Source of the DNA: Zhongshania aquatica
GTDB taxonomy: Bacteria > Pseudomonadota > Gammaproteobacteria > Pseudomonadales > Spongiibacteraceae
Length of the DNA stretch: 64,000 bases
NCBI RefSeq assembly: GCF_027257955.1
Contig: NZ_JANZNQ010000013.1
Coordinates: 1-64,000, forward strand
Direction of reading: 5' to 3'
Position numbers and translations under genes: made by a program. Shown piece after piece: positions 1 to 64,000 of the stretch. Position 1 is the stretch's first letter; each line of letters begins with the position of its first letter. Under the pieces are notes generated by a model. It had not been told where the DNA came from. It did not search any database and saw nothing but the letters and a program-made list of their open reading frames with translations.

Positions 1-1
1 A

Positions 2-100
2 CTCAAACAGAAGGTATCGAAGCACATGCGTATGCTGCAACGGAAGCCACATCGTGTCCGCAAATATTTTAAGCACGAGAAAATTCGTTATGCCGCATAA
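2..100 (+). CDS. C-terminal end of an unrecognised protein (cut by window edge)
   Basis: An open frame enters from the left edge and ends at a TAA at 98-100, leaving 32 residues. The tail is very basic (many Lys, Arg and His, with a Pro-His-Arg-Val segment) and reads like a genuine protein end, but the fragment is too short to name a family. It converges with the kinase gene on the other strand, 29 bases away. It could be chance. Confidence 0.35.
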   Translation, partial: LKQKVSKHMRMLQRKPHRVRKYFKHEKIRYAA

Positions 101-129
101 CAGATACCAAAATCCGCCGGGTTAATATG

Positions 130-1920
130 TCAGCCAATAATTTCTGACATATCCACCGATACATCAAGTATCCAACAGTCATCTTCAATCTGAATATTAA
201 GCTGACCCTGCAACCCTGCAACCCGCTGGCGCATAATTGACAAGCCGCGGCCACTGGAATCGCCTTCCGTCACTGAACCATCATTCTTGATGGAAATACT
301 CAAACGGTCTTCCTTCAAGCCAACCGTAATAGCCACGTAAGTCGGCAAGGCATGGCGTAAGGCATTAGATACCGCCTCTCTTACAATACGTTGCAACTGG
401 TGCTGTGACTCAGGCGTAAGCAAGCTAAGCGGATATTCACCGCTTTGCTGCCATCTAAGCTCAACATCAGCGCTTTGACAGCGCTCCTCAAACTCCAATT
501 TCCATGCCGTGAGCATTTGCGAAAGACTGCGGGGGGGAATATCTAGCGCCTCTAGTAAAGCGCGCAAGTCCTTTATTGCCTCACGAACCAGCGGACGCTC
601 GCTGTCGGCACTTCTATGCAACAAGGTGAGCAACCTTGCGCCTAAGTCGTCGTGAATATCGCGACGAATACGATCCCGCTCAGCGAAGCGCCCCTCCTCC
701 CTCGCCTCAACTGCAGATATTGCCACTTTAAACTGTGCCTGTAACAATTCAATAATAGCGATATCACCACGGTTAAATAGACGCCGCCCTTTCTCAGCCA
801 TCGCCATTTCTATGGAGTGATTTTCATCAAACACCTCATTGACCACTAATAGCTGTCCGCCATCTCTAATTTCACTTTGCTCAAGTGCCTTGTTTTGCGG
901 AGAAATACTGAGGGGCGAAAATATGTCTTCCAATAATCGAATCCAAAGTAAACGCAGCTCACCCACTTCGCGAATATCGACAAACATCGGAATACTGCTT
1001 TGTAAAATATTTTGCAAATCACGTGTCGGCACACTGACAAAGCGTGTCCAAAACCACTGCCTCAAGGGGAAATATATCCAGCCTACTGCTGCTAACGCCA
1101 AGGACAAGGCTGCTGTGTTACTTAGAGCAGGAATAGACACCAAGGCGAAGTCAACCAAGATGACGGCGATACCACCGAGCAGCCAGCTCCAAATTTCGAA
1201 CCACCAACGATCAATATCAAAGAGCCGGTAACGCAACAACCCCAAAGCAATACCCGCATACATCAGCAAAAAGACCGCAAACAAAACCGACTGAGGTATA
1301 AGCAAGTCCATACCCAATGCAGCCGGAATAAGCTGGAATCCAGCAAAGAGACCCGTGCCTAAAAATATTGCCAATAAAAACCATAGTAGTGCAGCGCGCT
1401 CAACCGGCTTGTGGCGGGTGTAAAACCACTGGGTAGCAGCAAATACAATCGCCGCTATATAGATAAGCAAGGTATAAATATATGAGTCAGATGCCCCAGA
1501 CCCGATCTGAAAAAACACCGTTATCACACCAACAAAACCCGCAGCAAAACTTATATAAACGGCGGGAAAGCGCCCTAAACGCTGAGGGTAGTACCATAGC
1601 AGGGACGCTAAGGCTGAAGAAAACAAAATTGCGTTCGAGCTATTAATATTAGACAAATAACGAAACAACTTTCCGTCAATTAAAAAACTGCGGGTGCTAT
1701 AAACAGCGGCGGCCACGATAGCAATCGTTAAACAAAGCCCCGTCAAAGCATATAAACTCGTAGCCTTGCTTGGTTGCGCAGCCCACACCACGCCACCAAT
1801 TAAGCAAATCCCTGTCGCCACCAATAACTGAAACCAGAAATCCCAAGACAGATCTACAATATGCCGGTCGCGAATCAACACCGTATTCAATTCACCATCC
1901 GCCCCCATAAACTGTAACAC
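130..1920 (-). CDS. Sensor histidine kinase, main part (separated from its N-terminus by an in-frame TAG)
   Basis: Membrane sensor kinase of the NarL-partner (HisKA_3) type. The 596 residues start near the second membrane helix (about 24-46), continue through several hydrophobic helices to about residue 285, then a linker, the dimerisation/phosphoacceptor segment with the H-box RDIHDDLGARLL (about 430) and a HATPase_c domain with N-box REAVSNALRHA and a Gly-rich GRGLSIMRQRV segment. It would phosphorylate the response regulator encoded divergently at 2338. The GTG at 1920 is only the first possible start after a TAG at 1942-1944; the same frame is open on both sides of that codon and the missing first helix lies just upstream. 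The intact gene would run 130-2223 (697 residues). As it stands this is probably a nonsense-interrupted gene, unless the TAG is misread or suppressed. Confidence 0.8.
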   Translation of the reverse strand: MLQFMGADGELNTVLIRDRHIVDLSWDFWFQLLVATGICLIGGVVWAAQPSKATSLYALTGLCLTIAIVAAAVYSTRSFLIDGKLFRYLSNINSSNAILFSSALASLLWYYPQRLGRFPAVYISFAAGFVGVITVFFQIGSGASDSYIYTLLIYIAAIVFAATQWFYTRHKPVERAALLWFLLAIFLGTGLFAGFQLIPAALGMDLLIPQSVLFAVFLLMYAGIALGLLRYRLFDIDRWWFEIWSWLLGGIAVILVDFALVSIPALSNTAALSLALAAVGWIYFPLRQWFWTRFVSVPTRDLQNILQSSIPMFVDIREVGELRLLWIRLLEDIFSPLSISPQNKALEQSEIRDGGQLLVVNEVFDENHSIEMAMAEKGRRLFNRGDIAIIELLQAQFKVAISAVEAREEGRFAERDRIRRDIHDDLGARLLTLLHRSADSERPLVREAIKDLRALLEALDIPPRSLSQMLTAWKLEFEERCQSADVELRWQQSGEYPLSLLTPESQHQLQRIVREAVSNALRHALPTYVAITVGLKEDRLSISIKNDGSVTEGDSSGRGLSIMRQRVAGLQGQLNIQIEDDCWILDVSVDMSEIIG

Positions 1921-1941
1921 CCCTGATTGCGCCTCTTTACC

Positions 1942-2223
1942 CTAAAGGCTATGCGCGTACATCAAGCGGTTAAAATCCGTAAAGGTTTCGATGATATCTG
2001 GCTCAGGAATCAGCAGTAAGGGTTCGGCCTCAACGTCGCCGGCGCTGCTTATAAAATGGCTGATCGCAATGGCGTCTTGGCCTTGTTCTTGATAAATGAG
2101 GCTATTTTCATCGGCGTAAAAATAACCGTCGGTCTCAGGTAAATTTATACTCAGATAGAATGCAGAGCTTAATAACAGTACAAGCAGGCTTAAAACAAGG
2201 CCGAGGCGAAGCTGTAAATTCAT
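1942..2223 (-). CDS. N-terminal piece of the interrupted sensor kinase
   Basis: Ninety-three residues beginning MNLQLRLG at the ATG 2221-2223. There is one N-terminal transmembrane helix (about residues 6-27) and then an acidic extracytoplasmic stretch ending Tyr-Ala-His-Ser-Leu before TAG. The frame is exactly that of the downstream kinase (the stop at 1942 and the GTG at 1918 are 24 bases apart), and the seven codons between them are sense codons. A first helix, a roughly 100-residue periplasmic segment and a second helix is the expected start of this kinase type, so I read this as the displaced N-terminus rather than an independent small protein. A longer frame reaches 2292 but has no advantage. 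Confidence 0.6.
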   Translation of the reverse strand: MNLQLRLGLVLSLLVLLLSSAFYLSINLPETDGYFYADENSLIYQEQGQDAIAISHFISSAGDVEAEPLLLIPEPDIIETFTDFNRLMYAHSL

Positions 2224-2337
2224 GATTTCTCTTTTTGTTTTTACCGCCTCACCCACGAATAGGGGGTGTATGCAGTAGACATATTCAGGCACTATTATTG
2301 TTTATAATCCCTACAGATAAAAGACGGCGAGGCAGGA

Positions 2338-2985
2338 TTGGCCCCCTATCAAAATATACTAATCGTTGAAGATCTACCGGACGTAGCAGACTGGCTCTAC
2401 CGTGTATGTGCTGACTGTTTTGAAGGGGCCAACATCCGCACTGCAAACTCTATTAGCAGTGCCAAATCCTCAATTAACGACTGGGTGCCGCAGTTAGCCT
2501 TATTGGATATTGGCCTACCAGATGGTTCTGGCATAAGTATTATGGAGGATATTTTTGCTGTTACCCCCAGCTGCCAATGCGTCATTACCACCATCTTCGA
2601 TGACTCAAATCACCTGTTTGACGCGCTCAAAGCCGGCGCAATGGGCTATTTGCTCAAAGACGAAACCGAAGCTGTGTTCAAAGCGCGACTTAAGGGCATA
2701 CTAGAAGGCCAACCACCGCTATCACCCAGTATTGCACGCCGAATGCTGAGCTTTTTTCAGCCACAAAAGACCGCACCCGAAACAGAAATTACACCCCGCG
2801 AAAAAGAAGTGCTCACCCTCATCGCCCACGGCTACAGTGTGCGCGGCACAGCAGAATCACTGTCACTTAGTCACCATACTGTGGCTAGCTACGTGAAGGA
2901 CATTTACCGTAAATTGCAGATAAATTCTCGAGCAGAAGCCACGTTAATGGCGATGGAGCTGGGGTTAATTAATCGAAATGAATAA
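2338..2985 (+). CDS. NarL/LuxR-type response regulator
   Basis: A 215-residue two-component regulator. The receiver domain (about 5-120) has the acidic pair in ILIVEDLPD, the phosphoacceptor Asp in LLDIGLPDGSG, Thr in VITTIFDD and the conserved Lys in YLLKD. A LuxR-type helix-turn-helix (about 148-205) begins at TPREKEVLTLIAHG. It binds DNA when phosphorylated, most likely by the kinase encoded divergently at 130-2223. The start is a TTG at 2338 (no ATG or GTG fits the family start), with AGG a few bases upstream. If the kinase is truly broken, this regulator may be an orphan or be driven by another donor. Confidence 0.9.
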   Translation: MAPYQNILIVEDLPDVADWLYRVCADCFEGANIRTANSISSAKSSINDWVPQLALLDIGLPDGSGISIMEDIFAVTPSCQCVITTIFDDSNHLFDALKAGAMGYLLKDETEAVFKARLKGILEGQPPLSPSIARRMLSFFQPQKTAPETEITPREKEVLTLIAHGYSVRGTAESLSLSHHTVASYVKDIYRKLQINSRAEATLMAMELGLINRNE

Positions 2986-3005
2986 GGTCTGACGACTAAA
3001 ATGCC

Positions 3006-3438
3006 CTAACTGCACCCCGTAACATAGACCTTACAGGAACTTGACTCTTTCTTTCCAGATCCACCATTTCTTCGACTTACACACATGACCATATCAACTA
3101 CTTGTGGTATAGATTCAAAAAAAGGCGTTAGATCGATTTTAGCCCCGCCTTCACAAGAAATCATATTATTCGTTTCAAACTTACAAAAATTGAATTGGCC
3201 CTCACTATTCACCAGTACCAAAGTGCTTAGCAAAAAACTCTGTAGATTCATTTCCACATCTGACAATTGTCTCCTCTGCATGGACAAGCGACAGCTCAAG
3301 CCCCGCCACCCAACTCCCGTCATTTTCATAAAGGGAGATTTACTTAGGAACCGCCGGCAAAGATAAACTGGATGTACCGCTAACACAGGCGATCAGTAAC
3401 GCGACCGAATACATTATTAAAACATATTGAGCAATCAT
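3006..3438 (-). pseudogene. Decayed small lipoprotein/exported protein gene
   Basis: From an ATG at 3436-3438 with an AAGGGA Shine-Dalgarno, 32 codons encode a lipoprotein-like leader with a lipobox-like LIAC, then TAA (3340-3342). The same frame continues coding-like to a TAG-TGA pair near 3202-3207. From about there a different frame carries a plausible Cys-rich C-terminus to 3006. The simplest reading is one small exported protein broken by a nonsense codon and a frameshift. A 126-codon frame in the second phase (3006-3386) might be called as an intact gene, but its N-terminal half looks like an out-of-phase reading. I do not recognise the family. Confidence 0.4.
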
Positions 3439-3669
3439 AACTATATCCCTTTGGCATGAAGCTCGCCGTAGTAGTCAACATTCATTTTTGACCGCGTTAT
3501 TCACCTACCCAAACTCTTTTTATAAACTTTCAGAAAGCCAAATAAAATTCATCGTACTATTTCGTCATCCATTACCAAGCACACCACTCAGGCCGACAAT
3601 TATGATGGAGCAAAACCCTCCATATTCACGATAAGGACTTTCTTAATGAAAGCTCTTATCACCCAGCCT

Positions 3670-5322
3670 CTACAACAACAAACGCCGTATATCCGCCAAC
3701 AACTCACCCATATAGGTAAAGAACTGCCCGGCATCGACGCCATTTATGGCGCGATGATCGTAAGATAGGGACACCGGCAACATCTTGCGCGGAACAAATT
3801 CACTGCCACTCCACTGCGGCTTAACGGCAAGTTTCGACACACCCATAATCGCCACTTCAGGCGCATTTATAATCGGCGTAAATCCAGTACCACCAATGCT
3901 TCCAAGACTGGAAATAGTAAAACATCCGCCCTGCATATCCGCAGGCTTAAGTTTGCGATCCTTCGCTTTTTGCGCCAACTCAGCGGATTCCGCTGCTAAA
4001 TCCCATAAAGACTTTTTATCCACGTCGCGAATGACTGGCACAACCAGCCCCGCTGGTGTGTCTACGGCAATACCGATATTGACGTATTTTTTGAACACCA
4101 TGCTTTCGCCATCAGCGCTGAGCGAGGCATTAAACTTAGGATAAGTTCGCAGCGCCAACGCAGCTGCCTTTAACAAAAATGGCAGTGGGGTGAGCTTAAC
4201 GCCGCGCTGCTCACTTTCTTTTTTCACGCTGGCCCGAAAATCTTCCAAATCGCTGATATCAATATCATCAAATTGAGTGACGTGTGGCAGATTCAACCAG
4301 CTGCGGTGCATATTAGCCGCCGTTAGCTTGTGCAATTTACTCAATGGCTGAACATCAATCTCACCAAACTGGCTAAAGTCGATGTCAGGAATGGTCGGAA
4401 TACCCGATGCCGTTGCCTCCGCAGATTTGGTTTTGTCGTTGGCAAGAGCTTTCACAAACAGCTGCAGATCTTCTTTAAGAATTCGCCCGCGCGGGCCAGT
4501 TCCCGCCACCTGTTCTAGCTCTAAACCAAACTCTCGTGCTAACTTCCTCACCGCGGGGCCAGCATACACATCGGCATGACTAACCACCGTGGGTTCCGCA
4601 GGTTCTGACGACGCCGCTTCAGAAACTGATGATAATTCTTCAGCCGTTTCCTCTGATTTTTCTGACGCAGTCTCTTGGGGTTTTGCCGGTTCGTCGGGCT
4701 TAGATGGCTCGGCAGAAGACTGATACTCAATTTCCACTATTGCAGTGCCCTGCTTGGCACTATCGCCAGCTTTAATAAGCAGAGACACTATTTTGCCCGC
4801 GTGGGGAGACGGGATTTCCATTGAAGCCTTGTCTGACTCCAGTACTATCAGCGAATCGCCTTCGCCAACCTCGTCACCCTCGGCTACGCAGACTTCGATT
4901 ACCTCAATGCCGTCGTCACTGCTAATATCGGGCACTTTGACCACTTCACGCGTCAAGCCACCCACTGCAGGCTTCTCCGTGTTAGCAGGGGCCGCGGCGG
5001 GAGCATCCTTCTTAGCAGGTTCTGCTGGCGCCTCAGGCTTTGCATCGGCGTCCGGAGGTGTCTCAGCATCGTCTGACGCCGTTTCACCCTCTACTTCCAG
5101 CTCCAAAATAACGTCGCCTTCACTAACCGTACTGCCTTCTTTAAGGCTAATGCTTACGACCTTACCCGCTTTCGGTGAAGGAATTTCCATCGACGCTTTA
5201 TCCGACTCCAATACAATCAACGAGTCTTCTTTCGCGACTACATCGCCGACTTTTACACATACCTCGATGACGTCGACATCTCCGCCACCCACATCAGGAA
5301 TTTTTACCGTATCTTTTGCCAC
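3670..5322 (-). CDS. aceF: Pyruvate dehydrogenase E2, dihydrolipoamide acetyltransferase
   Basis: E2 core of the pyruvate dehydrogenase complex, transferring acetyl groups from E1 to CoA. In order: two lipoyl domains (about 3-75 and 125-200), each with the lipoyl-lysine motif ESDKASMEIPSP; Ala/Pro/Glu-rich linkers; an E1/E3-binding domain (about 260-295, with VRKLAREFGLEL); and the catalytic domain to residue 550. The active-site segment near the C-terminus is DHRAINGVDAG: the usual HxxxDG is HxxxNG. As I recall, Azotobacter/Pseudomonas-type E2p also has Asn here, so I do not read it as inactivating. It lies 21 bases downstream of aceE on the same strand, one operon. No gene for E3 lies in the window. 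Confidence 0.97.
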   Translation of the reverse strand: MAKDTVKIPDVGGGDVDVIEVCVKVGDVVAKEDSLIVLESDKASMEIPSPKAGKVVSISLKEGSTVSEGDVILELEVEGETASDDAETPPDADAKPEAPAEPAKKDAPAAAPANTEKPAVGGLTREVVKVPDISSDDGIEVIEVCVAEGDEVGEGDSLIVLESDKASMEIPSPHAGKIVSLLIKAGDSAKQGTAIVEIEYQSSAEPSKPDEPAKPQETASEKSEETAEELSSVSEAASSEPAEPTVVSHADVYAGPAVRKLAREFGLELEQVAGTGPRGRILKEDLQLFVKALANDKTKSAEATASGIPTIPDIDFSQFGEIDVQPLSKLHKLTAANMHRSWLNLPHVTQFDDIDISDLEDFRASVKKESEQRGVKLTPLPFLLKAAALALRTYPKFNASLSADGESMVFKKYVNIGIAVDTPAGLVVPVIRDVDKKSLWDLAAESAELAQKAKDRKLKPADMQGGCFTISSLGSIGGTGFTPIINAPEVAIMGVSKLAVKPQWSGSEFVPRKMLPVSLSYDHRAINGVDAGQFFTYMGELLADIRRLLL

Positions 5323-5343
5323 AAAAAAAATCCTTATAAACGA

Positions 5344-8007
5344 TTAGCGATAAAGCGGATTGGTTTTATCCACATCTAAACCGAAAGCTTTAATCGCTTT
5401 CGACACTTCGCTTAAGGCAAGCTGACCATCGTCGGCTAAGGCCTTTAATGCTGCAACCACAATGTACTGACGATCTACTTCAAAGTGAGCGCGCAGTTTT
5501 GCGCGGGTATCAGAGCGGCCATAGCCGTCGGTGCCCAAGACCACATAACGCGCTTCAATATAAGGCCGCAGCTGCTCACCATAGGACTTAATATAGTCCG
5601 TGGCGCAGATTACTGGCCCTTGCTTACCACGCAGCTGTTCCGTCACGTAGGGCACCCGCGCGTCTCTTTCTGGGTGCATCATATTCCAGCGCTCGCAATC
5701 TAAGCCATCGCGACGAAGTAAGTTAATACTGGTCGCGCTCCAAATATCTGCATCGACTTTATAGTCGGACTTTAGAATTAGAGCGGCGGCTTCCACTTCC
5801 CGCAAAATAGTACCCGAGCCCATCAACTGTACTTTTAGTTTTGGCTTTTTCACTGCAGATGGAGCGAGGCAATACAGCCCCTTAATAATCCCCTCTGCAC
5901 ACCCCTCAGGCATGTCTGGATGGGCGTAGTTTTCGTTCATGACGGTGACGTAGTAGTAGACGTTTTCCTTGTCTTGATACATACGACGCATACCGTCTTG
6001 AATAATCACTGCAAGCTCATGGGAGTAGGTTGGGTCATAAGACACGCAGTTCGGAATCATATTCGCCATCAAATGACTGTGGCCATCCTGATGCTGCAAG
6101 CCCTCGCCATTTAAGGTGGTTCTACCCGCTGTTGCGCCGATCAAAAAGCCCCGCGCTTGCGAATCACCCGCCGCCCATGCCAAGTCCATAATCCTCTGAA
6201 AACCGAACATAGAATAAAAAATATAAAACGGAATCATTGGGTAGTGATGATTAGAGTAGGACGTCGCCGCCGCCAGCCAAGCAGAAAATGCACCGGCCTC
6301 GGTAATACCCTCTTCCAAAATTTGGCCCTGCTTGTCCTCTTTGTAATACATGATCTGATCGGAATCATGCGGGGTATATCGCTGCCCCTGAGACGAGTAA
6401 ATACCAAGCTGACGGAACATGCCTTCCATACCGAAAGTACGGGCTTCATCGGGCACGATAGGCACGATGCGGGAACCCACCTCCTTGTCTTTGACCAAAC
6501 TCGACAAAATTCGCACAAAGGCCATAGTAGAGGAGATTTCACGCTTTCCCGTAGCCTTAAGTTGGGCGCTAAAGGTATCGAGACTTGGTGTTTTCACCGC
6601 CTCAAACTCGTGCTGACGAGCGGGTAAAAACCCGCCCAACTTTTCACGACGTTTGCGCATATAGACCATTTCAGGACTATCTTCTGCCGGACGATAATAG
6701 GGGACAGATTTCAAATCGTCGTCGCTAATGGGCACGCCAAAGCGATCTCGGAATTTTTTCAACTCGTCTAAATCTAGCTTTTTAACCGAGTGGGCTTCGT
6801 TCTGCGCTTCGCCACCCTCGCCCAAGCCATAACCTTTTACCGTCATCGCCAATACAACAGTAGGACGACCTTTCGATTCCACAGCCTGCGCATAAGCAGC
6901 ATAGACTTTATAGGGATCGTGACCGCCACGATTGAGATACATAATATCTTCGTCAGACAGGTCTTTGACCAATTCCAAGAGTTCTGGATATTTACCAAAG
7001 AAGTGCTTACGGGTGTAGGCACCACCATTGGCTTTATAATTTTGCAGCTCGCCATCAACCACTTCATTCATGCGGCGGCGCAGGAGTCCGGTTTTATCTT
7101 TTTCTAATAGCTTATCCCAGTGCCGCCCCCAAATAACTTTAACGACATTCCAACCGGCGCCGCGGAAAACCCCTTCCAGTTCTTGAATAATTTTGCCGTT
7201 ACCCCGCACCGGCCCATCAAGCCGCTGCAAATTACAGTTAACAACAAAAATAAGGTTATCCAAGCTTTCACGGCCTGCAAGTGCGATAGAACCTAAAGAC
7301 TCAGGCTCATCACTCTCACCATCACCCATAAAGCACCATACTTTACGATCACCGTGATCAACCAATCCACGGCTCTGCTGATACTTCATCACGTGTGCTT
7401 GGTATATCGCCTGAATGGGACCAAGTCCCATACTCACGGTGGGAAACTGCCAGTAATCTGGCATTAACCAAGGATGGGGATAAGACGACAGTCCATTGCC
7501 ATCGACCTCACGACGGAAGCTATCTAACTGACTCTCATCGATGCGCCCTTCAAGGTAAGAACGCGCGTACATACCCGGTGAGCTATGACCTTGATAGTAA
7601 ATTAGATCGGCTTTTTCACCGCCGCGGAAAAAATAGTTAAAGCCGACGTCATACAAGGTTGCCGACGAGGAAAAGCTCGAGATATGTCCGCCCAAACCCT
7701 CATTATTGTCGTTGGCGCGCATCACCATCGCCAAGGCATTCCAGCGAATCATTGAGCGAATTTTACGCTCCATAAATAAGTCACCCGGCATGCGGCGCTC
7801 ATTATTCGGTTCAATGGTATTACGAAAAGAAGTGGTAATTGCCGCAGGAAGTTCGGTACCAGCACGTGTTGCGTGCTTGGCCAGTCTTTTCATGAGAAAC
7901 GCAGTGCGCGCGCGACCGCCATTTTTTAGGACGCCATCGAGGGCTTCAAGCCATTCTTGGGTTTCTTGGGGATCTAGATCTTCGCGCAAGTCATCGTCTT
8001 GATACAT
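5344..8007 (-). CDS. aceE: Pyruvate dehydrogenase E1, homodimeric type
   Basis: Thiamine-diphosphate-dependent E1 that decarboxylates pyruvate and acetylates the lipoyl groups of E2. From the ATG at 8005-8007 the protein has 887 residues, the same length as E. coli AceE; an upstream in-frame ATG (8076) would add 23 residues with no family support, whereas AAAGGA sits 7 bases before the 8007 start. Recognisable stretches include GDGESDEPES and NCNLQRLDGPVRGN of the cofactor-binding domain. It is first gene of aceE-aceF, preceded by a leader with two inverted repeats. Expected cytosolic, in the multienzyme complex. Confidence 0.97.
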   Translation of the reverse strand: MYQDDDLREDLDPQETQEWLEALDGVLKNGGRARTAFLMKRLAKHATRAGTELPAAITTSFRNTIEPNNERRMPGDLFMERKIRSMIRWNALAMVMRANDNNEGLGGHISSFSSSATLYDVGFNYFFRGGEKADLIYYQGHSSPGMYARSYLEGRIDESQLDSFRREVDGNGLSSYPHPWLMPDYWQFPTVSMGLGPIQAIYQAHVMKYQQSRGLVDHGDRKVWCFMGDGESDEPESLGSIALAGRESLDNLIFVVNCNLQRLDGPVRGNGKIIQELEGVFRGAGWNVVKVIWGRHWDKLLEKDKTGLLRRRMNEVVDGELQNYKANGGAYTRKHFFGKYPELLELVKDLSDEDIMYLNRGGHDPYKVYAAYAQAVESKGRPTVVLAMTVKGYGLGEGGEAQNEAHSVKKLDLDELKKFRDRFGVPISDDDLKSVPYYRPAEDSPEMVYMRKRREKLGGFLPARQHEFEAVKTPSLDTFSAQLKATGKREISSTMAFVRILSSLVKDKEVGSRIVPIVPDEARTFGMEGMFRQLGIYSSQGQRYTPHDSDQIMYYKEDKQGQILEEGITEAGAFSAWLAAATSYSNHHYPMIPFYIFYSMFGFQRIMDLAWAAGDSQARGFLIGATAGRTTLNGEGLQHQDGHSHLMANMIPNCVSYDPTYSHELAVIIQDGMRRMYQDKENVYYYVTVMNENYAHPDMPEGCAEGIIKGLYCLAPSAVKKPKLKVQLMGSGTILREVEAAALILKSDYKVDADIWSATSINLLRRDGLDCERWNMMHPERDARVPYVTEQLRGKQGPVICATDYIKSYGEQLRPYIEARYVVLGTDGYGRSDTRAKLRAHFEVDRQYIVVAALKALADDGQLALSEVSKAIKAFGLDVDKTNPLYR

Positions 8008-8334
8008 ACACAGTCCTTTAACCAATACAGTGGGCTGTCCAGACCAGCAAGCATTGAGCTTGGATGTGTTCCGCATACAACTGACTCACCGGAGAGCGAT
8101 CAGCTCCGGGTGCTTGGAATCAGCCTGTGAGTGACGGTTATCACCTGGCCTAGTGGGCTAAACGTGGGCCTTTTGAGCCTACGAGCACCCGAATACAGGG
8201 TTATTACCTTTGCACAAAGTATGGTTTACAGACTTTGTGCGATGGAAATTCTCACAGCTTTCTTGCCATAAATCAACTAAATGTAACTATTTTTTATATG
8301 AATAGATTATTGCAGCACTATCATAGACTGCATT
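8008..8334 (-). promoter_or_regulatory. aceE upstream/leader region with two inverted repeats
   Basis: No gene is visible in this 327-base stretch. It holds a perfect dyad with arms GCACAAAGT and ACTTTGTGC (8212-8220 and 8232-8240, 11-base spacer) and a GC-rich hairpin (about 8087-8112, arms CACCGGAG and CTCCGGGTG, one bulge) ending about 80 bases before the aceE start. The first could be an operator, the second an mRNA leader structure. Neither resembles the PdhR box of E. coli. A clear -35/-10 pair was not assigned. Confidence 0.45.
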
Positions 8335-8362
8335 AAAAACAGTGGCTTATGAGCAGCCACTG
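8335..8362 (-). terminator. Rho-independent terminator of the M16 protease gene
   Basis: A perfect 8-bp stem (arms 8340-8347 and 8355-8362, CAGTGGCT/AGCCACTG, 7-base loop). Read leftward it is followed by TTTTT. It lies 12 bases past the M16 stop codon, between that gene and the aceE leader, so it insulates aceEF. Confidence 0.8.
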
Positions 8363-8374
8363 CATAAGCCCTTT

Positions 8375-11227
8375 TCATTTAAATTGGTAAGCTGGCAAGT
8401 TTGCCTTATAAATCTCTGGCTCGCCGATAGGCTTACCTTTGGGTACAGACTGGGGCCATTTGCCTGAGTTATATACAAGCAAGGCGCGCTGTTCAACGCC
8501 AAGGTCGCGCCGTGTCGCTGTCAGCCATTCCGCGTAGGTCAACGCTTGCAAGGCGCTAACAAGTCGCGCACGGCTGTCAAACTTGGGATAATTGTCCAGC
8601 AAGTCCTGCCAGTGGCGGTCAGCCGCATCCCATAAGTTTTCAGGCTGCTCCGCCAAACGCAATAATAGTCCTGCTTTGTGCTTTTCAAAACTGGCTTCGT
8701 CTATGCCAGTCTTTAACCATTGCTCTATATAGCCATTAATCTCGCTTTGCACAGAAGCGGGATCAAGTACCGGCGACTGAACCAAAAATATTAAACCTGC
8801 AACCTCGCGCTGCGGATAAACACTGGCACTAACCACATAGCCCAACTGTTTCTCCGTGCGCAATTTGTGATAAAAATCGGCGCTTAACATTTGTGCGGTT
8901 AAGCCCATCGCCACCCTCGCCTGCATTCCTTTGGCTGCACTTTGCAGGTACAACAATACTGCACTGTCATCGTGTTCGGCGGCAATTTTCCGCAGCGCAG
9001 TGCCAGTAGGAAGATGAGTAATAAATTGCGCAGATGTTCGGGACTCTGCTGACAAGGGCAGCGTAGACGTAACAACATTCGCCAAGGATTTCGCATCATC
9101 TTCACTAAAATTGCCATCTACTAACATGCGCAAACGAAGATCTTTCATCACCGTTTCAACATGCGCAGCCACAGAGGCCAAATCAGCAGCCTTAGTGGCG
9201 GCCTCATATGCATCTAAACTAGGGTTTTCCCTATTCAACAACCTCGGTAACTCAGCGACAACTTGTTGATAGGGCGACTGTCTGCGCGTGTTTTCAAATT
9301 GACGCAAACGCTGCGCTTTCAGACGCGCAAACCGGCTTTCCTGCCATTCGGGATTTTTAAGCACCGTCAACAGCTTGCGCAACAACTCACCCTGCTTTTG
9401 ATTGTAGCCGCCAATGCTAATTTGAATACCACGCCAACCCACCGACACATCAAAATCTAAGCCCGCTAACTGCGCTGGGTAAGCCAGTTCATTGAGCTGA
9501 TCCTTGACCATCCTCAACCACAAATCGCTTTCCGCTCGCCGATCAGCATCGGCAACAACGTCTTCCGATTCCAACAGCAAATACACGCGCCCCTTGGGCA
9601 ACTCAAACACGTCATCTGTGCTCAACCACAATTCGATCGGTGAGCTGGAAATCAACCTAGGGATTGCGGAGCCATCACCTTTCTTAAGACTAAAATCAGA
9701 GGCAATAAAATTATTTTTTACTGGTAGCGTTAACTCAGCGGTATTCTCTGACGCAAGCGCTGCTAATTGCTCGGCACTCACCTTGCGCTCACCGTAAGCA
9801 ACCTGATATCGCGGAATCTCAATATCTACCTTCACGTCAGGTGCAACTAAACTAATAAAACTATTCTCGGGGGTCATTGCGGCAAGAAACTCACCCAATA
9901 GCTCAGGCGTGTACTGATCCATCAAATACGGCCCGCGCAACAACTCCCGAGCCGGATAACGCTGCAGTCCCATCGATAATTGCACAACTTCGTTTATCGC
10001 AGCGGGCTGGGCGCGAAACATAAATTGCTGATTTGCCAAGCCCGCTTGCTCGTCGAAGCGCCATGCGTCTATACCGTTGCTGCGCAATTGGGCAATACTT
10101 TGATAAACCAAACCAACAATATCGTCGACGTGCTTCAGACCTGACTCAGTCAATGCCACATCCACACCAAACAAGGCACCGCCCTGATAGTCAAAGCTCT
10201 GCCCCGCACTTAAGCTATCAGCCCAGCCCCGCGCCTTAAGCACAGATAACAAACTACCAGCACCTTCATGACCAAGAATATTACCGATATAGTTCAGCGG
10301 TTTACTATGCCAATACTTCTCCGCGTCTGGCACAGGAAAGTTAATAGACAATGAACGACGATTTTGCACAGGCTGAATATTCACCCAACGCGGTAAATCA
10401 CCTGCGTTGAACAAGGGCACGGTAATCGGTGCTAAATAACGACTACGGTTAACGACATCTGCAAATTTAGGCACGACTAATGCTTCGAGTTCATCCAGCG
10501 ACTCTTTACCAATAACTGTTAACGTCATGATATTAGATGAGTAATTCTTACGATAAAATGCCAATAATTGCTCACGCAAGGCGACTTCGTCAGTGCTGTG
10601 TAAAGTATCTAAATTTCCCACTGAAAATTTAGCGAAGGGGTGCGCTTGGTTCACTTGCGCCTTGAACACCGCTAACTCTCTGCGCTGATCATCGCGAATA
10701 CGAGCGCGATATTCAGAGTTCACCGCATTCACTTCCCGCTGCACGTATTCAGCATTAAACAGCGGCGCCACAAAAAACTGGGCAAACTGATCAAGCGCAG
10801 GCTCAAGTGAGTCTGCACTGATATCAAAGAAATAATTGGTATGCTCAAAACTGGTAAAGGCGTTGTGACTGCCACCGTGGGCAGTAATAAATTCTTGATA
10901 TGCACCCGCTACCGGGTATTTTTCAGTTCCTAGAAATAGCATGTGTTCCAGAAAATGTGCCAAGCCTTGGTAATTCTGAGGGTCTTGTCGACTGCCCACA
11001 TTCACATCCAGTGACGCAGCGGCTTTATCAGCCCCGGCATCGGAAATCAGAACCACCTTCAAGCCATTTCCGAGTTCAGTATAGCGATACTGCCGCTGAT
11101 CACTAACCGGCTTAAGCACCGAAACGGCAGCCTTTTCGCTGGCATCATCCCAACTTGGGACCAGCAAACCACAGGCAGATAACTGAAACGCAATGACCAG
11201 CAAACCAAGTAATTTAAAATATCTCAC
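8375..11227 (-). CDS. M16 family (insulinase/pitrilysin-like) zinc peptidase, lipoprotein
   Basis: A 950-residue periplasmic zinc peptidase resembling protease III (PtrA). The N-terminus is a lipoprotein signal with lipobox LSAC (Cys19), so it should be membrane-anchored. The inverted zinc motif HFLEH is at about residues 91-95, with the downstream Glu in REVNAVNSEY completing the site. The first half is the active M16 domain; the C-terminal half carries the inactive M16 repeats (for example RTEKQLGYVVSASV). Length agrees with pitrilysin-type proteins. It is transcribed leftward and ends at a clear terminator. Likely role: degradation of periplasmic peptides. Confidence 0.92.
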   Translation of the reverse strand: MRYFKLLGLLVIAFQLSACGLLVPSWDDASEKAAVSVLKPVSDQRQYRYTELGNGLKVVLISDAGADKAAASLDVNVGSRQDPQNYQGLAHFLEHMLFLGTEKYPVAGAYQEFITAHGGSHNAFTSFEHTNYFFDISADSLEPALDQFAQFFVAPLFNAEYVQREVNAVNSEYRARIRDDQRRELAVFKAQVNQAHPFAKFSVGNLDTLHSTDEVALREQLLAFYRKNYSSNIMTLTVIGKESLDELEALVVPKFADVVNRSRYLAPITVPLFNAGDLPRWVNIQPVQNRRSLSINFPVPDAEKYWHSKPLNYIGNILGHEGAGSLLSVLKARGWADSLSAGQSFDYQGGALFGVDVALTESGLKHVDDIVGLVYQSIAQLRSNGIDAWRFDEQAGLANQQFMFRAQPAAINEVVQLSMGLQRYPARELLRGPYLMDQYTPELLGEFLAAMTPENSFISLVAPDVKVDIEIPRYQVAYGERKVSAEQLAALASENTAELTLPVKNNFIASDFSLKKGDGSAIPRLISSSPIELWLSTDDVFELPKGRVYLLLESEDVVADADRRAESDLWLRMVKDQLNELAYPAQLAGLDFDVSVGWRGIQISIGGYNQKQGELLRKLLTVLKNPEWQESRFARLKAQRLRQFENTRRQSPYQQVVAELPRLLNRENPSLDAYEAATKAADLASVAAHVETVMKDLRLRMLVDGNFSEDDAKSLANVVTSTLPLSAESRTSAQFITHLPTGTALRKIAAEHDDSAVLLYLQSAAKGMQARVAMGLTAQMLSADFYHKLRTEKQLGYVVSASVYPQREVAGLIFLVQSPVLDPASVQSEINGYIEQWLKTGIDEASFEKHKAGLLLRLAEQPENLWDAADRHWQDLLDNYPKFDSRARLVSALQALTYAEWLTATRRDLGVEQRALLVYNSGKWPQSVPKGKPIGEPEIYKANLPAYQFK

Positions 11228-11264
11228 AAACCTTCCTTCACCACGTATGAACTTTTACTGACAG

Positions 11265-12350
11265 TTATTCGCCGACCAGAACATCGGTTGTGCTCCGCTC
11301 CGGCAATTTAGACCTAGGCCAAGCGTACAAGATGGCCTTAACTAGGGTTGCCAATGGGATGGCAAAAAACACGCCCCAAATGCCCCAAAAACCACCAAAC
11401 ACTAATACCGCAACGATAATCGCCACAGGGTGCATATTTACCGCTTCAGAGAACAACAGCGGAACCAAGACGTTCCCATCCAGAGCCTGAATCACGCTGT
11501 AGACAATAAAGAGCGTAAAAAACTCCCCACCCCAGCCCCACTGAATAAACCCCACCAGCAAAACGGGTAATGTCACTACTGCCGCGCCGATATAAGGAAT
11601 CACGACCGAAAGCCCCACCGCCAATGCAAGCAATGCCGAATAGTTGAGACCAATAGATACAAAGGCAATGTAGGAAACAACACCAACAATAACGATTTCA
11701 ACGGCCTTACCACGAACATAGTTGGCAACCTGCACGTTCATTTCTGCCCAAACAGCGCTTAACAATGGGCGCTGATTCGGTAGAAAGCTCGCCAGCCAAG
11801 AGAGTATGGCTTCTTTATCTTTAAGAAAGAAAAACACCAAAATTGGGATAAGAATAATATTAATCAGCAACCCGACCACATTAGGCAGCTGGGCAATCGA
11901 AAACGACAACAAGTATTGGCCTACCGATCCCAGCTCTTTGCTCGCTAAGGCCATCCACTCTCTAATCTGCTGCTCAGTAAACATTTCCGAACGTTGCGGC
12001 AACATGAGTAATAAATGCTGCAACTTGCGCAGCATACTTGGCAATTCTTGGAACAAATTCGTCAACTGCTGCCAAACCAGTGGCAATACAACCACCAGCA
12101 CACCAAAGAAAATACTCACAAAGACGAGGTAAGAAATAGCAATCGTCAGCCAACGGGACATCCCCATGCTGCTGAGGCGCGCAATAATTCCTTGCATCAT
12201 AAACGCCAGCACAATGCTCGCAACAATAGGCACTAGCACATTGCCCAAGGTCAGCATTAGCAACAAACAGGCAACGATCAACAGCAGCAGAACAACGGTT
12301 TCTTCTTCCGCAAACAAACGATCGAACCATGAACGAACAATACCCAGCAT
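11265..12350 (-). CDS. AI-2E family (PerM-like) membrane permease
   Basis: A 361-residue inner-membrane protein with about eight hydrophobic helices arranged as in the AI-2E/PerM family: an N-terminal helix bundle (about 15-95), an amphipathic central region (about 95-150), and a C-terminal group of helices including GLSVVIPYIGAAVVTLPVLL and a Gly/Trp-rich segment near 325-340. Family members export varied small molecules or ions; the substrate cannot be told from sequence. It lies between the M16 gene (37-base gap) and tusA on the same strand. Confidence 0.9.
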   Translation of the reverse strand: MLGIVRSWFDRLFAEEETVVLLLLIVACLLLMLTLGNVLVPIVASIVLAFMMQGIIARLSSMGMSRWLTIAISYLVFVSIFFGVLVVVLPLVWQQLTNLFQELPSMLRKLQHLLLMLPQRSEMFTEQQIREWMALASKELGSVGQYLLSFSIAQLPNVVGLLINIILIPILVFFFLKDKEAILSWLASFLPNQRPLLSAVWAEMNVQVANYVRGKAVEIVIVGVVSYIAFVSIGLNYSALLALAVGLSVVIPYIGAAVVTLPVLLVGFIQWGWGGEFFTLFIVYSVIQALDGNVLVPLLFSEAVNMHPVAIIVAVLVFGGFWGIWGVFFAIPLATLVKAILYAWPRSKLPERSTTDVLVGE

Positions 12351-12392
12351 GACTGAGATTCCTATAAGGTTAGAGGTGTACGACGGGCAGCG

Positions 12393-12623
12393 TTACTTCT
12401 TTTGAAAGAGGTAGCGATAGATGCCTGCGTTGTCTTCACTAAGAAGCAAAGCATTGCCGCTTTGCTTGGCAAATACGTCGAAATCCCTCACAGAACCGGC
12501 ATCCGTCGCCAGTACCTCGAGCACTTCGCCACTTTCCATGCGATTAAGCGCCTGCTTTGCTTTTAACAATGGCAGCGGGCAATCTAGGCCTGCGGCGTCC
12601 AAAAAGATATCAATTTCAGTCAT
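12393..12623 (-). CDS. tusA: TusA/SirA-family sulfur-carrier protein
   Basis: Small cytosolic sulfur-transfer protein. The signature DAAGLDCPLPLLKAKQAL carries the persulfide-forming Cys followed by Pro-Leu-Pro. I start it at MTEIDIF (12621-12623), giving 76 residues, close to family length; a TTG at 12641 would add six residues. Neither start has a strong Shine-Dalgarno. TusA normally relays sulfur to tRNA thiolation or molybdenum cofactor enzymes. It shares the strand with the AI-2E permease and may be cotranscribed. Confidence 0.88.
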   Translation of the reverse strand: MTEIDIFLDAAGLDCPLPLLKAKQALNRMESGEVLEVLATDAGSVRDFDVFAKQSGNALLLSEDNAGIYRYLFQKK

Positions 12624-12786
12624 AATCACAATGCGTTGCAACGTAAACCGCCAGTATAGCCTGCGACGTCAACGGCCCCAAGTCACAGTCTGCTTACGCA
12701 CTTTTCTCAAATAAGAAGGTCATAGGCTAAGCGCTCTAGTATGATTAGAAGACGCACAATATTTCAGCGATGCAAGGACTATAAGA

Positions 12787-14226
12787 TTGACTGTGTTTAA
12801 ACATCTGCTAGGTATCAGTTTACTGGTAACGGCAAGTATCGGAATTGCAGACAACAGCCCTACCGATAACCTCCCCGACCTCGGGGATGTCACTGCATCA
12901 CGCTATTCAGCCCAGCAAGAGCATGATTTGGGCAGAACCTGGCTGAAAATGTTCCGCAATAGTGTAAAAACAATTGATGACCCTCTGATACAGGACTATA
13001 TCGAGTCCCTGCTTTATCGCCTGGTCTCGAATAGCGAATTAAAAGACCGACGGCTGGAGACTGTCGTCGTCGATAACCCCACGATTAACGCGTTTGCAGT
13101 TCCCGGCGGCGTGATTGGCGTACACAGCGGCTTATTTTTGAATACTGACAATGAGGCACAGTTCGCTGGCGTGCTCGCTCACGAAATCGCCCACATAAGC
13201 CAACGCCACTTTACTCGCTCTTTAGATCAATCTGCGCAAAGTACAATTCCCACCTTAGCGGGCTTACTCGCCGGTGTTGTCCTTGCCGCAACCGCAGGGG
13301 CCGATGCAGGTATTGCGGCTATTACAGCCACGCAGGCCGCCGCATTAGATAGCCAGCTGCGTTTTAGTCGGCAGAATGAGCAAGAAGCTGATCGCTTGGG
13401 AATGGAAACGCTTTCAAAGGCAGGCATGGACCCTAATGCCATACCTGCCATGTTTGAAAATATGGGTCAAAATCTTCGCTATGCCCGCTCAAAACCACCA
13501 GAATTTCTATTAACTCACCCGCTAACCGACAGCCGGATCAGCGATAGCAAAAACCGCGCTCGCCAATATCCGCGCAAAGTCTATACAGACAATATCAATT
13601 TCCAGTTAATGAAAATGCGGGCCACACTATTCCACAGTAACAATGTTGAGGATCAACTTGAAAACTGGTCTGGCGACATCAGCATCAACGGTGAAGCACA
13701 TCGCTATGGCGTCGTCATAGCCCTGATCAAACTAGAACGCTGGGATGAGGCCCAAGAAAAACTCGCCCCTCTTCTCAATGACGATGGTGATCGCATAGCC
13801 TACCGCATAGCCGAAGCGGATATCCTCATTGGTAAAAAAGACTACGACAAAGCCATTAACTTGCTAACGCGGCAATTGGCAATCACCCCAGGCAACAACC
13901 CGTACACAATGGAACTCGCCGATGCACTGCAAGATGCTAATCGCTACGACGACGCTGACAAATTACTGAGTAAACAATCTCAGAATAGACCAGAGGATCC
14001 GAACTTGTGGTATCAGTTGGCTGAAGTTCGCGGCTTGGCTGGCAATATACTCGGTGTCCACTTGGCACGCGCCGAGTATTTTATTCTTGTCGCCCAGTTC
14101 GAACGCGCCAAGCAGCAATTACGCTACGCCTATGAGCGCACCGGAAGCAATCACATTGAACAAAGCCGAATTAGACAACGATTGAAAGATATCGCTGATT
14201 TGGAGGAAAAACTGAAAAAACTATAG
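12787..14226 (+). CDS. bepA: Periplasmic M48 metalloprotease with TPR repeats (BepA-like)
   Basis: A 479-residue beta-barrel assembly-enhancing protease homologue (E. coli BepA/YfgC is similar in size). A signal peptide (about 1-21) is followed by an M48 catalytic domain with zinc motif AHEIAHISQRH (about 132-140) and the third-ligand helix in NEQEADRLG (about 200), then TPR-like helical repeats (about 290-475). It would act in the periplasm on misassembled outer-membrane proteins such as LptD. The start is TTG at 12787 with AAGGA about 9 bases upstream; a GTG at 12793 is possible. It is transcribed away from tusA and ends at a strong bidirectional terminator shared with nadA. Confidence 0.9.
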   Translation: MTVFKHLLGISLLVTASIGIADNSPTDNLPDLGDVTASRYSAQQEHDLGRTWLKMFRNSVKTIDDPLIQDYIESLLYRLVSNSELKDRRLETVVVDNPTINAFAVPGGVIGVHSGLFLNTDNEAQFAGVLAHEIAHISQRHFTRSLDQSAQSTIPTLAGLLAGVVLAATAGADAGIAAITATQAAALDSQLRFSRQNEQEADRLGMETLSKAGMDPNAIPAMFENMGQNLRYARSKPPEFLLTHPLTDSRISDSKNRARQYPRKVYTDNINFQLMKMRATLFHSNNVEDQLENWSGDISINGEAHRYGVVIALIKLERWDEAQEKLAPLLNDDGDRIAYRIAEADILIGKKDYDKAINLLTRQLAITPGNNPYTMELADALQDANRYDDADKLLSKQSQNRPEDPNLWYQLAEVRGLAGNILGVHLARAEYFILVAQFERAKQQLRYAYERTGSNHIEQSRIRQRLKDIADLEEKLKKL

Positions 14227-14252
14227 TAACAATCAAAAAAATATACGGCCCC

Positions 14253-14287
14253 AAAAAAAACGCCGCTATCATTAGCGGCGTTTTTTT
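14253..14287. terminator. Bidirectional Rho-independent terminator between bepA and nadA
   Basis: A perfect 7-bp GC stem (arms 14261-14267 and 14274-14280, CGCCGCT/AGCGGCG, 6-base loop) has T7 on the right and A8 on the left, so it works for both convergent genes. Confidence 0.93.
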
Positions 14288-14308
14288 ATCTAGCATGCCG
14301 GTTATGAA

Positions 14309-15352
14309 TTAACGCTTACCTGCTGCAAAATCTAACATTCGCGTTAACGGCTTCATCGCCTGAACCCCAAGCGCGGGATCAACAAACACTTCATTAGAGC
14401 CATTCTCTAACGCTGCGGCTAAATTATCCAAGGCGTTCATGGCCATCCAAGGGCAATTAGCACAACTGCGGCACGTCGCACCGCTGCCTGCGGTGGGGGC
14501 GATAATAAACTCTTTATCTGGCACCAACTGCTGAAGCTTGTAAAAAATCCCCTGATCCGTCGCGACAATCATTTGCTTATTCGGCAAATCACGGGCAGCG
14601 TTAATAATCTGCGTTGTAGAGCCGACCATATCAGCTAAGGCAACCACACTGGCTGGCGATTCCGGGTGAACTAATACTGCCGCGTCTGGGTACACGTTCT
14701 TAAGATCGAGAATACCCTGTGCTTTAAATTCTTCATGCACTATGCACGCGCCATCCCACAGCAAAACATCTGCGCCGGTTTCCCTACGAACGTAGCCACC
14801 CAAGTGTTTGTCCGGCGCCCATAGTATTTTTTCGCCCTCGCTATCAAGGTAGTCGACGACATTTAGGGCAATACTAGAGGTGACCACCCAATCGGCTCGG
14901 GCCTTTACCGCCGCCGAGGTATTGGCATATACCACCACCGTGCGGTCGGGGTTGGCGTCACAAAACGCGGAAAACTCTTCAATCGGGCAACCAATATCCA
15001 AAGAACAAGTAGCCTCTAAGGTAGGCATTAACACCCGCTTTTCTGGCGATAGGATCTTTGCGGTCTCGCCCATGAACTTAACACCGGCGACCACGAGTGT
15101 AGATGCATCGTGATCGCGACCGAAACGCGCCATTTCCAAGGAGTCAGACACGCAGCCGCCGGTTTCTTCCGCAAGGGCCTGAATTTCAGGGTCGGTATAG
15201 TAATGCGCCACTAACACAGCATTACGCTCAATTAGCAGACGCTTAATTTTCTCACGCAGGCCAGCCCGCTCTTCTGCAGACACCTTGGGCTGTTCATGCA
15301 ACTGCGCTAAATGTTCGCGAACCACCTGTTGCGCTGAAGCTTGTTCCGCCAT
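14309..15352 (-). CDS. nadA: Quinolinate synthase
   Basis: An iron-sulfur enzyme that condenses iminoaspartate with dihydroxyacetone phosphate to make quinolinate for NAD synthesis. Starting at MAEQ (15350-15352, preceded by GAGAAAGAG) gives 347 residues, the E. coli length; a longer frame to 15427 has no support. Seen: [21 protein letters not shown] near the N-terminus, cluster cysteines in [11 protein letters not shown] and [13 protein letters not shown], and the repeated triose-binding domains. Cytosolic, standing alone here; nadB and nadC are not in the window. Confidence 0.96.
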
Positions 15353-15622
15353 AACTCTTTCTCTTTGTACGGATACTGGGCCGCGAAGTTTAACAGAAGT
15401 GCTAAGTGCAATCCCAGCGCTTAACACTACTCAACTGAGGTATCCGAACTACAGCTATAAAAAAATGGCATATTCAAAATTCACACTTCTCGCAATGCCG
15501 AATACTAATACGTGACAAGAGCGGACCTAAAAAAAATAAACTCATTAAATTCAACGACTTAATTTATGAGCGCAACCTCTAGCAGAAGCCGTCTCCGGCA
15601 AATCACACAAAGTAAACACATG

Positions 15623-15651
15623 TTGACAAACAAATCTTTCACACCTATTGT
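15623..15651 (+). promoter_or_regulatory. Sigma-70 promoter of the desaturase operon
   Basis: A consensus -35 TTGACA (15623-15628), a 17-base spacer and -10 TATTGT (15646-15651) lie about 80 bases before the reductase start. The expected transcription start is near 15658, at the edge of an inverted repeat. The rest of the 15353-15733 gap contains no gene. Confidence 0.7.
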
Positions 15652-15660
15652 ATACACACG

Positions 15661-15689
15661 TTCACTAAAGTCATTTACGTCTTAGTGAA
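15661..15689 (+). promoter_or_regulatory. Inverted repeat, candidate TetR (DesT-like) operator
   Basis: Perfect 8-base arms TTCACTAA (15661-15668) and TTAGTGAA (15682-15689) are separated by 13 bases and lie just after the predicted transcription start. A repressor bound here would block the desaturase operon. The TetR regulator encoded immediately downstream of the operon is the natural candidate; the pairing is inference. Confidence 0.5.
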
Positions 15690-15733
15690 AACCACATACA
15701 AAACGATCATTCAGACCAGCGAAAGGAGAGGGT

Positions 15734-16873
15734 ATGAACCTCACCACAACAACTTCACGCAGCACCTGGCGCAGTATTATTGATACGCCATTAGTTAATG
15801 CACTTGCTGCCCCCCATGGCATTGGTCGCTACTTAGAGGTGATTAATCCAATGTGGTCGCTGGACAAGAATCGAATCCCGGCACGAGTTAGCGCCATCAC
15901 ATCCGAAACCGACGAGGCTGTGAGTATTGAGTTGTCTCCCAATGGTGAATGGACGCACTTTCAGCCGGGTCAGTTTATTCAGGTGTTTATCGAGATCGAT
16001 GGTCGTCTACAAAGTAGAAGCTACTCCATTAGCAACAGCGCCTTTAGCAAAAAGCCGCGCATCACCGTTAAAGCCCACGACGACGGATTCGTATCTAAAT
16101 ACATCAACACACAGCTGAAGGTAGGAGATCGCATCAGTATCTCTCCCGCTCTCGGCGAATTTGTACTGCCAGCACAAATCCCAAGTGCACTACTTTTCAT
16201 AGCCGCCGGCAGTGGCATAACGCCAATGATCGCGATGCTCGAAACCTTGCTTGAAGGCAAACATAGTCATCCGGTCACGTTGCTGTACTACAGCCGCGAC
16301 ACGTCAACCTGCATCTTCCGCAGACGCTTAGAGGATTTGGCGAAGAAGCACGACAATTTCTCACTGATCTTGGTATTTAGCTCCCCATCGAGTACTCAGG
16401 AATTAACGGGCCGCTTCAACCAACATCACTTACTAACAGCCCTGAGCTCAAAAAATGCGCTTTCAAGGGAAACAGCTGCGATCACACTGCCACTGACCTA
16501 CGTGTGCGGCCCTGAAGTATTAATAGACACGGTCACAGCCGAGTTCAAATTACTTGGACACAGCGACAAATTACTCAGTGAACGATTCAAAGCACCAAGT
16601 GTTACACAAAATCTCGGCGATGCTAGCGGCAATATCGCATTTAGCACCAGCAAACAGGCCACGAGCAACGATGGCAGAAACTTACTAGACCTAGCTGAAG
16701 ATGCGGGTCTAAACCCGCAATCTGGATGCCGGATGGGAATTTGCCATACCTGTAGCTGCTTAAAAACCAGCGGCTCGGTACGGAATATGAATACCGGTGA
16801 AATTAGCCACGGCGAAGAACACATCAGACTGTGTGTGTCTCAAGCGCTTGGTGACGTCACTCTCTCACTGTAA
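15734..16873 (+). CDS. Ferredoxin-NAD(P)H reductase with C-terminal 2Fe-2S domain (DesC-like)
   Basis: A 379-residue electron-transfer protein: an FAD-binding barrel (about 45-140, with RSYSIS for flavin binding), an NAD(P)-binding domain (about 145-285, with IAAGSGITPMIAMLE), and a C-terminal plant-type 2Fe-2S ferredoxin domain (about 295-379, with SGCRMGICHTCSC and the last Cys in RLCVS). The N-terminal 40 residues are typical of desaturase-linked reductases. It should pass electrons from NAD(P)H to the di-iron desaturase encoded 50 bases downstream, as in the Pseudomonas DesC-DesB pair. Start ATG at 15734 with a strong GAAAGGAGAG site. Confidence 0.9.
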   Translation: MNLTTTTSRSTWRSIIDTPLVNALAAPHGIGRYLEVINPMWSLDKNRIPARVSAITSETDEAVSIELSPNGEWTHFQPGQFIQVFIEIDGRLQSRSYSISNSAFSKKPRITVKAHDDGFVSKYINTQLKVGDRISISPALGEFVLPAQIPSALLFIAAGSGITPMIAMLETLLEGKHSHPVTLLYYSRDTSTCIFRRRLEDLAKKHDNFSLILVFSSPSSTQELTGRFNQHHLLTALSSKNALSRETAAITLPLTYVCGPEVLIDTVTAEFKLLGHSDKLLSERFKAPSVTQNLGDASGNIAFSTSKQATSNDGRNLLDLAEDAGLNPQSGCRMGICHTCSCLKTSGSVRNMNTGEISHGEEHIRLCVSQALGDVTLSL

Positions 16874-16923
16874 ATACAACTCAAATACTATTACACCTAC
16901 CACCTAAATTAAGGGGTAACGTC

Positions 16924-18048
16924 ATGACAAACATCAAACTCAACGCTGACCAACTCGCTGCATTTGGCAGCGAGATAGACGCCATAAAACAAGGCGCTTT
17001 GAAGCAACGCGGGCAAAGAGACGCAACATACATAAAACAGATTGTATGGATTCAACGTGCGCTGGCTATCGGTTCAAGAATCAGTATTTATGCCGCACTG
17101 CCATTTTTACCTTCGCTAGGCTTATCTGTCGCAAGCTGGCCCCTCTTCTGGATACTGATTTGCGCGGGAAGCATCGGCTTAGGTATCGCAAAAATCCTCG
17201 ACAATATGGAGATTGGCCACAATATCATTCACGGCCAATACGATTGGATGGGCGATCCACGCTTCCATTCTCAACACTACGATTGGGACACCAATTGCCC
17301 TAGTGAGCAATGGGCACATTCACATAATTATGAACACCACACCTTCACGAACGTACTCGGTAAAGATAGAGACATCGGTTACGGAATATTGCGCATGGAC
17401 CCCGCTCAAAAGTGGCATCCGGCCTATTTGGCAAATCCTATTTACGCCACACTACTAATGTTGTTTTTTGATACCGGTGTCGCACTCCACGATGTCGAGA
17501 TGGATAGCCTACGCTCAGGCAAACGGACATTTCGTGAAACCTGGCCAAAACTGAAACAATCGCTGGGTAAAACTGCGCGAATATTTAGCAAAGATTTTAT
17601 TCTGTTCCCAGCGCTGGCTGGCCCACTGTTTCCCATTGTTATGGCAGCAAATGCGGTGGCCAACCTTATTCGGAATATCTGGAGTTTTACCATCATCTTC
17701 TGCGGCCACTTTCCTGCCGAGGTCCACACATTTCCGGCACATGTTTGCGAAAATGAAACACAGGGTCACTGGTACTACCGCCAGCTACTTGGCTCAGCGA
17801 ATATTGAAGGCGGCAAGCTTTTTCATATCATGAGCGGTAACTTGTCTCATCAGATTGAGCACCACCTATTCCCAGACGTGCCAGCCCATCGCTATGCAGA
17901 ACTCTCAGTACAAGTTCGCAAAGTATGTGAGAAATACGATATTCCTTACAACACCGGCCCACTTTGGAGCCAATACGCCTCTGTTTGGGCTAAGATATTT
18001 AAATTCGCCTTACCCACGTCCAACACGTCAACTGCAATTACCGCATAA
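16924..18048 (+). CDS. Membrane fatty acid desaturase (DesB-like acyl-CoA desaturase)
   Basis: A 374-residue integral-membrane di-iron desaturase. Hydrophobic helices (about 55-100 and 205-260) flank three histidine boxes: HNIIH in GHNIIHGQYDWMGD (about 98), HNYEHH in SHNYEHHTF (about 137) and HQIEHH in LSHQIEHHLFPD (about 318). It introduces a cis double bond into saturated acyl chains, adjusting membrane fluidity. It follows its reductase in one transcript and is followed by a GC-rich hairpin. Start ATG with TAAGGGG upstream. Confidence 0.92.
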   Translation: MTNIKLNADQLAAFGSEIDAIKQGALKQRGQRDATYIKQIVWIQRALAIGSRISIYAALPFLPSLGLSVASWPLFWILICAGSIGLGIAKILDNMEIGHNIIHGQYDWMGDPRFHSQHYDWDTNCPSEQWAHSHNYEHHTFTNVLGKDRDIGYGILRMDPAQKWHPAYLANPIYATLLMLFFDTGVALHDVEMDSLRSGKRTFRETWPKLKQSLGKTARIFSKDFILFPALAGPLFPIVMAANAVANLIRNIWSFTIIFCGHFPAEVHTFPAHVCENETQGHWYYRQLLGSANIEGGKLFHIMSGNLSHQIEHHLFPDVPAHRYAELSVQVRKVCEKYDIPYNTGPLWSQYASVWAKIFKFALPTSNTSTAITA

Positions 18049-18068
18049 ACAAAATGCACCTTCACTAC

Positions 18069-18098
18069 ATCCTCCGCTGGTCACATCCGGCGGAGGAT
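18069..18098 (+). terminator. GC-rich hairpin after the desaturase gene
   Basis: A perfect 9-bp stem (ATCCTCCGC at 18069-18077, GCGGAGGAT at 18090-18098, 12-base loop) starts 21 bases after the desaturase stop. It lacks a T-tract, so it may be a weak terminator or an mRNA-stabilising structure. Confidence 0.5.
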
Positions 18099-18213
18099 TG
18101 TAAACTTACCCTCTAAATACTGATCATCGCAAATACCACGCCAACAGCTAGGCTGTTAGGGCATACGTTAGATCGGCAATCACATCCTTCTCGACCAAGA
18201 GCCCGAGAACATT

Positions 18214-18870
18214 ATGAGTCGTCCTCAAAAGCGCCATCGCAGCCACGGCGATACGCTAATTAATACTCGACAGGCATTACTAGAAGCTGTTTTAGAACTG
18301 ATAAACCGCGACAAGAGCTTCGACGGTATCAGCCTGCGTGAAGTTACCCGTGAAGTTGGCATTACACCCGGCGCGTTTTACCGACATTTCCCCGATATGG
18401 ACAGCCTAGGCTTGGAGCTGGTCACCTCTTCATTCAGTACACTGCGCACCATGCTAATCACAGTACGCGCTAACCCCCTTCCCGAAGAGTTAATTATCCG
18501 CCGCTCCGTAGAGACCTTTGTCACCTATGTACGGGCTCATCGACGCCAATTTCAATTCATTAGCCGAGAAGCCTATGGCGGTGTTGCAGTTATCCGCAAC
18601 GCTATTAATGATGAGTTCAAGCAACTCGAAGTAGAACTCGCAAGCGACTTAGCAAGATTAGTGAGCAGCGATAATTGGAGTGAAGACGACCTACAAATGC
18701 TGGCTAGCTTGATGATTGGCTCGATGATTCAAATCGTGACTCAGCAGCTCATGGGCCGACCACGCGGTGAGGATGATGCTGAGTTAATCCTCAAAGCTGA
18801 GAAGCAGCTTCGGCTTATCGCCCTAGGTGCAAATGCTTGGCACAGTACGAGCCCCAAGAATGACGCTTGA
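18214..18870 (+). CDS. TetR-family regulator (FabR/DesT-like)
   Basis: A 218-residue one-component repressor. The N-terminal helix-turn-helix (about 15-65) contains ISLREVTREVGITPGAFYRHFPDMDSL, the YRHF arrangement usual in FabR/DesT-type TetR proteins that sense fatty-acid unsaturation. The C-terminal ligand domain is helical with no catalytic motif. Lying immediately 3' of a reductase-desaturase pair, it very likely controls that operon. It overlaps the next gene by 11 bases. Confidence 0.85.
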   Translation: MSRPQKRHRSHGDTLINTRQALLEAVLELINRDKSFDGISLREVTREVGITPGAFYRHFPDMDSLGLELVTSSFSTLRTMLITVRANPLPEELIIRRSVETFVTYVRAHRRQFQFISREAYGGVAVIRNAINDEFKQLEVELASDLARLVSSDNWSEDDLQMLASLMIGSMIQIVTQQLMGRPRGEDDAELILKAEKQLRLIALGANAWHSTSPKNDA

Positions 18871-19081
18871 ACAAGATCCACAATTATTAATCGACGCCGT
18901 GAATCAGATCATGCCCTTTGGAAAGTACCAAGGTAGGAAATTGCTAGAACTGCCGGAGCCCTATTTAGTATGGTTTCACAAACAGGGATTTCCGGCAGGT
19001 AAACTCGGTGATCAACTGGCACTCATGTACGAAATAAAGCTAAACGGCCTAGAGAACATGCTAAGGCCATTACTGCGCTAA
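18860..19081 (+). CDS. DUF3820 family protein
   Basis: A 73-residue cytosolic protein beginning MTLEQDP at 18860, overlapping the end of the TetR gene. It carries the DUF3820 signature MPFGKYQGRKLLELPEPYLVWF followed by KGFP-like and GLE segments. Function is unknown; such domains resemble the small module found in some exonuclease-associated proteins. The overlap implies translational coupling to the regulator. A longer frame from 18827 would run further into the TetR gene and is unlikely. Confidence 0.82.
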   Translation: MTLEQDPQLLIDAVNQIMPFGKYQGRKLLELPEPYLVWFHKQGFPAGKLGDQLALMYEIKLNGLENMLRPLLR

Positions 19082-19084
19082 AGC

Positions 19085-19513
19085 TTATAAACCAATTAGC
19101 GGTGAATTCAACAGGGGTAGCTGGGGAACTATCGTCAAACCCGGCGAAATAATAGTCCCACCACCCAAAATATAATCCACCGTGGTCAACGGATTTTCTA
19201 CCAAGACGTCAAATATTGGTATTAGCTGGCCTTTTAAGGGACCACCCAAGCCAATTAAAGTATCAACAGGATTGTCACCTCCGAGTAATATGTCAGATCC
19301 GGCAATGAAAAATACACCGCCATTCTCAAGCGCCCCAGGCAACAGACCCAATTGACCGATTGGTGCATACAGCGTTGCCAAAGGACCATCGGTGAGCGAT
19401 AAAAGACTAAATACCTCAGCCTGCGCAGACGCGCCACGACTTACTGCAGACAACGAGACCGCAAGTAAAGCAGCGCCAACAATAGATTTAGAAAAATAGT
19501 TTTTAAACTTCAT
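19085..19513 (-). CDS. Exported protein of unknown function next to a TonB receptor
   Basis: 142 residues from ATG 19511-19513 (AAGGAAG upstream). A signal peptide (about 1-31, ending ASA) is followed by a low-complexity mature part rich in Gly, Leu, Pro and Ile, with repeated Gly-Gly and Pro-Leu turns and almost no charge. I do not recognise a family. It lies 81 bases downstream of the TonB receptor gene on the same strand, last in the P450 cluster, so it may help capture or store a hydrophobic substrate outside the inner membrane; that role is a guess. Confidence 0.7.
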   Translation of the reverse strand: MKFKNYFSKSIVGAALLAVSLSAVSRGASAQAEVFSLLSLTDGPLATLYAPIGQLGLLPGALENGGVFFIAGSDILLGGDNPVDTLIGLGGPLKGQLIPIFDVLVENPLTTVDYILGGGTIISPGLTIVPQLPLLNSPLIGL

Positions 19514-19594
19514 ACTTACTTCCTTTTTATTCTCAATAATTAAAAAGGCGGAGGACACGCCGTTACATATCCTCCGCAAGAGCGATCGGTCGAC

Positions 19595-21946
19595 TTAGAG
19601 CAACGTATCGAAATCCCATTTCAACTTCAGACCATAGGTACGCGGTGGCGCTAAAGTCACTGTGCGACCAAAGTCTTGTTGCACCATGGCCTGGGTATAA
19701 TCTTTGTCTTTGGCGTTATTCACAAAGGCAGTCAACTGCAAGCCCAGTGGATCATAGAAATAAGAGATACGGCCGGCCCAAGTTTCATACTGGTCTTGAA
19801 TAAAAAAGGGAGATGCCTGCGGCGTGGTGTTGTACCCACTGTTGTAGTAGTAGTCCACACCAAATTCCAGATTACCGAAATCTCCCATACTCAAGAACTG
19901 GTTAGCAGAAACACTTGAACTAAAACGTGGCGTTCTTACAATGCGATTGCCGCTAAAGTCGCGCGCTGGATCGCCGGTTAAACTGTCGTCTCCAAAGTAC
20001 AAACCAGTGTCATCATCAAAACCTGCACCGTTTTTATAGTCAGTATAGAGTGCATCCAAATATGTTGCGCCACCACTAAAGACTAAACCGGGGTTCAGGT
20101 CTGCCATTGGCTGCCATTGAAAGTCAATTTCAGCGCCTTCTATTTCAGCCGTACCCGCATTTTTAAAACTCACTATGCCTCCAGAGGGAATAGCAACCAA
20201 GGCGGTTAACAAGCCTTCTATTTTAGTCTTAAAAATAGCGCCATTTAAGCGCAAGGTACTGTCAAACAAATCTGATTTAAAACCAATTTCAAACGCAGTA
20301 GCCTCTTCCTTATCAACCGGGTCGGGGTTGGTGAAGAAGTTTACAATATTATAGGTTGGGCTCTTGTAACCACGCTGCGCAGACGCAAATATTTGCAGAT
20401 TATCGGATGGAAAGAACTGTATTGCTAACCGCGGTGAAACCGTTTTTTCCTCAAGATCTGGCGCCTGAAAATCAGAGATACGAATATTCTGTGAGCGGTC
20501 ACCGGAGCGATAGTACTCATTCGGCGGATCGCCAGCGGTCGGTAAAACCACATCTAAATAGCTATTGGTAATACCACGCACTTCTTCTTGGTATCGAACA
20601 CCTGCAGTTACGTTAAACCAATCAGTAGTAAACCAGGTGGCCTGCGCATACGCAGAATTAGATTCGGTGGTAAGAATACCGCCGTTACCGAGAACAATGT
20701 CGGGCGTCGAATTGAGTATTGGACCTAAGATAGGCTTCAAAAGATTCGGCAAGCCCGCTAGGTTAGCCGCTAAACCGACGGGATTGAGTGTTAAATATAA
20801 ACTACCAAAGCCACCCTCGCCTTCAAGACGGTACAAACCGGCAACCCACTGCAGGTCTTCCGACAGCCAGGTATCTTCGTTGGACAAAACCTGCAATTCA
20901 TAGGTTTTCTGATCATTAAACTGGTCGGCACTATAGAAATAGGCTTCAGCTTGCTCAGTTGAATCAAGGTCGTAATGCGCCTCATCAACAATCGCGTAGT
21001 TCTCAGAATAAATAAATTTCACATCAACCGGGCCGGGATGCCATTCAAATATGCCACCGTAGAGCTCGTTCATGGTGGAGTTACCGCCAAGATCATTATT
21101 GTGCCAAACTCGATCCGGCTCGTCTGCCTCGACGCCTGCGAGCAATACCGGTGCGGGGCGTGTGTTCTCTTGTGACAAAGAGTTACTAGTAAATTGGTTA
21201 CCGTAAGAGGCAATCAACGTCATGGAAAAGCTGTCCCAAGGATCCCAACGCATTTTTACCCGCGCGCCTTCGGCAAACTCGTCTTTCATTGGACCAGGCT
21301 GGCCGTTCACTTCATTGCGACCGTATAGGCCTTGCGAACTATTAAATAGCGACACGGTTAAACCTAGACTATCTGTAACCGGCAGGCCTAAATACAGTTG
21401 GCTAGCTTTGGCGTCGTAATTACCCACTTCTGTTTTCAGGTAGCCAGTGAATTCTTCTGGTGGATCTTCAGTGATAATACTGATCGCACCACCTGTGGCA
21501 TTTCGACCAAACAAAGTACCCTGTGGCCCCTTCAGAACCTCCACGCGCTTTACAGCGCCTAGAGTATCTTGCTTACCCTGACTAGGCCCGATGTTTATGC
21601 CATCAATATAGGTTGCAATACTAGGGTCAGCATTGGGTAGAAATGCATCAGTACCAATACCACGTAAATAAATCACGGTGTAGCCATAAGCATAAGTAAA
21701 AGTTAAGCCAGGGGTGATTTTTTGAAGATCTGCGGTCGAGTCAACGCCCATTGCATCAAGTTTTTCGCCACTAAATGCGCTAATCATAATCGGGATATCT
21801 TGCGAGTCCTCCTCACGCTTTTGCGCAGTCACCATGACCTCTTCGATCAAACGGCTTCCTTGCCCAGCAGCATTCGCTGTCATTGGAATCGAAATAGCTG
21901 TACTACCACCGATAGCCAAGGCCATCATTCGATAAAAGTAATTCAT
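19595..21946 (-). CDS. TonB-dependent outer-membrane receptor
   Basis: 783 residues: a signal peptide ending ANA (about 26), a plug domain (about 40-160, with IEEVMVTAQKRE near its start and VEVLKGPQGTLFGRNATGGAI), then a 22-strand-type barrel ending in TYGLKLKWDFDTLL with a terminal aromatic/hydrophobic pattern. The type matches receptors common in marine Gammaproteobacteria for hydrophobic or complex organic substrates rather than siderophores. It lies downstream of the P450 genes on the same strand and probably imports the substrate of that pathway. Confidence 0.93.
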   Translation of the reverse strand: MNYFYRMMALAIGGSTAISIPMTANAAGQGSRLIEEVMVTAQKREEDSQDIPIMISAFSGEKLDAMGVDSTADLQKITPGLTFTYAYGYTVIYLRGIGTDAFLPNADPSIATYIDGINIGPSQGKQDTLGAVKRVEVLKGPQGTLFGRNATGGAISIITEDPPEEFTGYLKTEVGNYDAKASQLYLGLPVTDSLGLTVSLFNSSQGLYGRNEVNGQPGPMKDEFAEGARVKMRWDPWDSFSMTLIASYGNQFTSNSLSQENTRPAPVLLAGVEADEPDRVWHNNDLGGNSTMNELYGGIFEWHPGPVDVKFIYSENYAIVDEAHYDLDSTEQAEAYFYSADQFNDQKTYELQVLSNEDTWLSEDLQWVAGLYRLEGEGGFGSLYLTLNPVGLAANLAGLPNLLKPILGPILNSTPDIVLGNGGILTTESNSAYAQATWFTTDWFNVTAGVRYQEEVRGITNSYLDVVLPTAGDPPNEYYRSGDRSQNIRISDFQAPDLEEKTVSPRLAIQFFPSDNLQIFASAQRGYKSPTYNIVNFFTNPDPVDKEEATAFEIGFKSDLFDSTLRLNGAIFKTKIEGLLTALVAIPSGGIVSFKNAGTAEIEGAEIDFQWQPMADLNPGLVFSGGATYLDALYTDYKNGAGFDDDTGLYFGDDSLTGDPARDFSGNRIVRTPRFSSSVSANQFLSMGDFGNLEFGVDYYYNSGYNTTPQASPFFIQDQYETWAGRISYFYDPLGLQLTAFVNNAKDKDYTQAMVQQDFGRTVTLAPPRTYGLKLKWDFDTLL

Positions 21947-22042
21947 TATTTACACACCATTTTTATCTAATTTTTATTAACAGTACCGCAGACTTATTAG
22001 GTGCCTGCTAGCAACTACCACTTCCAGATTAAAAATTGAAAC

Positions 22043-22420
22043 TCATGTCTTCTTTATAAAGGCAGCAATAAAAACCAACGCCGCGCCAAAGTCGGCAATT
22101 GAAAGAATTAACAGTGCCGCAGAAACGCCCTGCATATAGCCAAATAACAACCAGCTACCAGCGAACAATTTCACCAGCAGACTTATAAAAACAAGATCTC
22201 TGCTATCTTTAATTCGCAGCCTTAGTAAAGAAAATCCGAGCCCTAGCACACCAGCAATACCGACAAAAGTATTCAAGGCAGTCTTTGCCGAGCCAGCATA
22301 GAAGTCTGTATCACCAAAGGAGAGTACCAAGCCAATTACATATTCATTTAAGCATGGTATTGCCAACAGCAGAAACAAACCCACATCCGACGCGTAAAAA
22401 CTACGATGACTAGGCAGCAT
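22043..22420 (-). CDS. Four-helix membrane protein of unknown function
   Basis: 125 residues with four predicted transmembrane helices (about 12-32, 45-62, 75-95 and 98-120) and short loops, resembling small DoxX-like or hypothetical membrane proteins but without a motif I can name. It overlaps the end of the NTF2-like gene by 11 bases, so it is translated from the same transcript as the P450 operon. Confidence 0.7.
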   Translation of the reverse strand: MLPSHRSFYASDVGLFLLLAIPCLNEYVIGLVLSFGDTDFYAGSAKTALNTFVGIAGVLGLGFSLLRLRIKDSRDLVFISLLVKLFAGSWLLFGYMQGVSAALLILSIADFGAALVFIAAFIKKT

Positions 22421-22841
22421 TATTGGTAAACGCCTTGTAAGCTACAGTGGTATTCATAAAGTCACGGAACCACAACCATTTCCCATCTTTACAGGTAATC
22501 ACATGAACAAAGGGCGACTTAATTTCATTACCATTTACTTTGGTAGTTAATCTAAGTCTACCAACAACAATGACTTTGTCATTCTCACAAATGAATTCTT
22601 CCGCCTCGAAAACATGAATATCGACGGAAGAAAGAACCGTCTTAAAAAACTCCCTACACTCGGTTAAGCCGTTATAGTCTCCAGCGTAGGGGATCTCACT
22701 GGGACCATAGAATTCAATATGAGCGTCCTCATGGAGCAGTTCCACAATACCATCCACGTCGTGACTACCAAATCGGAAAAACACCTCTTTGGTTAACGCC
22801 AAATTTGCCTCTTCAAGTTTTTTTGTTTCGATCTCACTCAT
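22410..22841 (-). CDS. NTF2/SnoaL-like protein
   Basis: 143 residues with the cone-shaped NTF2-like fold pattern: an N-terminal helix, FFRFGSHDVDGIVELLHEDAHIEFYGP, then alternating strands and a C-terminal WLWFRDFMNT segment. Members are hydratases, isomerases or binding proteins for small hydrophobic molecules. Embedded between ferredoxin and membrane-protein genes in the P450 operon, it could isomerise or bind an intermediate. The exact reaction cannot be read from sequence. Confidence 0.8.
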   Translation of the reverse strand: MSEIETKKLEEANLALTKEVFFRFGSHDVDGIVELLHEDAHIEFYGPSEIPYAGDYNGLTECREFFKTVLSSVDIHVFEAEEFICENDKVIVVGRLRLTTKVNGNEIKSPFVHVITCKDGKWLWFRDFMNTTVAYKAFTNNAA

Positions 22842-22851
22842 TATTATTCCC

Positions 22852-23160
22852 CTATTCAGCTTGAGCTATTGTGATATTTAACTTACTAATTTCTGCTTTC
22901 GACGCTAATTGACACAGTAATCTACTGCCGCTTTGAACATGCAACAAGCCATCCAATACGTCGCGCTCATTCTCATCGCAATCAGATAATTTAACCGCGT
23001 CATCTTCATCAGTATAAATGTGGCATGTTGCACAGGAGCAGCAGCCACCACACAAGGCATCTATTTTCATTTCATCGCTAAGAACACTAAATAGCTCAGA
23101 GAATCCTGCCACGTTGTACTCAGCTATTTCACCTGCCCTATCTGTTACTATTACCTGCAC
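22852..23160 (-). CDS. 2Fe-2S ferredoxin, P450 redox partner
   Basis: An adrenodoxin/putidaredoxin-type ferredoxin. Ligands are in the segment CGGCCSCATC (spacing C-x5-C-x2-C) and a late Cys in SRLLCQLA. I prefer the GTG at 23158-23160 (MQVIVTD, 102 residues) because AAGGG lies seven bases before it; the TTG at 23166 is too close to that site. It carries electrons to the P450 encoded 37 bases upstream on the same strand. No dedicated ferredoxin reductase is in this operon. Confidence 0.9.
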   Translation of the reverse strand: MQVIVTDRAGEIAEYNVAGFSELFSVLSDEMKIDALCGGCCSCATCHIYTDEDDAVKLSDCDENERDVLDGLLHVQSGSRLLCQLASKAEISKLNITIAQAE

Positions 23161-23197
23161 GTTCAAACCCTTAATCGATATTTTTCATTAAATTTAC

Positions 23198-24460
23198 TTA
23201 TGCTTTCTTAGCAACAAGCTCTACCGGTAAAGTGCTAAAACCATAGGCCAATAGACCGCCAGACTGACGACGAGAAGCAGCCAAACTACCTTTGATTCCG
23301 TCGCATTTATCCAATATCACGTTCAGCATTATTTCTGCCTCAACTCGCGCGAGGGGCGCGCCAAGGCAGTGATGGATACCACGTCCAAAGGTGACGTGCT
23401 TTGCGATATTTTTTCGCCCAATAATAAATTTTTCTGGCTCAGGAAATACGCTTTCATCATGGTTAGCGGCAGCCATAAAAAAGGCAATCCAATCGCCCGC
23501 TTTAATAGCTTGTCCCGATATTTCACAATCCTGGAGGACAAGACGGAATAAGCGCTGCGGTGGCCCGTCTCTACGAAGACACTCTTCCATAAACGGCCGG
23601 ATAAGACTGCGATCTTCTTTTAATTTCGAAAACCACGTTGGGTCTTCAAGCATGACGCCCATTAAGTTTCCGATAAAGTAGGTTGTGGTTTCAGCGCCGG
23701 CGACAACCAAGGTAATACAAAAAAGAATGACCTCTTCCTTCGACAGAACATCACCTTCGTATTCTGCGTTTATGAACGCAGTCATAAGATCGTCAGAGAC
23801 TTTTACACCAGCCGCGATATCCGAGTAGCGTTTTTCAACCTTGGCAACAAAGTAATGAAATAACTCTACATTACAAGATTGGCGCTCTTCCGGTGTGAAA
23901 TCTGAAGACACCATAAAGGCATTCGCCCAGCGAACTAGCAGCTTGTAATCTTCACGGGGCAAGCCCATTAGGTAAGTCATTACCAGTGCAGGAATAACGC
24001 CAGCCACGTCCACCATAAAATCCATTTCGGAATTTACGCCAGCATCTATAATTTTGATAATATCAATACGCAGACGATCAACAATATCATCGTGAATGCG
24101 CTTTGGCGTAAACGCCATTTTTGCCAAGTTTCTTAATGCGGTATGACGAGGACGATCATGATTAACCAACATCAAACTGGGTGCACTTGAATTAGCCTGC
24201 ATCGGATCTTCCGACGAGAATATTTCAGGATTACGCAAGACGTAGTCAACGTCCTCATAGCGCGTTACGACCCAAGCCGGATACGGCGTATCAACACCTG
24301 GAACAGTACCCGGTGGATAATCCAATAAACCGTTCACAGGTGCGTGGGCACGTAATTGCTTATAGACCGGGTAAGGATTGCTAATACATTCCGGCGAAAG
24401 CATATTTTTAACGAGGGCGTCGATGTCGATGCCACTAGCGCTCAAAGCATTATTATTCAT
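23198..24460 (-). CDS. Cytochrome P450
   Basis: A 420-residue soluble bacterial P450. Seen: the I-helix oxygen-activation motif AGAETTTY (about 253), the K-helix EECLRR (ExxR, about 290) and the heme-binding loop FGRGIHHCLG with axial Cys (about 364). It hydroxylates a hydrophobic substrate using the adjacent ferredoxin. It is not an obvious CYP153 alkane hydroxylase by its heme loop. The start overlaps the stop of the aldehyde dehydrogenase gene by four bases, with GAGGAAG upstream, so the two are translationally coupled. Confidence 0.95.
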   Translation of the reverse strand: MNNNALSASGIDIDALVKNMLSPECISNPYPVYKQLRAHAPVNGLLDYPPGTVPGVDTPYPAWVVTRYEDVDYVLRNPEIFSSEDPMQANSSAPSLMLVNHDRPRHTALRNLAKMAFTPKRIHDDIVDRLRIDIIKIIDAGVNSEMDFMVDVAGVIPALVMTYLMGLPREDYKLLVRWANAFMVSSDFTPEERQSCNVELFHYFVAKVEKRYSDIAAGVKVSDDLMTAFINAEYEGDVLSKEEVILFCITLVVAGAETTTYFIGNLMGVMLEDPTWFSKLKEDRSLIRPFMEECLRRDGPPQRLFRLVLQDCEISGQAIKAGDWIAFFMAAANHDESVFPEPEKFIIGRKNIAKHVTFGRGIHHCLGAPLARVEAEIMLNVILDKCDGIKGSLAASRRQSGGLLAYGFSTLPVELVAKKA

Positions 24461-25848
24461 ATCTTCCTCATTAATTTGTTAACCATTCTGAACACATCTG
24501 AATAAGGGGGTGTGACGAAGCCTGATACATCTATAAATCCAGATTTATACACTGCCCGATTATTAGAGAACTCTTTAAAACCATACTCGCCGCGATACTT
24601 ACCCATGCCGCTACCACCAATCCCGCCAAACGGTAAGTCGTCGTTGGCATATTGAAAAATAACGTCGTTTTTGACCAAACCACCCGAACTGGTTTCACAC
24701 GCGACACGTCGAAACTCGTCTTCGCTACGACCGAAATAATAAATAACCAAGGGATGTGAAGATTGATTGATATACGCTATTTGCTCGTCAAGGTTGCCAA
24801 TCGTTCTTATGAGCAACACCGGCCCAAATATCTCAGCGCAATTGATGCTTGCATCATCTGAGGGATCAATCACCACTGTTAACTGGTAGGCGGATTGATT
24901 GACACCCGAAAATGTGAGGATACGACCGCCCTGCTTCTCGCCATCCAACACCAAATTATTTAGTCGCTGGCGGTGCCGCTCATTCACTACCGACACGGAA
25001 TCTGCGGATCCCTGAGCTGAGTCGGCTGTTTCAACAGCCGCCTTTAACTCGCTCAGAAATGAGTCTAATCGCTCTGGCGCAATTAAAAGGTAATCTGGGG
25101 CAATGCAGATTTGCCCAGCATTAAAGTACTTACCAAAGGCGATGCGCTTTGCAGTCAATTTTAAATCGGCTGACGCACTGACGATAACTGGTGATTTCCC
25201 ACCGAGCTCAAGGGTAAGTGGAACAAGATTTTCTGCCGCGTCACGCATAATATGCCGGGCGACCACTTCTCCGCCGGTGTAAATAATATGATCAAATGGC
25301 AGTTTAACGAATGCTTGTGCGACATCGACGTCTCCGCATGCCACTGACACTTCGCTATCGGAAAAATACTTAGCAATTAAGGTTTCGAGTAAAGCCGATG
25401 TCGCCGGCGTCGCCTCTGATGGCTTTATAAACGCGCGATTACCCGCTGCCAAAACCGATACCAATGGCGACAATGCCAAATTAATCGGGAAGTTCCAGGG
25501 GCTCACAATACCTACCACACCTTTAGGAAAGGCCTCTACATACGTCTTGGCACCGCTCATTCTCAAGCTTAAATCAGGCGTTCTGCGCTCGGCCTTCATC
25601 CAAAACTTCAAATTCTTTAAAGCATGGTTTACTGATTTAATACTCGTCGTGATATCTGCAAATGAACTCTGGTCTACCGAGCGATAGCCAAAATCTTCGG
25701 ATAGGGCTTCACACCACGCAGATTCATTTTCAGATAACATGGCCTTTACCCGACGCAAGCGATCCAGTCTTATTGAAAGCGATGGAAATCGTTCCAATTG
25801 GTAGGCGCCGCGCAAGATATCTAACTGACGTTGAAGGTTGCTACTCAC
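24457..25848 (-). CDS. Aldehyde dehydrogenase (coniferyl-aldehyde-dehydrogenase-like)
   Basis: A NAD(P)-dependent aldehyde dehydrogenase, 463 residues from GTG 25846-25848, which has AGGA seven bases upstream (a GTG at 25854 is too close to it). Seen: the cofactor/anion segment VSPWNFPINLALSPL, LELGGKSP with the catalytic Glu, the catalytic Cys in FNAGQICIAPDY, and the family ending near PPYSDVFRMVNKL. The short form (no long N-terminal arm) matches the coniferyl/long-chain aldehyde class. It is first gene of the P450 operon and likely oxidises the aldehyde made after P450 hydroxylation. Confidence 0.92.
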   Translation of the reverse strand: MSSNLQRQLDILRGAYQLERFPSLSIRLDRLRRVKAMLSENESAWCEALSEDFGYRSVDQSSFADITTSIKSVNHALKNLKFWMKAERRTPDLSLRMSGAKTYVEAFPKGVVGIVSPWNFPINLALSPLVSVLAAGNRAFIKPSEATPATSALLETLIAKYFSDSEVSVACGDVDVAQAFVKLPFDHIIYTGGEVVARHIMRDAAENLVPLTLELGGKSPVIVSASADLKLTAKRIAFGKYFNAGQICIAPDYLLIAPERLDSFLSELKAAVETADSAQGSADSVSVVNERHRQRLNNLVLDGEKQGGRILTFSGVNQSAYQLTVVIDPSDDASINCAEIFGPVLLIRTIGNLDEQIAYINQSSHPLVIYYFGRSEDEFRRVACETSSGGLVKNDVIFQYANDDLPFGGIGGSGMGKYRGEYGFKEFSNNRAVYKSGFIDVSGFVTPPYSDVFRMVNKLMRKI

Positions 25849-25884
25849 ATCCACATCCTGCTCTAATCATTATCATTTCGAGCT

Positions 25885-25913
25885 AGAATATAGATACAAA
25901 GAAATAGTGTCAA
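25885..25913 (-). promoter_or_regulatory. Promoter of the aldehyde dehydrogenase-P450 operon
   Basis: On the minus strand: -35 TTGACA (25908-25913), a 17-base spacer and -10 TATTCT (25885-25890), about 37 bases before the aldehyde dehydrogenase start. The -35 lies inside the palindrome at 25902-25926. Confidence 0.7.
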
Positions 25914-25926
25914 CTGGACACTATTT
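25902..25926. promoter_or_regulatory. Perfect 10-bp inverted repeat, candidate MarR operator
   Basis: Arms AAATAGTGTC (25902-25911) and GACACTATTT (25917-25926) are separated by five bases in the divergent intergenic region. It covers the -35 box of the leftward P450 operon promoter and lies upstream of the rightward promoter, so the MarR-type protein encoded at 26005 could repress the operon and sense its own level. Confidence 0.65.
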
Positions 25927-25957
25927 CCAATATTCACAATGTCACAGATCATAGATC

Positions 25958-25986
25958 TTGACACTGCGCAAAATCGACCCTAAATT
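25958..25986 (+). promoter_or_regulatory. Promoter of the MarR-type regulator gene
   Basis: TTGACA (25958-25963), a 17-base spacer and TAAATT (25981-25986), giving a start of transcription near 25993 and a very short leader before the TTG start. Confidence 0.55.
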
Positions 25987-26004
25987 CACATACAAATCAA
26001 TATA

Positions 26005-26532
26005 TTGGGAAAACAATTGAAAAACAGCTGGAGAAAGTACGACGACGTGCCTGTCGACCAGGAAACTGCGCCAAATATGTTTTTGGACTATTTTTACCCC
26101 ATTCACTTTTCTATTGGGATGAAAATCGAAGCCGGACTAATGGAATGCGGACGCCTTGATCGCCACCAAACCGTCATTATGTGGATACTTAGATCGGAAA
26201 CCGTCCGCAGCGGTGAAAAGTCTATTAGCCGTAAAGATATTGTGAAATTAATGACTAACTGGTATGACATTACCAGCAGCAGTGTTTCCAAAGCTTTGCG
26301 CGCCCTGTCAAAAGCTCCCCTCCACTATATAGAGCTGGAAGAGGATCCACATTCTGGACGGGAAAAACTCATTACACTCACCCCAGAAGGACAGCAACAT
26401 TGTAACGAAATGATTGCCAGCGCCTGCAATGTGATTAAACGTCTTACTGAGAATTTCTCTGACGATGAAAATAAAATGGGCATTTATATGTTCATGCGTA
26501 TGGACGACGAGTTCTCAAAAATTCGTGGCTAA
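26005..26532 (+). CDS. MarR-type winged-helix regulator
   Basis: About 175 residues. The winged helix-turn-helix runs from about 70 to 145: RKDIVKLMTNWYDITSSSVSKALRALSKAP is the recognition region and LEEDPHSGREKLITLTPEG is the MarR wing. Start is TTG at 26005, or more likely TTG at 26017, which has GGGA six bases upstream. Divergent from the aldehyde dehydrogenase-P450 operon with a perfect dyad between, it is the likely local repressor responding to the substrate or an aldehyde intermediate. Confidence 0.85.
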   Translation: MGKQLKNSWRKYDDVPVDQETAPNMFLDYFYPIHFSIGMKIEAGLMECGRLDRHQTVIMWILRSETVRSGEKSISRKDIVKLMTNWYDITSSSVSKALRALSKAPLHYIELEEDPHSGREKLITLTPEGQQHCNEMIASACNVIKRLTENFSDDENKMGIYMFMRMDDEFSKIRG

Positions 26533-26556
26533 TTCTGTGGGTTTATCAAAGAATCC

Positions 26557-27237
26557 GTGTCTATTTTGAGTTCGGGTATTGATGATTTTATCGCGCCGCC
26601 CTGCCTTGAAGAGATAGATATTCTGTTTCAAGATGAGCACATCCTACTCATAAATAAACCAAGTGGCTTGCTGAGTCTTTCAGGGAAAAACCCGATAAAC
26701 AAAGACTCAGTACACTTTCGCATGCGCGACAAATTCCCAGAGATCACCCTTGCTCATCGCCTCGATTTAGGTACATCGGGTATTATGATTTTAGCGCTAA
26801 ACAAAACTGTCAATGCTAATTTATGCAGGCAGTTTCAGCATCGCAGTATGCAAAAAACCTATATCAGCGAACTAATGGGACATCTCAAGGAAAATGTTGG
26901 CACCATCGATGCTCCTATCGCGAAAGACCCGGAGAACTTTCCTGTACTTAAAATTTGCGAAGTAACAGGTAAAGCAGCACAAAGTCATTTTCAAGTCATC
27001 GCCAGATTGTTAAACCCTAAACGAACCCGAGTGCTCTTTACCCCGCTGACCGGCAGAACACATCAACTTAGAATTCACAGCCTAGCAATTGGCCACCCAA
27101 TTTTAGGCTGCGATCTATATAACTCTGAGAATTCAACACAACTCGCGCCGCGACTATTACTGCATGCTGCCTCATTAGAATTTGATCATCCATCAACGGG
27201 TGAACGAATCGTAGCGCACTGCCCGTGCCCATTTTAA
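26557..27237 (+). CDS. RluA-family pseudouridine synthase
   Basis: 226 residues, near the length of E. coli RluA (219). The catalytic motif HRLDLGTSGIM holds Asp at about residue 70; INKPSGLLS and the C-terminal GRTHQLRIHSLAIGHPILG are also diagnostic. It isomerises specific uridines in 23S rRNA and/or tRNA; its short length without an S4 domain suggests the RluA (746/tRNA 32) type. The start is GTG at 26557 with a weak ribosome site. Confidence 0.9.
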   Translation: MSILSSGIDDFIAPPCLEEIDILFQDEHILLINKPSGLLSLSGKNPINKDSVHFRMRDKFPEITLAHRLDLGTSGIMILALNKTVNANLCRQFQHRSMQKTYISELMGHLKENVGTIDAPIAKDPENFPVLKICEVTGKAAQSHFQVIARLLNPKRTRVLFTPLTGRTHQLRIHSLAIGHPILGCDLYNSENSTQLAPRLLLHAASLEFDHPSTGERIVAHCPCPF

Positions 27238-27277
27238 TTATTCGGTGACACAACTTCCGACTAAGAAGCGACGGCTA

Positions 27278-27757
27278 CTAGAACTGATCGTTATACGACT
27301 CCATCCGAGCAAAGACTTCTGTTGTTCCATCATTCTTCACAAGTATGACACTATATGGCGTAAACCGACCTCCCATTTCCATGCCAGGGCTGCCCACTGG
27401 CATACCGGGAACCGCCAATCCCGCAGCATCGGCCGGCGGATTAGCTAAGAAACTCGCTACGACACTCGCGGGAACATGACCCTCAAAGAAATAGCCATTT
27501 TCACTAACACCGGTATGGCAGGAGCTGAGATTTCGAGGTACGCCTAAAGCTACTTTTTTCTGATCTAAATCCCCAGGATGATAGACCTTAGTAGTAAAAC
27601 CATGCTCTTCAAGGTGATCAACCCACTTGCCACAGCAGCCGCATGACGGGCTTTTAAACACATCTAAGGCGCTAACCGCCGCCGGTATCGATTCCGCAAA
27701 TACTATGCCCGCTTTAAGCAGCACACAAAGCAGAAGAAAGTATCTAAACTTGATCAT
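27278..27757 (-). CDS. DUF411 exported metal-binding protein
   Basis: 159 residues: a signal peptide (about 1-22), then the DUF411 pattern FKSPSCGCCGKWVDHL (Cys pair region), DLDQKKVALGVPRNLSSCHTG and GHVPASVV, with Met/Gly-rich GMPVGSPGMEMGG near the C-terminus. These proteins are periplasmic and often sit with copper-handling genes; a metal-binding role is inferred. It converges with the pseudouridine synthase gene. No copper exporter is adjacent here. Confidence 0.88.
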   Translation of the reverse strand: MIKFRYFLLLCVLLKAGIVFAESIPAAVSALDVFKSPSCGCCGKWVDHLEEHGFTTKVYHPGDLDQKKVALGVPRNLSSCHTGVSENGYFFEGHVPASVVASFLANPPADAAGLAVPGMPVGSPGMEMGGRFTPYSVILVKNDGTTEVFARMESYNDQF

Positions 27758-27878
27758 CGTACCATCCTTAAATGTCTGTAAATATCACGAGAAATTTGAC
27801 TCCGCATTCTAGCAGGGATCGACGTTTACAGACGCTAGTTAGTCACGTCGAAATAAAGTCGGTGAACCCACATCCCAG

Positions 27879-28130
27879 TTACTTATGCTTATATTGCGTT
27901 GGACAGTAAGCTCTGCTCACCTCTGGGTTCCTTAGCTTCAAATGCTTTGTGGAACGCCCGCTTACTCTTTTCCGCCACGACTTAAAGCTTTGCGGCTTCA
28001 AGTGACTACGCATTACACTAACAACCATAGCCTCATTTAAGCCAAATTGAAGCTTAATAGCTTCGAATGGCGTCCTATCTTCCCACGCCATCTCTATCAC
28101 TCTAGATTCATCTTCATACGACAAACGCAT
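27879..28130 (-). CDS. TIGR03643 family small protein
   Basis: 83 residues beginning MRLSYEDESRVIEMAWEDRTPFE, a pattern I recognise from the TIGR03643/DUF2805 family, with a basic C-terminal half (RSHLKPQSFKSWRKRVSGRS). Function unknown; the helix-rich basic sequence hints at nucleic acid binding. It stands alone. Confidence 0.82.
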   Translation of the reverse strand: MRLSYEDESRVIEMAWEDRTPFEAIKLQFGLNEAMVVSVMRSHLKPQSFKSWRKRVSGRSTKHLKLRNPEVSRAYCPTQYKHK

Positions 28131-28381
28131 TGGTATACGCCCTAAAATACTTACAAACAGTCCACTGGGTCGATACGAAGATTCATGCGTAAAAGATGAC
28201 GTTGAGACAAAAAAATGAACGCCTTATTTCATCTTTGAAGGTTCATTAACCCGAAATCGTATAACAACAAAGTAGCAACGATATACCAGTATCACTCGAC
28301 CTCAATGCGAAGATAGCGGTAGCAGGCCATGGACCGAGAAAACCAGTATACTAACGCTCCACTCCAATCTGGCCAAAACGC

Positions 28382-29323
28382 TTGAACAACGCCCATAAAG
28401 CCGATCTGATACTTGTGATAGTAACTCTATTGGCGGCCGTCAGCTGGATGTTCTCGAAAGAGGCGGTAATGCAAATGCCGCCTCTATTATTTATGTCGGT
28501 ACGTTTTATTCTGGCGGGTTTGCTACTCGCTTGCGTCTCTTACAAAGCACTTGGCGAGCTAGCGCTATCTGGCTGGTTTCACGGCGCTCGGGTAGGCATG
28601 GTATTTGGCGTTGCGATGTGTTTTTGGGTTACGGGCTTAGCCAAAGCTAGCCATGTAGGTGAGGCCGCATTCTTAGCCAGCCTCGGAGTGGTGATGGTTC
28701 CCATCATTGCAAGACTTCTATTTAAAGAGGCGATCCCCCACAGTACGTGGCTCGCCTTGCCTGTCGCAGTCCTTGGGCTTGGCTTTCTGTCCTTTAGCGC
28801 ACCACTAGATCACGCGATGAAACTAGAAACTTCGCATATTCTTTTACTGACATCAGCCACTTTTTTCGCGTTGTATTTCAACCTGAATACCCGGGCCACC
28901 AATACCCAATCATCGATACTAGCAAATGGCGAGAGCATCAAAAAAGGCAACGTTCCTGTACTCGCCTTAACGACTATTGTTCTAGGAACCACCGGCGTAA
29001 TTACCGGCGCAGTATCAGCGATGCTTGAGCCTTGGTACCCCACATTCGTCAATCTCCAGCCCGAATTAGTTGGCTGGGTTTTACTATCCGCTACAATTGG
29101 CACGGCCCTGCGCTTCTTATGTCAAACCTATGCACAGAGCTTGACTGCGAACAGTCATGGCGTGGTAATCATGGTACTGGAACCGCTGTGGACAACGCTA
29201 ATCGCAATGGCGTGGTTTGGTGAAACCATGAACACAAATCAGTTGGTGGGTTGTTTCTTGATTTTACTGTCACTAATCGTCAATCGCTTCAGAACCATTA
29301 GTCAGCTTTTACGCCCGAAATAG
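28382..29323 (+). CDS. DMT superfamily (EamA) transporter
   Basis: 313 residues with ten predicted membrane helices in two EamA repeats (about 8-140 and 155-300). Typical signatures are the N-terminal VSWMFSKEAV segment and the C-terminal LEPLWTTLIAMAWFGE motif. Drug/metabolite exporter family; the substrate is unknown. The start is TTG at 28382 with no evident Shine-Dalgarno, so the true N-terminus is uncertain. Confidence 0.88.
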   Translation: MNNAHKADLILVIVTLLAAVSWMFSKEAVMQMPPLLFMSVRFILAGLLLACVSYKALGELALSGWFHGARVGMVFGVAMCFWVTGLAKASHVGEAAFLASLGVVMVPIIARLLFKEAIPHSTWLALPVAVLGLGFLSFSAPLDHAMKLETSHILLLTSATFFALYFNLNTRATNTQSSILANGESIKKGNVPVLALTTIVLGTTGVITGAVSAMLEPWYPTFVNLQPELVGWVLLSATIGTALRFLCQTYAQSLTANSHGVVIMVLEPLWTTLIAMAWFGETMNTNQLVGCFLILLSLIVNRFRTISQLLRPK

Positions 29324-29532
29324 ACCGCCACTAAAACAGGAATTAGTGACCAAGTATAGAAACGGAATTGTCTTGTTCCCTAGCATCCATTTTAGCGTTT
29401 AAATCAGTAAAGATAATTTACTCCCAGCCCTTCTTCCAATAAAAAATTCAAGCAACAGGCTGACGAAGATTCCCAAAAAGCCTACAGCACGGAACACCTT
29501 GCAACGCATTAATCTAGGGCTAGTTCATTGAA

Positions 29533-29875
29533 TCACTTTGACGTATGTTTTATCGCCTCCATAAAATCAAGATAATGCCTAACCACTCCGTCAGAGTCCT
29601 CCACCTGAGGATAATGACCAATATTTGCCAATACGCCGAAATAGCCCAACCGGCAGTTGAGCTATTTATAACGAGCGACCATATGAGCGCCCGACACTGG
29701 ATCAACCGCGCCATTAATCAGCGCTAAAGGAATAGTCGACTGCTGTAGTACAATTACCCAACGTTCGCGGTGTTCTTTACGATCTCGCATATAAGTAATT
29801 AAATTATGAAAAATATGTTTACCGTCGTTCTCATTAGTTAGTTGCCAAAATACCGCCAACTCCTCTTCCGCCCGT
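29533..29875 (-). pseudogene. C-terminal remnant of an alpha/beta hydrolase gene
   Basis: A frame running leftward from the 3' end of the carboxylesterase gene resembles the last third of a haloalkane-dehalogenase-like hydrolase: an ELAVFW helix region, a RERW segment, the acid-residue loop LINGAVDPVSG, then a TAG at 29662-29664, and in the same frame ANIGHYPQVED with the catalytic-His motif, ending at TGA 29533-29535. The N-terminal nucleophile half is missing; the fragment abuts the esterase gene directly. It looks like a truncated gene left by a recombination event. Confidence 0.6.
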
Positions 29876-30538
29876 TTAACCGCCGACCTTGAGCCACTCT
29901 TTAATACTGTTTCCAATATCGACTATTTCCTCACCACAGACTTCGTGCTGCATCGGATAACTACGATATTTAGGCTTAAAGCCCATACTTTGTAAAATTT
30001 GATTAGCGGTATGTCCCATAGTTTCTGGCACCATTGGGTCTTGAGTGCCATGAAAAATATGAATAGGTAGAGCCTTGTTCGCATCGGAGAGCGTCACTTC
30101 CTTAGCGGTTGCGAAATACGTAGACATCGTTAGCAAACCCGCCAAGGGTTTTGGATAAGAAAGCGCGGCGTGATACGCCACGGCACCGCCCTGGCTAAAA
30201 CCTGCTAATACGATACGACTGCTATCTATACCGGCATCCAATTCCCGTTGAATTAACTCTCCGACCGCCGCGGACGAAGCTTGTATCTGAACTAGGTCAA
30301 TCTCGCGCTCTATCGACATCGCAAGAATGTCATACCACCCCGGCATCACCATTCCGCCGTTAATGGTAATCGGTATTTCTGGCGCATGAGGGAATATAAA
30401 ACGAATACCATGATTGTCTGGCAGACCAAGATGAGGAACCACAGGCACAAAATCATGGCCACTGGCACCCAAGCCGTGCAGCCAAATCACAGCGGCATCT
30501 GGCGCGCCTTTGGGCTCTAATATTTCACATTTGAGCAA
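29876..30538 (-). CDS. Carboxylesterase / lysophospholipase-like alpha/beta hydrolase
   Basis: 220 residues of the acyl-protein-thioesterase/carboxylesterase II type. Seen: WLHGLGASGHDF (oxyanion region), the nucleophile Ser in GFSQGGAVAYHAA (about 116), Asp in GTQDPMVP (about 168) and His in MQHEVCGEE (about 199). It hydrolyses short- to medium-chain esters in the cytosol. The start is TTG at 30538 with GGAG eight bases upstream. A mobile cassette begins 85 bases upstream of the start, and its 3' end directly joins a hydrolase remnant. Confidence 0.92.
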   Translation of the reverse strand: MLKCEILEPKGAPDAAVIWLHGLGASGHDFVPVVPHLGLPDNHGIRFIFPHAPEIPITINGGMVMPGWYDILAMSIEREIDLVQIQASSAAVGELIQRELDAGIDSSRIVLAGFSQGGAVAYHAALSYPKPLAGLLTMSTYFATAKEVTLSDANKALPIHIFHGTQDPMVPETMGHTANQILQSMGFKPKYRSYPMQHEVCGEEIVDIGNSIKEWLKVGG

Positions 30539-30623
30539 GGCTTTAACTCCTTAGCGATTATAAATTGAGGGCACAATATCATGTTCTGTCATCCCCAGTC
30601 TTTCGTCGAATATGCTGGCCATA

Positions 30624-30641
30624 TGTCGATTCACCCATAAA
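30624..30641 (+). repeat. Left terminal inverted repeat
   Basis: TGTCGATTCACCCATAAA, differing at one base from the reverse complement of 36368-36385. Preceded by CATA. Confidence 0.65.
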
Positions 30642-30648
30642 ATGTCCG

Positions 30649-30670
30649 TTTTGGCCAGCTTATGGTAAAA
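30649..30670 (+). repeat. Internal end repeat, left side
   Basis: TTTTGGCCA followed by GCTTATGG and TAAAA; related copies are at 36271-36293 and 36334-36355 near the right end. Subterminal repeats of this kind are expected transposase-binding sites. Confidence 0.5.
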
Positions 30671-30787
30671 AGCAATATTGCCATGCGCAAGTAGGGTCGG
30701 TAGTTGGTAATAAGCGGAAATTCGATTTATATTTACTACAAATACTCATCTATCCTTTTTAAACCACCTAATGATTAGTAAGTTAAA

Positions 30788-33700
30788 CTATGCAAGTAAC
30801 GCCTCTAGCTCTGTGACCCCATGATTAAGAAACCAATCCTGAACTGACAACACTCTATCGATAAAATCATCATCATCTGATAAATCGGCTTCTTGAAGAA
30901 GTAACTTTAGCGTCGTGAGCAGCGCATCAGGGCGGTGAAAATAAATGTGGCTAGGTAGGTCAGATAAACGCTCTACCAAATCTTCCAATACTTCTAGGAT
31001 GCTAATGGGCTCAGACGCAACGTTTTTTTCTAACCAATTAAATGTGCTGTCGATTTCTCGAACATGCTCTATCGGCGCTTTAGCAATGAACAACTTGATC
31101 AAAGAAAAAGGCACAAATCTTATTTGGTCCTGATTATCCAGAGAACGTTCAAATTCAGTAAAAACTGATTTTGATGTATCAGTTTGCATCAAACGAGATA
31201 AACCCTCTATACAAACTGACGAGCTTTTGGTGCAGTTTAGATTTGCAACGAATACCTGCCCGATGCCTTCCACAACGGCCTCATTACGTTCATGAACGCC
31301 TTCCCAGAGCTCATCTTCATCCATATGACCTGATAGAAAAGAGAGTGTAGCCAAGCGTCCCCAAGCAGCAGAGCTTTTCTCATCATCAACCGTCTTAAGA
31401 AGCTCTATATAAGGTTTAACGCTGTCAAAGTGGGAGTGATATTGATAATACAGAGTTCTCTCCAAGTGCTTTATTAATCTCGGTTTTGCACTTGTAACCA
31501 GCAGGTTAACTAATCTCCAGCCTAGATCAGCCTCTTTACTATGAAAATAAGGAAACCTTCGGAGAAAAGTTGCACGCACTACGATTGAAGGATCTTTTGC
31601 ATAGCGGATAAGTAACTGCTGTAGCTCGTCCGTTACTGGTTTTCCCCTATCCAGGCGGTCGTTGCATATCATCAATAAGGTTTCAGCGGCAGTTCCACGA
31701 ACAGAGTTAATTCCGGCATTAATAAGGCTATGTGCCTCTTCATCCTTTTCAGGTTCCGGGCTTGGGTGCAAACCTAGCCGCCATAATTGGAAATAAATCC
31801 TTTCAAGTGATTGATCGTCATCTAAAACTGTACCGCAAGCTTCGATAGCTCTGGAGGAAGTATATCCACGGTAGTCATCGCCACAGTACTGCTCAACTAA
31901 ATCCAGTACAGTTTTCGCAAGCATGTTTCCCTCAGGTAAAGGGTCAATAGCTTTCCAGTTTGAATTACTGAGATTTCCAAAGCGACACCTTAAATGAGAT
32001 GCTAGACCATCAATAATTGAATAAATGTAACTGGTAGATAAAGAGGAACGATCAATCATTGGAATTAGCGGAACAAAATGCATTGGCACCCACGATGCTG
32101 CGGTGCTTAAAGCGCCATTCAAGCTCTCTCGTCCACCGACAAGGCCCTCTGAAAGCCTGACACCCCATCCATCATATTCATTATAATGACGAAATAGTTT
32201 AATCAGCGTTATATGGTTTAATTCGATTAATTTTTCTGAAGATACTGGAGACCGCACCATTCCGCCGCTGGCACCGATTGATGGTTCAGGAAGAATAGCG
32301 CCATACGCCTTTTCACATTTTCCAAAGAAATCATTCAGTTCAGGCAGTCTGTATATGGCGGGCACCCACGCTAAGTGTTGATATATATTCCGCTCTATCC
32401 AGTCATATCCATCCTCTAGATCATCATACAATCCTATAAGTAATCGTTGATGTTGCTCCTGTGCTGTGTGAGATATATAGGGGTAAGCCCTTGACGCCAG
32501 CATTCCTAATTCATATTCCATATGGCCATAGCGCAAAAGCTCACTGTCTATAAGCTGGCCTTCTATTCCTTCAATATGGTCTGGGATATTAAATAAATAT
32601 GTTTCGCATAATAAATAACGTACACCTAACTCTCGACTTACTCGCAAGCGAGTTTCAAATTCTTTCCAACGAGGGTCATTGCTCTGCGCCCTAATTTTCA
32701 TTGCTGATTCAACGGCATCTAAAAATTCGTGAATTGAATCGTGCGGCAGCATATCGTAGTTTGTATGACGCTGATTGTAGGATGTTGCATCTAACAGGTT
32801 GGACTCGAACGGATAATGATCGTCCTCGGGTACAAATCCCTGAGAAAATTGCAGTATATACTCCATTGCACAACCAAATAGAATATCTGACTGTTTTAGT
32901 CGGTTCTCTAAATATCCTTCATTCAAAAGATCGTGCCGTTGGCAGTTGAGCTTTAACTCCCGACCACGACGAATTTCAGCAATGGGTTCCGCATCACGGA
33001 TAATGTATCGCCACAATAACTCGTCACCATCCCCCGTCGCGTCAACATACTGGCAGATCGCGCGACCAACATCATCTCGTTCACCCTCATTGGCAGATAA
33101 AAGTTTCTCTAAAAGTAGGCCAACTCCGGGAGCATCCCACTTTTTTAGCTTTCTGATATCTGATGATATAGACCAAACTAAATTATCAATTGGTAACCAC
33201 CGCTCATCAAGAGCACGATTCCAAATCGCAATTATCCATTCCTCATAACCATCCAAAAACTGTGAAAAATAGCGTAGAACAACACCAACGCTATCCCCTA
33301 AAGAGGATATATTAGCCGTCGACAACCAGTGATTATGTAGCAATAAAAACCAATCCCTTCCATTAGCCCTGTCGAGAAACCGGCTAAATATAGTTGGTAG
33401 TTTTGACGACAACACCGATATGATCGCAAGGTCATCCTCTCTTGCGGCCATTTCTGCCAAAGTCTCAATAGCCAACCTCTTTAAGTGCATTGAAATATTG
33501 TCGTCTAATAAAAATTGACGCAGTTGTTTTGTAAATTGGTCTGGCTGATTTGATCTAAGTGTTAGGATAAATGCTCTAACAGCGGGCCTAATAAAGGGCA
33601 GCTGAGGCTGTGAGGTGACAAACCGTTTCAAGTCCACACCATTTACCTGAGCCTGTCGGATACGAAGTGCATCAGCCAGCGTCTGATGACTGAACATCAA

Positions 33701-35311
33701 TTGATGAGGGCTAACCTCAGCAATCACTTCTTGGCTTAGTAAGCGCTGTAATTGTTGAGGGTTGACGCCCAGTAGGTTTCTTGGGAATTTATAACTGCGT
33801 TGTGCCAGCAAGCCAACAGCAATATTTTGAAGTGCCTCCACAACTTCAGCGCCTAGGTATTCGTCGTTCTCTATTAGCTCCCGAATGTATAGTTCGTAAA
33901 GGTCGTGCTCTTCAATGTCTGGCAGCCTCATTCCTCTCTGGATTAGCACATAAAACAGGCGCACATTCTGTGGAATCAGTAATAAGCCCTTCAACGTAGC
34001 ACTTATTTCATCGGGGTTAACTCCCCACTCAATTAACAGTGGTGCAATATCATCATTGAACGATAGAGGTTCAACCGTCACCGTTTCAGCCCATGACGCC
34101 TCACGTAACAAAGGGTCATATTGCGCATCAAAAGAACGACTAGCCGCAATCAATGTGATATTTGGAACAACGGAGAGACTTGCAATCAAACCAAGAAAAC
34201 ACCGGAGGCTTTTGTGGCTCCGCCCAACTGCTAGTACATCCAGTGAATCAATAATAACAACAAGACGGCACTTTCCTGCCAGATGTGCGCTCTGAGCAAT
34301 AAAGTTTGGCGGCAACCCAGACTCCACCAAGTCATTAAGTGAATCAATTGATGCGAAAAGATCACCTTTTATAAATAAGGTAGCAATATCAGTTTGGGCA
34401 TCCAAATATTCCATTAAATCCAACAAAATACATGTTTTTCCTCCACCGGCTATATCCTCTAATAACACCGAAGATACGCCTCTATGAACTGCGTCCGTTA
34501 ATAACTCAAGCTCAGATCGAATTATCTTAGCTCCACCAATGGTTCGGACCCACTGGCGTCCCTGTAATGAAAATTCTCGAAATGCCTCTATAACTACCTT
34601 TTCATTAAAACCAAGAACATGATAAATACCATGCCTTTCAAGCATACCAATAACAACTTGACGGTCTATCACAAATTGAGGGTCGCCTAATTTGCTATGC
34701 TGGCGATCAACATAATTATAAATAAGTTTAAGTGCAGTCTCTGACTGAGAAAAATTTGCATGTAGCAATCCAAGGCTAAGCCTTTGCCAGCCCTCAGAAG
34801 AATGGTGGTCTCCAATACCTATGCGTTTCACTAATGCAAATGCATTCGCCTGGTCGTTCTCCCACAATGTGGCGAGGTCACTCAAAGTATCCTTCTGCCT
34901 CTGCGGAGCTACTCTAAGAAAAGACTGGTAATCGGGATAAAGATTAGCTTCCTCGATGAGGCGCTGTAGTAAGTTAAATGGCGTTCGCGAATAAAAATGA
35001 AAGTCGCAATCAGCCTCCACAAGAAGTTGGTCTCTTGCAGAAATCAGCTCCTTCTTTAAAACAGTGTCCGTAAGTTTCCAGTATTGGTGATCAGTCTGAT
35101 TGACTTTGGCCTGGAGGAAGCGTTTATTACCATTGCTGAATAAAATGACGATATCATCACCATAAATGAGGTAATCCTCGTCAGGTAACGCGACTGCATC
35201 GACTTGAATGCCAGCAATATTCTCATCCATTAGCATCTCAACAACCCAATAAAGCGCTACGGACCGCTGATATGTATCCCCTCTATTTGAACGTATTCCC
35301 GCAAGACTCAT
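30788..35311 (-). CDS. Nuclease-STAND NTPase-repeat protein, probable Avs-like anti-phage effector
   Basis: 1507 residues. Residues 1 to about 150 resemble a Cap4/DUF4297-type PD-(D/E)xK nuclease: GDTYQRSVALYWV, an acidic pair in YGDDIV (D52/D53) and FLQAK with Q67-x-K69. A P-loop NTPase follows (about 250-560): Walker A DIAGGGKT (about 286-293), Walker B VVIIDSLD (D355, D358) and an arginine in LIAASR (392). The rest, about 560-1507, is helical and repeat-like, as in sensor arms of STAND proteins. This order (nuclease, STAND ATPase, repeat sensor) is that of AVAST/Avs phage-sensing proteins such as Avs2; homology at that level is my judgement by eye. It is the main cargo of the cassette and lies downstream of the RDD gene on the same strand. 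Confidence 0.75.
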   Translation of the reverse strand: MSLAGIRSNRGDTYQRSVALYWVVEMLMDENIAGIQVDAVALPDEDYLIYGDDIVILFSNGNKRFLQAKVNQTDHQYWKLTDTVLKKELISARDQLLVEADCDFHFYSRTPFNLLQRLIEEANLYPDYQSFLRVAPQRQKDTLSDLATLWENDQANAFALVKRIGIGDHHSSEGWQRLSLGLLHANFSQSETALKLIYNYVDRQHSKLGDPQFVIDRQVVIGMLERHGIYHVLGFNEKVVIEAFREFSLQGRQWVRTIGGAKIIRSELELLTDAVHRGVSSVLLEDIAGGGKTCILLDLMEYLDAQTDIATLFIKGDLFASIDSLNDLVESGLPPNFIAQSAHLAGKCRLVVIIDSLDVLAVGRSHKSLRCFLGLIASLSVVPNITLIAASRSFDAQYDPLLREASWAETVTVEPLSFNDDIAPLLIEWGVNPDEISATLKGLLLIPQNVRLFYVLIQRGMRLPDIEEHDLYELYIRELIENDEYLGAEVVEALQNIAVGLLAQRSYKFPRNLLGVNPQQLQRLLSQEVIAEVSPHQLMFSHQTLADALRIRQAQVNGVDLKRFVTSQPQLPFIRPAVRAFILTLRSNQPDQFTKQLRQFLLDDNISMHLKRLAIETLAEMAAREDDLAIISVLSSKLPTIFSRFLDRANGRDWFLLLHNHWLSTANISSLGDSVGVVLRYFSQFLDGYEEWIIAIWNRALDERWLPIDNLVWSISSDIRKLKKWDAPGVGLLLEKLLSANEGERDDVGRAICQYVDATGDGDELLWRYIIRDAEPIAEIRRGRELKLNCQRHDLLNEGYLENRLKQSDILFGCAMEYILQFSQGFVPEDDHYPFESNLLDATSYNQRHTNYDMLPHDSIHEFLDAVESAMKIRAQSNDPRWKEFETRLRVSRELGVRYLLCETYLFNIPDHIEGIEGQLIDSELLRYGHMEYELGMLASRAYPYISHTAQEQHQRLLIGLYDDLEDGYDWIERNIYQHLAWVPAIYRLPELNDFFGKCEKAYGAILPEPSIGASGGMVRSPVSSEKLIELNHITLIKLFRHYNEYDGWGVRLSEGLVGGRESLNGALSTAASWVPMHFVPLIPMIDRSSLSTSYIYSIIDGLASHLRCRFGNLSNSNWKAIDPLPEGNMLAKTVLDLVEQYCGDDYRGYTSSRAIEACGTVLDDDQSLERIYFQLWRLGLHPSPEPEKDEEAHSLINAGINSVRGTAAETLLMICNDRLDRGKPVTDELQQLLIRYAKDPSIVVRATFLRRFPYFHSKEADLGWRLVNLLVTSAKPRLIKHLERTLYYQYHSHFDSVKPYIELLKTVDDEKSSAAWGRLATLSFLSGHMDEDELWEGVHERNEAVVEGIGQVFVANLNCTKSSSVCIEGLSRLMQTDTSKSVFTEFERSLDNQDQIRFVPFSLIKLFIAKAPIEHVREIDSTFNWLEKNVASEPISILEVLEDLVERLSDLPSHIYFHRPDALLTTLKLLLQEADLSDDDDFIDRVLSVQDWFLNHGVTELEALLA

Positions 35312-35337
35312 ACCTTTAAATTAACCTCCATGGTTTA

Positions 35338-35526
35338 ATGGTGGAGCTATTATTCAGGCACAGCAATTTTATGTTTGTAATTTTCAAGACGTCACTAGTA
35401 CGAAGAATTTTTATGTCCGCTTTGGGTCGATACCAGTCTAGCGCAGAACTCAAACGTATGACGGCTTTTGTGACGACACTGTCATATTACTTGCCTAAAG
35501 CCATATTTTCTGAGCCAGAAAGGTAA
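35338..35526 (+). pseudogene. Possible transposase remnant (IS91-like)
   Basis: A 62-codon frame in the gap between the NTPase and RDD genes. Its central segment RRIFMSAL and its end YYLPKAIFSEPE loosely recall the part of IS91-type transposases around the conserved VVYAKxPF motif. It ends abruptly and lacks catalytic residues. It could equally be chance. Confidence 0.25.
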
Positions 35527-35563
35527 TCCCCAAATAAATTGCTTCTTTGAACAAGGCCACTGA

Positions 35564-36079
35564 TTAAATTCGATATACGATAGTCTTACCTATGAAATCA
35601 TGAAGCGCTCGACACTGGTAACTTGAGAAAAATGTCATTATATCGATGACAACCCATAAAGTTGCCCCCCAGTCGAACCACCGAGCGATTGGAATAAGCT
35701 CAGACGCATTATGGGGAGTTGCACCCGAGTAAATTGCGCTCGCCGATAACAAAGCAATCACTACTGAGAAGCCCAGCGGAACGATTTCTCTTAGCAAAGC
35801 TTGACGATAATTCATGGAGCCTCCATGTATTGACCTTGCTTTCACCTTCAGAAGCATTTTCCCTAGTGTTTGGCCATACTTACCATGCATCACTATCCTA
35901 TAAAGACTGTAACTAACCGCACCGAATAAAAAATACACCCCAAAAACTAGATTTTTAGAATTATTGCCTTCGTAGATAAAGTCCTCAAGAAACATTAACG
36001 GAAAGAACAATAATCCATCAACTAACAACGCCCAAAAACGCGGCCAAAAAGTATCATATTGATGATCCGTCGATGTCAT
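35564..36079 (-). CDS. RDD family membrane protein
   Basis: 171 residues from ATG 36077-36079 (AAGGCG about nine bases upstream; a TTG at 36118 would add 13). It has the RDD pattern: FWPRFWALLVDGLLFFP at the N-terminus, with Arg and Asp placed in the first helix, a YGQTLGKMLLKVK segment after helix 2 and ALHDFIGKTIVYRI at the end. Three or four membrane helices. The function is unknown; RDD proteins are proposed ion transporters. It lies upstream of the NTPase gene on the same strand inside the cassette, so it may be an accessory part of the same defence unit. Confidence 0.85.
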   Translation of the reverse strand: MTSTDHQYDTFWPRFWALLVDGLLFFPLMFLEDFIYEGNNSKNLVFGVYFLFGAVSYSLYRIVMHGKYGQTLGKMLLKVKARSIHGGSMNYRQALLREIVPLGFSVVIALLSASAIYSGATPHNASELIPIARWFDWGATLWVVIDIMTFFSSYQCRALHDFIGKTIVYRI

Positions 36080-36118
36080 ATATTTTAACGCCTTATTTGA
36101 TATACAGACTAAAGACAA

Positions 36119-36247
36119 CTAATTATAAGCTTCTTGACCGTCTTTCCCCGCTAGTACTCGTACCATAGCAATTGGATTGGATAATACGCGGGTGTATGCA
36201 GCCAAGGTATTAGCCTGCCCAGACTTTTTACGTCCGCTAATGTGACG
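36119..36247 (-). other. Short coding-like remnant inside the cassette
   Basis: Just upstream of the RDD gene, a 42-codon open frame between TAA (36248-36250) and TAG (36119-36121) has protein-like composition (GQANTLAAYTRVLSNPIAMV) but no start codon context. It may be the tail of a gene lost when the cassette formed. The rest of 36080-36627 holds the right-end repeats and no gene. Confidence 0.25.
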
Positions 36248-36270
36248 TTACGACCACAATATGGGTGAAC

Positions 36271-36355
36271 TCGCGGCCATGTTATGGGTAAAACCCCGAT
36301 TGGAACTTAAAGTTATACCGCCAAGAGCGCTCCTTTTGGCCATCTTGTGGCTCAA
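36271..36355 (+). repeat. Internal end repeats, right side (two copies)
   Basis: Copy one, 36271-36293, has GGCCATGTTATGGGTAAAA; copy two, 36334-36355, has TTTTGGCCATCTTGTGG. An extra ATGGGTGAA, the core of the terminal repeat, lies at 36261-36269. They match the subterminal repeat at 30649-30670. Confidence 0.5.
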
Positions 36356-36367
36356 TTTCCCTGCTAG

Positions 36368-36385
36368 TTTATGGGTGAATCAACA
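36368..36385 (-). repeat. Right terminal inverted repeat
   Basis: TTTATGGGTGAATCAACA on the plus strand, the inverse of the left end with one mismatch. Followed directly by CATA (36386-36389). Confidence 0.65.
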
Positions 36386-36627
36386 CATATTGCGGCGCTG
36401 TGCTTTCGACACCGAGAGCTATTCTGTAAAGGAAACAATGCGAGCCCACATAAAAAAAAGCCAGGAATTCATACCTAGTACCTTAGTACGATGCATTTTT
36501 ATCGCTATGCATGTAAAACCGTACCAAAGCGTCAACAAACCAAGTGTATGTGGGCACCACCACATAAAACAATCTCGGTATCGGACATAACAATGTCTAT
36601 CAGCCAACACTTTTTTACATACACCAC

Positions 36628-37320
36628 GTGTTTTGTATAAGAATATACAGAACACATCGTATCTCCAGAATATTACTTTGGCTGCTTCTTGCCGCCTTAA
36701 CGTCCCTAAATGTCTTCGGCATTGCGAATTTTGAACAATTTGAACGTCTAGCGTCTTCTCAATATGGCGCAAACGCAAATTCACTCGCTGTTGAATTCAC
36801 TCGCCTCCTTGTAAATCTTAGTGACGCTGACACCGACACAAAACTAAAAATGGTCAATGATTTCTTCAACGACAACATCCAGTTTAGAGATGACATTAGT
36901 CTTTGGGGAGAAAATGACTATTGGGCTTCGCCGTTAGAAACTATAGGTAAAGGCGCTGGCGATTGTGAGGATTTCACCATTGCTAAGTTTGTGGCTTTGA
37001 GATTACTAGGCATACCTTTAGATAAACTGAGACTAACCTATGTAAAGGCGAGGATTGGCGCCGCATCCAGCAAAATAAGTCAGGCGCATATGGTGCTTAG
37101 CTACTACGAGTCGCCAGCGGCGACCCCACTTATTCTGGACAATTTATACCCGAACATTCGGCCAGCCAGCCAACGTCCTGATTTAACACCCGTATTTGGC
37201 TTCAATAGTGAGCGCTTATGGGTTGGTAACGCAGCGCAAGCAAGTAGCTATGACCCGAAATCACGCTTATCACGCTGGCAAAAAACGTTAGCAAAAATTC
37301 ATGATGAAGGTTTGGATTAA
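36628..37320 (+). CDS. lapG: LapG-type periplasmic cysteine protease
   Basis: 230 residues of the bacterial transglutaminase-like cysteine protease family. A signal anchor (about 12-30) is followed by the catalytic Cys in GKGAGDCEDFTIAKFVAL (about 113), His in SQAHMVLSYY (about 152) and Asp in LILDNLYP (about 168). In Pseudomonas, LapG cleaves the N-terminus of the adhesin LapA and releases the cell from a biofilm; Ca2+ binding is expected near the acidic loops. It is followed 17 bases later by lapD. The GTG start is uncertain. Confidence 0.92.
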   Translation: MFCIRIYRTHRISRILLWLLLAALTSLNVFGIANFEQFERLASSQYGANANSLAVEFTRLLVNLSDADTDTKLKMVNDFFNDNIQFRDDISLWGENDYWASPLETIGKGAGDCEDFTIAKFVALRLLGIPLDKLRLTYVKARIGAASSKISQAHMVLSYYESPAATPLILDNLYPNIRPASQRPDLTPVFGFNSERLWVGNAAQASSYDPKSRLSRWQKTLAKIHDEGLD

Positions 37321-37337
37321 GACCTTAGGAAACGACG

Positions 37338-39245
37338 ATGTCACTATATAAACAACTATGGCTTTCGATTGCCATTTTAATGCTCTTGGCATTTCTTGGT
37401 AGTTTTGGTATCGGTACGTTAACCATAAAAAGTAATATGGAACGACAACTCCATATTAAAAACATAGATAACGCCAATAACTTAGCTTTAGCCGCGAGCC
37501 AACTTGCAGACGACCATACTATGGTAGAACTGCTAATAAGTGCTCAATTTGACAGCGGACACTATCAGCGACTTCGTTATTTAAGCCCTGAAGGTGAGAC
37601 TATAATAGAACTCACTCGGCCTCTCGCCACATCAATTCCGGCTCAGTGGTTCCAGCGTATCTTTAGTATTAAATCAGATGTCGCTGTTGCGTCAGTTCAA
37701 GCCGGATGGAAACAACTCGGTGAGATTGAGGTACAAAGTGATCCTAGCTTTGCTTATCAAGCAGTATGGAACACAGCTTTGAACTTGCTAATGTACTTCA
37801 CGGCTGCTGCCTTAGTCTTCGGCCTAATTGGTCACTTAATTCTTAAAGCTATCACCACCCCCCTGCACAGTGTTGTAGAACAATCCCATGCACTCAAAAA
37901 CCGTCGTTTTCTAACGGTATCCCTGCCTCGCACGCTGGAGTTTCGTGAACTTGTTATCGCAATGAATTCGCTAACCGATAGCATTAAGTATTTTTTTGAA
38001 GAAGAATCATCCCAATTAATTAAAATGCAATTAGAAAATCAAATAGACCCTATTACGGGGCTACATAGCCGGGAGCACTTCCTTATGCTGATGCGCCAAA
38101 GCCTAAGTAGCCTTGAAGCAAGTGATCATGGCAGTCTTGTTATATTTCGAATACACAATTTACAGGATCTTAATAGAAATGAAGGGCGAAGTATTGTCGA
38201 CTTACTTCTAAAACAATTTGGAGAATTACTCAGAAACCTATCGACAGAGCATGAACAATGGATTTCTGGACGTTTAAATGGATCTGATTTTGCGGTTCTA
38301 GCTCCCGATCAAAAATCCGCTGGCGCATTAGCAAAGGAAGTCTACTATGCCTTACTCGCCAAATTACAAGAATTCGATTTACAAGACGAAGTCATCATTC
38401 CCACTGCGGCACATCAGTATTACGCCAACGAAAGTATCGCACATACACTGAGCATAGTTGATCAAGCTCTCTGCTTAGCGGAGAGCAAGAGAGCCTCTAA
38501 CATTGAAATAACATATGACGATGAAAGTAGTAGTAGTATTAAGGACTCGAAATATTGGCAGAAAATAATCGACGACATTATTGACGGTAAGAAGCTAGAA
38601 ATAGATAGCGATACGGTACTTTCCCGTGACGGTCAGTTTCTTTACAGCAAATTAACATGCAGTCATGCGAATGGTGAAAATGCAATAAGCCGTCGTCAAC
38701 TATATACCTGGGTCGCTCGCCTTCAACGGGGGTTTCAGTTTGACCATGCAGCACTTGAAAAGATGTATACCGTTAACGATCAACTCAGACATCCTATTGC
38801 GTTTGCACCGTCACCAATCACGCTTAAATACTATGAAAGTAAATCGCATCTTCCAGATAATTTCGAACCTAGCTTCCCCGCCGGCACCTGCATTGAAATA
38901 CCAGAATATTTCGCTACGCAAAACTTTGCCGAGTTTAAGCGTATTTGCGAGCATCTACATGAAAAAAACTATCTTATCGGACTAACCGGCGCTGGCCTAC
39001 ATTTAGAAAACATGGCAAGTATTTTTGACTGTGGCATTGCCTTCATCACTCTGGACAGTACCATAACAATGGACATCCAAATTTCTGAGAGAAATCAAGT
39101 ATTAGCAAGATGTCTTGCCATTATGTTTCATAGTATTGGCACTAAAGTATACGCTGACGGCATTAAAACTCTGGAGCAATGGGATTTATTAATGAAACTT
39201 GGTATCGACGGTGGTTCTGGCCCGTTTGTCGATATAAAGTATTAG
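37338..39245 (+). CDS. lapD: LapD-type c-di-GMP receptor with degenerate GGDEF-EAL
   Basis: 635 residues: membrane helix 1 (about 8-30), a periplasmic LapD/MoxY output domain (about 31-150), helix 2 (about 153-175), a HAMP-like segment (about 178-230), a GGDEF-like domain (about 235-400) whose signature is changed to GRLNGSDF, and an EAL-like domain (about 410-635) without the EAL catalytic motif (VLSR-type as in LapD). Such degeneracy is normal for LapD, which binds c-di-GMP and sequesters LapG. Coupled to lapG; the adhesin and its type I exporter are not in the window. Confidence 0.92.
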   Translation: MSLYKQLWLSIAILMLLAFLGSFGIGTLTIKSNMERQLHIKNIDNANNLALAASQLADDHTMVELLISAQFDSGHYQRLRYLSPEGETIIELTRPLATSIPAQWFQRIFSIKSDVAVASVQAGWKQLGEIEVQSDPSFAYQAVWNTALNLLMYFTAAALVFGLIGHLILKAITTPLHSVVEQSHALKNRRFLTVSLPRTLEFRELVIAMNSLTDSIKYFFEEESSQLIKMQLENQIDPITGLHSREHFLMLMRQSLSSLEASDHGSLVIFRIHNLQDLNRNEGRSIVDLLLKQFGELLRNLSTEHEQWISGRLNGSDFAVLAPDQKSAGALAKEVYYALLAKLQEFDLQDEVIIPTAAHQYYANESIAHTLSIVDQALCLAESKRASNIEITYDDESSSSIKDSKYWQKIIDDIIDGKKLEIDSDTVLSRDGQFLYSKLTCSHANGENAISRRQLYTWVARLQRGFQFDHAALEKMYTVNDQLRHPIAFAPSPITLKYYESKSHLPDNFEPSFPAGTCIEIPEYFATQNFAEFKRICEHLHEKNYLIGLTGAGLHLENMASIFDCGIAFITLDSTITMDIQISERNQVLARCLAIMFHSIGTKVYADGIKTLEQWDLLMKLGIDGGSGPFVDIKY

Positions 39246-39464
39246 ATTACACGTTGAAATGCATAAACCATTGCGATATCAGCTGACTGTTCTTAGGTAT
39301 TTTGCTGAAGCTGTGAGGAGGTAATTAATTTACGACATAAAGCTGATTAAAAATATGAACACAAGTTACTCGCTCAGTTATTAGCCAACAACTGACGCAC
39401 CCGAAGAGATAGTCGTAATGTTCTGCAGAAAGATTCAATAACAAAGAGCAAAACTAGCGACGAT

Positions 39465-40067
39465 TCATTTCAACATGCTATTCCTCAAATACAATTGCAG
39501 AGACTGAAACCGCGCCAACGTATCGTAATTGTCATCATGTAGCCAATTCAGCGTAATCACATTGGTCATACCGACAGTCATTTCCGCACAAAACTGTGGG
39601 CTAAGCCCAGCTTTCAGTTGCGCCTTACTGTGATCGTAGAGCCTGAAAAAACAGTCATTCATAAACTGCAGTTGACCAGCACCTTGATTCATATTGGTCG
39701 ACAATGAGCTAACTAAATAGCCGATTAGCTCCCGCTCTAATTTGCTGGCAGTGCTATTCCTAGTGGCGAGCACACCAAGCACAAACTCTAGCTGCGCGCC
39801 TAAATCATCGCTTTGCGCTATGGCTTCAGTGATCAAGTCATTGGTACGTTGCAACAATTCCGCCTGACAAATATCTACCAGTAAGTCGTGCTTGGAACTG
39901 TAGTAGTTGTAAAAAGTCTTTTTGGCGATATCGACACAATCGCAAATAGCATCAATAGTGATCCCTTCCACGCCGTAACGACTAATCAGGTGTAGGGTTT
40001 GCTCACAGATATTTTCGCGAACGGCCTTTTTCTTTCTTTCTCTGCGACCAAGCTGTATGACTGGCAA
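39465..40067 (-). CDS. TetR-family regulator
   Basis: About 200 residues. The N-terminal HTH includes GITIDAICDCVDIAKKTFYNYYSSKHDLL (about 35-65); the C-terminal ligand domain has no motif I recognise. I prefer the TTG at 40067 (MPVIQLG), since AAGG lies well placed for it but too close to the GTG at 40076. It is 120 bases downstream of the SDR gene on the same strand and may control the SDR/P450 pair. Confidence 0.85.
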   Translation of the reverse strand: MPVIQLGRRERKKKAVRENICEQTLHLISRYGVEGITIDAICDCVDIAKKTFYNYYSSKHDLLVDICQAELLQRTNDLITEAIAQSDDLGAQLEFVLGVLATRNSTASKLERELIGYLVSSLSTNMNQGAGQLQFMNDCFFRLYDHSKAQLKAGLSPQFCAEMTVGMTNVITLNWLHDDNYDTLARFQSLQLYLRNSMLK

Positions 40068-40186
40068 AATATTCACCTTAAAACCCTAATTTGGGATGGA
40101 ATAGTAACGCAGACGCAAGTCAAGAACCAAACTGCGACCACCCTGAGGGGCAGCCACAGTGCAAAACCAGTTCCACAGATACTTCA

Positions 40187-41065
40187 CTACAAAACGTCAG
40201 GTACCGTCGGGGTAGTTCTATTTAAAATACTGTCCACCCTGGCGATGAAGCCAGCCCTTGCCTTGTCTGACATAGGCGAAATCCAGAAGCTCTCGTCCCT
40301 CAGCCCTTGTATGGCGAAGGCGGCAACTTCATCTGGCTCGGTTGTTTGTAGCTGCATATCGTACTGCGCCATTATTGCCTTCATGTCTTCTACTGAGTGA
40401 ATACCAGAATCTGGCTTGTCGGGATTTCCCGGCAAGGAGTCTGGACGGTTGCGCTCTGAGTTGAATATACCGGTATTCACAACATGGGGGCCGGGGAATA
40501 AGGCATTCACCTTAACCGGCGACTGCATTGCTTGAAGCTGATAATGCAGATTCTCGGTAATGGCCTGAACAGCAGCTTTGCTAGCAGTGTAAATTGGCGT
40601 GTTCGGCAACATTAAGAAAGCGCCATTGCCTGAGCCAGTCACCACAAAGTGCGCCTCTTCATTCTGGGCGACCAATTTAGGCAGAAAGGCATTGATCGAA
40701 TGGATTAGCCCCCAAGTGTTTACCCTAAAACCCCACTCCCAATCATTCAGCTCGTAATCCCACATATTGCCCGCTTCGCCTGTACCCACGCCCGCATTCG
40801 CAAACACTAAGTGCATCGCCCCGAAACGCGCCATTACCGCATCTACTAGGGCATTCATTGAAGTGGCGTCGGTTACATCGGCACGCTGGCCCATGCACTC
40901 ACAGCCAAGGGCTTCTAGTTCAGATACTGTGCGATCAAGTGCCTTGGCCTCAATATCAGCAATAACAACCCTGGCGCCTTCTTTGGCGAGCAGATGCGCT
41001 ATCGCCCGCCCAACACCGCTGGCGCCGCCGGTAATCACTGCCACTTTGTTCGTGAAATCTTTCAT
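40187..41065 (-). CDS. Short-chain dehydrogenase/reductase
   Basis: 292 residues from ATG 41063-41065 (GGAG upstream; a longer frame to 41173 overlaps the opposite gene and is unlikely). It is a classical SDR: cofactor motif TGGASGVG (about 11-18), Asp in VVIADIEA suggesting NAD preference, NAG, catalytic Ser region VTGSGNGAF and YTASK. It oxidises or reduces an alcohol/ketone. Divergent from the P450 at 41211, so it probably handles the hydroxylated product. Confidence 0.9.
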   Translation of the reverse strand: MKDFTNKVAVITGGASGVGRAIAHLLAKEGARVVIADIEAKALDRTVSELEALGCECMGQRADVTDATSMNALVDAVMARFGAMHLVFANAGVGTGEAGNMWDYELNDWEWGFRVNTWGLIHSINAFLPKLVAQNEEAHFVVTGSGNGAFLMLPNTPIYTASKAAVQAITENLHYQLQAMQSPVKVNALFPGPHVVNTGIFNSERNRPDSLPGNPDKPDSGIHSVEDMKAIMAQYDMQLQTTEPDEVAAFAIQGLRDESFWISPMSDKARAGFIARVDSILNRTTPTVPDVL

Positions 41066-41210
41066 GCCGAGAATCTCCAGATTGCATTTATAATTATTAA
41101 GTAACTTGAGAATAAAATTACACTGGAGTATATTTTTTTGCAAGCGCCTAAAAATCATCGGCAACAATAACAATCTGCGCCGCCTAGTGCGTCACGGGAG
41201 AGAATCTATC

Positions 41211-42452
41211 ATGTCAGAAAGTGCAACCGCCCTGCCCCCCATCGAATCCCTATTCGATCCTAACTCACAGTCATACGCGGAAAACCCCGCGCCGCAGTGC
41301 CTTGCGATGGCCGAGCGGGGACCATTGGTGTGGTATGCGCCATGGCAAGCATGGATCATGACCCAAATGCCAGACATCATGGATTGCTGGAAGCGCGAAT
41401 ACCTCTCTTCGGACTTTTATGACTGGGAGTTTGCCCCGCCGCGCCCCACCGAAGAGAACTGGAATAAATTCGAAAAAGCGCTGGTCGGCCATAGCCTACT
41501 TGCCGATCCCGATCATCACCGTTTGGTTCGTCGCATCACCTCACCGGCATTTTCGCGGAATGTGGTCGAAAATATCCAGCGCCAAATAGAGCCGCATGTT
41601 AAACGCCTTTTTGACGATATAGGCACGCCAGAGTCCTTTGACTACATCACCGAGGTCGCCCAGCACATCCCCTTTATTTCCATTACCGCCATGGTTGGCG
41701 TGCCAGAGAAATACTGGCCAGAAATGAAGCGAGTCACCCAGACTTTTACTGAAACATGGAACCCGACAATATCGGAAGAGCGTCGCCTTCGAGCGCAAGA
41801 AGACAGCAACAAGGCCATCGATATACTGCAGGTGGTCATTGCTGAGCGTCGTGAAAATCCGAAGGAAGGTGACTTTCTAAGCGCCTTGCTAAAAATTGAA
41901 GCGGAAAACGACAGTTTTAATGAGTGGGACGTTATTACTCTGATTCTCGCCTTGATCGGCGCGGGCGCAGACACCACTCTGATTGCTCAACAATGGTCAG
42001 TCTATGCGCTATTGAAAAGTCCTGACCAAGTGCCATTGGCGCTAGAGTCTGCGGATGCTTTTTCGAATGCCTTCAGTGAAATTATGCGCTGGTCGGGCAA
42101 TTCAAAAATGGGCTTTGCGCGCTATGCGCCGAGTGATATGCAATTGCTTGGTCAAGACGTGAAGAAAGGCCAAATGGTGTTAATGATGCCGCACCTTAAA
42201 GATCACGACCCTGCCTATTTCAGCAACCCCGAAAAACTCGATGTGAAACGGAAGTTTGAACCTGATGTGCTATTTGGCTATGGCCCGCGTTTCTGTATCG
42301 GCGCCGCACTGGCCAAGCGCCAACTGTATTTAACCTTGGGAGAGATGTTTAAACGCTTCCCAAACATTACATTGGCAGAGGAACCTGAGCGGGATTTAGA
42401 GGATCACAATGCAGTGGTGTTCAAACGTTTAATTCTGAATACCAATCTATAG
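41211..42452 (+). CDS. Cytochrome P450
   Basis: 413 residues from ATG 41211 (GGAGAGA upstream). The I-helix is LIGAGADTTLIAQ (about 245-257), the K-helix ExxR is in SEIMRWSG, and the heme loop FGYGPRFCIGAALAKRQ holds the axial Cys (about 363). It is a soluble bacterial P450 distinct from the one at 23198. No ferredoxin gene is adjacent; it may borrow the ferredoxin encoded at 22852 or one elsewhere. The divergent SDR and nearby TetR and AraC regulators make a compact oxidation module. Confidence 0.95.
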   Translation: MSESATALPPIESLFDPNSQSYAENPAPQCLAMAERGPLVWYAPWQAWIMTQMPDIMDCWKREYLSSDFYDWEFAPPRPTEENWNKFEKALVGHSLLADPDHHRLVRRITSPAFSRNVVENIQRQIEPHVKRLFDDIGTPESFDYITEVAQHIPFISITAMVGVPEKYWPEMKRVTQTFTETWNPTISEERRLRAQEDSNKAIDILQVVIAERRENPKEGDFLSALLKIEAENDSFNEWDVITLILALIGAGADTTLIAQQWSVYALLKSPDQVPLALESADAFSNAFSEIMRWSGNSKMGFARYAPSDMQLLGQDVKKGQMVLMMPHLKDHDPAYFSNPEKLDVKRKFEPDVLFGYGPRFCIGAALAKRQLYLTLGEMFKRFPNITLAEEPERDLEDHNAVVFKRLILNTNL

Positions 42453-42498
42453 GATAAGCACGGCGAGACAGCGGTAAGGTTAATAAAAAGGGATAGCG

Positions 42499-43515
42499 TT
42501 ATTCAAGCAAAGAGGCTCTAAGTTCACGGATGCTGAGTCCGGTTCTGCGTTTAAGCATTTTTCTAAACGAGGCAGCATCTGAGTAGCCCAGTTTCTCGGC
42601 GATATAGTTCATGGATTCGTTGCGCTTTAACCAGTGCAACGCAAGTTTTTCAAAAACTTGCTCCTGAATTTCTTTGTAGGTGATGTCTTCATCCTGCAAT
42701 CGCCGAAGCAAGGTGCGCTCTCCCATGCCCAGCTTGTCCGCGATGGTTTTACGACTGGGAATTAAGCCGCTATCGATCAAGGAAAGGATAGCGGTTTCGA
42801 TACTAGCACTGAGGTTTTTGAGGTTGAGAGCCTGGTGTTTTAATCGAGAATCCAGCGATTCGTAAAGTATGGGATCTGCTGACGGTAGCGGCAAGTCGAG
42901 CACCCGCGACTCTATACAAATAGCGTAGCTACTCGAATTAAATTTGCAGGCGCAGCCTAATAATTGCTCGTATTTTTTTCGCAAACCATAGTCTGGGTGA
43001 GCAAACCAGATCTCTGCGAAACGATAATTTTCACCGGGAAAACAATCCTGCATAGTCCGGGAGCAGGCACTGATAAAGGCGTCATAGGAATGGTGGGTAA
43101 TTTCCATTCTTGGATTAGCCAGCTTAAAACTCATAACAGCGAGATTACCCTGCTCGCTTAAGGCGTATTGCCAAGCCTCGCTAACCAACGATACTTGATG
43201 GAGCGCCTCGATAATAGATTGCCGAAAAGTGGTGGCCACCATCATTTTAAAAGCGAGCGGGCCGAGGGTACGAAAATGAAAGTGCTCTAAAACATCCAGG
43301 CCAATATCAGGAGGAGCGCCCAAACGATCGGCAGCCTTCCACAGCGCGGTAATGTCGTTTTGATCGACACGGGTAAGTTGTTGCCATGCACCGGAGCTTA
43401 GCTTGGCTTCCGCAAATAGGCGTTCTTGATCGACTTGACACGCTTCAGCGATAAGCCGAGAAACCATTTGTGCCCATTGCAGGTTGGTCGTTATGGTCGC
43501 TGAACGTTTTGTCAC
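42499..43515 (-). CDS. AraC-family regulator with Arabinose_bd-type N-terminal domain
   Basis: 338 residues. The N-terminal ligand domain (about 25-220) resembles that of OruR/ArgR-like AraC proteins with LGPLAFKMMVATTFRQ. The C-terminal HTH pair (about 240-335) contains LGMGERTLLRRLQDE and LGYSDAASFRKMLKRRTGLSIRELR. It converges with the P450 gene and diverges from the beta-helix/cytochrome gene at 43657, either of which it may control. Confidence 0.9.
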   Translation of the reverse strand: MTKRSATITTNLQWAQMVSRLIAEACQVDQERLFAEAKLSSGAWQQLTRVDQNDITALWKAADRLGAPPDIGLDVLEHFHFRTLGPLAFKMMVATTFRQSIIEALHQVSLVSEAWQYALSEQGNLAVMSFKLANPRMEITHHSYDAFISACSRTMQDCFPGENYRFAEIWFAHPDYGLRKKYEQLLGCACKFNSSSYAICIESRVLDLPLPSADPILYESLDSRLKHQALNLKNLSASIETAILSLIDSGLIPSRKTIADKLGMGERTLLRRLQDEDITYKEIQEQVFEKLALHWLKRNESMNYIAEKLGYSDAASFRKMLKRRTGLSIRELRASLLE

Positions 43516-43656
43516 GAATTAACCTGTTTTCGACGCGAATTTGCATTGTACGCAAATTTATACTTGCTAGCATAGTAGTTTGGGGAATACTAAAACTGAG
43601 CGGCGAATAATCATGCTAGCGCCTCCTCTGTTTAACAAATATACGGATTTAATTGA

Positions 43657-46600
43657 ATGCATACGCTAAATAGAGAATTGATCAAACTTACCCTGATAGC
43701 GCTAATCATCGCTCTTGTCGGCTGTGGAGGCTCAAGCAGTAGCTCGTCCTCTAACAGTAATACCGAGACAGAAACCCCCGATACGGGCAACCCTGACACG
43801 GGGAATCCCGACGAGGTTGCGCTGGGGCGGACCTTCGTGATCCAACCCGGACCAGACGCCACAAACCAAATGTTATTGGCGATGATTGAAGTCAAACCAA
43901 AAGACGTTATCGAATTCGCCGAAGGCTATTTTGAGCTTACATCAGGTATTCAGATTTCGGGTAACGAGGATATTCTGGTTAAAGGCCAAGGCAAAGACAA
44001 AACCGTTTTATCTTTTAAAAACAGCGGCTCTCAAGAAGGCTTTTTAGCCACCACCGTACGCGGTATCACGGTAGAGGATCTGACCGTTCTTGACTCGCCC
44101 GGGGACGCATTTAAACTTCAAGGCGTTGACCACGGTACGCTGCGCAGTGTCCGCGCAATCTGGTCCAGTGGTCGAAACACAGCAAACGAAGATACCATTA
44201 CCGCCGCAAACTACAAAACCAAGCTCAATGTAGCCTGTACCGATCCTGCTCGGCATAACCCAGACAACCCTAACCCGCTGGAAACCGACACCACTTCACC
44301 AGACTACACCGTGAGTAAACTATCGGGCCGCTACGGTATTTACCCGGTTAATTCAAAGAATATTCTAGTTGAAGACACTGAATCAGTCGGTGCGTCCGAC
44401 GCTGGCATTTACGTTGGCCAAACGGACAACGCCATCATCCGCAACAGCCGTGCAGCCTATAATGTGTTCGGTTTTGAAATAGAAAACGTGCGCGGAGGCG
44501 AATACGCCGACAACCTATCTGAATGTAATACCGGGGGGTTCCTGGTATACGATTTAGACGGCCTAACGCGCTACGGCAGCCGCACCCGTATGTATCGCAA
44601 CATCTCTCGCAATAACAACACTTACAACTTTGCCGAACCCGGTAGCATCGTCTCTAACGTACCTCGCGGCACCGGTATGTTGACCATGGGTTACGACAAA
44701 ATTGATGTATTTGAAAACACCTTCGAAAACAACGGTACCGCCGGTATTGTTCACACCAGCTACAAATTATTTGGCGTACCAGGCGACCGTCGTTTGGACT
44801 TATACAGCGAAGGCGTACACATTTGGAACAACACGTTTACCGACAACGGTAACGACCTACCGCAGCCTGACTTTGCCGCCATTATTGATACTGGTGGTGA
44901 GCAGATTACATCAGCATTTCCCATGCTGGTGGGTCTAAAAATGCTCGCTGGCGCCGGTCAATATCGCGGCGCACATATTGTTTGGGATGGTTACGAAGAC
45001 GAATACAATCCAGACTGCGGCTATCCAAAAGACAGTAAAGGCCAGCCAATTCCAGCCGACACCGAGGGTAAGCCTATCTCGGGCAACCAATACCCTAACC
45101 CGTCTTGTCGCTACAACGCCTACAAGTTTAACGACGCAGGCGAGCGCAAAAAACCTCAGTGGTGGTATTCGTGTATCGACGCGGATAATAATTTCGACAG
45201 TGACAGCGCAACCTTTGCCAATTTCCACGGCACAGAAGGCTTGGAGCTGCTAGTGAACCTACCGCCGGGTGGACCAGAAGATATATTAGATATTATTACC
45301 AGCTTGCCAAGTTTTCCCGCAGACACGGATTTAACACCCCATCTTTGCGAGCAAACCTATGGCAGCAATATGCCAACCCTAGCACCGATTGTGATACCGG
45401 AGTTTGTCGCTTCAGGCAATATTGATCCGGCGCCACCACAATCATTGATCGATCAGCTTTGCCAAGCTAATGTGGCTGACGGAAAAATTAATGCCGACGC
45501 TTATCGAGTCAATTGCCCACGTTTAGATCAATACCATCTGTTTAGCGACCCACAAGATCCGACCAGCCTACCGAATGGTCTAGGTGTACCGTACGTGCTA
45601 AATACCAAGCTGTTTTCTGACTACTCTACTAAATATCGAGTGGCCTATATTCCAGAAGGCCAGCAAGCGACTTATCGCGACGGCGGTGACAGTGCAAATG
45701 CGACTATTCTATTTCCGGTTGGCACAATTTTAGCCAAAACATTTTCGTTTACCGATGAGCCAAAACAAACCGAAACGCCGGTGGAAACGCGTTTGATCAT
45801 AAAACGTCAAACCAGCGGTGGTCAGGTTTACTGGGAAGGTTTGGAGTATAAATGGGCGGTAGAAAATGGCCAAAAAGTCGCCCGCTTGCTACAGCAAGGC
45901 GCCGTTGTCAGTGCCAGCTGGGACTACCACGACGTGGACAGCGGCGAGCATTACGTCGGCTCTACCGATGGCTACACATTACCGAACGCCAATCAGTGTC
46001 AGAGCTGTCATGCCAATGACGATGCCGAAACGGGGGCTGCACCTATTGGGCCAAAAGCACGGAACTTAAACCGTCCCTTCGCCAGTGAGTCATCCCTGCC
46101 TAGCGGCACAGACGCTCACCCCATAAATGGCAAGAACCAATTGCTATACCTGTGCCAAAACGGTTTGATGAAAAACTGTCCTAGCAACTTGGCGCTGGAC
46201 GCCTCTACTCAGTATTTAACTGAGGTAGAACGTAATCCCAAATTTAATGTTCCTGGTGACGCGGGCTTTGCCGCCGGCAGCGATCAAGATATTGAAAAGC
46301 GCGTGCGCTCATACCTAGAAGTAAACTGCAGCCATTGCCATAACCCTCGTGGTCTAGCGCAGAACACCGGCTTCTATCTTGACGTGTTCCGCTCGGTCAA
46401 CGACACCTTCGGTATTTGTAAGGGACCAACCGCAAGTGGCACCGAGGGCCGCGGAGGACGCGAATATGACATCGTCCCAGGTAGTGCCATAGACTCTATT
46501 TTACCGTATCGCTTGGGGCCCGAGGCGACAACCCTAGCTGCCCGCATGCCCCCTATTGCTCGCAGTACTGTTCACGGCACTGCGTTTAATTTGGTGACCC

Positions 46601-46755
46601 AGTGGATCAATGAGGTGGTGGACGACAGCTACGACAATGCCGATGCCTGTAAAGGCAGCAGCAGTGGCGGCACTGAATCCCTATGTGCGCCTGACGAGAT
46701 ACCGCTGCTTGGCGGCCAATGTCTTCCACTTAGCTCAATATTCGGTGAGTTTTAG
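43657..46755 (+). CDS. Fusion of a parallel beta-helix lipoprotein and a diheme c-type cytochrome
   Basis: 1032 residues. A lipoprotein signal (lipobox LVGC, about Cys23) and a Ser/Thr/Gly linker lead to a right-handed parallel beta-helix domain (about 50-480, TIGR03805-like: repeated short strands such as GIYPVNSKNILVEDTESVGASDAGIY shortened motifs, many Asn). A second half (about 580-1000, TIGR03806/SO2930-like) holds two heme c sites, CQSCH (about 779) and CSHCH (about 890). As I recall, these families usually occur as two adjacent genes; here they are one frame. It should be anchored at the cell envelope facing the periplasm or outside. Reaction unknown; redox processing of a bound polymer or lipid is possible. 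Confidence 0.85.
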   Translation: MHTLNRELIKLTLIALIIALVGCGGSSSSSSSNSNTETETPDTGNPDTGNPDEVALGRTFVIQPGPDATNQMLLAMIEVKPKDVIEFAEGYFELTSGIQISGNEDILVKGQGKDKTVLSFKNSGSQEGFLATTVRGITVEDLTVLDSPGDAFKLQGVDHGTLRSVRAIWSSGRNTANEDTITAANYKTKLNVACTDPARHNPDNPNPLETDTTSPDYTVSKLSGRYGIYPVNSKNILVEDTESVGASDAGIYVGQTDNAIIRNSRAAYNVFGFEIENVRGGEYADNLSECNTGGFLVYDLDGLTRYGSRTRMYRNISRNNNTYNFAEPGSIVSNVPRGTGMLTMGYDKIDVFENTFENNGTAGIVHTSYKLFGVPGDRRLDLYSEGVHIWNNTFTDNGNDLPQPDFAAIIDTGGEQITSAFPMLVGLKMLAGAGQYRGAHIVWDGYEDEYNPDCGYPKDSKGQPIPADTEGKPISGNQYPNPSCRYNAYKFNDAGERKKPQWWYSCIDADNNFDSDSATFANFHGTEGLELLVNLPPGGPEDILDIITSLPSFPADTDLTPHLCEQTYGSNMPTLAPIVIPEFVASGNIDPAPPQSLIDQLCQANVADGKINADAYRVNCPRLDQYHLFSDPQDPTSLPNGLGVPYVLNTKLFSDYSTKYRVAYIPEGQQATYRDGGDSANATILFPVGTILAKTFSFTDEPKQTETPVETRLIIKRQTSGGQVYWEGLEYKWAVENGQKVARLLQQGAVVSASWDYHDVDSGEHYVGSTDGYTLPNANQCQSCHANDDAETGAAPIGPKARNLNRPFASESSLPSGTDAHPINGKNQLLYLCQNGLMKNCPSNLALDASTQYLTEVERNPKFNVPGDAGFAAGSDQDIEKRVRSYLEVNCSHCHNPRGLAQNTGFYLDVFRSVNDTFGICKGPTASGTEGRGGREYDIVPGSAIDSILPYRLGPEATTLAARMPPIARSTVHGTAFNLVTQWINEVVDDSYDNADACKGSSSGGTESLCAPDEIPLLGGQCLPLSSIFGEF

Positions 46756-46763
46756 GTAATTCA

Positions 46764-46797
46764 TTTGGACATACACCATAGTCGGTGTATGTCCAAA
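46764..46797. terminator. Perfect 14-bp hairpin between convergent genes
   Basis: TTTGGACATACACC (46764-46777) and its exact inverse (46784-46797) with a 6-base loop, nine bases after the fusion gene stop and five before the tpm stop. There is only a short T or A run at the base, but position and symmetry suit a bidirectional terminator. Confidence 0.65.
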
Positions 46798-46801
46798 CTG
46801 C

Positions 46802-47455
46802 TCACAGCAATGACACTTCCGTTTTGTTCAGCAACCACACCACCTCATTGGCAATCACACCGCCTTTTAACCCCCCTTCCAAACTCACACGCTCTAGGCA
46901 TTGCAGAGCATAAACTGCCTCATAATGATCACGCAGCTCAGCTTCGCCAATTGAAAACGGCGGTCCTTCCTGCAGATCTTGATTGTATTCAAAACAAATT
47001 ATGAGCTGCGGTGCCACGCCGGAGATTTCCATGAGCAAAGTGGTATAACTGCGCCTCATGCTCTCAGGCAAGGCCACCAATGCCGCGCGATCGTAAATAG
47101 CATCTACCTCGCAGACTAGCTCCGCCGACAGATCAAAAATATCGCCAACAAATATATCGATATACGGCGCCCGATAGCGACAAAGTTTGCCCAGTTCTGT
47201 CACATCAGGACACAACCCCAATTCCGCAAATAAGGCCTCTATCGCCAACTCACTAAGCTCGGCACCAACAACGTGGAAACCCTGCGCTAATAACCAAGCA
47301 ATATCCTTAGTCTTGCCACACAGGGGAATAAAAACCCGACTACCCACAGCCAAATTCAATTTAGAAAAATGCGCCTTAAGCAAGGGGTTTCCCTGCTCTT
47401 GGTGAAACCCAATCTCATTAGCGCCCCAGCGCTGGTGCCAAAACTCTGCATCCAT
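46802..47455 (-). CDS. tpm: Thiopurine S-methyltransferase
   Basis: 217 residues, the bacterial TPMT length. It begins MDAEFWHQRWGANEIGFHQ, with the SAM-binding IPLCGKTKDIAWLLAQG and GAELSELAIEALF segments and YDRAALVALPESMR. It methylates thiopurines and, in bacteria, selenium or tellurium compounds. It converges with the fusion gene. Confidence 0.95.
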   Translation of the reverse strand: MDAEFWHQRWGANEIGFHQEQGNPLLKAHFSKLNLAVGSRVFIPLCGKTKDIAWLLAQGFHVVGAELSELAIEALFAELGLCPDVTELGKLCRYRAPYIDIFVGDIFDLSAELVCEVDAIYDRAALVALPESMRRSYTTLLMEISGVAPQLIICFEYNQDLQEGPPFSIGEAELRDHYEAVYALQCLERVSLEGGLKGGVIANEVVWLLNKTEVSLL

Positions 47456-47587
47456 AAACAGCTCCTATGACCATTTAACGTATATCGGTAGCTGTGCTTG
47501 CGAGCATCACGGCTGACCGATAGCATACAAGTTAACATCGACTTGAAGTCAAGCGTCGCGATCACACTGCCAATACTAGGATCATCC

Positions 47588-47732
47588 ATGAACATCGCAG
47601 AGATTGCCAAGCGCTACGCTACGATACTACGAAGAAAAAGGCCTTATCCAATCCAGCGGCAGAAAGGGATTGCGACGACTTTTTAAAGCAGAGGTTTTAG
47701 ACCGGCTAGCGCTTATCTCATGGGCCGGTTAA
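47588..47732 (+). pseudogene. Frameshifted, truncated MerR-family regulator remnant
   Basis: ATG at 47588 opens MNIAEIAKRYATI, a MerR-type helix-turn-helix start. A +1 shift near 47625 continues YEEKGLIQSSGRKGLRRLF and LDRLALISWAG, then TAA at 47730-47732. Together they make the first half of a MerR DNA-binding domain; the recognition turn is shortened and the effector half is gone. The remainder of 47456-47893 shows no gene. Confidence 0.65.
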
Positions 47733-47893
47733 TACTAATCCGATTATCTCTGTTGTGGCTAATTCCGGTGCCCAAAGTTAACCATTGGCGACAAGGATGG
47801 TCGAATGGCGGGTTTATTTTAACGCAGCCAATCCACATAAAGAAAAATCACGTGGCCCCAATTACACGCCTCGCTAAAATCTTACTGGCAATA

Positions 47894-48400
47894 TCAAGCC
47901 CCGCTCGCCAAACATTTATCGCAGAGGCACGGCAACTCCAATTGTGAATTGAGAAGTTTATAGCCAGCGTCAGCCACTTGTAGATCTAGCTCCTCAATAA
48001 TCCGCTTAGATATCGCAATTTCTTTCACGGTTTGGCATTTTCTGCAAATCAAAAATTGCGGAACTTCATGTACATGACTACAGGCGATATGTGAACAAGC
48101 GACATATTTATTCGTCGAGCTAAGTTTGTGTACCAGTAGCTCAGACTCCAAATAATCCAAAATTCGATAAACTGACATTGTCGGCATCGAGGCTTCGGCA
48201 TCTTTATTATAGGCATCCGCCACCTCATAAGCCGACATCGGAGTGGTTGATAGCAGCAAGAGCTCTAAAATGCGTTTCCGCTTTTCAGTTAAACGACCAC
48301 CTGAGTGCGCGCAGATATCCTGTGCTTTACCCATAATGGTATTCAGTCGCGGCTGCTTCAAAGCTGTATCTCCAAATAAGGCTCGATGTATCGTAAGCAT
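47894..48400 (-). CDS. zur: Fur-family zinc uptake regulator (Zur)
   Basis: 168 residues (146 if the internal ATG at 48334 is used). It resembles E. coli Zur throughout: GRLTEKRKRILELLLLS, SAYEVADAYNK, TMSVYRILDYLESELLVHKLSSTNKYVAC, the structural-zinc Cys pairs FLICRKCQ and CLCDKC, and His/Cys in ACSHVHE. With zinc it represses uptake genes. It lies downstream of the AztD- and ZnuD-like genes on the same strand, which together with a candidate Zur box (52501-52523) supports zinc rather than iron specificity. Confidence 0.87.
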   Translation of the reverse strand: MLTIHRALFGDTALKQPRLNTIMGKAQDICAHSGGRLTEKRKRILELLLLSTTPMSAYEVADAYNKDAEASMPTMSVYRILDYLESELLVHKLSSTNKYVACSHIACSHVHEVPQFLICRKCQTVKEIAISKRIIEELDLQVADAGYKLLNSQLELPCLCDKCLASGA

Positions 48401-48522
48401 ACCTCACCGATGCAGCTATATTCTCTCAAAACCTGCGCAAAGACTAAATATGTGCGCTTAAATTACTTGAATGCCTCCCTTTGAAAATAGCTTTCCGCTG
48501 TCCTTGCATATTCACTCTGCAT

Positions 48523-48548
48523 AAAAAAAGCGGAAGCCAGGCTTCCGC
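48523..48548 (-). terminator. Rho-independent terminator of the AztD-like gene
   Basis: Perfect 8-bp stem GCGGAAGC/GCTTCCGC (48530-48537 and 48541-48548, 3-base loop). Read leftward it is followed by T7. It separates the AztD-like gene from zur. Confidence 0.9.
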
Positions 48549-48579
48549 AAATATCTGACAGAACTATAAACAGCACTCC

Positions 48580-49953
48580 TTAGTGATCATGTTCCTCTGC
48601 AATACCCAACCACGTAATCATGCTCGGCACATAATCCAGCTCAATCTCACCGCTAACCTCAAAGCTGTCTAAATCGACTATCACAATATGCTGCGAAATT
48701 GGATCTGAAATATAGACCGTATGGCCATTTTGAGAGAAGGTCATCGAGAAATTAGCCCCCTCTGGCATCTCGCCGAGATCAGCGCCAGTAATTTCTAAAC
48801 GTCCACTGTATTCCCAGTGGATATAATCCCCTTCTTGATGTGATGTTATTTGCGTCAGGTAGCCTTGATCATCCAAAATAACAAATTGCTCAGCCTCATA
48901 AGCAAAACCGCGCGCCACGGGCTTGGCATTGTCAAGTGGCTCCCAATCTATTAGCTCAAGCTCTCCCAAAGCGGGATCGATAACAAAAAACTGGCTGACA
49001 TCACCCGATGATGCAAGCCCAATAAACTGCTCGCTAGCCTCATGCCCCCAAATACTGCCGATACGCGCACCGTCGATAAGCGTGTCTGGATTGTCTAACT
49101 TTTGTGCGCTGTAATCGCCATTCTCGCCCTCAGCCGCAACTAACACACCGTCGCTGCAACCAAAAATGACATGGGTTTCGTTCTGAGCGGCACCGTGTAA
49201 ATCTGGGCAATTTACGTCGAGAGTTTGCTCCAATTCATAGCTTCCACTGTGTACGTGGTACACACCAACCTGATCGGGAAGGACGAAATTATTAGATGTA
49301 CTGTCTGCATCGTCGCGGCGAATAGTCGATAGCAGATGCTCACCCCTAGGCTCCGCCACCCCGTGCATCGGCATATCAAAATTAATTTCGGCCGGTATAC
49401 CCGCACCAGCGATTAGCTCGTCAGTTAAAACCTGAACCGAAGCATTGCTATTAGTTGCCGCATCGCCATCATAGAAAACTGCCACTTCGCCACCGTGGGA
49501 AACAAAGTGCGTCGGGCGGCTGCCAGAAACACTGTAGTTAATGAGCTTCGGCATAGAAGAATTTACATGAAAATGATCGTCATGTGGCTCTAGCCACAAA
49601 CCACCATCAATAAAGTTTACCTTATTGGCATTGCGATCGACCAAGGCCGCATAGCGATAGGCACCCGACGCGTAAACCGAATACGGCAAGGCAGACAAAG
49701 CGATCGATTTTATTAAGTCGTTATCATCCAGATCAAACACCTCTGCCTGAAGGTCAGCAGAATTAAGAACAAATAACCGCCCGCCGGCTTCACCGCTGCC
49801 ATGATCATAGTCGTCGTGGTCATCGCCGTCTGTAATAACAGGTTCTCTTTCTACAATTTTTGTGTCGCCACCGCCGCACGCGGTAAGTACCAGTATCGCA
49901 CTCATGGCCATAACCAAAGTCTGCAACTTAAACATTGTATTCTGTTGTTTCAT
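48580..49953 (-). CDS. AztD-like zinc metallochaperone lipoprotein
   Basis: 457 residues: a lipoprotein signal (lipobox LTAC, Cys26), an acidic/His linker with DGDDHDDYDHG, then a seven-bladed-propeller-like body of repeated strands (for example RLFVLNSADLQAEVFDL, HPTHFVSHGGEVAVF-like, IVIVDLDSFEVSGEIELDY), and a C-terminal EEHDH. It resembles AztD, the periplasmic zinc chaperone that feeds an ABC-type solute-binding protein. Transcribed after the ZnuD-like receptor, it probably accepts zinc crossing the outer membrane. The C-terminal His motif is a possible extra zinc site. Confidence 0.82.
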   Translation of the reverse strand: MKQQNTMFKLQTLVMAMSAILVLTACGGGDTKIVEREPVITDGDDHDDYDHGSGEAGGRLFVLNSADLQAEVFDLDDNDLIKSIALSALPYSVYASGAYRYAALVDRNANKVNFIDGGLWLEPHDDHFHVNSSMPKLINYSVSGSRPTHFVSHGGEVAVFYDGDAATNSNASVQVLTDELIAGAGIPAEINFDMPMHGVAEPRGEHLLSTIRRDDADSTSNNFVLPDQVGVYHVHSGSYELEQTLDVNCPDLHGAAQNETHVIFGCSDGVLVAAEGENGDYSAQKLDNPDTLIDGARIGSIWGHEASEQFIGLASSGDVSQFFVIDPALGELELIDWEPLDNAKPVARGFAYEAEQFVILDDQGYLTQITSHQEGDYIHWEYSGRLEITGADLGEMPEGANFSMTFSQNGHTVYISDPISQHIVIVDLDSFEVSGEIELDYVPSMITWLGIAEEHDH

Positions 49954-50007
49954 TTTTTCTTCCTTAAATTTTAAACGTTAATCGAGGGATATGCCGAGTC
50001 ACTAGCA

Positions 50008-52326
50008 CTAAAATGTGCCGCGAATACCGACTGTAAAATTTCGGCCAGGGCGCGGAGCAATATCTTTAATAAATGAGGTGTGAACGCGAGCCTCGGTATC
50101 ACTGAGGTTTTCCGCTTTAAGAAATAAAGTGACGTCTTGTGAGCCCACTGGCAGCAGATAGCTAACGGTGGCATCTAACATGTCATAGCCATCGGTGGTC
50201 GATTCTAAATCCGCCACATCACTCTGCTTGGCATAGCGAGTCCAACTTAGTGTTGCGTTTGCTCGTTCACCGCTATATTCCAAGTCCGCACCTACGCGCA
50301 GTGGTGGCGTTCGCGGCAGCGCAGTGCCACTTTTCAGTTCGGCATGCACATAGTCAGAGAACAAGGTTGTTTTCCAACGCTCGCTGAGTTTCCAGATTCC
50401 CTGTGCTTCAAAGCCGTATAATTCAGCGTCCGCATGGCTAAACAGATACACAGGAAGTTCATCGTCATGCCCGTCGTCTCCGCCGTGATCGTGGTCGTGG
50501 TCGTGCCCACTCTCAGCGAATAACCCCGTTGCACCTTGATAATAGTAATTATCAATTTGGTTATAAAAAATGTTTAAAATAACGCCGACATTACCTTCGT
50601 GCTTGCGAAAAGAAAGGTCGATATTGTTTGATGTTTCGAGGTCGAAATCTGAGTCACTCAAGGCAAAGTGCTGCTCGCCATTCTCTTCATGCAGTGCGAA
50701 CAATGCCCCCACCTCATAGGCACGCGTGCCGATATGAGGCCCAAACGATAATAACTCTGACGCCGATGGCGCACGCTGCGATCGTGAAACAGAAATGCCG
50801 ACGTTATAACCCGGCATAAAGTCCCAAACCGCACCCAGAGATACGCTAATTGGCGTAAAGTCATGATCTACTGCAAAAACGCGAGTCACTTCATCTTCAT
50901 GAGCGTGCTGGTCCTGCCCAACATCATGCCCATGTACCTCAATGCTCGGCAGTAACACTCTATCTGCGGTCACGGCAACATGTTCGATTCGCGCCCCCAT
51001 TTGCACCAACACATCACCAAAGTGGCGTTCTTCAATTAACGCCATGGCAACGGTTTCAGATTCTGAAGGTGGCGTAAAAGCCTCTTCACCTTCGGCCTCC
51101 AATTCACTATTTTTATAATGTAAATTTAAAGCCCCTTTCCAATGCCCCCACTCCTTGTGAAATAGATCAACGCGCAACTCTGAGCTTTTATTAAAGAACG
51201 TCGTACCTACCACACCGCCCTCAATTTCAGAGTGGGTGTAATCGGTGTATGAAGCTCGGGTGTGAATGGCATTTAGCCAAGACGAATCCAGATCTAATTC
51301 ACTTATAAATTGGTATCGATCCTGCTCTAAATCAGCGTACACGCTCTCTTCATGCCCTCCATGGCTATGGCCGGGAATGCCGTATTCTCGATCTAGGCGC
51401 CCCAGCGAAATTCCAACATAACCATTGTCCAGCAAATAACTTGTGCCGAAAGTGTAGCCACTAGAATCCTCCGCGCTGTTTACAACGGTCTTCTTTCCGT
51501 CCAGCGCGACCGGCACATCGTAATCATCAGACTCTCGACTAAAACCATCGACATAAAATGCAAAATTTTCAGTACCACTACTTACATTAAAAGACGCCAA
51601 GTTTTGCTTATCGACAGATTCACGACTTAATAAGATTTCACCACGGGTTTCAGAACTCATTGGCACACGGTTGTCCACCACATTCACAACGCCGCCAATC
51701 GCACCACTGCCGTAAAACAAGGTCGCGGGTCCTCGTAAAACTTCTAGCTGCTGGGCCGTTGATACTTCTGAGGCAACCGAATGGTCAGGTCCCACCCGCG
51801 ACACATCGCTCACATCCAAATTATTTTGAGTGATTAATACTCTCGGCCCACTTAATCCGCGAATGACCGGCGTGCTGGCAACTGAACCGTGAAAATTGCT
51901 GTTCACACCTGGCTGACGTCCCAAACTATCACCCAAGGTAGCGGCCTGCTGCATGCGCAATGAGTCACCGGTCAGCACCGTGACCGGTATGGCTGATTCA
52001 ATAACCGATCCGTGAACTGGCAAGCCAACGACATCGACTTGCTCGATAACGGTATTTGATAAAGTGACCACAATAGACCCGTCATCTTGCTCATGTAGAT
52101 GCAATACACGGTGGCTATATCCCGCTGCCATAACATGGATTTCATCACTATCGCCTGGCAGAGAAAATCGGCCTTGCGCATCACTTACAACAGCTTGAGC
52201 GGAGTTAAGGCCTTTGACTATTGCACCCGCAATAGGCGCGCCTCTGTCATTTACTACAACGCCATCTAAGGCATGTGCCTTCATCGAGGCCAGTGCCAAC
52301 AAACCAAGCAATAGCTTGTATTTCAT
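50008..52326 (-). CDS. znuD: TonB-dependent zinc receptor (ZnuD-like)
   Basis: 772 residues: a signal peptide (about 1-19), a carboxypeptidase-regulatory-like domain (about 20-95, GVVVNDRGAPIAGAIVKG), a plug (about 110-230, with GDSLGRQPGVNS and LEVLRGPATLFYGSGAIGGVVNV) and a barrel ending NFTVGIRGTF. Three surface loops are His-rich (GHSHGGHEE, HGHDVGQDQHAHEDE, GHDHDHDHGGDDGHDD), the mark of ZnuD zinc receptors. It sits 54 bases upstream of the AztD-like gene and downstream of a candidate Zur box. Confidence 0.92.
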   Translation of the reverse strand: MKYKLLLGLLALASMKAHALDGVVVNDRGAPIAGAIVKGLNSAQAVVSDAQGRFSLPGDSDEIHVMAAGYSHRVLHLHEQDDGSIVVTLSNTVIEQVDVVGLPVHGSVIESAIPVTVLTGDSLRMQQAATLGDSLGRQPGVNSNFHGSVASTPVIRGLSGPRVLITQNNLDVSDVSRVGPDHSVASEVSTAQQLEVLRGPATLFYGSGAIGGVVNVVDNRVPMSSETRGEILLSRESVDKQNLASFNVSSGTENFAFYVDGFSRESDDYDVPVALDGKKTVVNSAEDSSGYTFGTSYLLDNGYVGISLGRLDREYGIPGHSHGGHEESVYADLEQDRYQFISELDLDSSWLNAIHTRASYTDYTHSEIEGGVVGTTFFNKSSELRVDLFHKEWGHWKGALNLHYKNSELEAEGEEAFTPPSESETVAMALIEERHFGDVLVQMGARIEHVAVTADRVLLPSIEVHGHDVGQDQHAHEDEVTRVFAVDHDFTPISVSLGAVWDFMPGYNVGISVSRSQRAPSASELLSFGPHIGTRAYEVGALFALHEENGEQHFALSDSDFDLETSNNIDLSFRKHEGNVGVILNIFYNQIDNYYYQGATGLFAESGHDHDHDHGGDDGHDDELPVYLFSHADAELYGFEAQGIWKLSERWKTTLFSDYVHAELKSGTALPRTPPLRVGADLEYSGERANATLSWTRYAKQSDVADLESTTDGYDMLDATVSYLLPVGSQDVTLFLKAENLSDTEARVHTSFIKDIAPRPGRNFTVGIRGTF

Positions 52327-52500
52327 TTAACTCTCCAATAAAACGATTTCATTTTTTCAACACAAACCAGAACTGCACCCAAATTTATTTACGTGCAACA
52401 AGGACTCATTTCAGCTCAGTAGCAAAGCACCCGACACAGTTAAGGCACTTCAGTCATCAAGAGGGTCACGTAAATTGAGAGACGCCACATCAAGGATTAA

Positions 52501-52523
52501 GATATGATATACCATATCATTTA
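52501..52523 (-). promoter_or_regulatory. Candidate Zur box upstream of znuD
   Basis: A palindrome with arms ATGATAT (52504-52510) and ATATCAT (52514-52520) around ACC. Compared by eye with the E. coli Zur consensus as I remember it, about 18 of 22 positions agree. It lies about 175 bases before the znuD start, which is rather far, so the promoter should be checked. Confidence 0.55.
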
Positions 52524-52896
52524 TAAGTCAAAGCCCAAAAACAAATGCCCCAAACTCCCTTTGGCTCCGTGTAATAAACCGCCTCAATCAACTATCAGCC
52601 AATTCTTATGTCCTTTCGCCTTTATCGCCAAGATTGCAATACTGGCAATACCGCTATAACTAAGAGACAATCTAGCGCTGACGAACGAATAGCAAAACTG
52701 AAACGCCCGCTCAGCGTTATCGTGGATAGTCGATACTCAGCCGACGCGAAGTTGGAAAAGCCGTATAAGAATCCGCCTGTAATCTACTTGCCGCTAATAT
52801 CCGTACAAGCAGCAAAAATCATTATCTACAAGAATATGCCAAGCGACTCAGCGGCTCCCATGCGTAATTACGCCACACCTAACCTCGACAACCACT
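52524..52896. other. Stretch without a convincing gene
   Basis: No family-like coding, RNA gene or repeat was recognised. A 117-codon plus-strand frame (52608-52961) runs out of phase over the esterase signal peptide and reads like noise. Confidence 0.6.
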
Positions 52897-53724
52897 ATGA
52901 AACTACTCCTCATTGCCTTTGCCCTACTCTTCGTTTTAGCCTGCTCCACCGTAGGGTTTAATAAATCCGTAGACGTTCGCAAAATCGACAATATCGTTTT
53001 TAAGCAAATAGACACGACCGCCTTGGCCGGAGATATATATATTCCTGACATTGCGGGCCCCAAACCCGCAGTGATTGTGGTTCACGGCGGGGGCTGGACA
53101 AACCGCAGCGGAAAAATGGAAGGCATCAGCAAAAAACTCGCTCATAACGGCTTTGTGGTCTTCAACATTACCTACCGGCTCGCACCAGAAAGCAGGTACC
53201 CCGCGCAAGTGAACGATGTTTCCGACGCATTGGTGTGGCTATACAATCATGCCGATGAATACGAAATAGACCCAAGTAATATCAGCGGATGGGGCTATTC
53301 TGCTGGAGCACACTTAATATTGATGGCAGGTTTAGAACGAAAATCATCACCGCATTTACGCAGTATCGTTGCTGGGGGCACGCCCGCAGACCTCACCAGA
53401 TGGCCCAACTCACCGCTGGTTTTAAAACTCATTGGTGAACCGATGGTTAAAGCCGAGGCGCAATGGAAAGACGCCTCTCCGGTCAATCATGTTAGCCCGA
53501 ATTCACCGCCGGTATTTTTATACCACGGTCAATTTGACAAGCTAGTCGAACCGGAGCAAATGGCCTTAATGGCAAACGCCTTGAAAAAGGAAAACATTCC
53601 AGTGGAAACCTATACGGTTAATCTTCTTGGCCATATTCTGACTTATGCCATGGCCAGTGGAGCGGAGCGGAGCGGAATAGAATTTATTCGGAGCCATGAG
53701 GTGAGAGACGCAAAAATCCACTAG
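52897..53724 (+). CDS. Alpha/beta hydrolase (esterase) lipoprotein
   Basis: 275 residues: a lipoprotein leader with lipobox VLAC (Cys16), then a hormone-sensitive-lipase-like fold with oxyanion motif VHGGGW, nucleophile Ser in GYSAGAHL (about 145), Asp in HGQFDKL (about 214) and His in LLGHILTY (about 246). It should act at the membrane, facing the periplasm, on ester substrates. The C-terminal codons include three tandem GAGCG units (53660-53674). Confidence 0.88.
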   Translation: MKLLLIAFALLFVLACSTVGFNKSVDVRKIDNIVFKQIDTTALAGDIYIPDIAGPKPAVIVVHGGGWTNRSGKMEGISKKLAHNGFVVFNITYRLAPESRYPAQVNDVSDALVWLYNHADEYEIDPSNISGWGYSAGAHLILMAGLERKSSPHLRSIVAGGTPADLTRWPNSPLVLKLIGEPMVKAEAQWKDASPVNHVSPNSPPVFLYHGQFDKLVEPEQMALMANALKKENIPVETYTVNLLGHILTYAMASGAERSGIEFIRSHEVRDAKIH

Positions 53725-53804
53725 ATGCTAGTACGGGCTTAGCGTGTGGGCTGAAGCGATTTGTAAAGCCCACTAACCAAATGCGACGCGATCAATTTGT
53801 GCAC

Positions 53805-54224
53805 CTATACCGCCTTAACTAACTTCCGCATCTCAATCATTAGTCGATGACAACTCTCACCGGACATATGGTAGGGGATAAATTCGTCGGCACCCGAAAA
53901 CCTTCGATAAAGCAATCTAGTATCAGCTGTTTCTGGAAGATAACCCATTTCCCACCGTGGAAAATCACGCTCGACAATCTCCTTATATTCAAGAATCAAC
54001 GGTGTGCCATGCCGATCATCGTTGAGTATTTTATGGTATATCTGATTAATAGAACTCCGCGATCCCTCTAGGCATTGCAGAAAATAATTCTGATTAAAAT
54101 ACAGTAAACCAGATACTGATTTAGCTAAATTATTTCGCCTCGACGCCGTCAAAATATTCTCGACATCTTCCGGCTTAAAATTATCTGATGGGTGACTGGT
54201 ATAAATCAATCGAGCCAAATACAT
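53805..54224 (-). CDS. BLUF-domain blue-light photoreceptor
   Basis: 139 residues, a stand-alone BLUF domain binding FAD. The photoactive residues fit the family spacing: Tyr8, Asn32 and Gln50 (in NYFLQCLEG), 24 and 18 residues apart as in AppA. The segment RWEMGYLPE and a short C-terminal helical cap follow. Light rewires hydrogen bonds around flavin; the output partner is not encoded next to it. Start ATG with GGAGG upstream. Confidence 0.95.
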   Translation of the reverse strand: MYLARLIYTSHPSDNFKPEDVENILTASRRNNLAKSVSGLLYFNQNYFLQCLEGSRSSINQIYHKILNDDRHGTPLILEYKEIVERDFPRWEMGYLPETADTRLLYRRFSGADEFIPYHMSGESCHRLMIEMRKLVKAV

Positions 54225-54350
54225 TGGGCGCGCCTCCGAAGCTAGATTCGTATATTACGAACTATGAAGACCTTATGGATGTCGCGGGATATACCTAGCT
54301 CCCACAGGTAGAACTACCTACACGTAATTTCCATTAAATGACCGCTCATA

Positions 54351-55784
54351 CTACTCGTTAGAATTATTGAGGTAACTCACCGACTGCACCACTGGATCAT
54401 TAATATCCCATGCTCCACCAATCACTGCGGCTAATTGCAACGACGCCTGCAAGCGATCTGCTGAAGTAGCCAGTCTGGTGCGACGCGCATTGAGGGTCTG
54501 GTTTTGCGCAGTAGCAACTTCTAGAAAACTCACCAAGCCGGATTTATAACGGTTATTAACGATGCGTTCATTCTCTTCGGCGAGCTTTAACAAAATATCC
54601 TGCTGTTCGGCTTTTTCTTTCAACAAGCTCAAGGTTGCCAGTGCATTTTCTACTTCAGCCAAACTGTCTAAAACGGTTTGCCGGTAAGCCGCCAGTTGCT
54701 CGTCATACTGCGCCACCGCGATGTCTTTGCTGGCCCGGCGTGCGCCGCCATCAAACAGGGTTTGCACTAAGGATGGCCCCACAGACCAAATCGCCTGCGG
54801 CGCATCGAACAAATCACTGAAGCGAGTTGCACTGGCGCCATAGCCTGCACTAATGCTAAAGCTAGGTAGCCATGCTGCTTGCGCCACCCCTATTTGGGCG
54901 CTGGCGACGGCAAGTTGGCGTTCAGCAGACACCACATCGGGGCGTCTGGAAATCAGAGTTGAAGGCAGTGACGCAGGCAATAGCGGTAACTCAGGCAGTT
55001 GCTGAGCGGGGGCTAAGGAATAATTTACCGGGGCCTCGCCTAGCAATACGGCGATACTGTTTTCTTCTAGCGCACGCTGATTTTTTAAATCGATAAGATC
55101 AGACTTTAGCGACTGGCGCTGAGTTTCTGCTTGAATAACATCTGAACGCGGCACAATACCCGCTTTGTACTGGTTCTTCGTTAGAGTTGATGAACGCTCA
55201 TAAGCCACCATGGTTTGCTCGAGAATAGCGCGTTGCAAATCGTAAGATCGCAGACGAATATAGCTCTGCGCAACAGCGAGTTGAATACTTAAACGTGCAG
55301 CAACAAGATTGGCAGCACTGCTTTGCATTCCCGCTTTACTAGACTCAATACTGCGGCGCACGCGGCCCCATAAATCCGGCGCCCAACTGGCGTTTAATCC
55401 GGCGGAATAGCTTTCTGTTACGCTGACATTATCGCCGCCACTGCGACTGGCACTCAAGGACGCATCTAATTGTGGACTGTAATCACCCCTCGCCAAACGC
55501 CACTGTCCCTGTGCAGCACGATAACGCGCTTCGGCCTGCGCCAGTGTTTGATTCGCCTGATCTGCCTTATGAATAAGAAAGTTTAATTCCGGGTCATTAA
55601 AGGCCGTCCACCAATCACCTTGGGCCGCCCAACTTTGCGGCGAAATAGTTTGCCAGCCGGCATCATATTTAAAAGTAGTGGGAACCATCGATGCCGGCTG
55701 TTGATAATCTGGTCCAACCGCACACGCTGCCAAGCTCAAAAGCATGGAAAATGCTGTTAACTTTTTAATAGTTAATAAACTCAT
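54351..55784 (-). CDS. Outer-membrane efflux lipoprotein (OprM/NodT family)
   Basis: 477 residues with lipobox LAAC (Cys21) followed by AVGPDYQQP, the usual start of OprM-type channels. Two repeats of the outer-membrane efflux domain (about 60-250 and 280-460) contain coiled-coil segments (for example QANQTLAQAEARYRAAQ). It forms the trimeric exit duct for the RND pump encoded just upstream (6-base gap). Confidence 0.93.
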   Translation of the reverse strand: MSLLTIKKLTAFSMLLSLAACAVGPDYQQPASMVPTTFKYDAGWQTISPQSWAAQGDWWTAFNDPELNFLIHKADQANQTLAQAEARYRAAQGQWRLARGDYSPQLDASLSASRSGGDNVSVTESYSAGLNASWAPDLWGRVRRSIESSKAGMQSSAANLVAARLSIQLAVAQSYIRLRSYDLQRAILEQTMVAYERSSTLTKNQYKAGIVPRSDVIQAETQRQSLKSDLIDLKNQRALEENSIAVLLGEAPVNYSLAPAQQLPELPLLPASLPSTLISRRPDVVSAERQLAVASAQIGVAQAAWLPSFSISAGYGASATRFSDLFDAPQAIWSVGPSLVQTLFDGGARRASKDIAVAQYDEQLAAYRQTVLDSLAEVENALATLSLLKEKAEQQDILLKLAEENERIVNNRYKSGLVSFLEVATAQNQTLNARRTRLATSADRLQASLQLAAVIGGAWDINDPVVQSVSYLNNSNE

Positions 55785-55790
55785 AAATTG

Positions 55791-58700
55791 TCATTCACTT
55801 TTTTCGGTAACGGCTGGCGCGAAGACTTGCTCAGCCGATTTGTCGCGCAACACGTATTGGCGCAAACGTTCTAAATAAAGATATATAATCGGCGTGGTGT
55901 ACAGGGTTAAAAACTGGCTAACCGCCAAGCCACCAATAATCGTGATACCCAATGGGCGGCGTAATTCTGCACCCTCGCCAAACCCGATGGCCAAGGGCAC
56001 CGCGCCAAGCAGACCAGCTAGATTGGTCATTAAAATAGCGCGCAAGCGCAAGCGCGCTGCCTGTCGAATGGCTTGCTCTGGCAGCAAACCATCGCGGCGC
56101 TGCGCTTGCAGCGCGAAGTCGATCATTAAGATGGCATTTTTCATCACAATACCGATCAATAAAAACAGACCCAGCAAAGCAATTAAACTCAGGGGCGTTT
56201 CACTAATTTTTAAGGCGAGCAAGGCACCAATACCAGCGGATGGCAAGGTCGACAAAATGGTGAGCGGGTGCAATGTACTTTCGTACAGAACGCCAAGCAC
56301 CAAATACACCGCCAGCAATACCCACAAAATTAACCAAGGCTGATTGAGATCGGCGCCGAAATCCGGCCTACCACCGTCGGCGGCAACGTGCACCGCAGTC
56401 GGCAACATAATACGGTCAAGTACGGCGGCTATCGCCTCCTCTGCTTCAACTGCAGTCACACCGGGCGCCAAGGCGTAACCGATTCCCTCTGAGGCAAATT
56501 GCGCTTCATGGCGAATACGATCTTCGCCCATACCATAATCCCATGTCGCGAATGTCGACAGTGGCACGCTAGCGCCATCGCTGGTTAATACATTTAACTG
56601 ACTGAGGACCGCAGGCTGCGAGGTATAGCCCGGCGCCAATTCCATTACCACACGGTACTGGTTCATATCATCGTATAAGGTAGCGACCTGACGTTGAGAA
56701 AAGGCATTATTTAGCATCGACGCGACAATACTCATATCTACGCCATACTGCTTGGCCAGCTCGCGATTGATATTTAAAGTCACCTGTCTGGCGTCTTCAT
56801 TACCCACCGAATCAACATCAACCAACTCGGGTATGTCCTGCATTGCCTGCGACGCAATACGGCTCCACTTGCCCAGAGCATCTAGGGAATCTGAGCGCAG
56901 TAGTAACTCATAGTCACTGCGACTAAAGGGCGAACTCAGCCGAATATCTTGATCCACCATCATATACAGCATGGCGCCGGGCACCTTTGGCGCATTCGCC
57001 CGCAGCCGATCTACCACTTCCTGCGCAGACACACCGCGCTCAGATAACGGTTTTAAATTTAACGTGATTTGAGCATTGGTCAGTCCGCTACCGCCGCCAC
57101 TGGTGCCGGTCACATCGGCAACGGCGGGGTCGGTTAAAATATACTGGCGAAAGGCCTCTATTTTTGGCTGCATCAGCTGAAAGGAAAAACCATCATCGCC
57201 GCGCACAAAGCCACGCACCTGCCCTGTGTCTTGCTGGGGCAAGGTCGTTTTTGGCAGGGCGATATACAAATACACATTGCAGCCGATAACCGCCGCCAAC
57301 ACTAACATCACCACAATGCCGTGACGCAAGGCCCAATCTAAACTGCGGGCATAGCCATTTTTAAGAGAGTCAAACATCTCTTCGCTAAAGGCCGACATAC
57401 GATGTTCTAAGCTGTTTGACCCGCTCGTATTTGCGGTCGCGCCTTTTTCGGTATCAAACCTCGGACGCAACCAGCGCGCGCATAAACTTGGTGTCAGGGT
57501 AAGAGATACCAGCAGAGAAATAAGCATGGCGGCAGCGAGGGTGATTGAGAATTCTCGAAACAAGCGCTCGACCACACCGCCCATAAATAATATCGATACA
57601 AACACCACAACCAAGGCCAAGTTCATCGCCAGCAAAGTAAAGCCGACTTCCTTAGCGCCAACCAGTGAGGCTTGCAGCGGCGACAAGCCCGCCTCGATAT
57701 GACGCTCAATATTTTCAAGCACCACAATCGCGTCATCGACCACCAAACCGCAGGCAACAACCAAGGCCATGAGCGATAAATTATTGAGTGAAAATCCGTA
57801 AAAATACATGGCCACAAACGCGCCAACAAGGGATACCGGAATGGCGATTGAAGGAATCAACGCCGTTCGGAAACTGCCCAAAAATAACCAGACCACCAAC
57901 ATGACTAATACAACGGATATCAGCAAACTAAGCTGAGCTTCGCTAAGCGTGGCGCGAATACCCGGCGAGCGATCCATGATGACCGACAACTCACTATCCG
58001 CAGGCATCAATGCGCGTAGGCGCGGTAATTCTTTATAAACGGCGTCAATAGTTTCAACAATATTGGCGCCACTCTGACGACTAATCATGAGAATAACGGC
58101 GGGACGGTCGTTGTGAAAACCACTGCTATAACGGTTTTCTACCGACTCCGACACCTCTGCCACATCGCCCAAACGCACCACTGCGCCATTGTTGTGACGA
58201 ATAATGAGTTCGCGATATTCACTGGCCTTACGCAGCGGATCACTGGTGCTCACTCGCCAGCGATAGTGACTGTCTTCGATCACGCCAAGAGGTCTTAGCG
58301 CATTTGCCTGACTAATGGCATTGCGCACTTCGTCTAAAGCAATTCCCCGGTGTAACAAGGCGCCGGGATCAAGTTGAACACGCACCGCAGGCAATGATGC
58401 GCCGCTCACGCCAACCTCACCCACGCCAACTATTTGCGCCAAGCGCTGGGAGAGAATGGTGGAGGATGCATCGTATAACTGGCTTGGCGATAGATTTGGT
58501 GAGCTCAGCGCCAAGCCCATAATGGGCGCCTGGGACGGATCTATTTTTTGAAATTCTGGATTACCCGGCATACCCGCAGGTAGCTCACCCCGCACAACAT
58601 TAATAGCCGCTTGCACGTCACGGGCGGCGTCATCTAAGTTGCGATCTAAATCAAAGGTCAACACAACCTGAGTGGAACCCTGACTACTTGAAGACGAAAT

Positions 58701-58937
58701 TGCGCTGATGCCACTAATACTGCCCAGCGCCCTTTCCAATGGCGTAGCCACGGTACTCGCCATACTCTCTGGACTTGCTCCCGGCAGACTGGCGGTCACG
58801 CTTATAACGGGGAAGTCGACCTGCGGTAGCGGCGCCACCGGCAATAGTCGCCACGCTAGTAAACCAACAAGTACCAGTGCCACCGACAATAAACCCGTCG
58901 CGACCGGTCGATAAATAAACGGCCGGGAAAGGTTCAT
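55791..58937 (-). CDS. RND efflux permease, second subunit (MdtC-like)
   Basis: 1048 residues, full HAE1-type RND pump: 12 membrane helices with helix 1 near 12-30, large periplasmic loops after helices 1 and 7, [23 protein letters not shown], and the proton-relay region in helix 4 ([21 protein letters not shown]). It overlaps the first permease gene by four bases (ATGA). Two non-identical permeases in tandem is the MdtB-MdtC arrangement. Substrates of such pumps include bile salts, novobiocin and detergents; here unknown. Confidence 0.94.
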
Positions 58938-61900
58938 TCCTTAATACTCGATGTAGTAGCGTCATCACTGAGTTCGTGATCTGCGCTGGAATACTCCTTG
59001 CCACTAAAACGATCAAAAAATAAATACACCACCGGTGTGGTGAACAAGGTGAGTACCTGACTCACCATCAATCCACCGACCATGACCAAGCCCAAAGGCT
59101 GACGCAATTCGGCACCGGAACCGCCCGCCAACATCAGCGGCAAGGCGCCGAACAACGCTGCCAAGGTGGTCATTAAAATAGGACGGAATCGTAATAAGGC
59201 GGCGCGATGAATCGCTTCCCGTGGCGTCATGCCATGATTGCGCTGCGCGTCTAAGGCAAAGTCCACCATCATAATGCCATTTTTCTTTACCAAGCCGATC
59301 AGCAATACCACGCCAATGACCGCGATCATATCCAGGGAGCGTCCGGTGATAAGCAGCGCGAGTAAGGCACCAACGGTTGCCGACGGCAAGGTCGACAGAA
59401 TAGTAATTGGGTGGATCGTGCTTTCATACAAAACGCCGAGTACCACGTACATGGTGGCCACCGCCGCCAACACCAACCAAAGAGTATTCGAGAGGGAGGC
59501 TCTAAACGCCTCCGCAGCGCCTTGGAACCGGCTTTCTATACCCAGTGGTAATCCAATCTCCAGCTCAGCCTTCTCTATCGCATTTACCGCGTCGCCCAAG
59601 GATGCGCCCTCGGCCAAATTAAAAGACAAAGTCGCTGCAGGAAATTGCCCCTGATGATTAATCAGCAAAGCTGCAGAACGCTGCTCAACCGTTGCCACAC
59701 TGCTTAGTGGTGCAGGCACACCCGAAGCTGTTGGCACGTATAAATTTTTCAGGGCCGCTAAGCCACTGCTCTGCACCGGATCAACCTCTAACACCACCCG
59801 GTACTGATTCGACTGGGTAAACAAGGTGGCGATTTGGCGCTGGCCATAGGCGTTTTGTAGCGTGTCGGCGATCGACGACACACTCACACCAAGCCTAGCC
59901 GCCGCATCGCGATCGATATTAATATACGCCTCTTCGCCCTGTTGCTGCAGATCGCTCGCAACGTCGACCAGCTCTGTTCGCTGTTGCAAGGCCGCCATCA
60001 ATTTAGGTACCCATTCGGCGAGCTCAGCAGTGCTCGCCGCAGTCAGGGTGAAACGATACTGGGTACGACTTACTTTATCTTCAATACTCAGTTCTTGTAC
60101 CGGCTGAAACCACGCATCTATACCATCCACCTTTTCGGCGCGTTCGCGTAGGCGGGAAATTACGTCGAATACCGATTCGCTGCGCAAATGATGGGCCGGT
60201 AAATTGATAAACATGCGACCGCTGTTCAAAGTGGTATTTGTGCCGTCAACACCAATAAATGACGACAGACTCGATACCCCCTCGTCTTCGAGCAACGCTG
60301 CCGCCAAGGCTTGTTGGCGACGCGACATAGCCGCAAAGGATGAGTTTTGCGGCGCCTCAGTGACTACCTGAATCACGCCGCTGTCTTGAACCGGAAAGAA
60401 ATCTTTATCGACGGCAAAATACAACAGCACCGTGAGCGCAATCGTCGCCAACATCACCAACATTGCCGCTGGCTGTCTAGCCAAAACCCAGTCGAGCATG
60501 TCTCCGTAGCGAACGATAAATTTATCCATCGCGCCCTGCTCTTGATGATCTTGCGTTCCAGACGAGTCGCGCAACATACGGGCACACATCATCGGCGTTA
60601 GCGTTAAAGAGACCAGCAAAGAAATTGCGATGGCTACCGCTAATGTCACCGCAAACTCATGGAACATCCGACCAACAACATCGGCCATAAATAACAGGGG
60701 AATTAGCACAGCAATCAATGACAGTGTTAAGGAGATTAAGGTAAAGCCAATTTCCTTTGCGCCCTTTAGTGCTGCTGCCATCGGGCTGTCACCGTTCTCG
60801 CGATGACGGGCAATATTTTCTAACATCACGATGGCGTCATCGACCACAAAGCCGGTAGCGATTGTCAGCGCCATAAGGCTTAAATTATTAATCGAGAATT
60901 CCGCCAAATACATAAAGGCGAAGGTGCCAACTAAAGAAAGGGGTACGGCAATACTGGGAATAATGGTGGCGGGCACACTGCGTAAAAATGCAAAGGTGAC
61001 CAAGACCACCAAACCTATGGCGAACAACAATTCCTTTTGCACGTCTTTAACCGAAGCGCGAATACTATCAGTTCGGTCCGTGAGCACATTTACGTCAACC
61101 GCCGTGGGCATAGTGGCGGACAACTGCGGTAACAGCGCACGCACACGGTCTGCCACCTCAATCACATTGGCGCCGGGTTGCTTTTGAATATTCAGCAACA
61201 CCGCCGCCTGACTATTCGCCCACGCCGCCAAAAAGCGATCTTCGGCACCGTTGCTGATTTTTGCCACATCGCCTAAACGCAGGGGCGCGCCACCCTGATA
61301 AGCAATAATGAGTTTTTCATAATCTTCAACGGAGCGAATTTGATCGTTCGCATCGAGCAAAGTAGTGCGATTAGGGCCATCAAAACTGCCCTTGGGTTGG
61401 TTAACATTGGTCGCCGCGATAGCCGAGCGAATTTCATTTAGACTCAAACCATAAGCGGCAACCGCCGTTGGATTAACCTGTATACGCAGTGCTGGGCGCT
61501 GACCACCAGCCAAACTCACCAACCCCACACCCTGCAACTGCGCCAGCTTTTGCGCCATGCGGGTGTCAACTAAATCGTGCACTTCTGGCAGCGGCAAACT
61601 TTCTGAGCTTATCGCCAAAGTCATAATAGGCGCGTCGGCGGGATTTACTTTTCGATAAATGGGCGGCGTGGGCAAATCATTCGGCAGCAAACTGTCCGCC
61701 GCATTCAAGGCGGCTTGCACTTCTTGTTCAGCCACACCCAAATCAACTTCCAGCGCAAACTGTAAGGTAATCACCGAAGCGCCACCGGAACTGGTGGACG
61801 CCATTTGTTTAAGGCCGGGAATTTGCCCCAACTGTCTTTCTAGTGGGGCGGTAATGGTGCGCGCGGTGACGTCTGGCCCCGCGCCGGGATGAAAGGTGTA

Positions 61901-62044
61901 CACCTGAATAATTGGGTATTCCACCTGCGGCAGTGCCGACACCGGCAATAAACGCCACGCCAAAATACCTGCGGCCAATAGCGCGAGCATCAGCAGCGAG
62001 GTGGCGACCGGGCGTAAAATAAAAGGGCGCGAGATATTGTTCAT
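58934..62044 (-). CDS. RND efflux permease, first subunit (MdtB-like)
   Basis: 1036 residues with the same HAE1 architecture: N-terminal [19 protein letters not shown] helix, periplasmic porter domains, helix 4 relay [18 protein letters not shown] and a C-terminal cytoplasmic tail. It is similar to but distinct from the next gene and probably forms a heterotrimer with it. Eight bases separate it from the adaptor gene upstream. Confidence 0.94.
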
Positions 62045-62052
62045 TACTGCGC

Positions 62053-63357
62053 CTAGTTATGTGGTTTTGGCGGGGGCACTGGCGTGCCATCACGATTCGG
62101 ACGCGGCCCAATTGGCTTACCATCAGATCCTTTTGCGCCCTCGCGTGTGGGCATACCGTCAGGCTTTGGCAATCCCTCTGGCGGAAATCGTTTCTCCGCG
62201 ACGGATGCGTCACCCTCAACAATGACTTCACGACCATCGCGAAGACGATCCAATCCCTCCAGCACCACCCGGTCACCAGTTTGCAAACCATCAGTTACCG
62301 CAACGCGATCACCATCAATAATGCCAGTGGTCACCTGACGAATGAAGGCCTTACTGTCTTCAACCACATAAACGTAGCTTCCCTGCGAGCCATGCTGAAC
62401 CGCATCGGCAGGCACCGTTAATACATCATCAATGCTATTTAAGCGCAGGCGAACGTTTACAAATTGATTGGGGAATAGTGCGTTATCTTGGTTTTCAAAC
62501 TCAGCTTTTACTCGGAGCGTACCAGTGGTGGTGTCGATCTGATTGTCCAACGTAAGCAGCTTTCCGGTGGCGATCACCGATTGTTCATTGCGATTTAAGG
62601 CTTCAACCCGCAAGACTTCACCGCTGTTAAACGCCTTCAGCAAAGCGGGCACCTCCACCTCGGACACGGTAAACAACACTGCTATCGGCTGGGTTTGAGT
62701 AATCGTCACTATGCCGTCGGTATCGTTGGCGGCAATTAAATTACCCGCATCAACCCGACGCAAACCTAAGCGACCGGAAATCGGCGCTTCAATTCGTGTC
62801 CATGACAATTGCAGCCGCGCGTCATCAACTTGCGCCTGCTGACTTTTGTTGGCGCCCTTGAGTTCGCGAACCAATGCAGCCTGGCTATCGAGCTTCTGAC
62901 GAGCAATCGAATCTTCGGCATACAGTCCCTGATACAAATCCAAATCCACTTCCGCATTGGCGAGCTGGGCTTGATTTTGTTGCAGCTGTCCCTGAGCCTG
63001 ATCAAGCTGCGCGCGATAGGGTGCTGGGTCGATTTCTGCCAGTAGGTCTCCCTTGGCAACCTCTGCCCCTTCAGTAAATTTAATACTATTCAGCACACCG
63101 GCAACTCGGCTGCGGACAATAACCGTATTCAGCGGCGTGACTGTACCGATGGAGCGAAGCTGCACATCAAGACCGCCCTTCTCAACCGGAACCACGCGCA
63201 CCGACGTTGTTTGACCACCCCAACCCCGCCGCATCATGGGTTCTTGCGCTGGCGGCGTACGGCCAAGCAAATACCATATACCGACCACAAACATCAGCAA
63301 TAAAACGACCCAGACTATAGCCTTCTGGGAACTACTCAAACGCGAGGAACTATTCAT
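62053..63357 (-). CDS. RND membrane-fusion adaptor (MdtA-like)
   Basis: 434 residues: an N-terminal membrane anchor (about 12-32), a barrel-sandwich hybrid domain with [24 protein letters not shown] (about 85-108), an alpha-hairpin (about 115-190), a beta-barrel and a membrane-proximal domain to about 370, then an unusual Pro/Gly/Arg-rich tail of about 50 residues. It bridges the pump and the outer-membrane channel. First gene of the leftward four-gene operon. The tail is longer than in E. coli MdtA as I recall it. Confidence 0.93.
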
Positions 63358-63568
63358 GTATCAAAAACCATTGCGAATACCACGGCGAGGAATAAAACGA
63401 GCAACGCAGCGCAGTGAAAAATCAGTATGTATGTTTAAACACAGCTACGGGAAAAACCCCTCGCTGAAAGTGCAAAAATCTGGATAAGTATACTCTCTAA
63501 ACTAGCCGGGTTTATTTACGCAATGCCTAGGCAAACTGATGACAGAAAGCGAGGGCTCTACGCTACCC

Positions 63569-64000
63569 TCAATACACGTCTCGGCGATACAAACCCGCAT
63601 CGTTTAAGGCATCTACTTCACGGCTGCCCAGAACCCGTCGCAATTGCTGATCTACACCTGCGGCCATACCGTGGCGACTGCCACAAACGTATATTGCCGC
63701 CCCCGTCGCCACCCAGGCTTTTATCGCTTCAGAGTTCGCAGGTATTGCGTCTTGAACATAGGCCGACTGCCGCGAGCAACGGGAAAAGGTCAAATCCACT
63801 CGCTTCAAAAATCCCCTGCTTTGCCACGCGGATATTTCATCTCTAAAAATACGATCTGTATCTGGGCCGCGCTCGCCAAACAATAACCAGTTGCTGCGAC
63901 TGCCCGCCAACTCCCGCGCTTGCAGATGGGCGCGCAGACCAGCGAAACCCGATCCGTTACCAATCAAAATCATGGGGATATTCGACGCCGGCGCATGAAA
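63569..64000 (-). CDS. C-terminal part of a flavoprotein reductase (CysJ/FNR-like), cut by window edge
   Basis: The frame enters from the right edge and ends at 63569. Visible are the NAD(P)-binding half of a ferredoxin-reductase-type domain: MILIGNGSGFAGLRAHLQ, WLLFGERGPDTDRIF, YVQDAIPANSEAIKAWVATGAAIYVCGS and DAGLYRRDVY at the C-terminus. The shape matches sulfite-reductase flavoprotein or PepSY-flavodoxin reductases; the N-terminal domains lie outside the window. It is on the same strand as, and upstream of, the RND operon with about 210 bases between. Confidence 0.8.
   Translation of the reverse strand, partial: FHAPASNIPMILIGNGSGFAGLRAHLQARELAGSRSNWLLFGERGPDTDRIFRDEISAWQSRGFLKRVDLTFSRCSRQSAYVQDAIPANSEAIKAWVATGAAIYVCGSRHGMAAGVDQQLRRVLGSREVDALNDAGLYRRDVY

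Follow-up and report, generated by a model that had tools for sequence, protein, structure and literature searches.

The window analysed here, a stretch of 64,000 nucleotides from Zhongshania aquatica (contig NZ_JANZNQ010000013.1), contains a mobile cassette of 5,762 bp between inverted ends at positions 30624 and 36385, and this cassette belongs to a genus-wide, defence-rich family of mobile insertion cassettes. We consider it quite probable that the unit is a non-autonomous mobile element, in which a cargo consisting of a probable nuclease-STAND gene and an RDD gene would sit between one L-type and one R-type end of a genus-confined family, and which would have inserted by DDE-type transposition with duplication of 4 bp, the transposase being supplied in trans. 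An IstA/IstB pair would be the best candidate for this transposase, since the ends have TG...CA termini and several boxes each, and two boxes of the right end are spaced just like those of a true IS21 element of a congener.

Results

Structure of the Element in the Window

The left terminus TGTCGATTCACCCATAAA at 30624 (+) and the right terminus TGTTGATTCACCCATAAA, read inward from 36385 (-), match at 17 of 18 bases in inverted orientation, and CATA is present immediately outside each of them (Table 1), both as claimed in the preliminary description made from the sequence. The subterminal repeats reported there correspond to the box TTCACCCATAAnTTGGCC, which was found at several positions in both ends, namely at 7, 31 and 94 in the right end, counted inward from 36385, and at position 7 (30630) in the left end, followed by an inverted copy at 30 (30653). 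No istA or istB gene was detected inside the unit by inspection of the ORFs, by Pfam or by a protein-versus-DNA search with 23 IS21-type queries, which agrees with the earlier view of a unit that has ends of its own and no transposase gene. The 4-bp target duplications are likewise supported, across the sister elements described below. Over 146 bp, the right end shows 93% identity to that of an Mrr-type element in genome G247, and other copies of the left end are present in the same genome as the window on contigs C21 and C47.

Table 1. Features of the 5,762-bp element and of its neighbourhood (positions in the window).
Feature	Position	Strand	Basis
Left neighbour: carboxylesterase-type gene	29876-30538		Domain search
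Left 4-bp target duplication copy CATA	30620..30623	.	Sequence; belongs to the set with exact copies in 7/15
L-type end	30624..30726	+	Profile match, 85.4 bits
Candidate phage-defence gene, probable nuclease-STAND NTPase of 1507 aa	30788..35311	-	Match to PDB 9n00 over the full length
P-loop (Walker A) AGGGKTC, residues 288-294 of the 1507-aa protein	34430..34450	-	Sequence and 9n00 alignment
Candidate nuclease motif D52/D53 ... Q67-x-K69 within the 1507-aa protein	35102..35164	-	Aligned with DD...QCK of 9n00
184-aa RDD-family membrane protein	35564..36118	-	Pfam PF06271, E 1.1e-17
R-type end	36256..36385	-	Profile match, 117.8 bits
Right 4-bp target duplication copy CATA	36386..36389	.	Sequence
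Right neighbour: LapG-like peptidase	36628-37320		Domain search
Right neighbour: LapD-like GGDEF/EAL protein	37338-39245		Domain search

Cargo of the Element

The larger cargo gene codes for a protein of 1507 residues that matched PDB entry 9n00 over its full length (E 3e-164) as well as 9n01 and 9yix. Its closest solved relative, 9n00, is named only 'AAA family ATPase', and a search of the open-access literature returned no paper on it. Among the PADLOC models, LmuA of Lamassu matched residues 11-173 (E 4.3e-6) and HamA of Hachiman the N-terminus (E 6e-4), both being nucleases, so that the window protein resembles these Cap4-like nucleases at its N-terminus, while Pfam Cap4_nuclease reached only E 0.32. 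No Pfam family at E 0.001 and no NCBIfam model was found for the protein, and LmuA and HamA were the only PADLOC matches at E 0.1, i.e., no Avs model matched. The P-loop carries a Walker A motif, and the residues D52/D53 and Q67-x-K69 may form a catalytic site of the PD-(D/E)xK nuclease pattern. Similarity to the Avs STAND proteins consists in the P-loop and in the size of about 1500 aa, the difference being that the window protein lacks an Avs model match. STAND defence proteins in general combine an N-terminal effector, a central P-loop NTPase and a C-terminal repeat sensor; in the 1507-aa protein the alignment to 9n00 showed a P-loop and a candidate nuclease motif. The ORF of the nuclease-STAND NTPase proposed in the preliminary description is thus present, and the label itself is less firm, as no family model returned STAND, which we read from P-loop and architecture. 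Judged from its sequence, the protein is likely a nuclease-STAND defence protein and may have an anti-phage function; the earlier view that a probable defence gene is carried as cargo is supported. The RDD membrane protein, which had also been named beforehand, was recovered by Pfam (Table 1). Relatives of the 1507-aa protein were neither confirmed in the collection genome_contigs nor found among phages, and eight records of the plasmid collection matched it, five of them with a coverage of at least 80%; the best match showed 34% identity (Nostoc), and the relatives near this identity sit on cyanobacterial plasmids.

A Family of Elements With Common Ends

The same genome holds exact or near copies of the ends on contig C21 (left end), contig C47 (both ends) and contig C17, where a right-end remnant adjoins vapBC-like and AbiE-like genes. 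The C47 element comprises 252 bp with both ends, no genes and an exact target duplication (CGCC on both sides), and it splits a DNA-ligase-like gene, the halves of which are joined into one frame of 382 codons when 252+4 bp are removed. The left side of the element in the window matches only 46 bp of this copy, and its right side 152 bp. With regard to known short elements, the C47 copy is like a classic MITE, being short, gene-less and provided with both ends, and the remaining copies differ by carrying genes.

In total, 15 distinct two-ended elements of 0.25 to 10.8 kb were defined, a 10.8-kb element at an identical site in genomes G250 and G251 being counted once. An exact 4-bp duplication was observed in seven of them (CATA in the window, CGCC in C47, TGGG in L129, GTAG in L131, CTTG in L136, GGCT in L184 and TTCA in L186), and three of four bases agree in six others (L072, L121, L123, L124, L127 and L128), i.e., at least three of four in 13/15 overall; L122 and L125 are without target duplication, with two and one agreeing bases, respectively. 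As a control, the right flank was shifted by 5-40 bases, which yielded one exact agreement and 27 agreements reaching three bases in 540 comparisons. In 13 of the 15 elements an L-type end is paired with an inverted R-type end; in L122 and L131 one end was under the profile threshold. Moreover, truncated copies (L237, L138, L180 and L126) and nested L ends (L125 and L127) were found. Across the family, all 13 right ends have their first box at position 7, the second box follows at 31 in 11 ends and at 30 in two, and the inverted second box of the left ends lies at 30 in 16/17, some of these boxes being weak.

The joined flanks of ten elements, each used as a single query, revealed empty sites for two of them: the insertion of L127 is absent from G123, G251 and G248 and that of L136 from G247, G123 and G248, the junction being spanned unbroken in each case. 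In these alignments (66-80% identity per flank) the relatives have both neighbour genes directly joined, and a single copy of the target duplication could not be read since they lack about 10-20 bp at the junction. The preliminary description had called for an empty site with one CATA at the window locus, which was not found among the 17 congeneric genomes: the left flank was detected in 12 of them, with synteny lost near 30605, and the right flank (36386-37320) had no DNA match in any, hence an empty site is not demonstrable for this copy. Insertion is evident from the target duplications and from the two empty sites, both of which belong to sister elements.

Distribution of the Ends

In an exact search of 369 genomes of the class, the slightly looser pattern TGTNGATTCACCCNTAA occurred only in the genome of the window itself, and the possibility that the ends are widespread and unrelated was dismissed because none of the 368 others has it. 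Within the genus, the 17-base pattern TGTYGATTCACCCATWA gave 16 exact matches in 9 of 18 genomes, and, when up to two mismatches were allowed, 103 matches in the 18 genomes, compared to 24 when the pattern was read backwards. One conserved site, TGACGATTCCCCCATAA/TTA, which is not an end, accounts for at least 14 of these 103 matches. Profiles were built from 17 left-type and 13 right-type ends and, at E 0.01 in 1.54 Mb, produced 89 and 94 forward matches, which are not independent because the loci searched overlap, versus none on the reversed copy. When the 252-bp copy was searched in 244 genomes of the order, eight had matches, i.e., five of the genus including the window's own and three others (G132, G100 and G015) with 26-30 bp only, which comprise the palindrome only or are due to chance and were not counted as ends. 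A 31-base left-end pattern occurred in one stretch of genome_contigs, a Zhongshania MAG, and neither the 252-bp copy nor the right end had a DNA match in the plasmid collection. Ten exact 17-mer matches in IMG/VR were all without subterminal boxes on inspection and were taken as chance. Within the samples covered by these searches, the ends are therefore characteristic of this genus. The suggestion that the same ends might surround different cargo was fruitful, copies being found in the window's own genome and across the genus.

Search for a Transposase

The 23 IS21-type queries, derived from 13 istA loci, matched all seven control loci and nothing of IS21 type in 19 element interiors. Their sole match in these interiors was an IS110 transposase within L123, and this gene as well as the IS66 genes in L237 look like later insertions. 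The search for an autonomous helper gave 6 matches to PF01695 and 12 to NF033546 in the window's own genome and 45 matches to NF033546 in 12 of the 18 genomes of the genus. Ends within three mismatches of the consensus were not found at 38 istA loci of the genus, a set which includes all 19 matches above the family cut-off, with some loci cut by contig ends and seven weak matches lying outside it. The true IS21 copies with both ends (L162, L153, L163, L168, L164 and L169) were considered as helpers and rejected, as they carry other ends, and the istB of C17, beside the right-end remnant, is likewise part of an element whose ends are different. The autonomous IS21 element with the same ends that had been anticipated was thus found neither in the window's own genome nor in the genus. 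We consider an IS21-type helper somewhat more probable than not.

Cargo Content and Turnover

Domains of defence or toxin-antitoxin systems, at least one per element, were identified in 15 of the 18 gene-bearing elements, four of the 18 having a truncated end. Besides the STAND-nuclease of the window, the cargo comprises YefM-YoeB (L072 and L127), GmrSD_N (L121 and L128), HEPN (L121), CAP12-type TIR (L123 and L126), Mrr (L124), HigB (L125 and L127), HsdMSR with an OLD-like ATPase (L131), PDC-M22AB with LmuB similarity (L136), PDC-S04 (L138), an HNH effector-like protein with BrnT (L180), AbiTii (L184) and AbiE (L237). The three elements without a defence domain are L122, of which one ORF was scanned with no family found, L129 with redox genes and L186 with a hydrolase. 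A rough contrast by PADLOC, which counts families and not proteins and includes cargo ORFs some of which are surely spurious, pointed the same way: 71 cargo ORFs yielded 226 families versus 65 for 71 flank ORFs (taken from 139, nearest first, with one ORF of 1471 aa omitted); the flank matches, among the 25 families listed, were mainly to one DNA methyltransferase.

Evidence for exchange of cargo was obtained from genomes G246 and G244, which have an insertion in common, with flanks and right end 92-95% identical and different cargo: 3.5 kb with HigB, ExoD and GGDEF-EAL genes in G246, and 7.6 kb with an AbiE pair, a metallo-hydrolase-like protein and IS66 genes in G244. The right end and right flank are also present in G023, together with a third cargo that includes a PADLOC PDC-S04 protein. 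Furthermore, the AbiE pair beside the right-end remnant on C17 matches that of G244 with 87% identity over 1,817 bp.

An integron integrase was seen at a distance of no more than about 170 bp from a family end in G248 and in G252, each of them a single case from a draft genome. A strict search for attC in the integron-bearing elements gave none, and a relaxed one gave a good site only in L059 and one candidate in each of two further elements, so few sites that the claim of an integron array is weak. Tn402-like transposons carry integrons and are similar in having an integron integrase near an end, and they differ in that no transposition genes were found here.

Discussion

Target duplications of the IS21 family range from 4 to 8 bp, and the 4 bp of the elements described here fall within this range, though six true IS21 copies measured in the genus gave duplications of 5 or 7 bp. 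TG...CA termini with several boxes per end, as given for IS21 in PMC10122671, were found here as well. With respect to istA/istB elements including IS5376 and IS21, the family is alike in termini, in boxes and in the position of the second right-end box at 31; the true IS21 of G249, with a 7-bp duplication, has its right-end boxes at 7 and 31 and its left-end boxes at 7 and 41. The boxes of IS21 are reported to be direct repeats, whereas the second box of the family's L end is inverted, and the elements of the family have neither istA/istB genes of their own nor ends in common with an autonomous istA/istB element. Accordingly, of the IS21-like ends claimed before, the termini, boxes and right-end layout hold, whereas the length of the target duplication compared to that of IS21 in the genus and the istA loci lacking these ends do not fit. 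Because the right-end layout fits while the left box, the duplication length and the istA loci do not, it is likely that the elements work like a non-autonomous IS21 passenger, and their being IS21 elements is not established.

The elements are closest in plan to mobile insertion cassettes, of which IS231-related ones in Bacillus cereus are named as non-autonomous elements in PMC3281130 and qnrD cassettes appear in PMC3913671. In both cases, as here, cargo lies between IS-type inverted ends with no transposase gene, and mobilization is presumed to occur in trans. The present family differs by its IS21-like ends with multiple boxes, its genus-wide spread, its sizes of 0.25-10.8 kb, its whole type I restriction systems and its cargo of mostly defence or toxin-antitoxin genes. 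Searches of the open-access literature returned no description of such a genus-wide family or of IS21-type cassettes with defence genes as their load.

Several other explanations were weighed against that of a non-autonomous element moved in trans. That short similar sequences happen to surround a defence gene located where the genome is variable is hardly conceivable: the lack of the right flank in 17 relatives does show that the region varies for other reasons too, but the end is missing from all 368 other genomes of the class, its profiles have no match in reversed sequence, and exact target duplications occur in 7/15 elements versus 1/540 in the control. Nearly as improbable is a composite transposon, in which two complete elements of the 252-bp type would flank the cargo; such a complete element is indeed present in the genome, yet the two sides of the element in the window differ, one being an L-type and the other an R-type end, with matches to only 46 bp and 152 bp of the 252-bp copy, and the plan of one L and one R end recurs in 13 of 15 elements. 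We also regard it as rather unlikely that the units are decayed autonomous transposons, of IS21 type or of another DDE type such as Mu- or Tn7-like, which lost their transposase after insertion and whose cargo was always their own. Truncation of several copies would fit such decay, as would the box layout, given that the ends of Mu and Tn7 carry several transposase sites according to PMC10122671; against it, none of the 19 interiors has an IS21-type transposase remnant, the window element, L129 and L131 lack a transposase despite intact ends and exact duplications, and a minimal 252-bp copy exists with both ends and an exact target duplication.

A process of more weight, though still less probable than not, is homologous recombination, or deletion with nested insertion, at the ends, by which cargo would be swapped in fixed shells with little present transposition. 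The different cargoes at the insertion common to G246 and G244, the third cargo behind the same right end and right flank in G023 and the nested L ends argue for it, whereas different elements at different sites have their own target duplications, which recombination does not make. Recombination of cargo may be true in addition to a non-autonomous element moved in trans. For the latter, we propose that shells of one L and one R end would be kept while the cargo changes, most of it being defence or toxin-antitoxin genes. We infer that an IS21-type transposase acts in trans and that the family is mobile at present; the elements may also no longer move, because many copies are truncated or mutated.

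Defence genes often move between bacteria, and it is mostly unclear by what means single systems do so when no phage, plasmid or integrative island carries them. The elements described here are natural units with defined borders, target duplications, empty sites and mostly immune cargo, and they raise the question which transposase moves them. As a tentative proposal, which we hold to be possible, they may be exchangeable, genus-specific 'defence shells', in which asymmetric IS21-like ends without a transposase of their own would collect, carry and swap immune and toxin-antitoxin genes, at times also integrons, from site to site and from species to species, their movement being due either to a transposase whose gene lies elsewhere or to recombination of one shell with another. 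The ends of the family thereby offer a handle for finding new defence genes, namely whatever sits between them.

Genomic surroundings of the cassettes and their ends

In two compared genomes, G248 and G252, integron integrase genes were located about 170 bp or less inside R-type and L-type ends, the right and left end types of the cassette family, and in G251 (L059 1758) the same kind of end adjoins a region in which a single good attC-like site was found. In Z. aquatica itself, a KfrA-like gene and a tyrosine recombinase adjoin an L-type end on contig C21, along with genes resembling a mercury-detoxification cluster, all of these being putative names given on ORF reading; no second (partner) end was found for this L-type end across 27 kb. 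At the edge of contig C17, also of Z. aquatica, AbiE-like and vapBC-like genes lie next to a right-end remnant and to a genuine IS21-type istB whose element has different ends. Three genomes, two of which belong to other families, contain a sequence of roughly 60 bp that includes the palindrome CATAACCTGGCCAAAGCGGCCACATTATGG; its similarity to the L-type end is confined to the inner part of that end. In L066 and L067 this sequence is adjoined by a tRNA-like sequence.

Features near cassettes and cassette ends
Feature	Location	Remark
L122	5283	element start 5330
L127	4652	element start 4675
L128	8524	element start 8532
L136	6645	element start 6665
L184	5655	element start 5664
LapG/LapD-like pair	window 36386-39245	right of element
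Palindrome-bearing sequence (~60 bp)	L066 1501-1530; L067 1290-1319; L077 7004-7033	
Integron integrase gene, G248	L189 5352-6362 / L239 12352-13362	TIGR02249 match above cut-off
Integron integrase gene, G252	L123 13426-14448	TIGR02249 match above cut-off
L-type end	L008 7802 (C21:37801)	own genome
AbiE-like and vapBC-like genes	L010 4645-7362 (C17)	adjoin right-end remnant
For L122 to L184, location is the flanking ORF end.

Since the first gene of the LapG/LapD-like pair had no DNA match in the 17 other genomes of the genus, this pair may have arrived recently itself. Several two-ended cassettes at other sites in the genus (L122, L127, L128, L136 and L184) start at most about 50 bp past the stop of a flanking ORF and, judged by these start positions, it appears as if gene ends were favoured targets of the cassettes.
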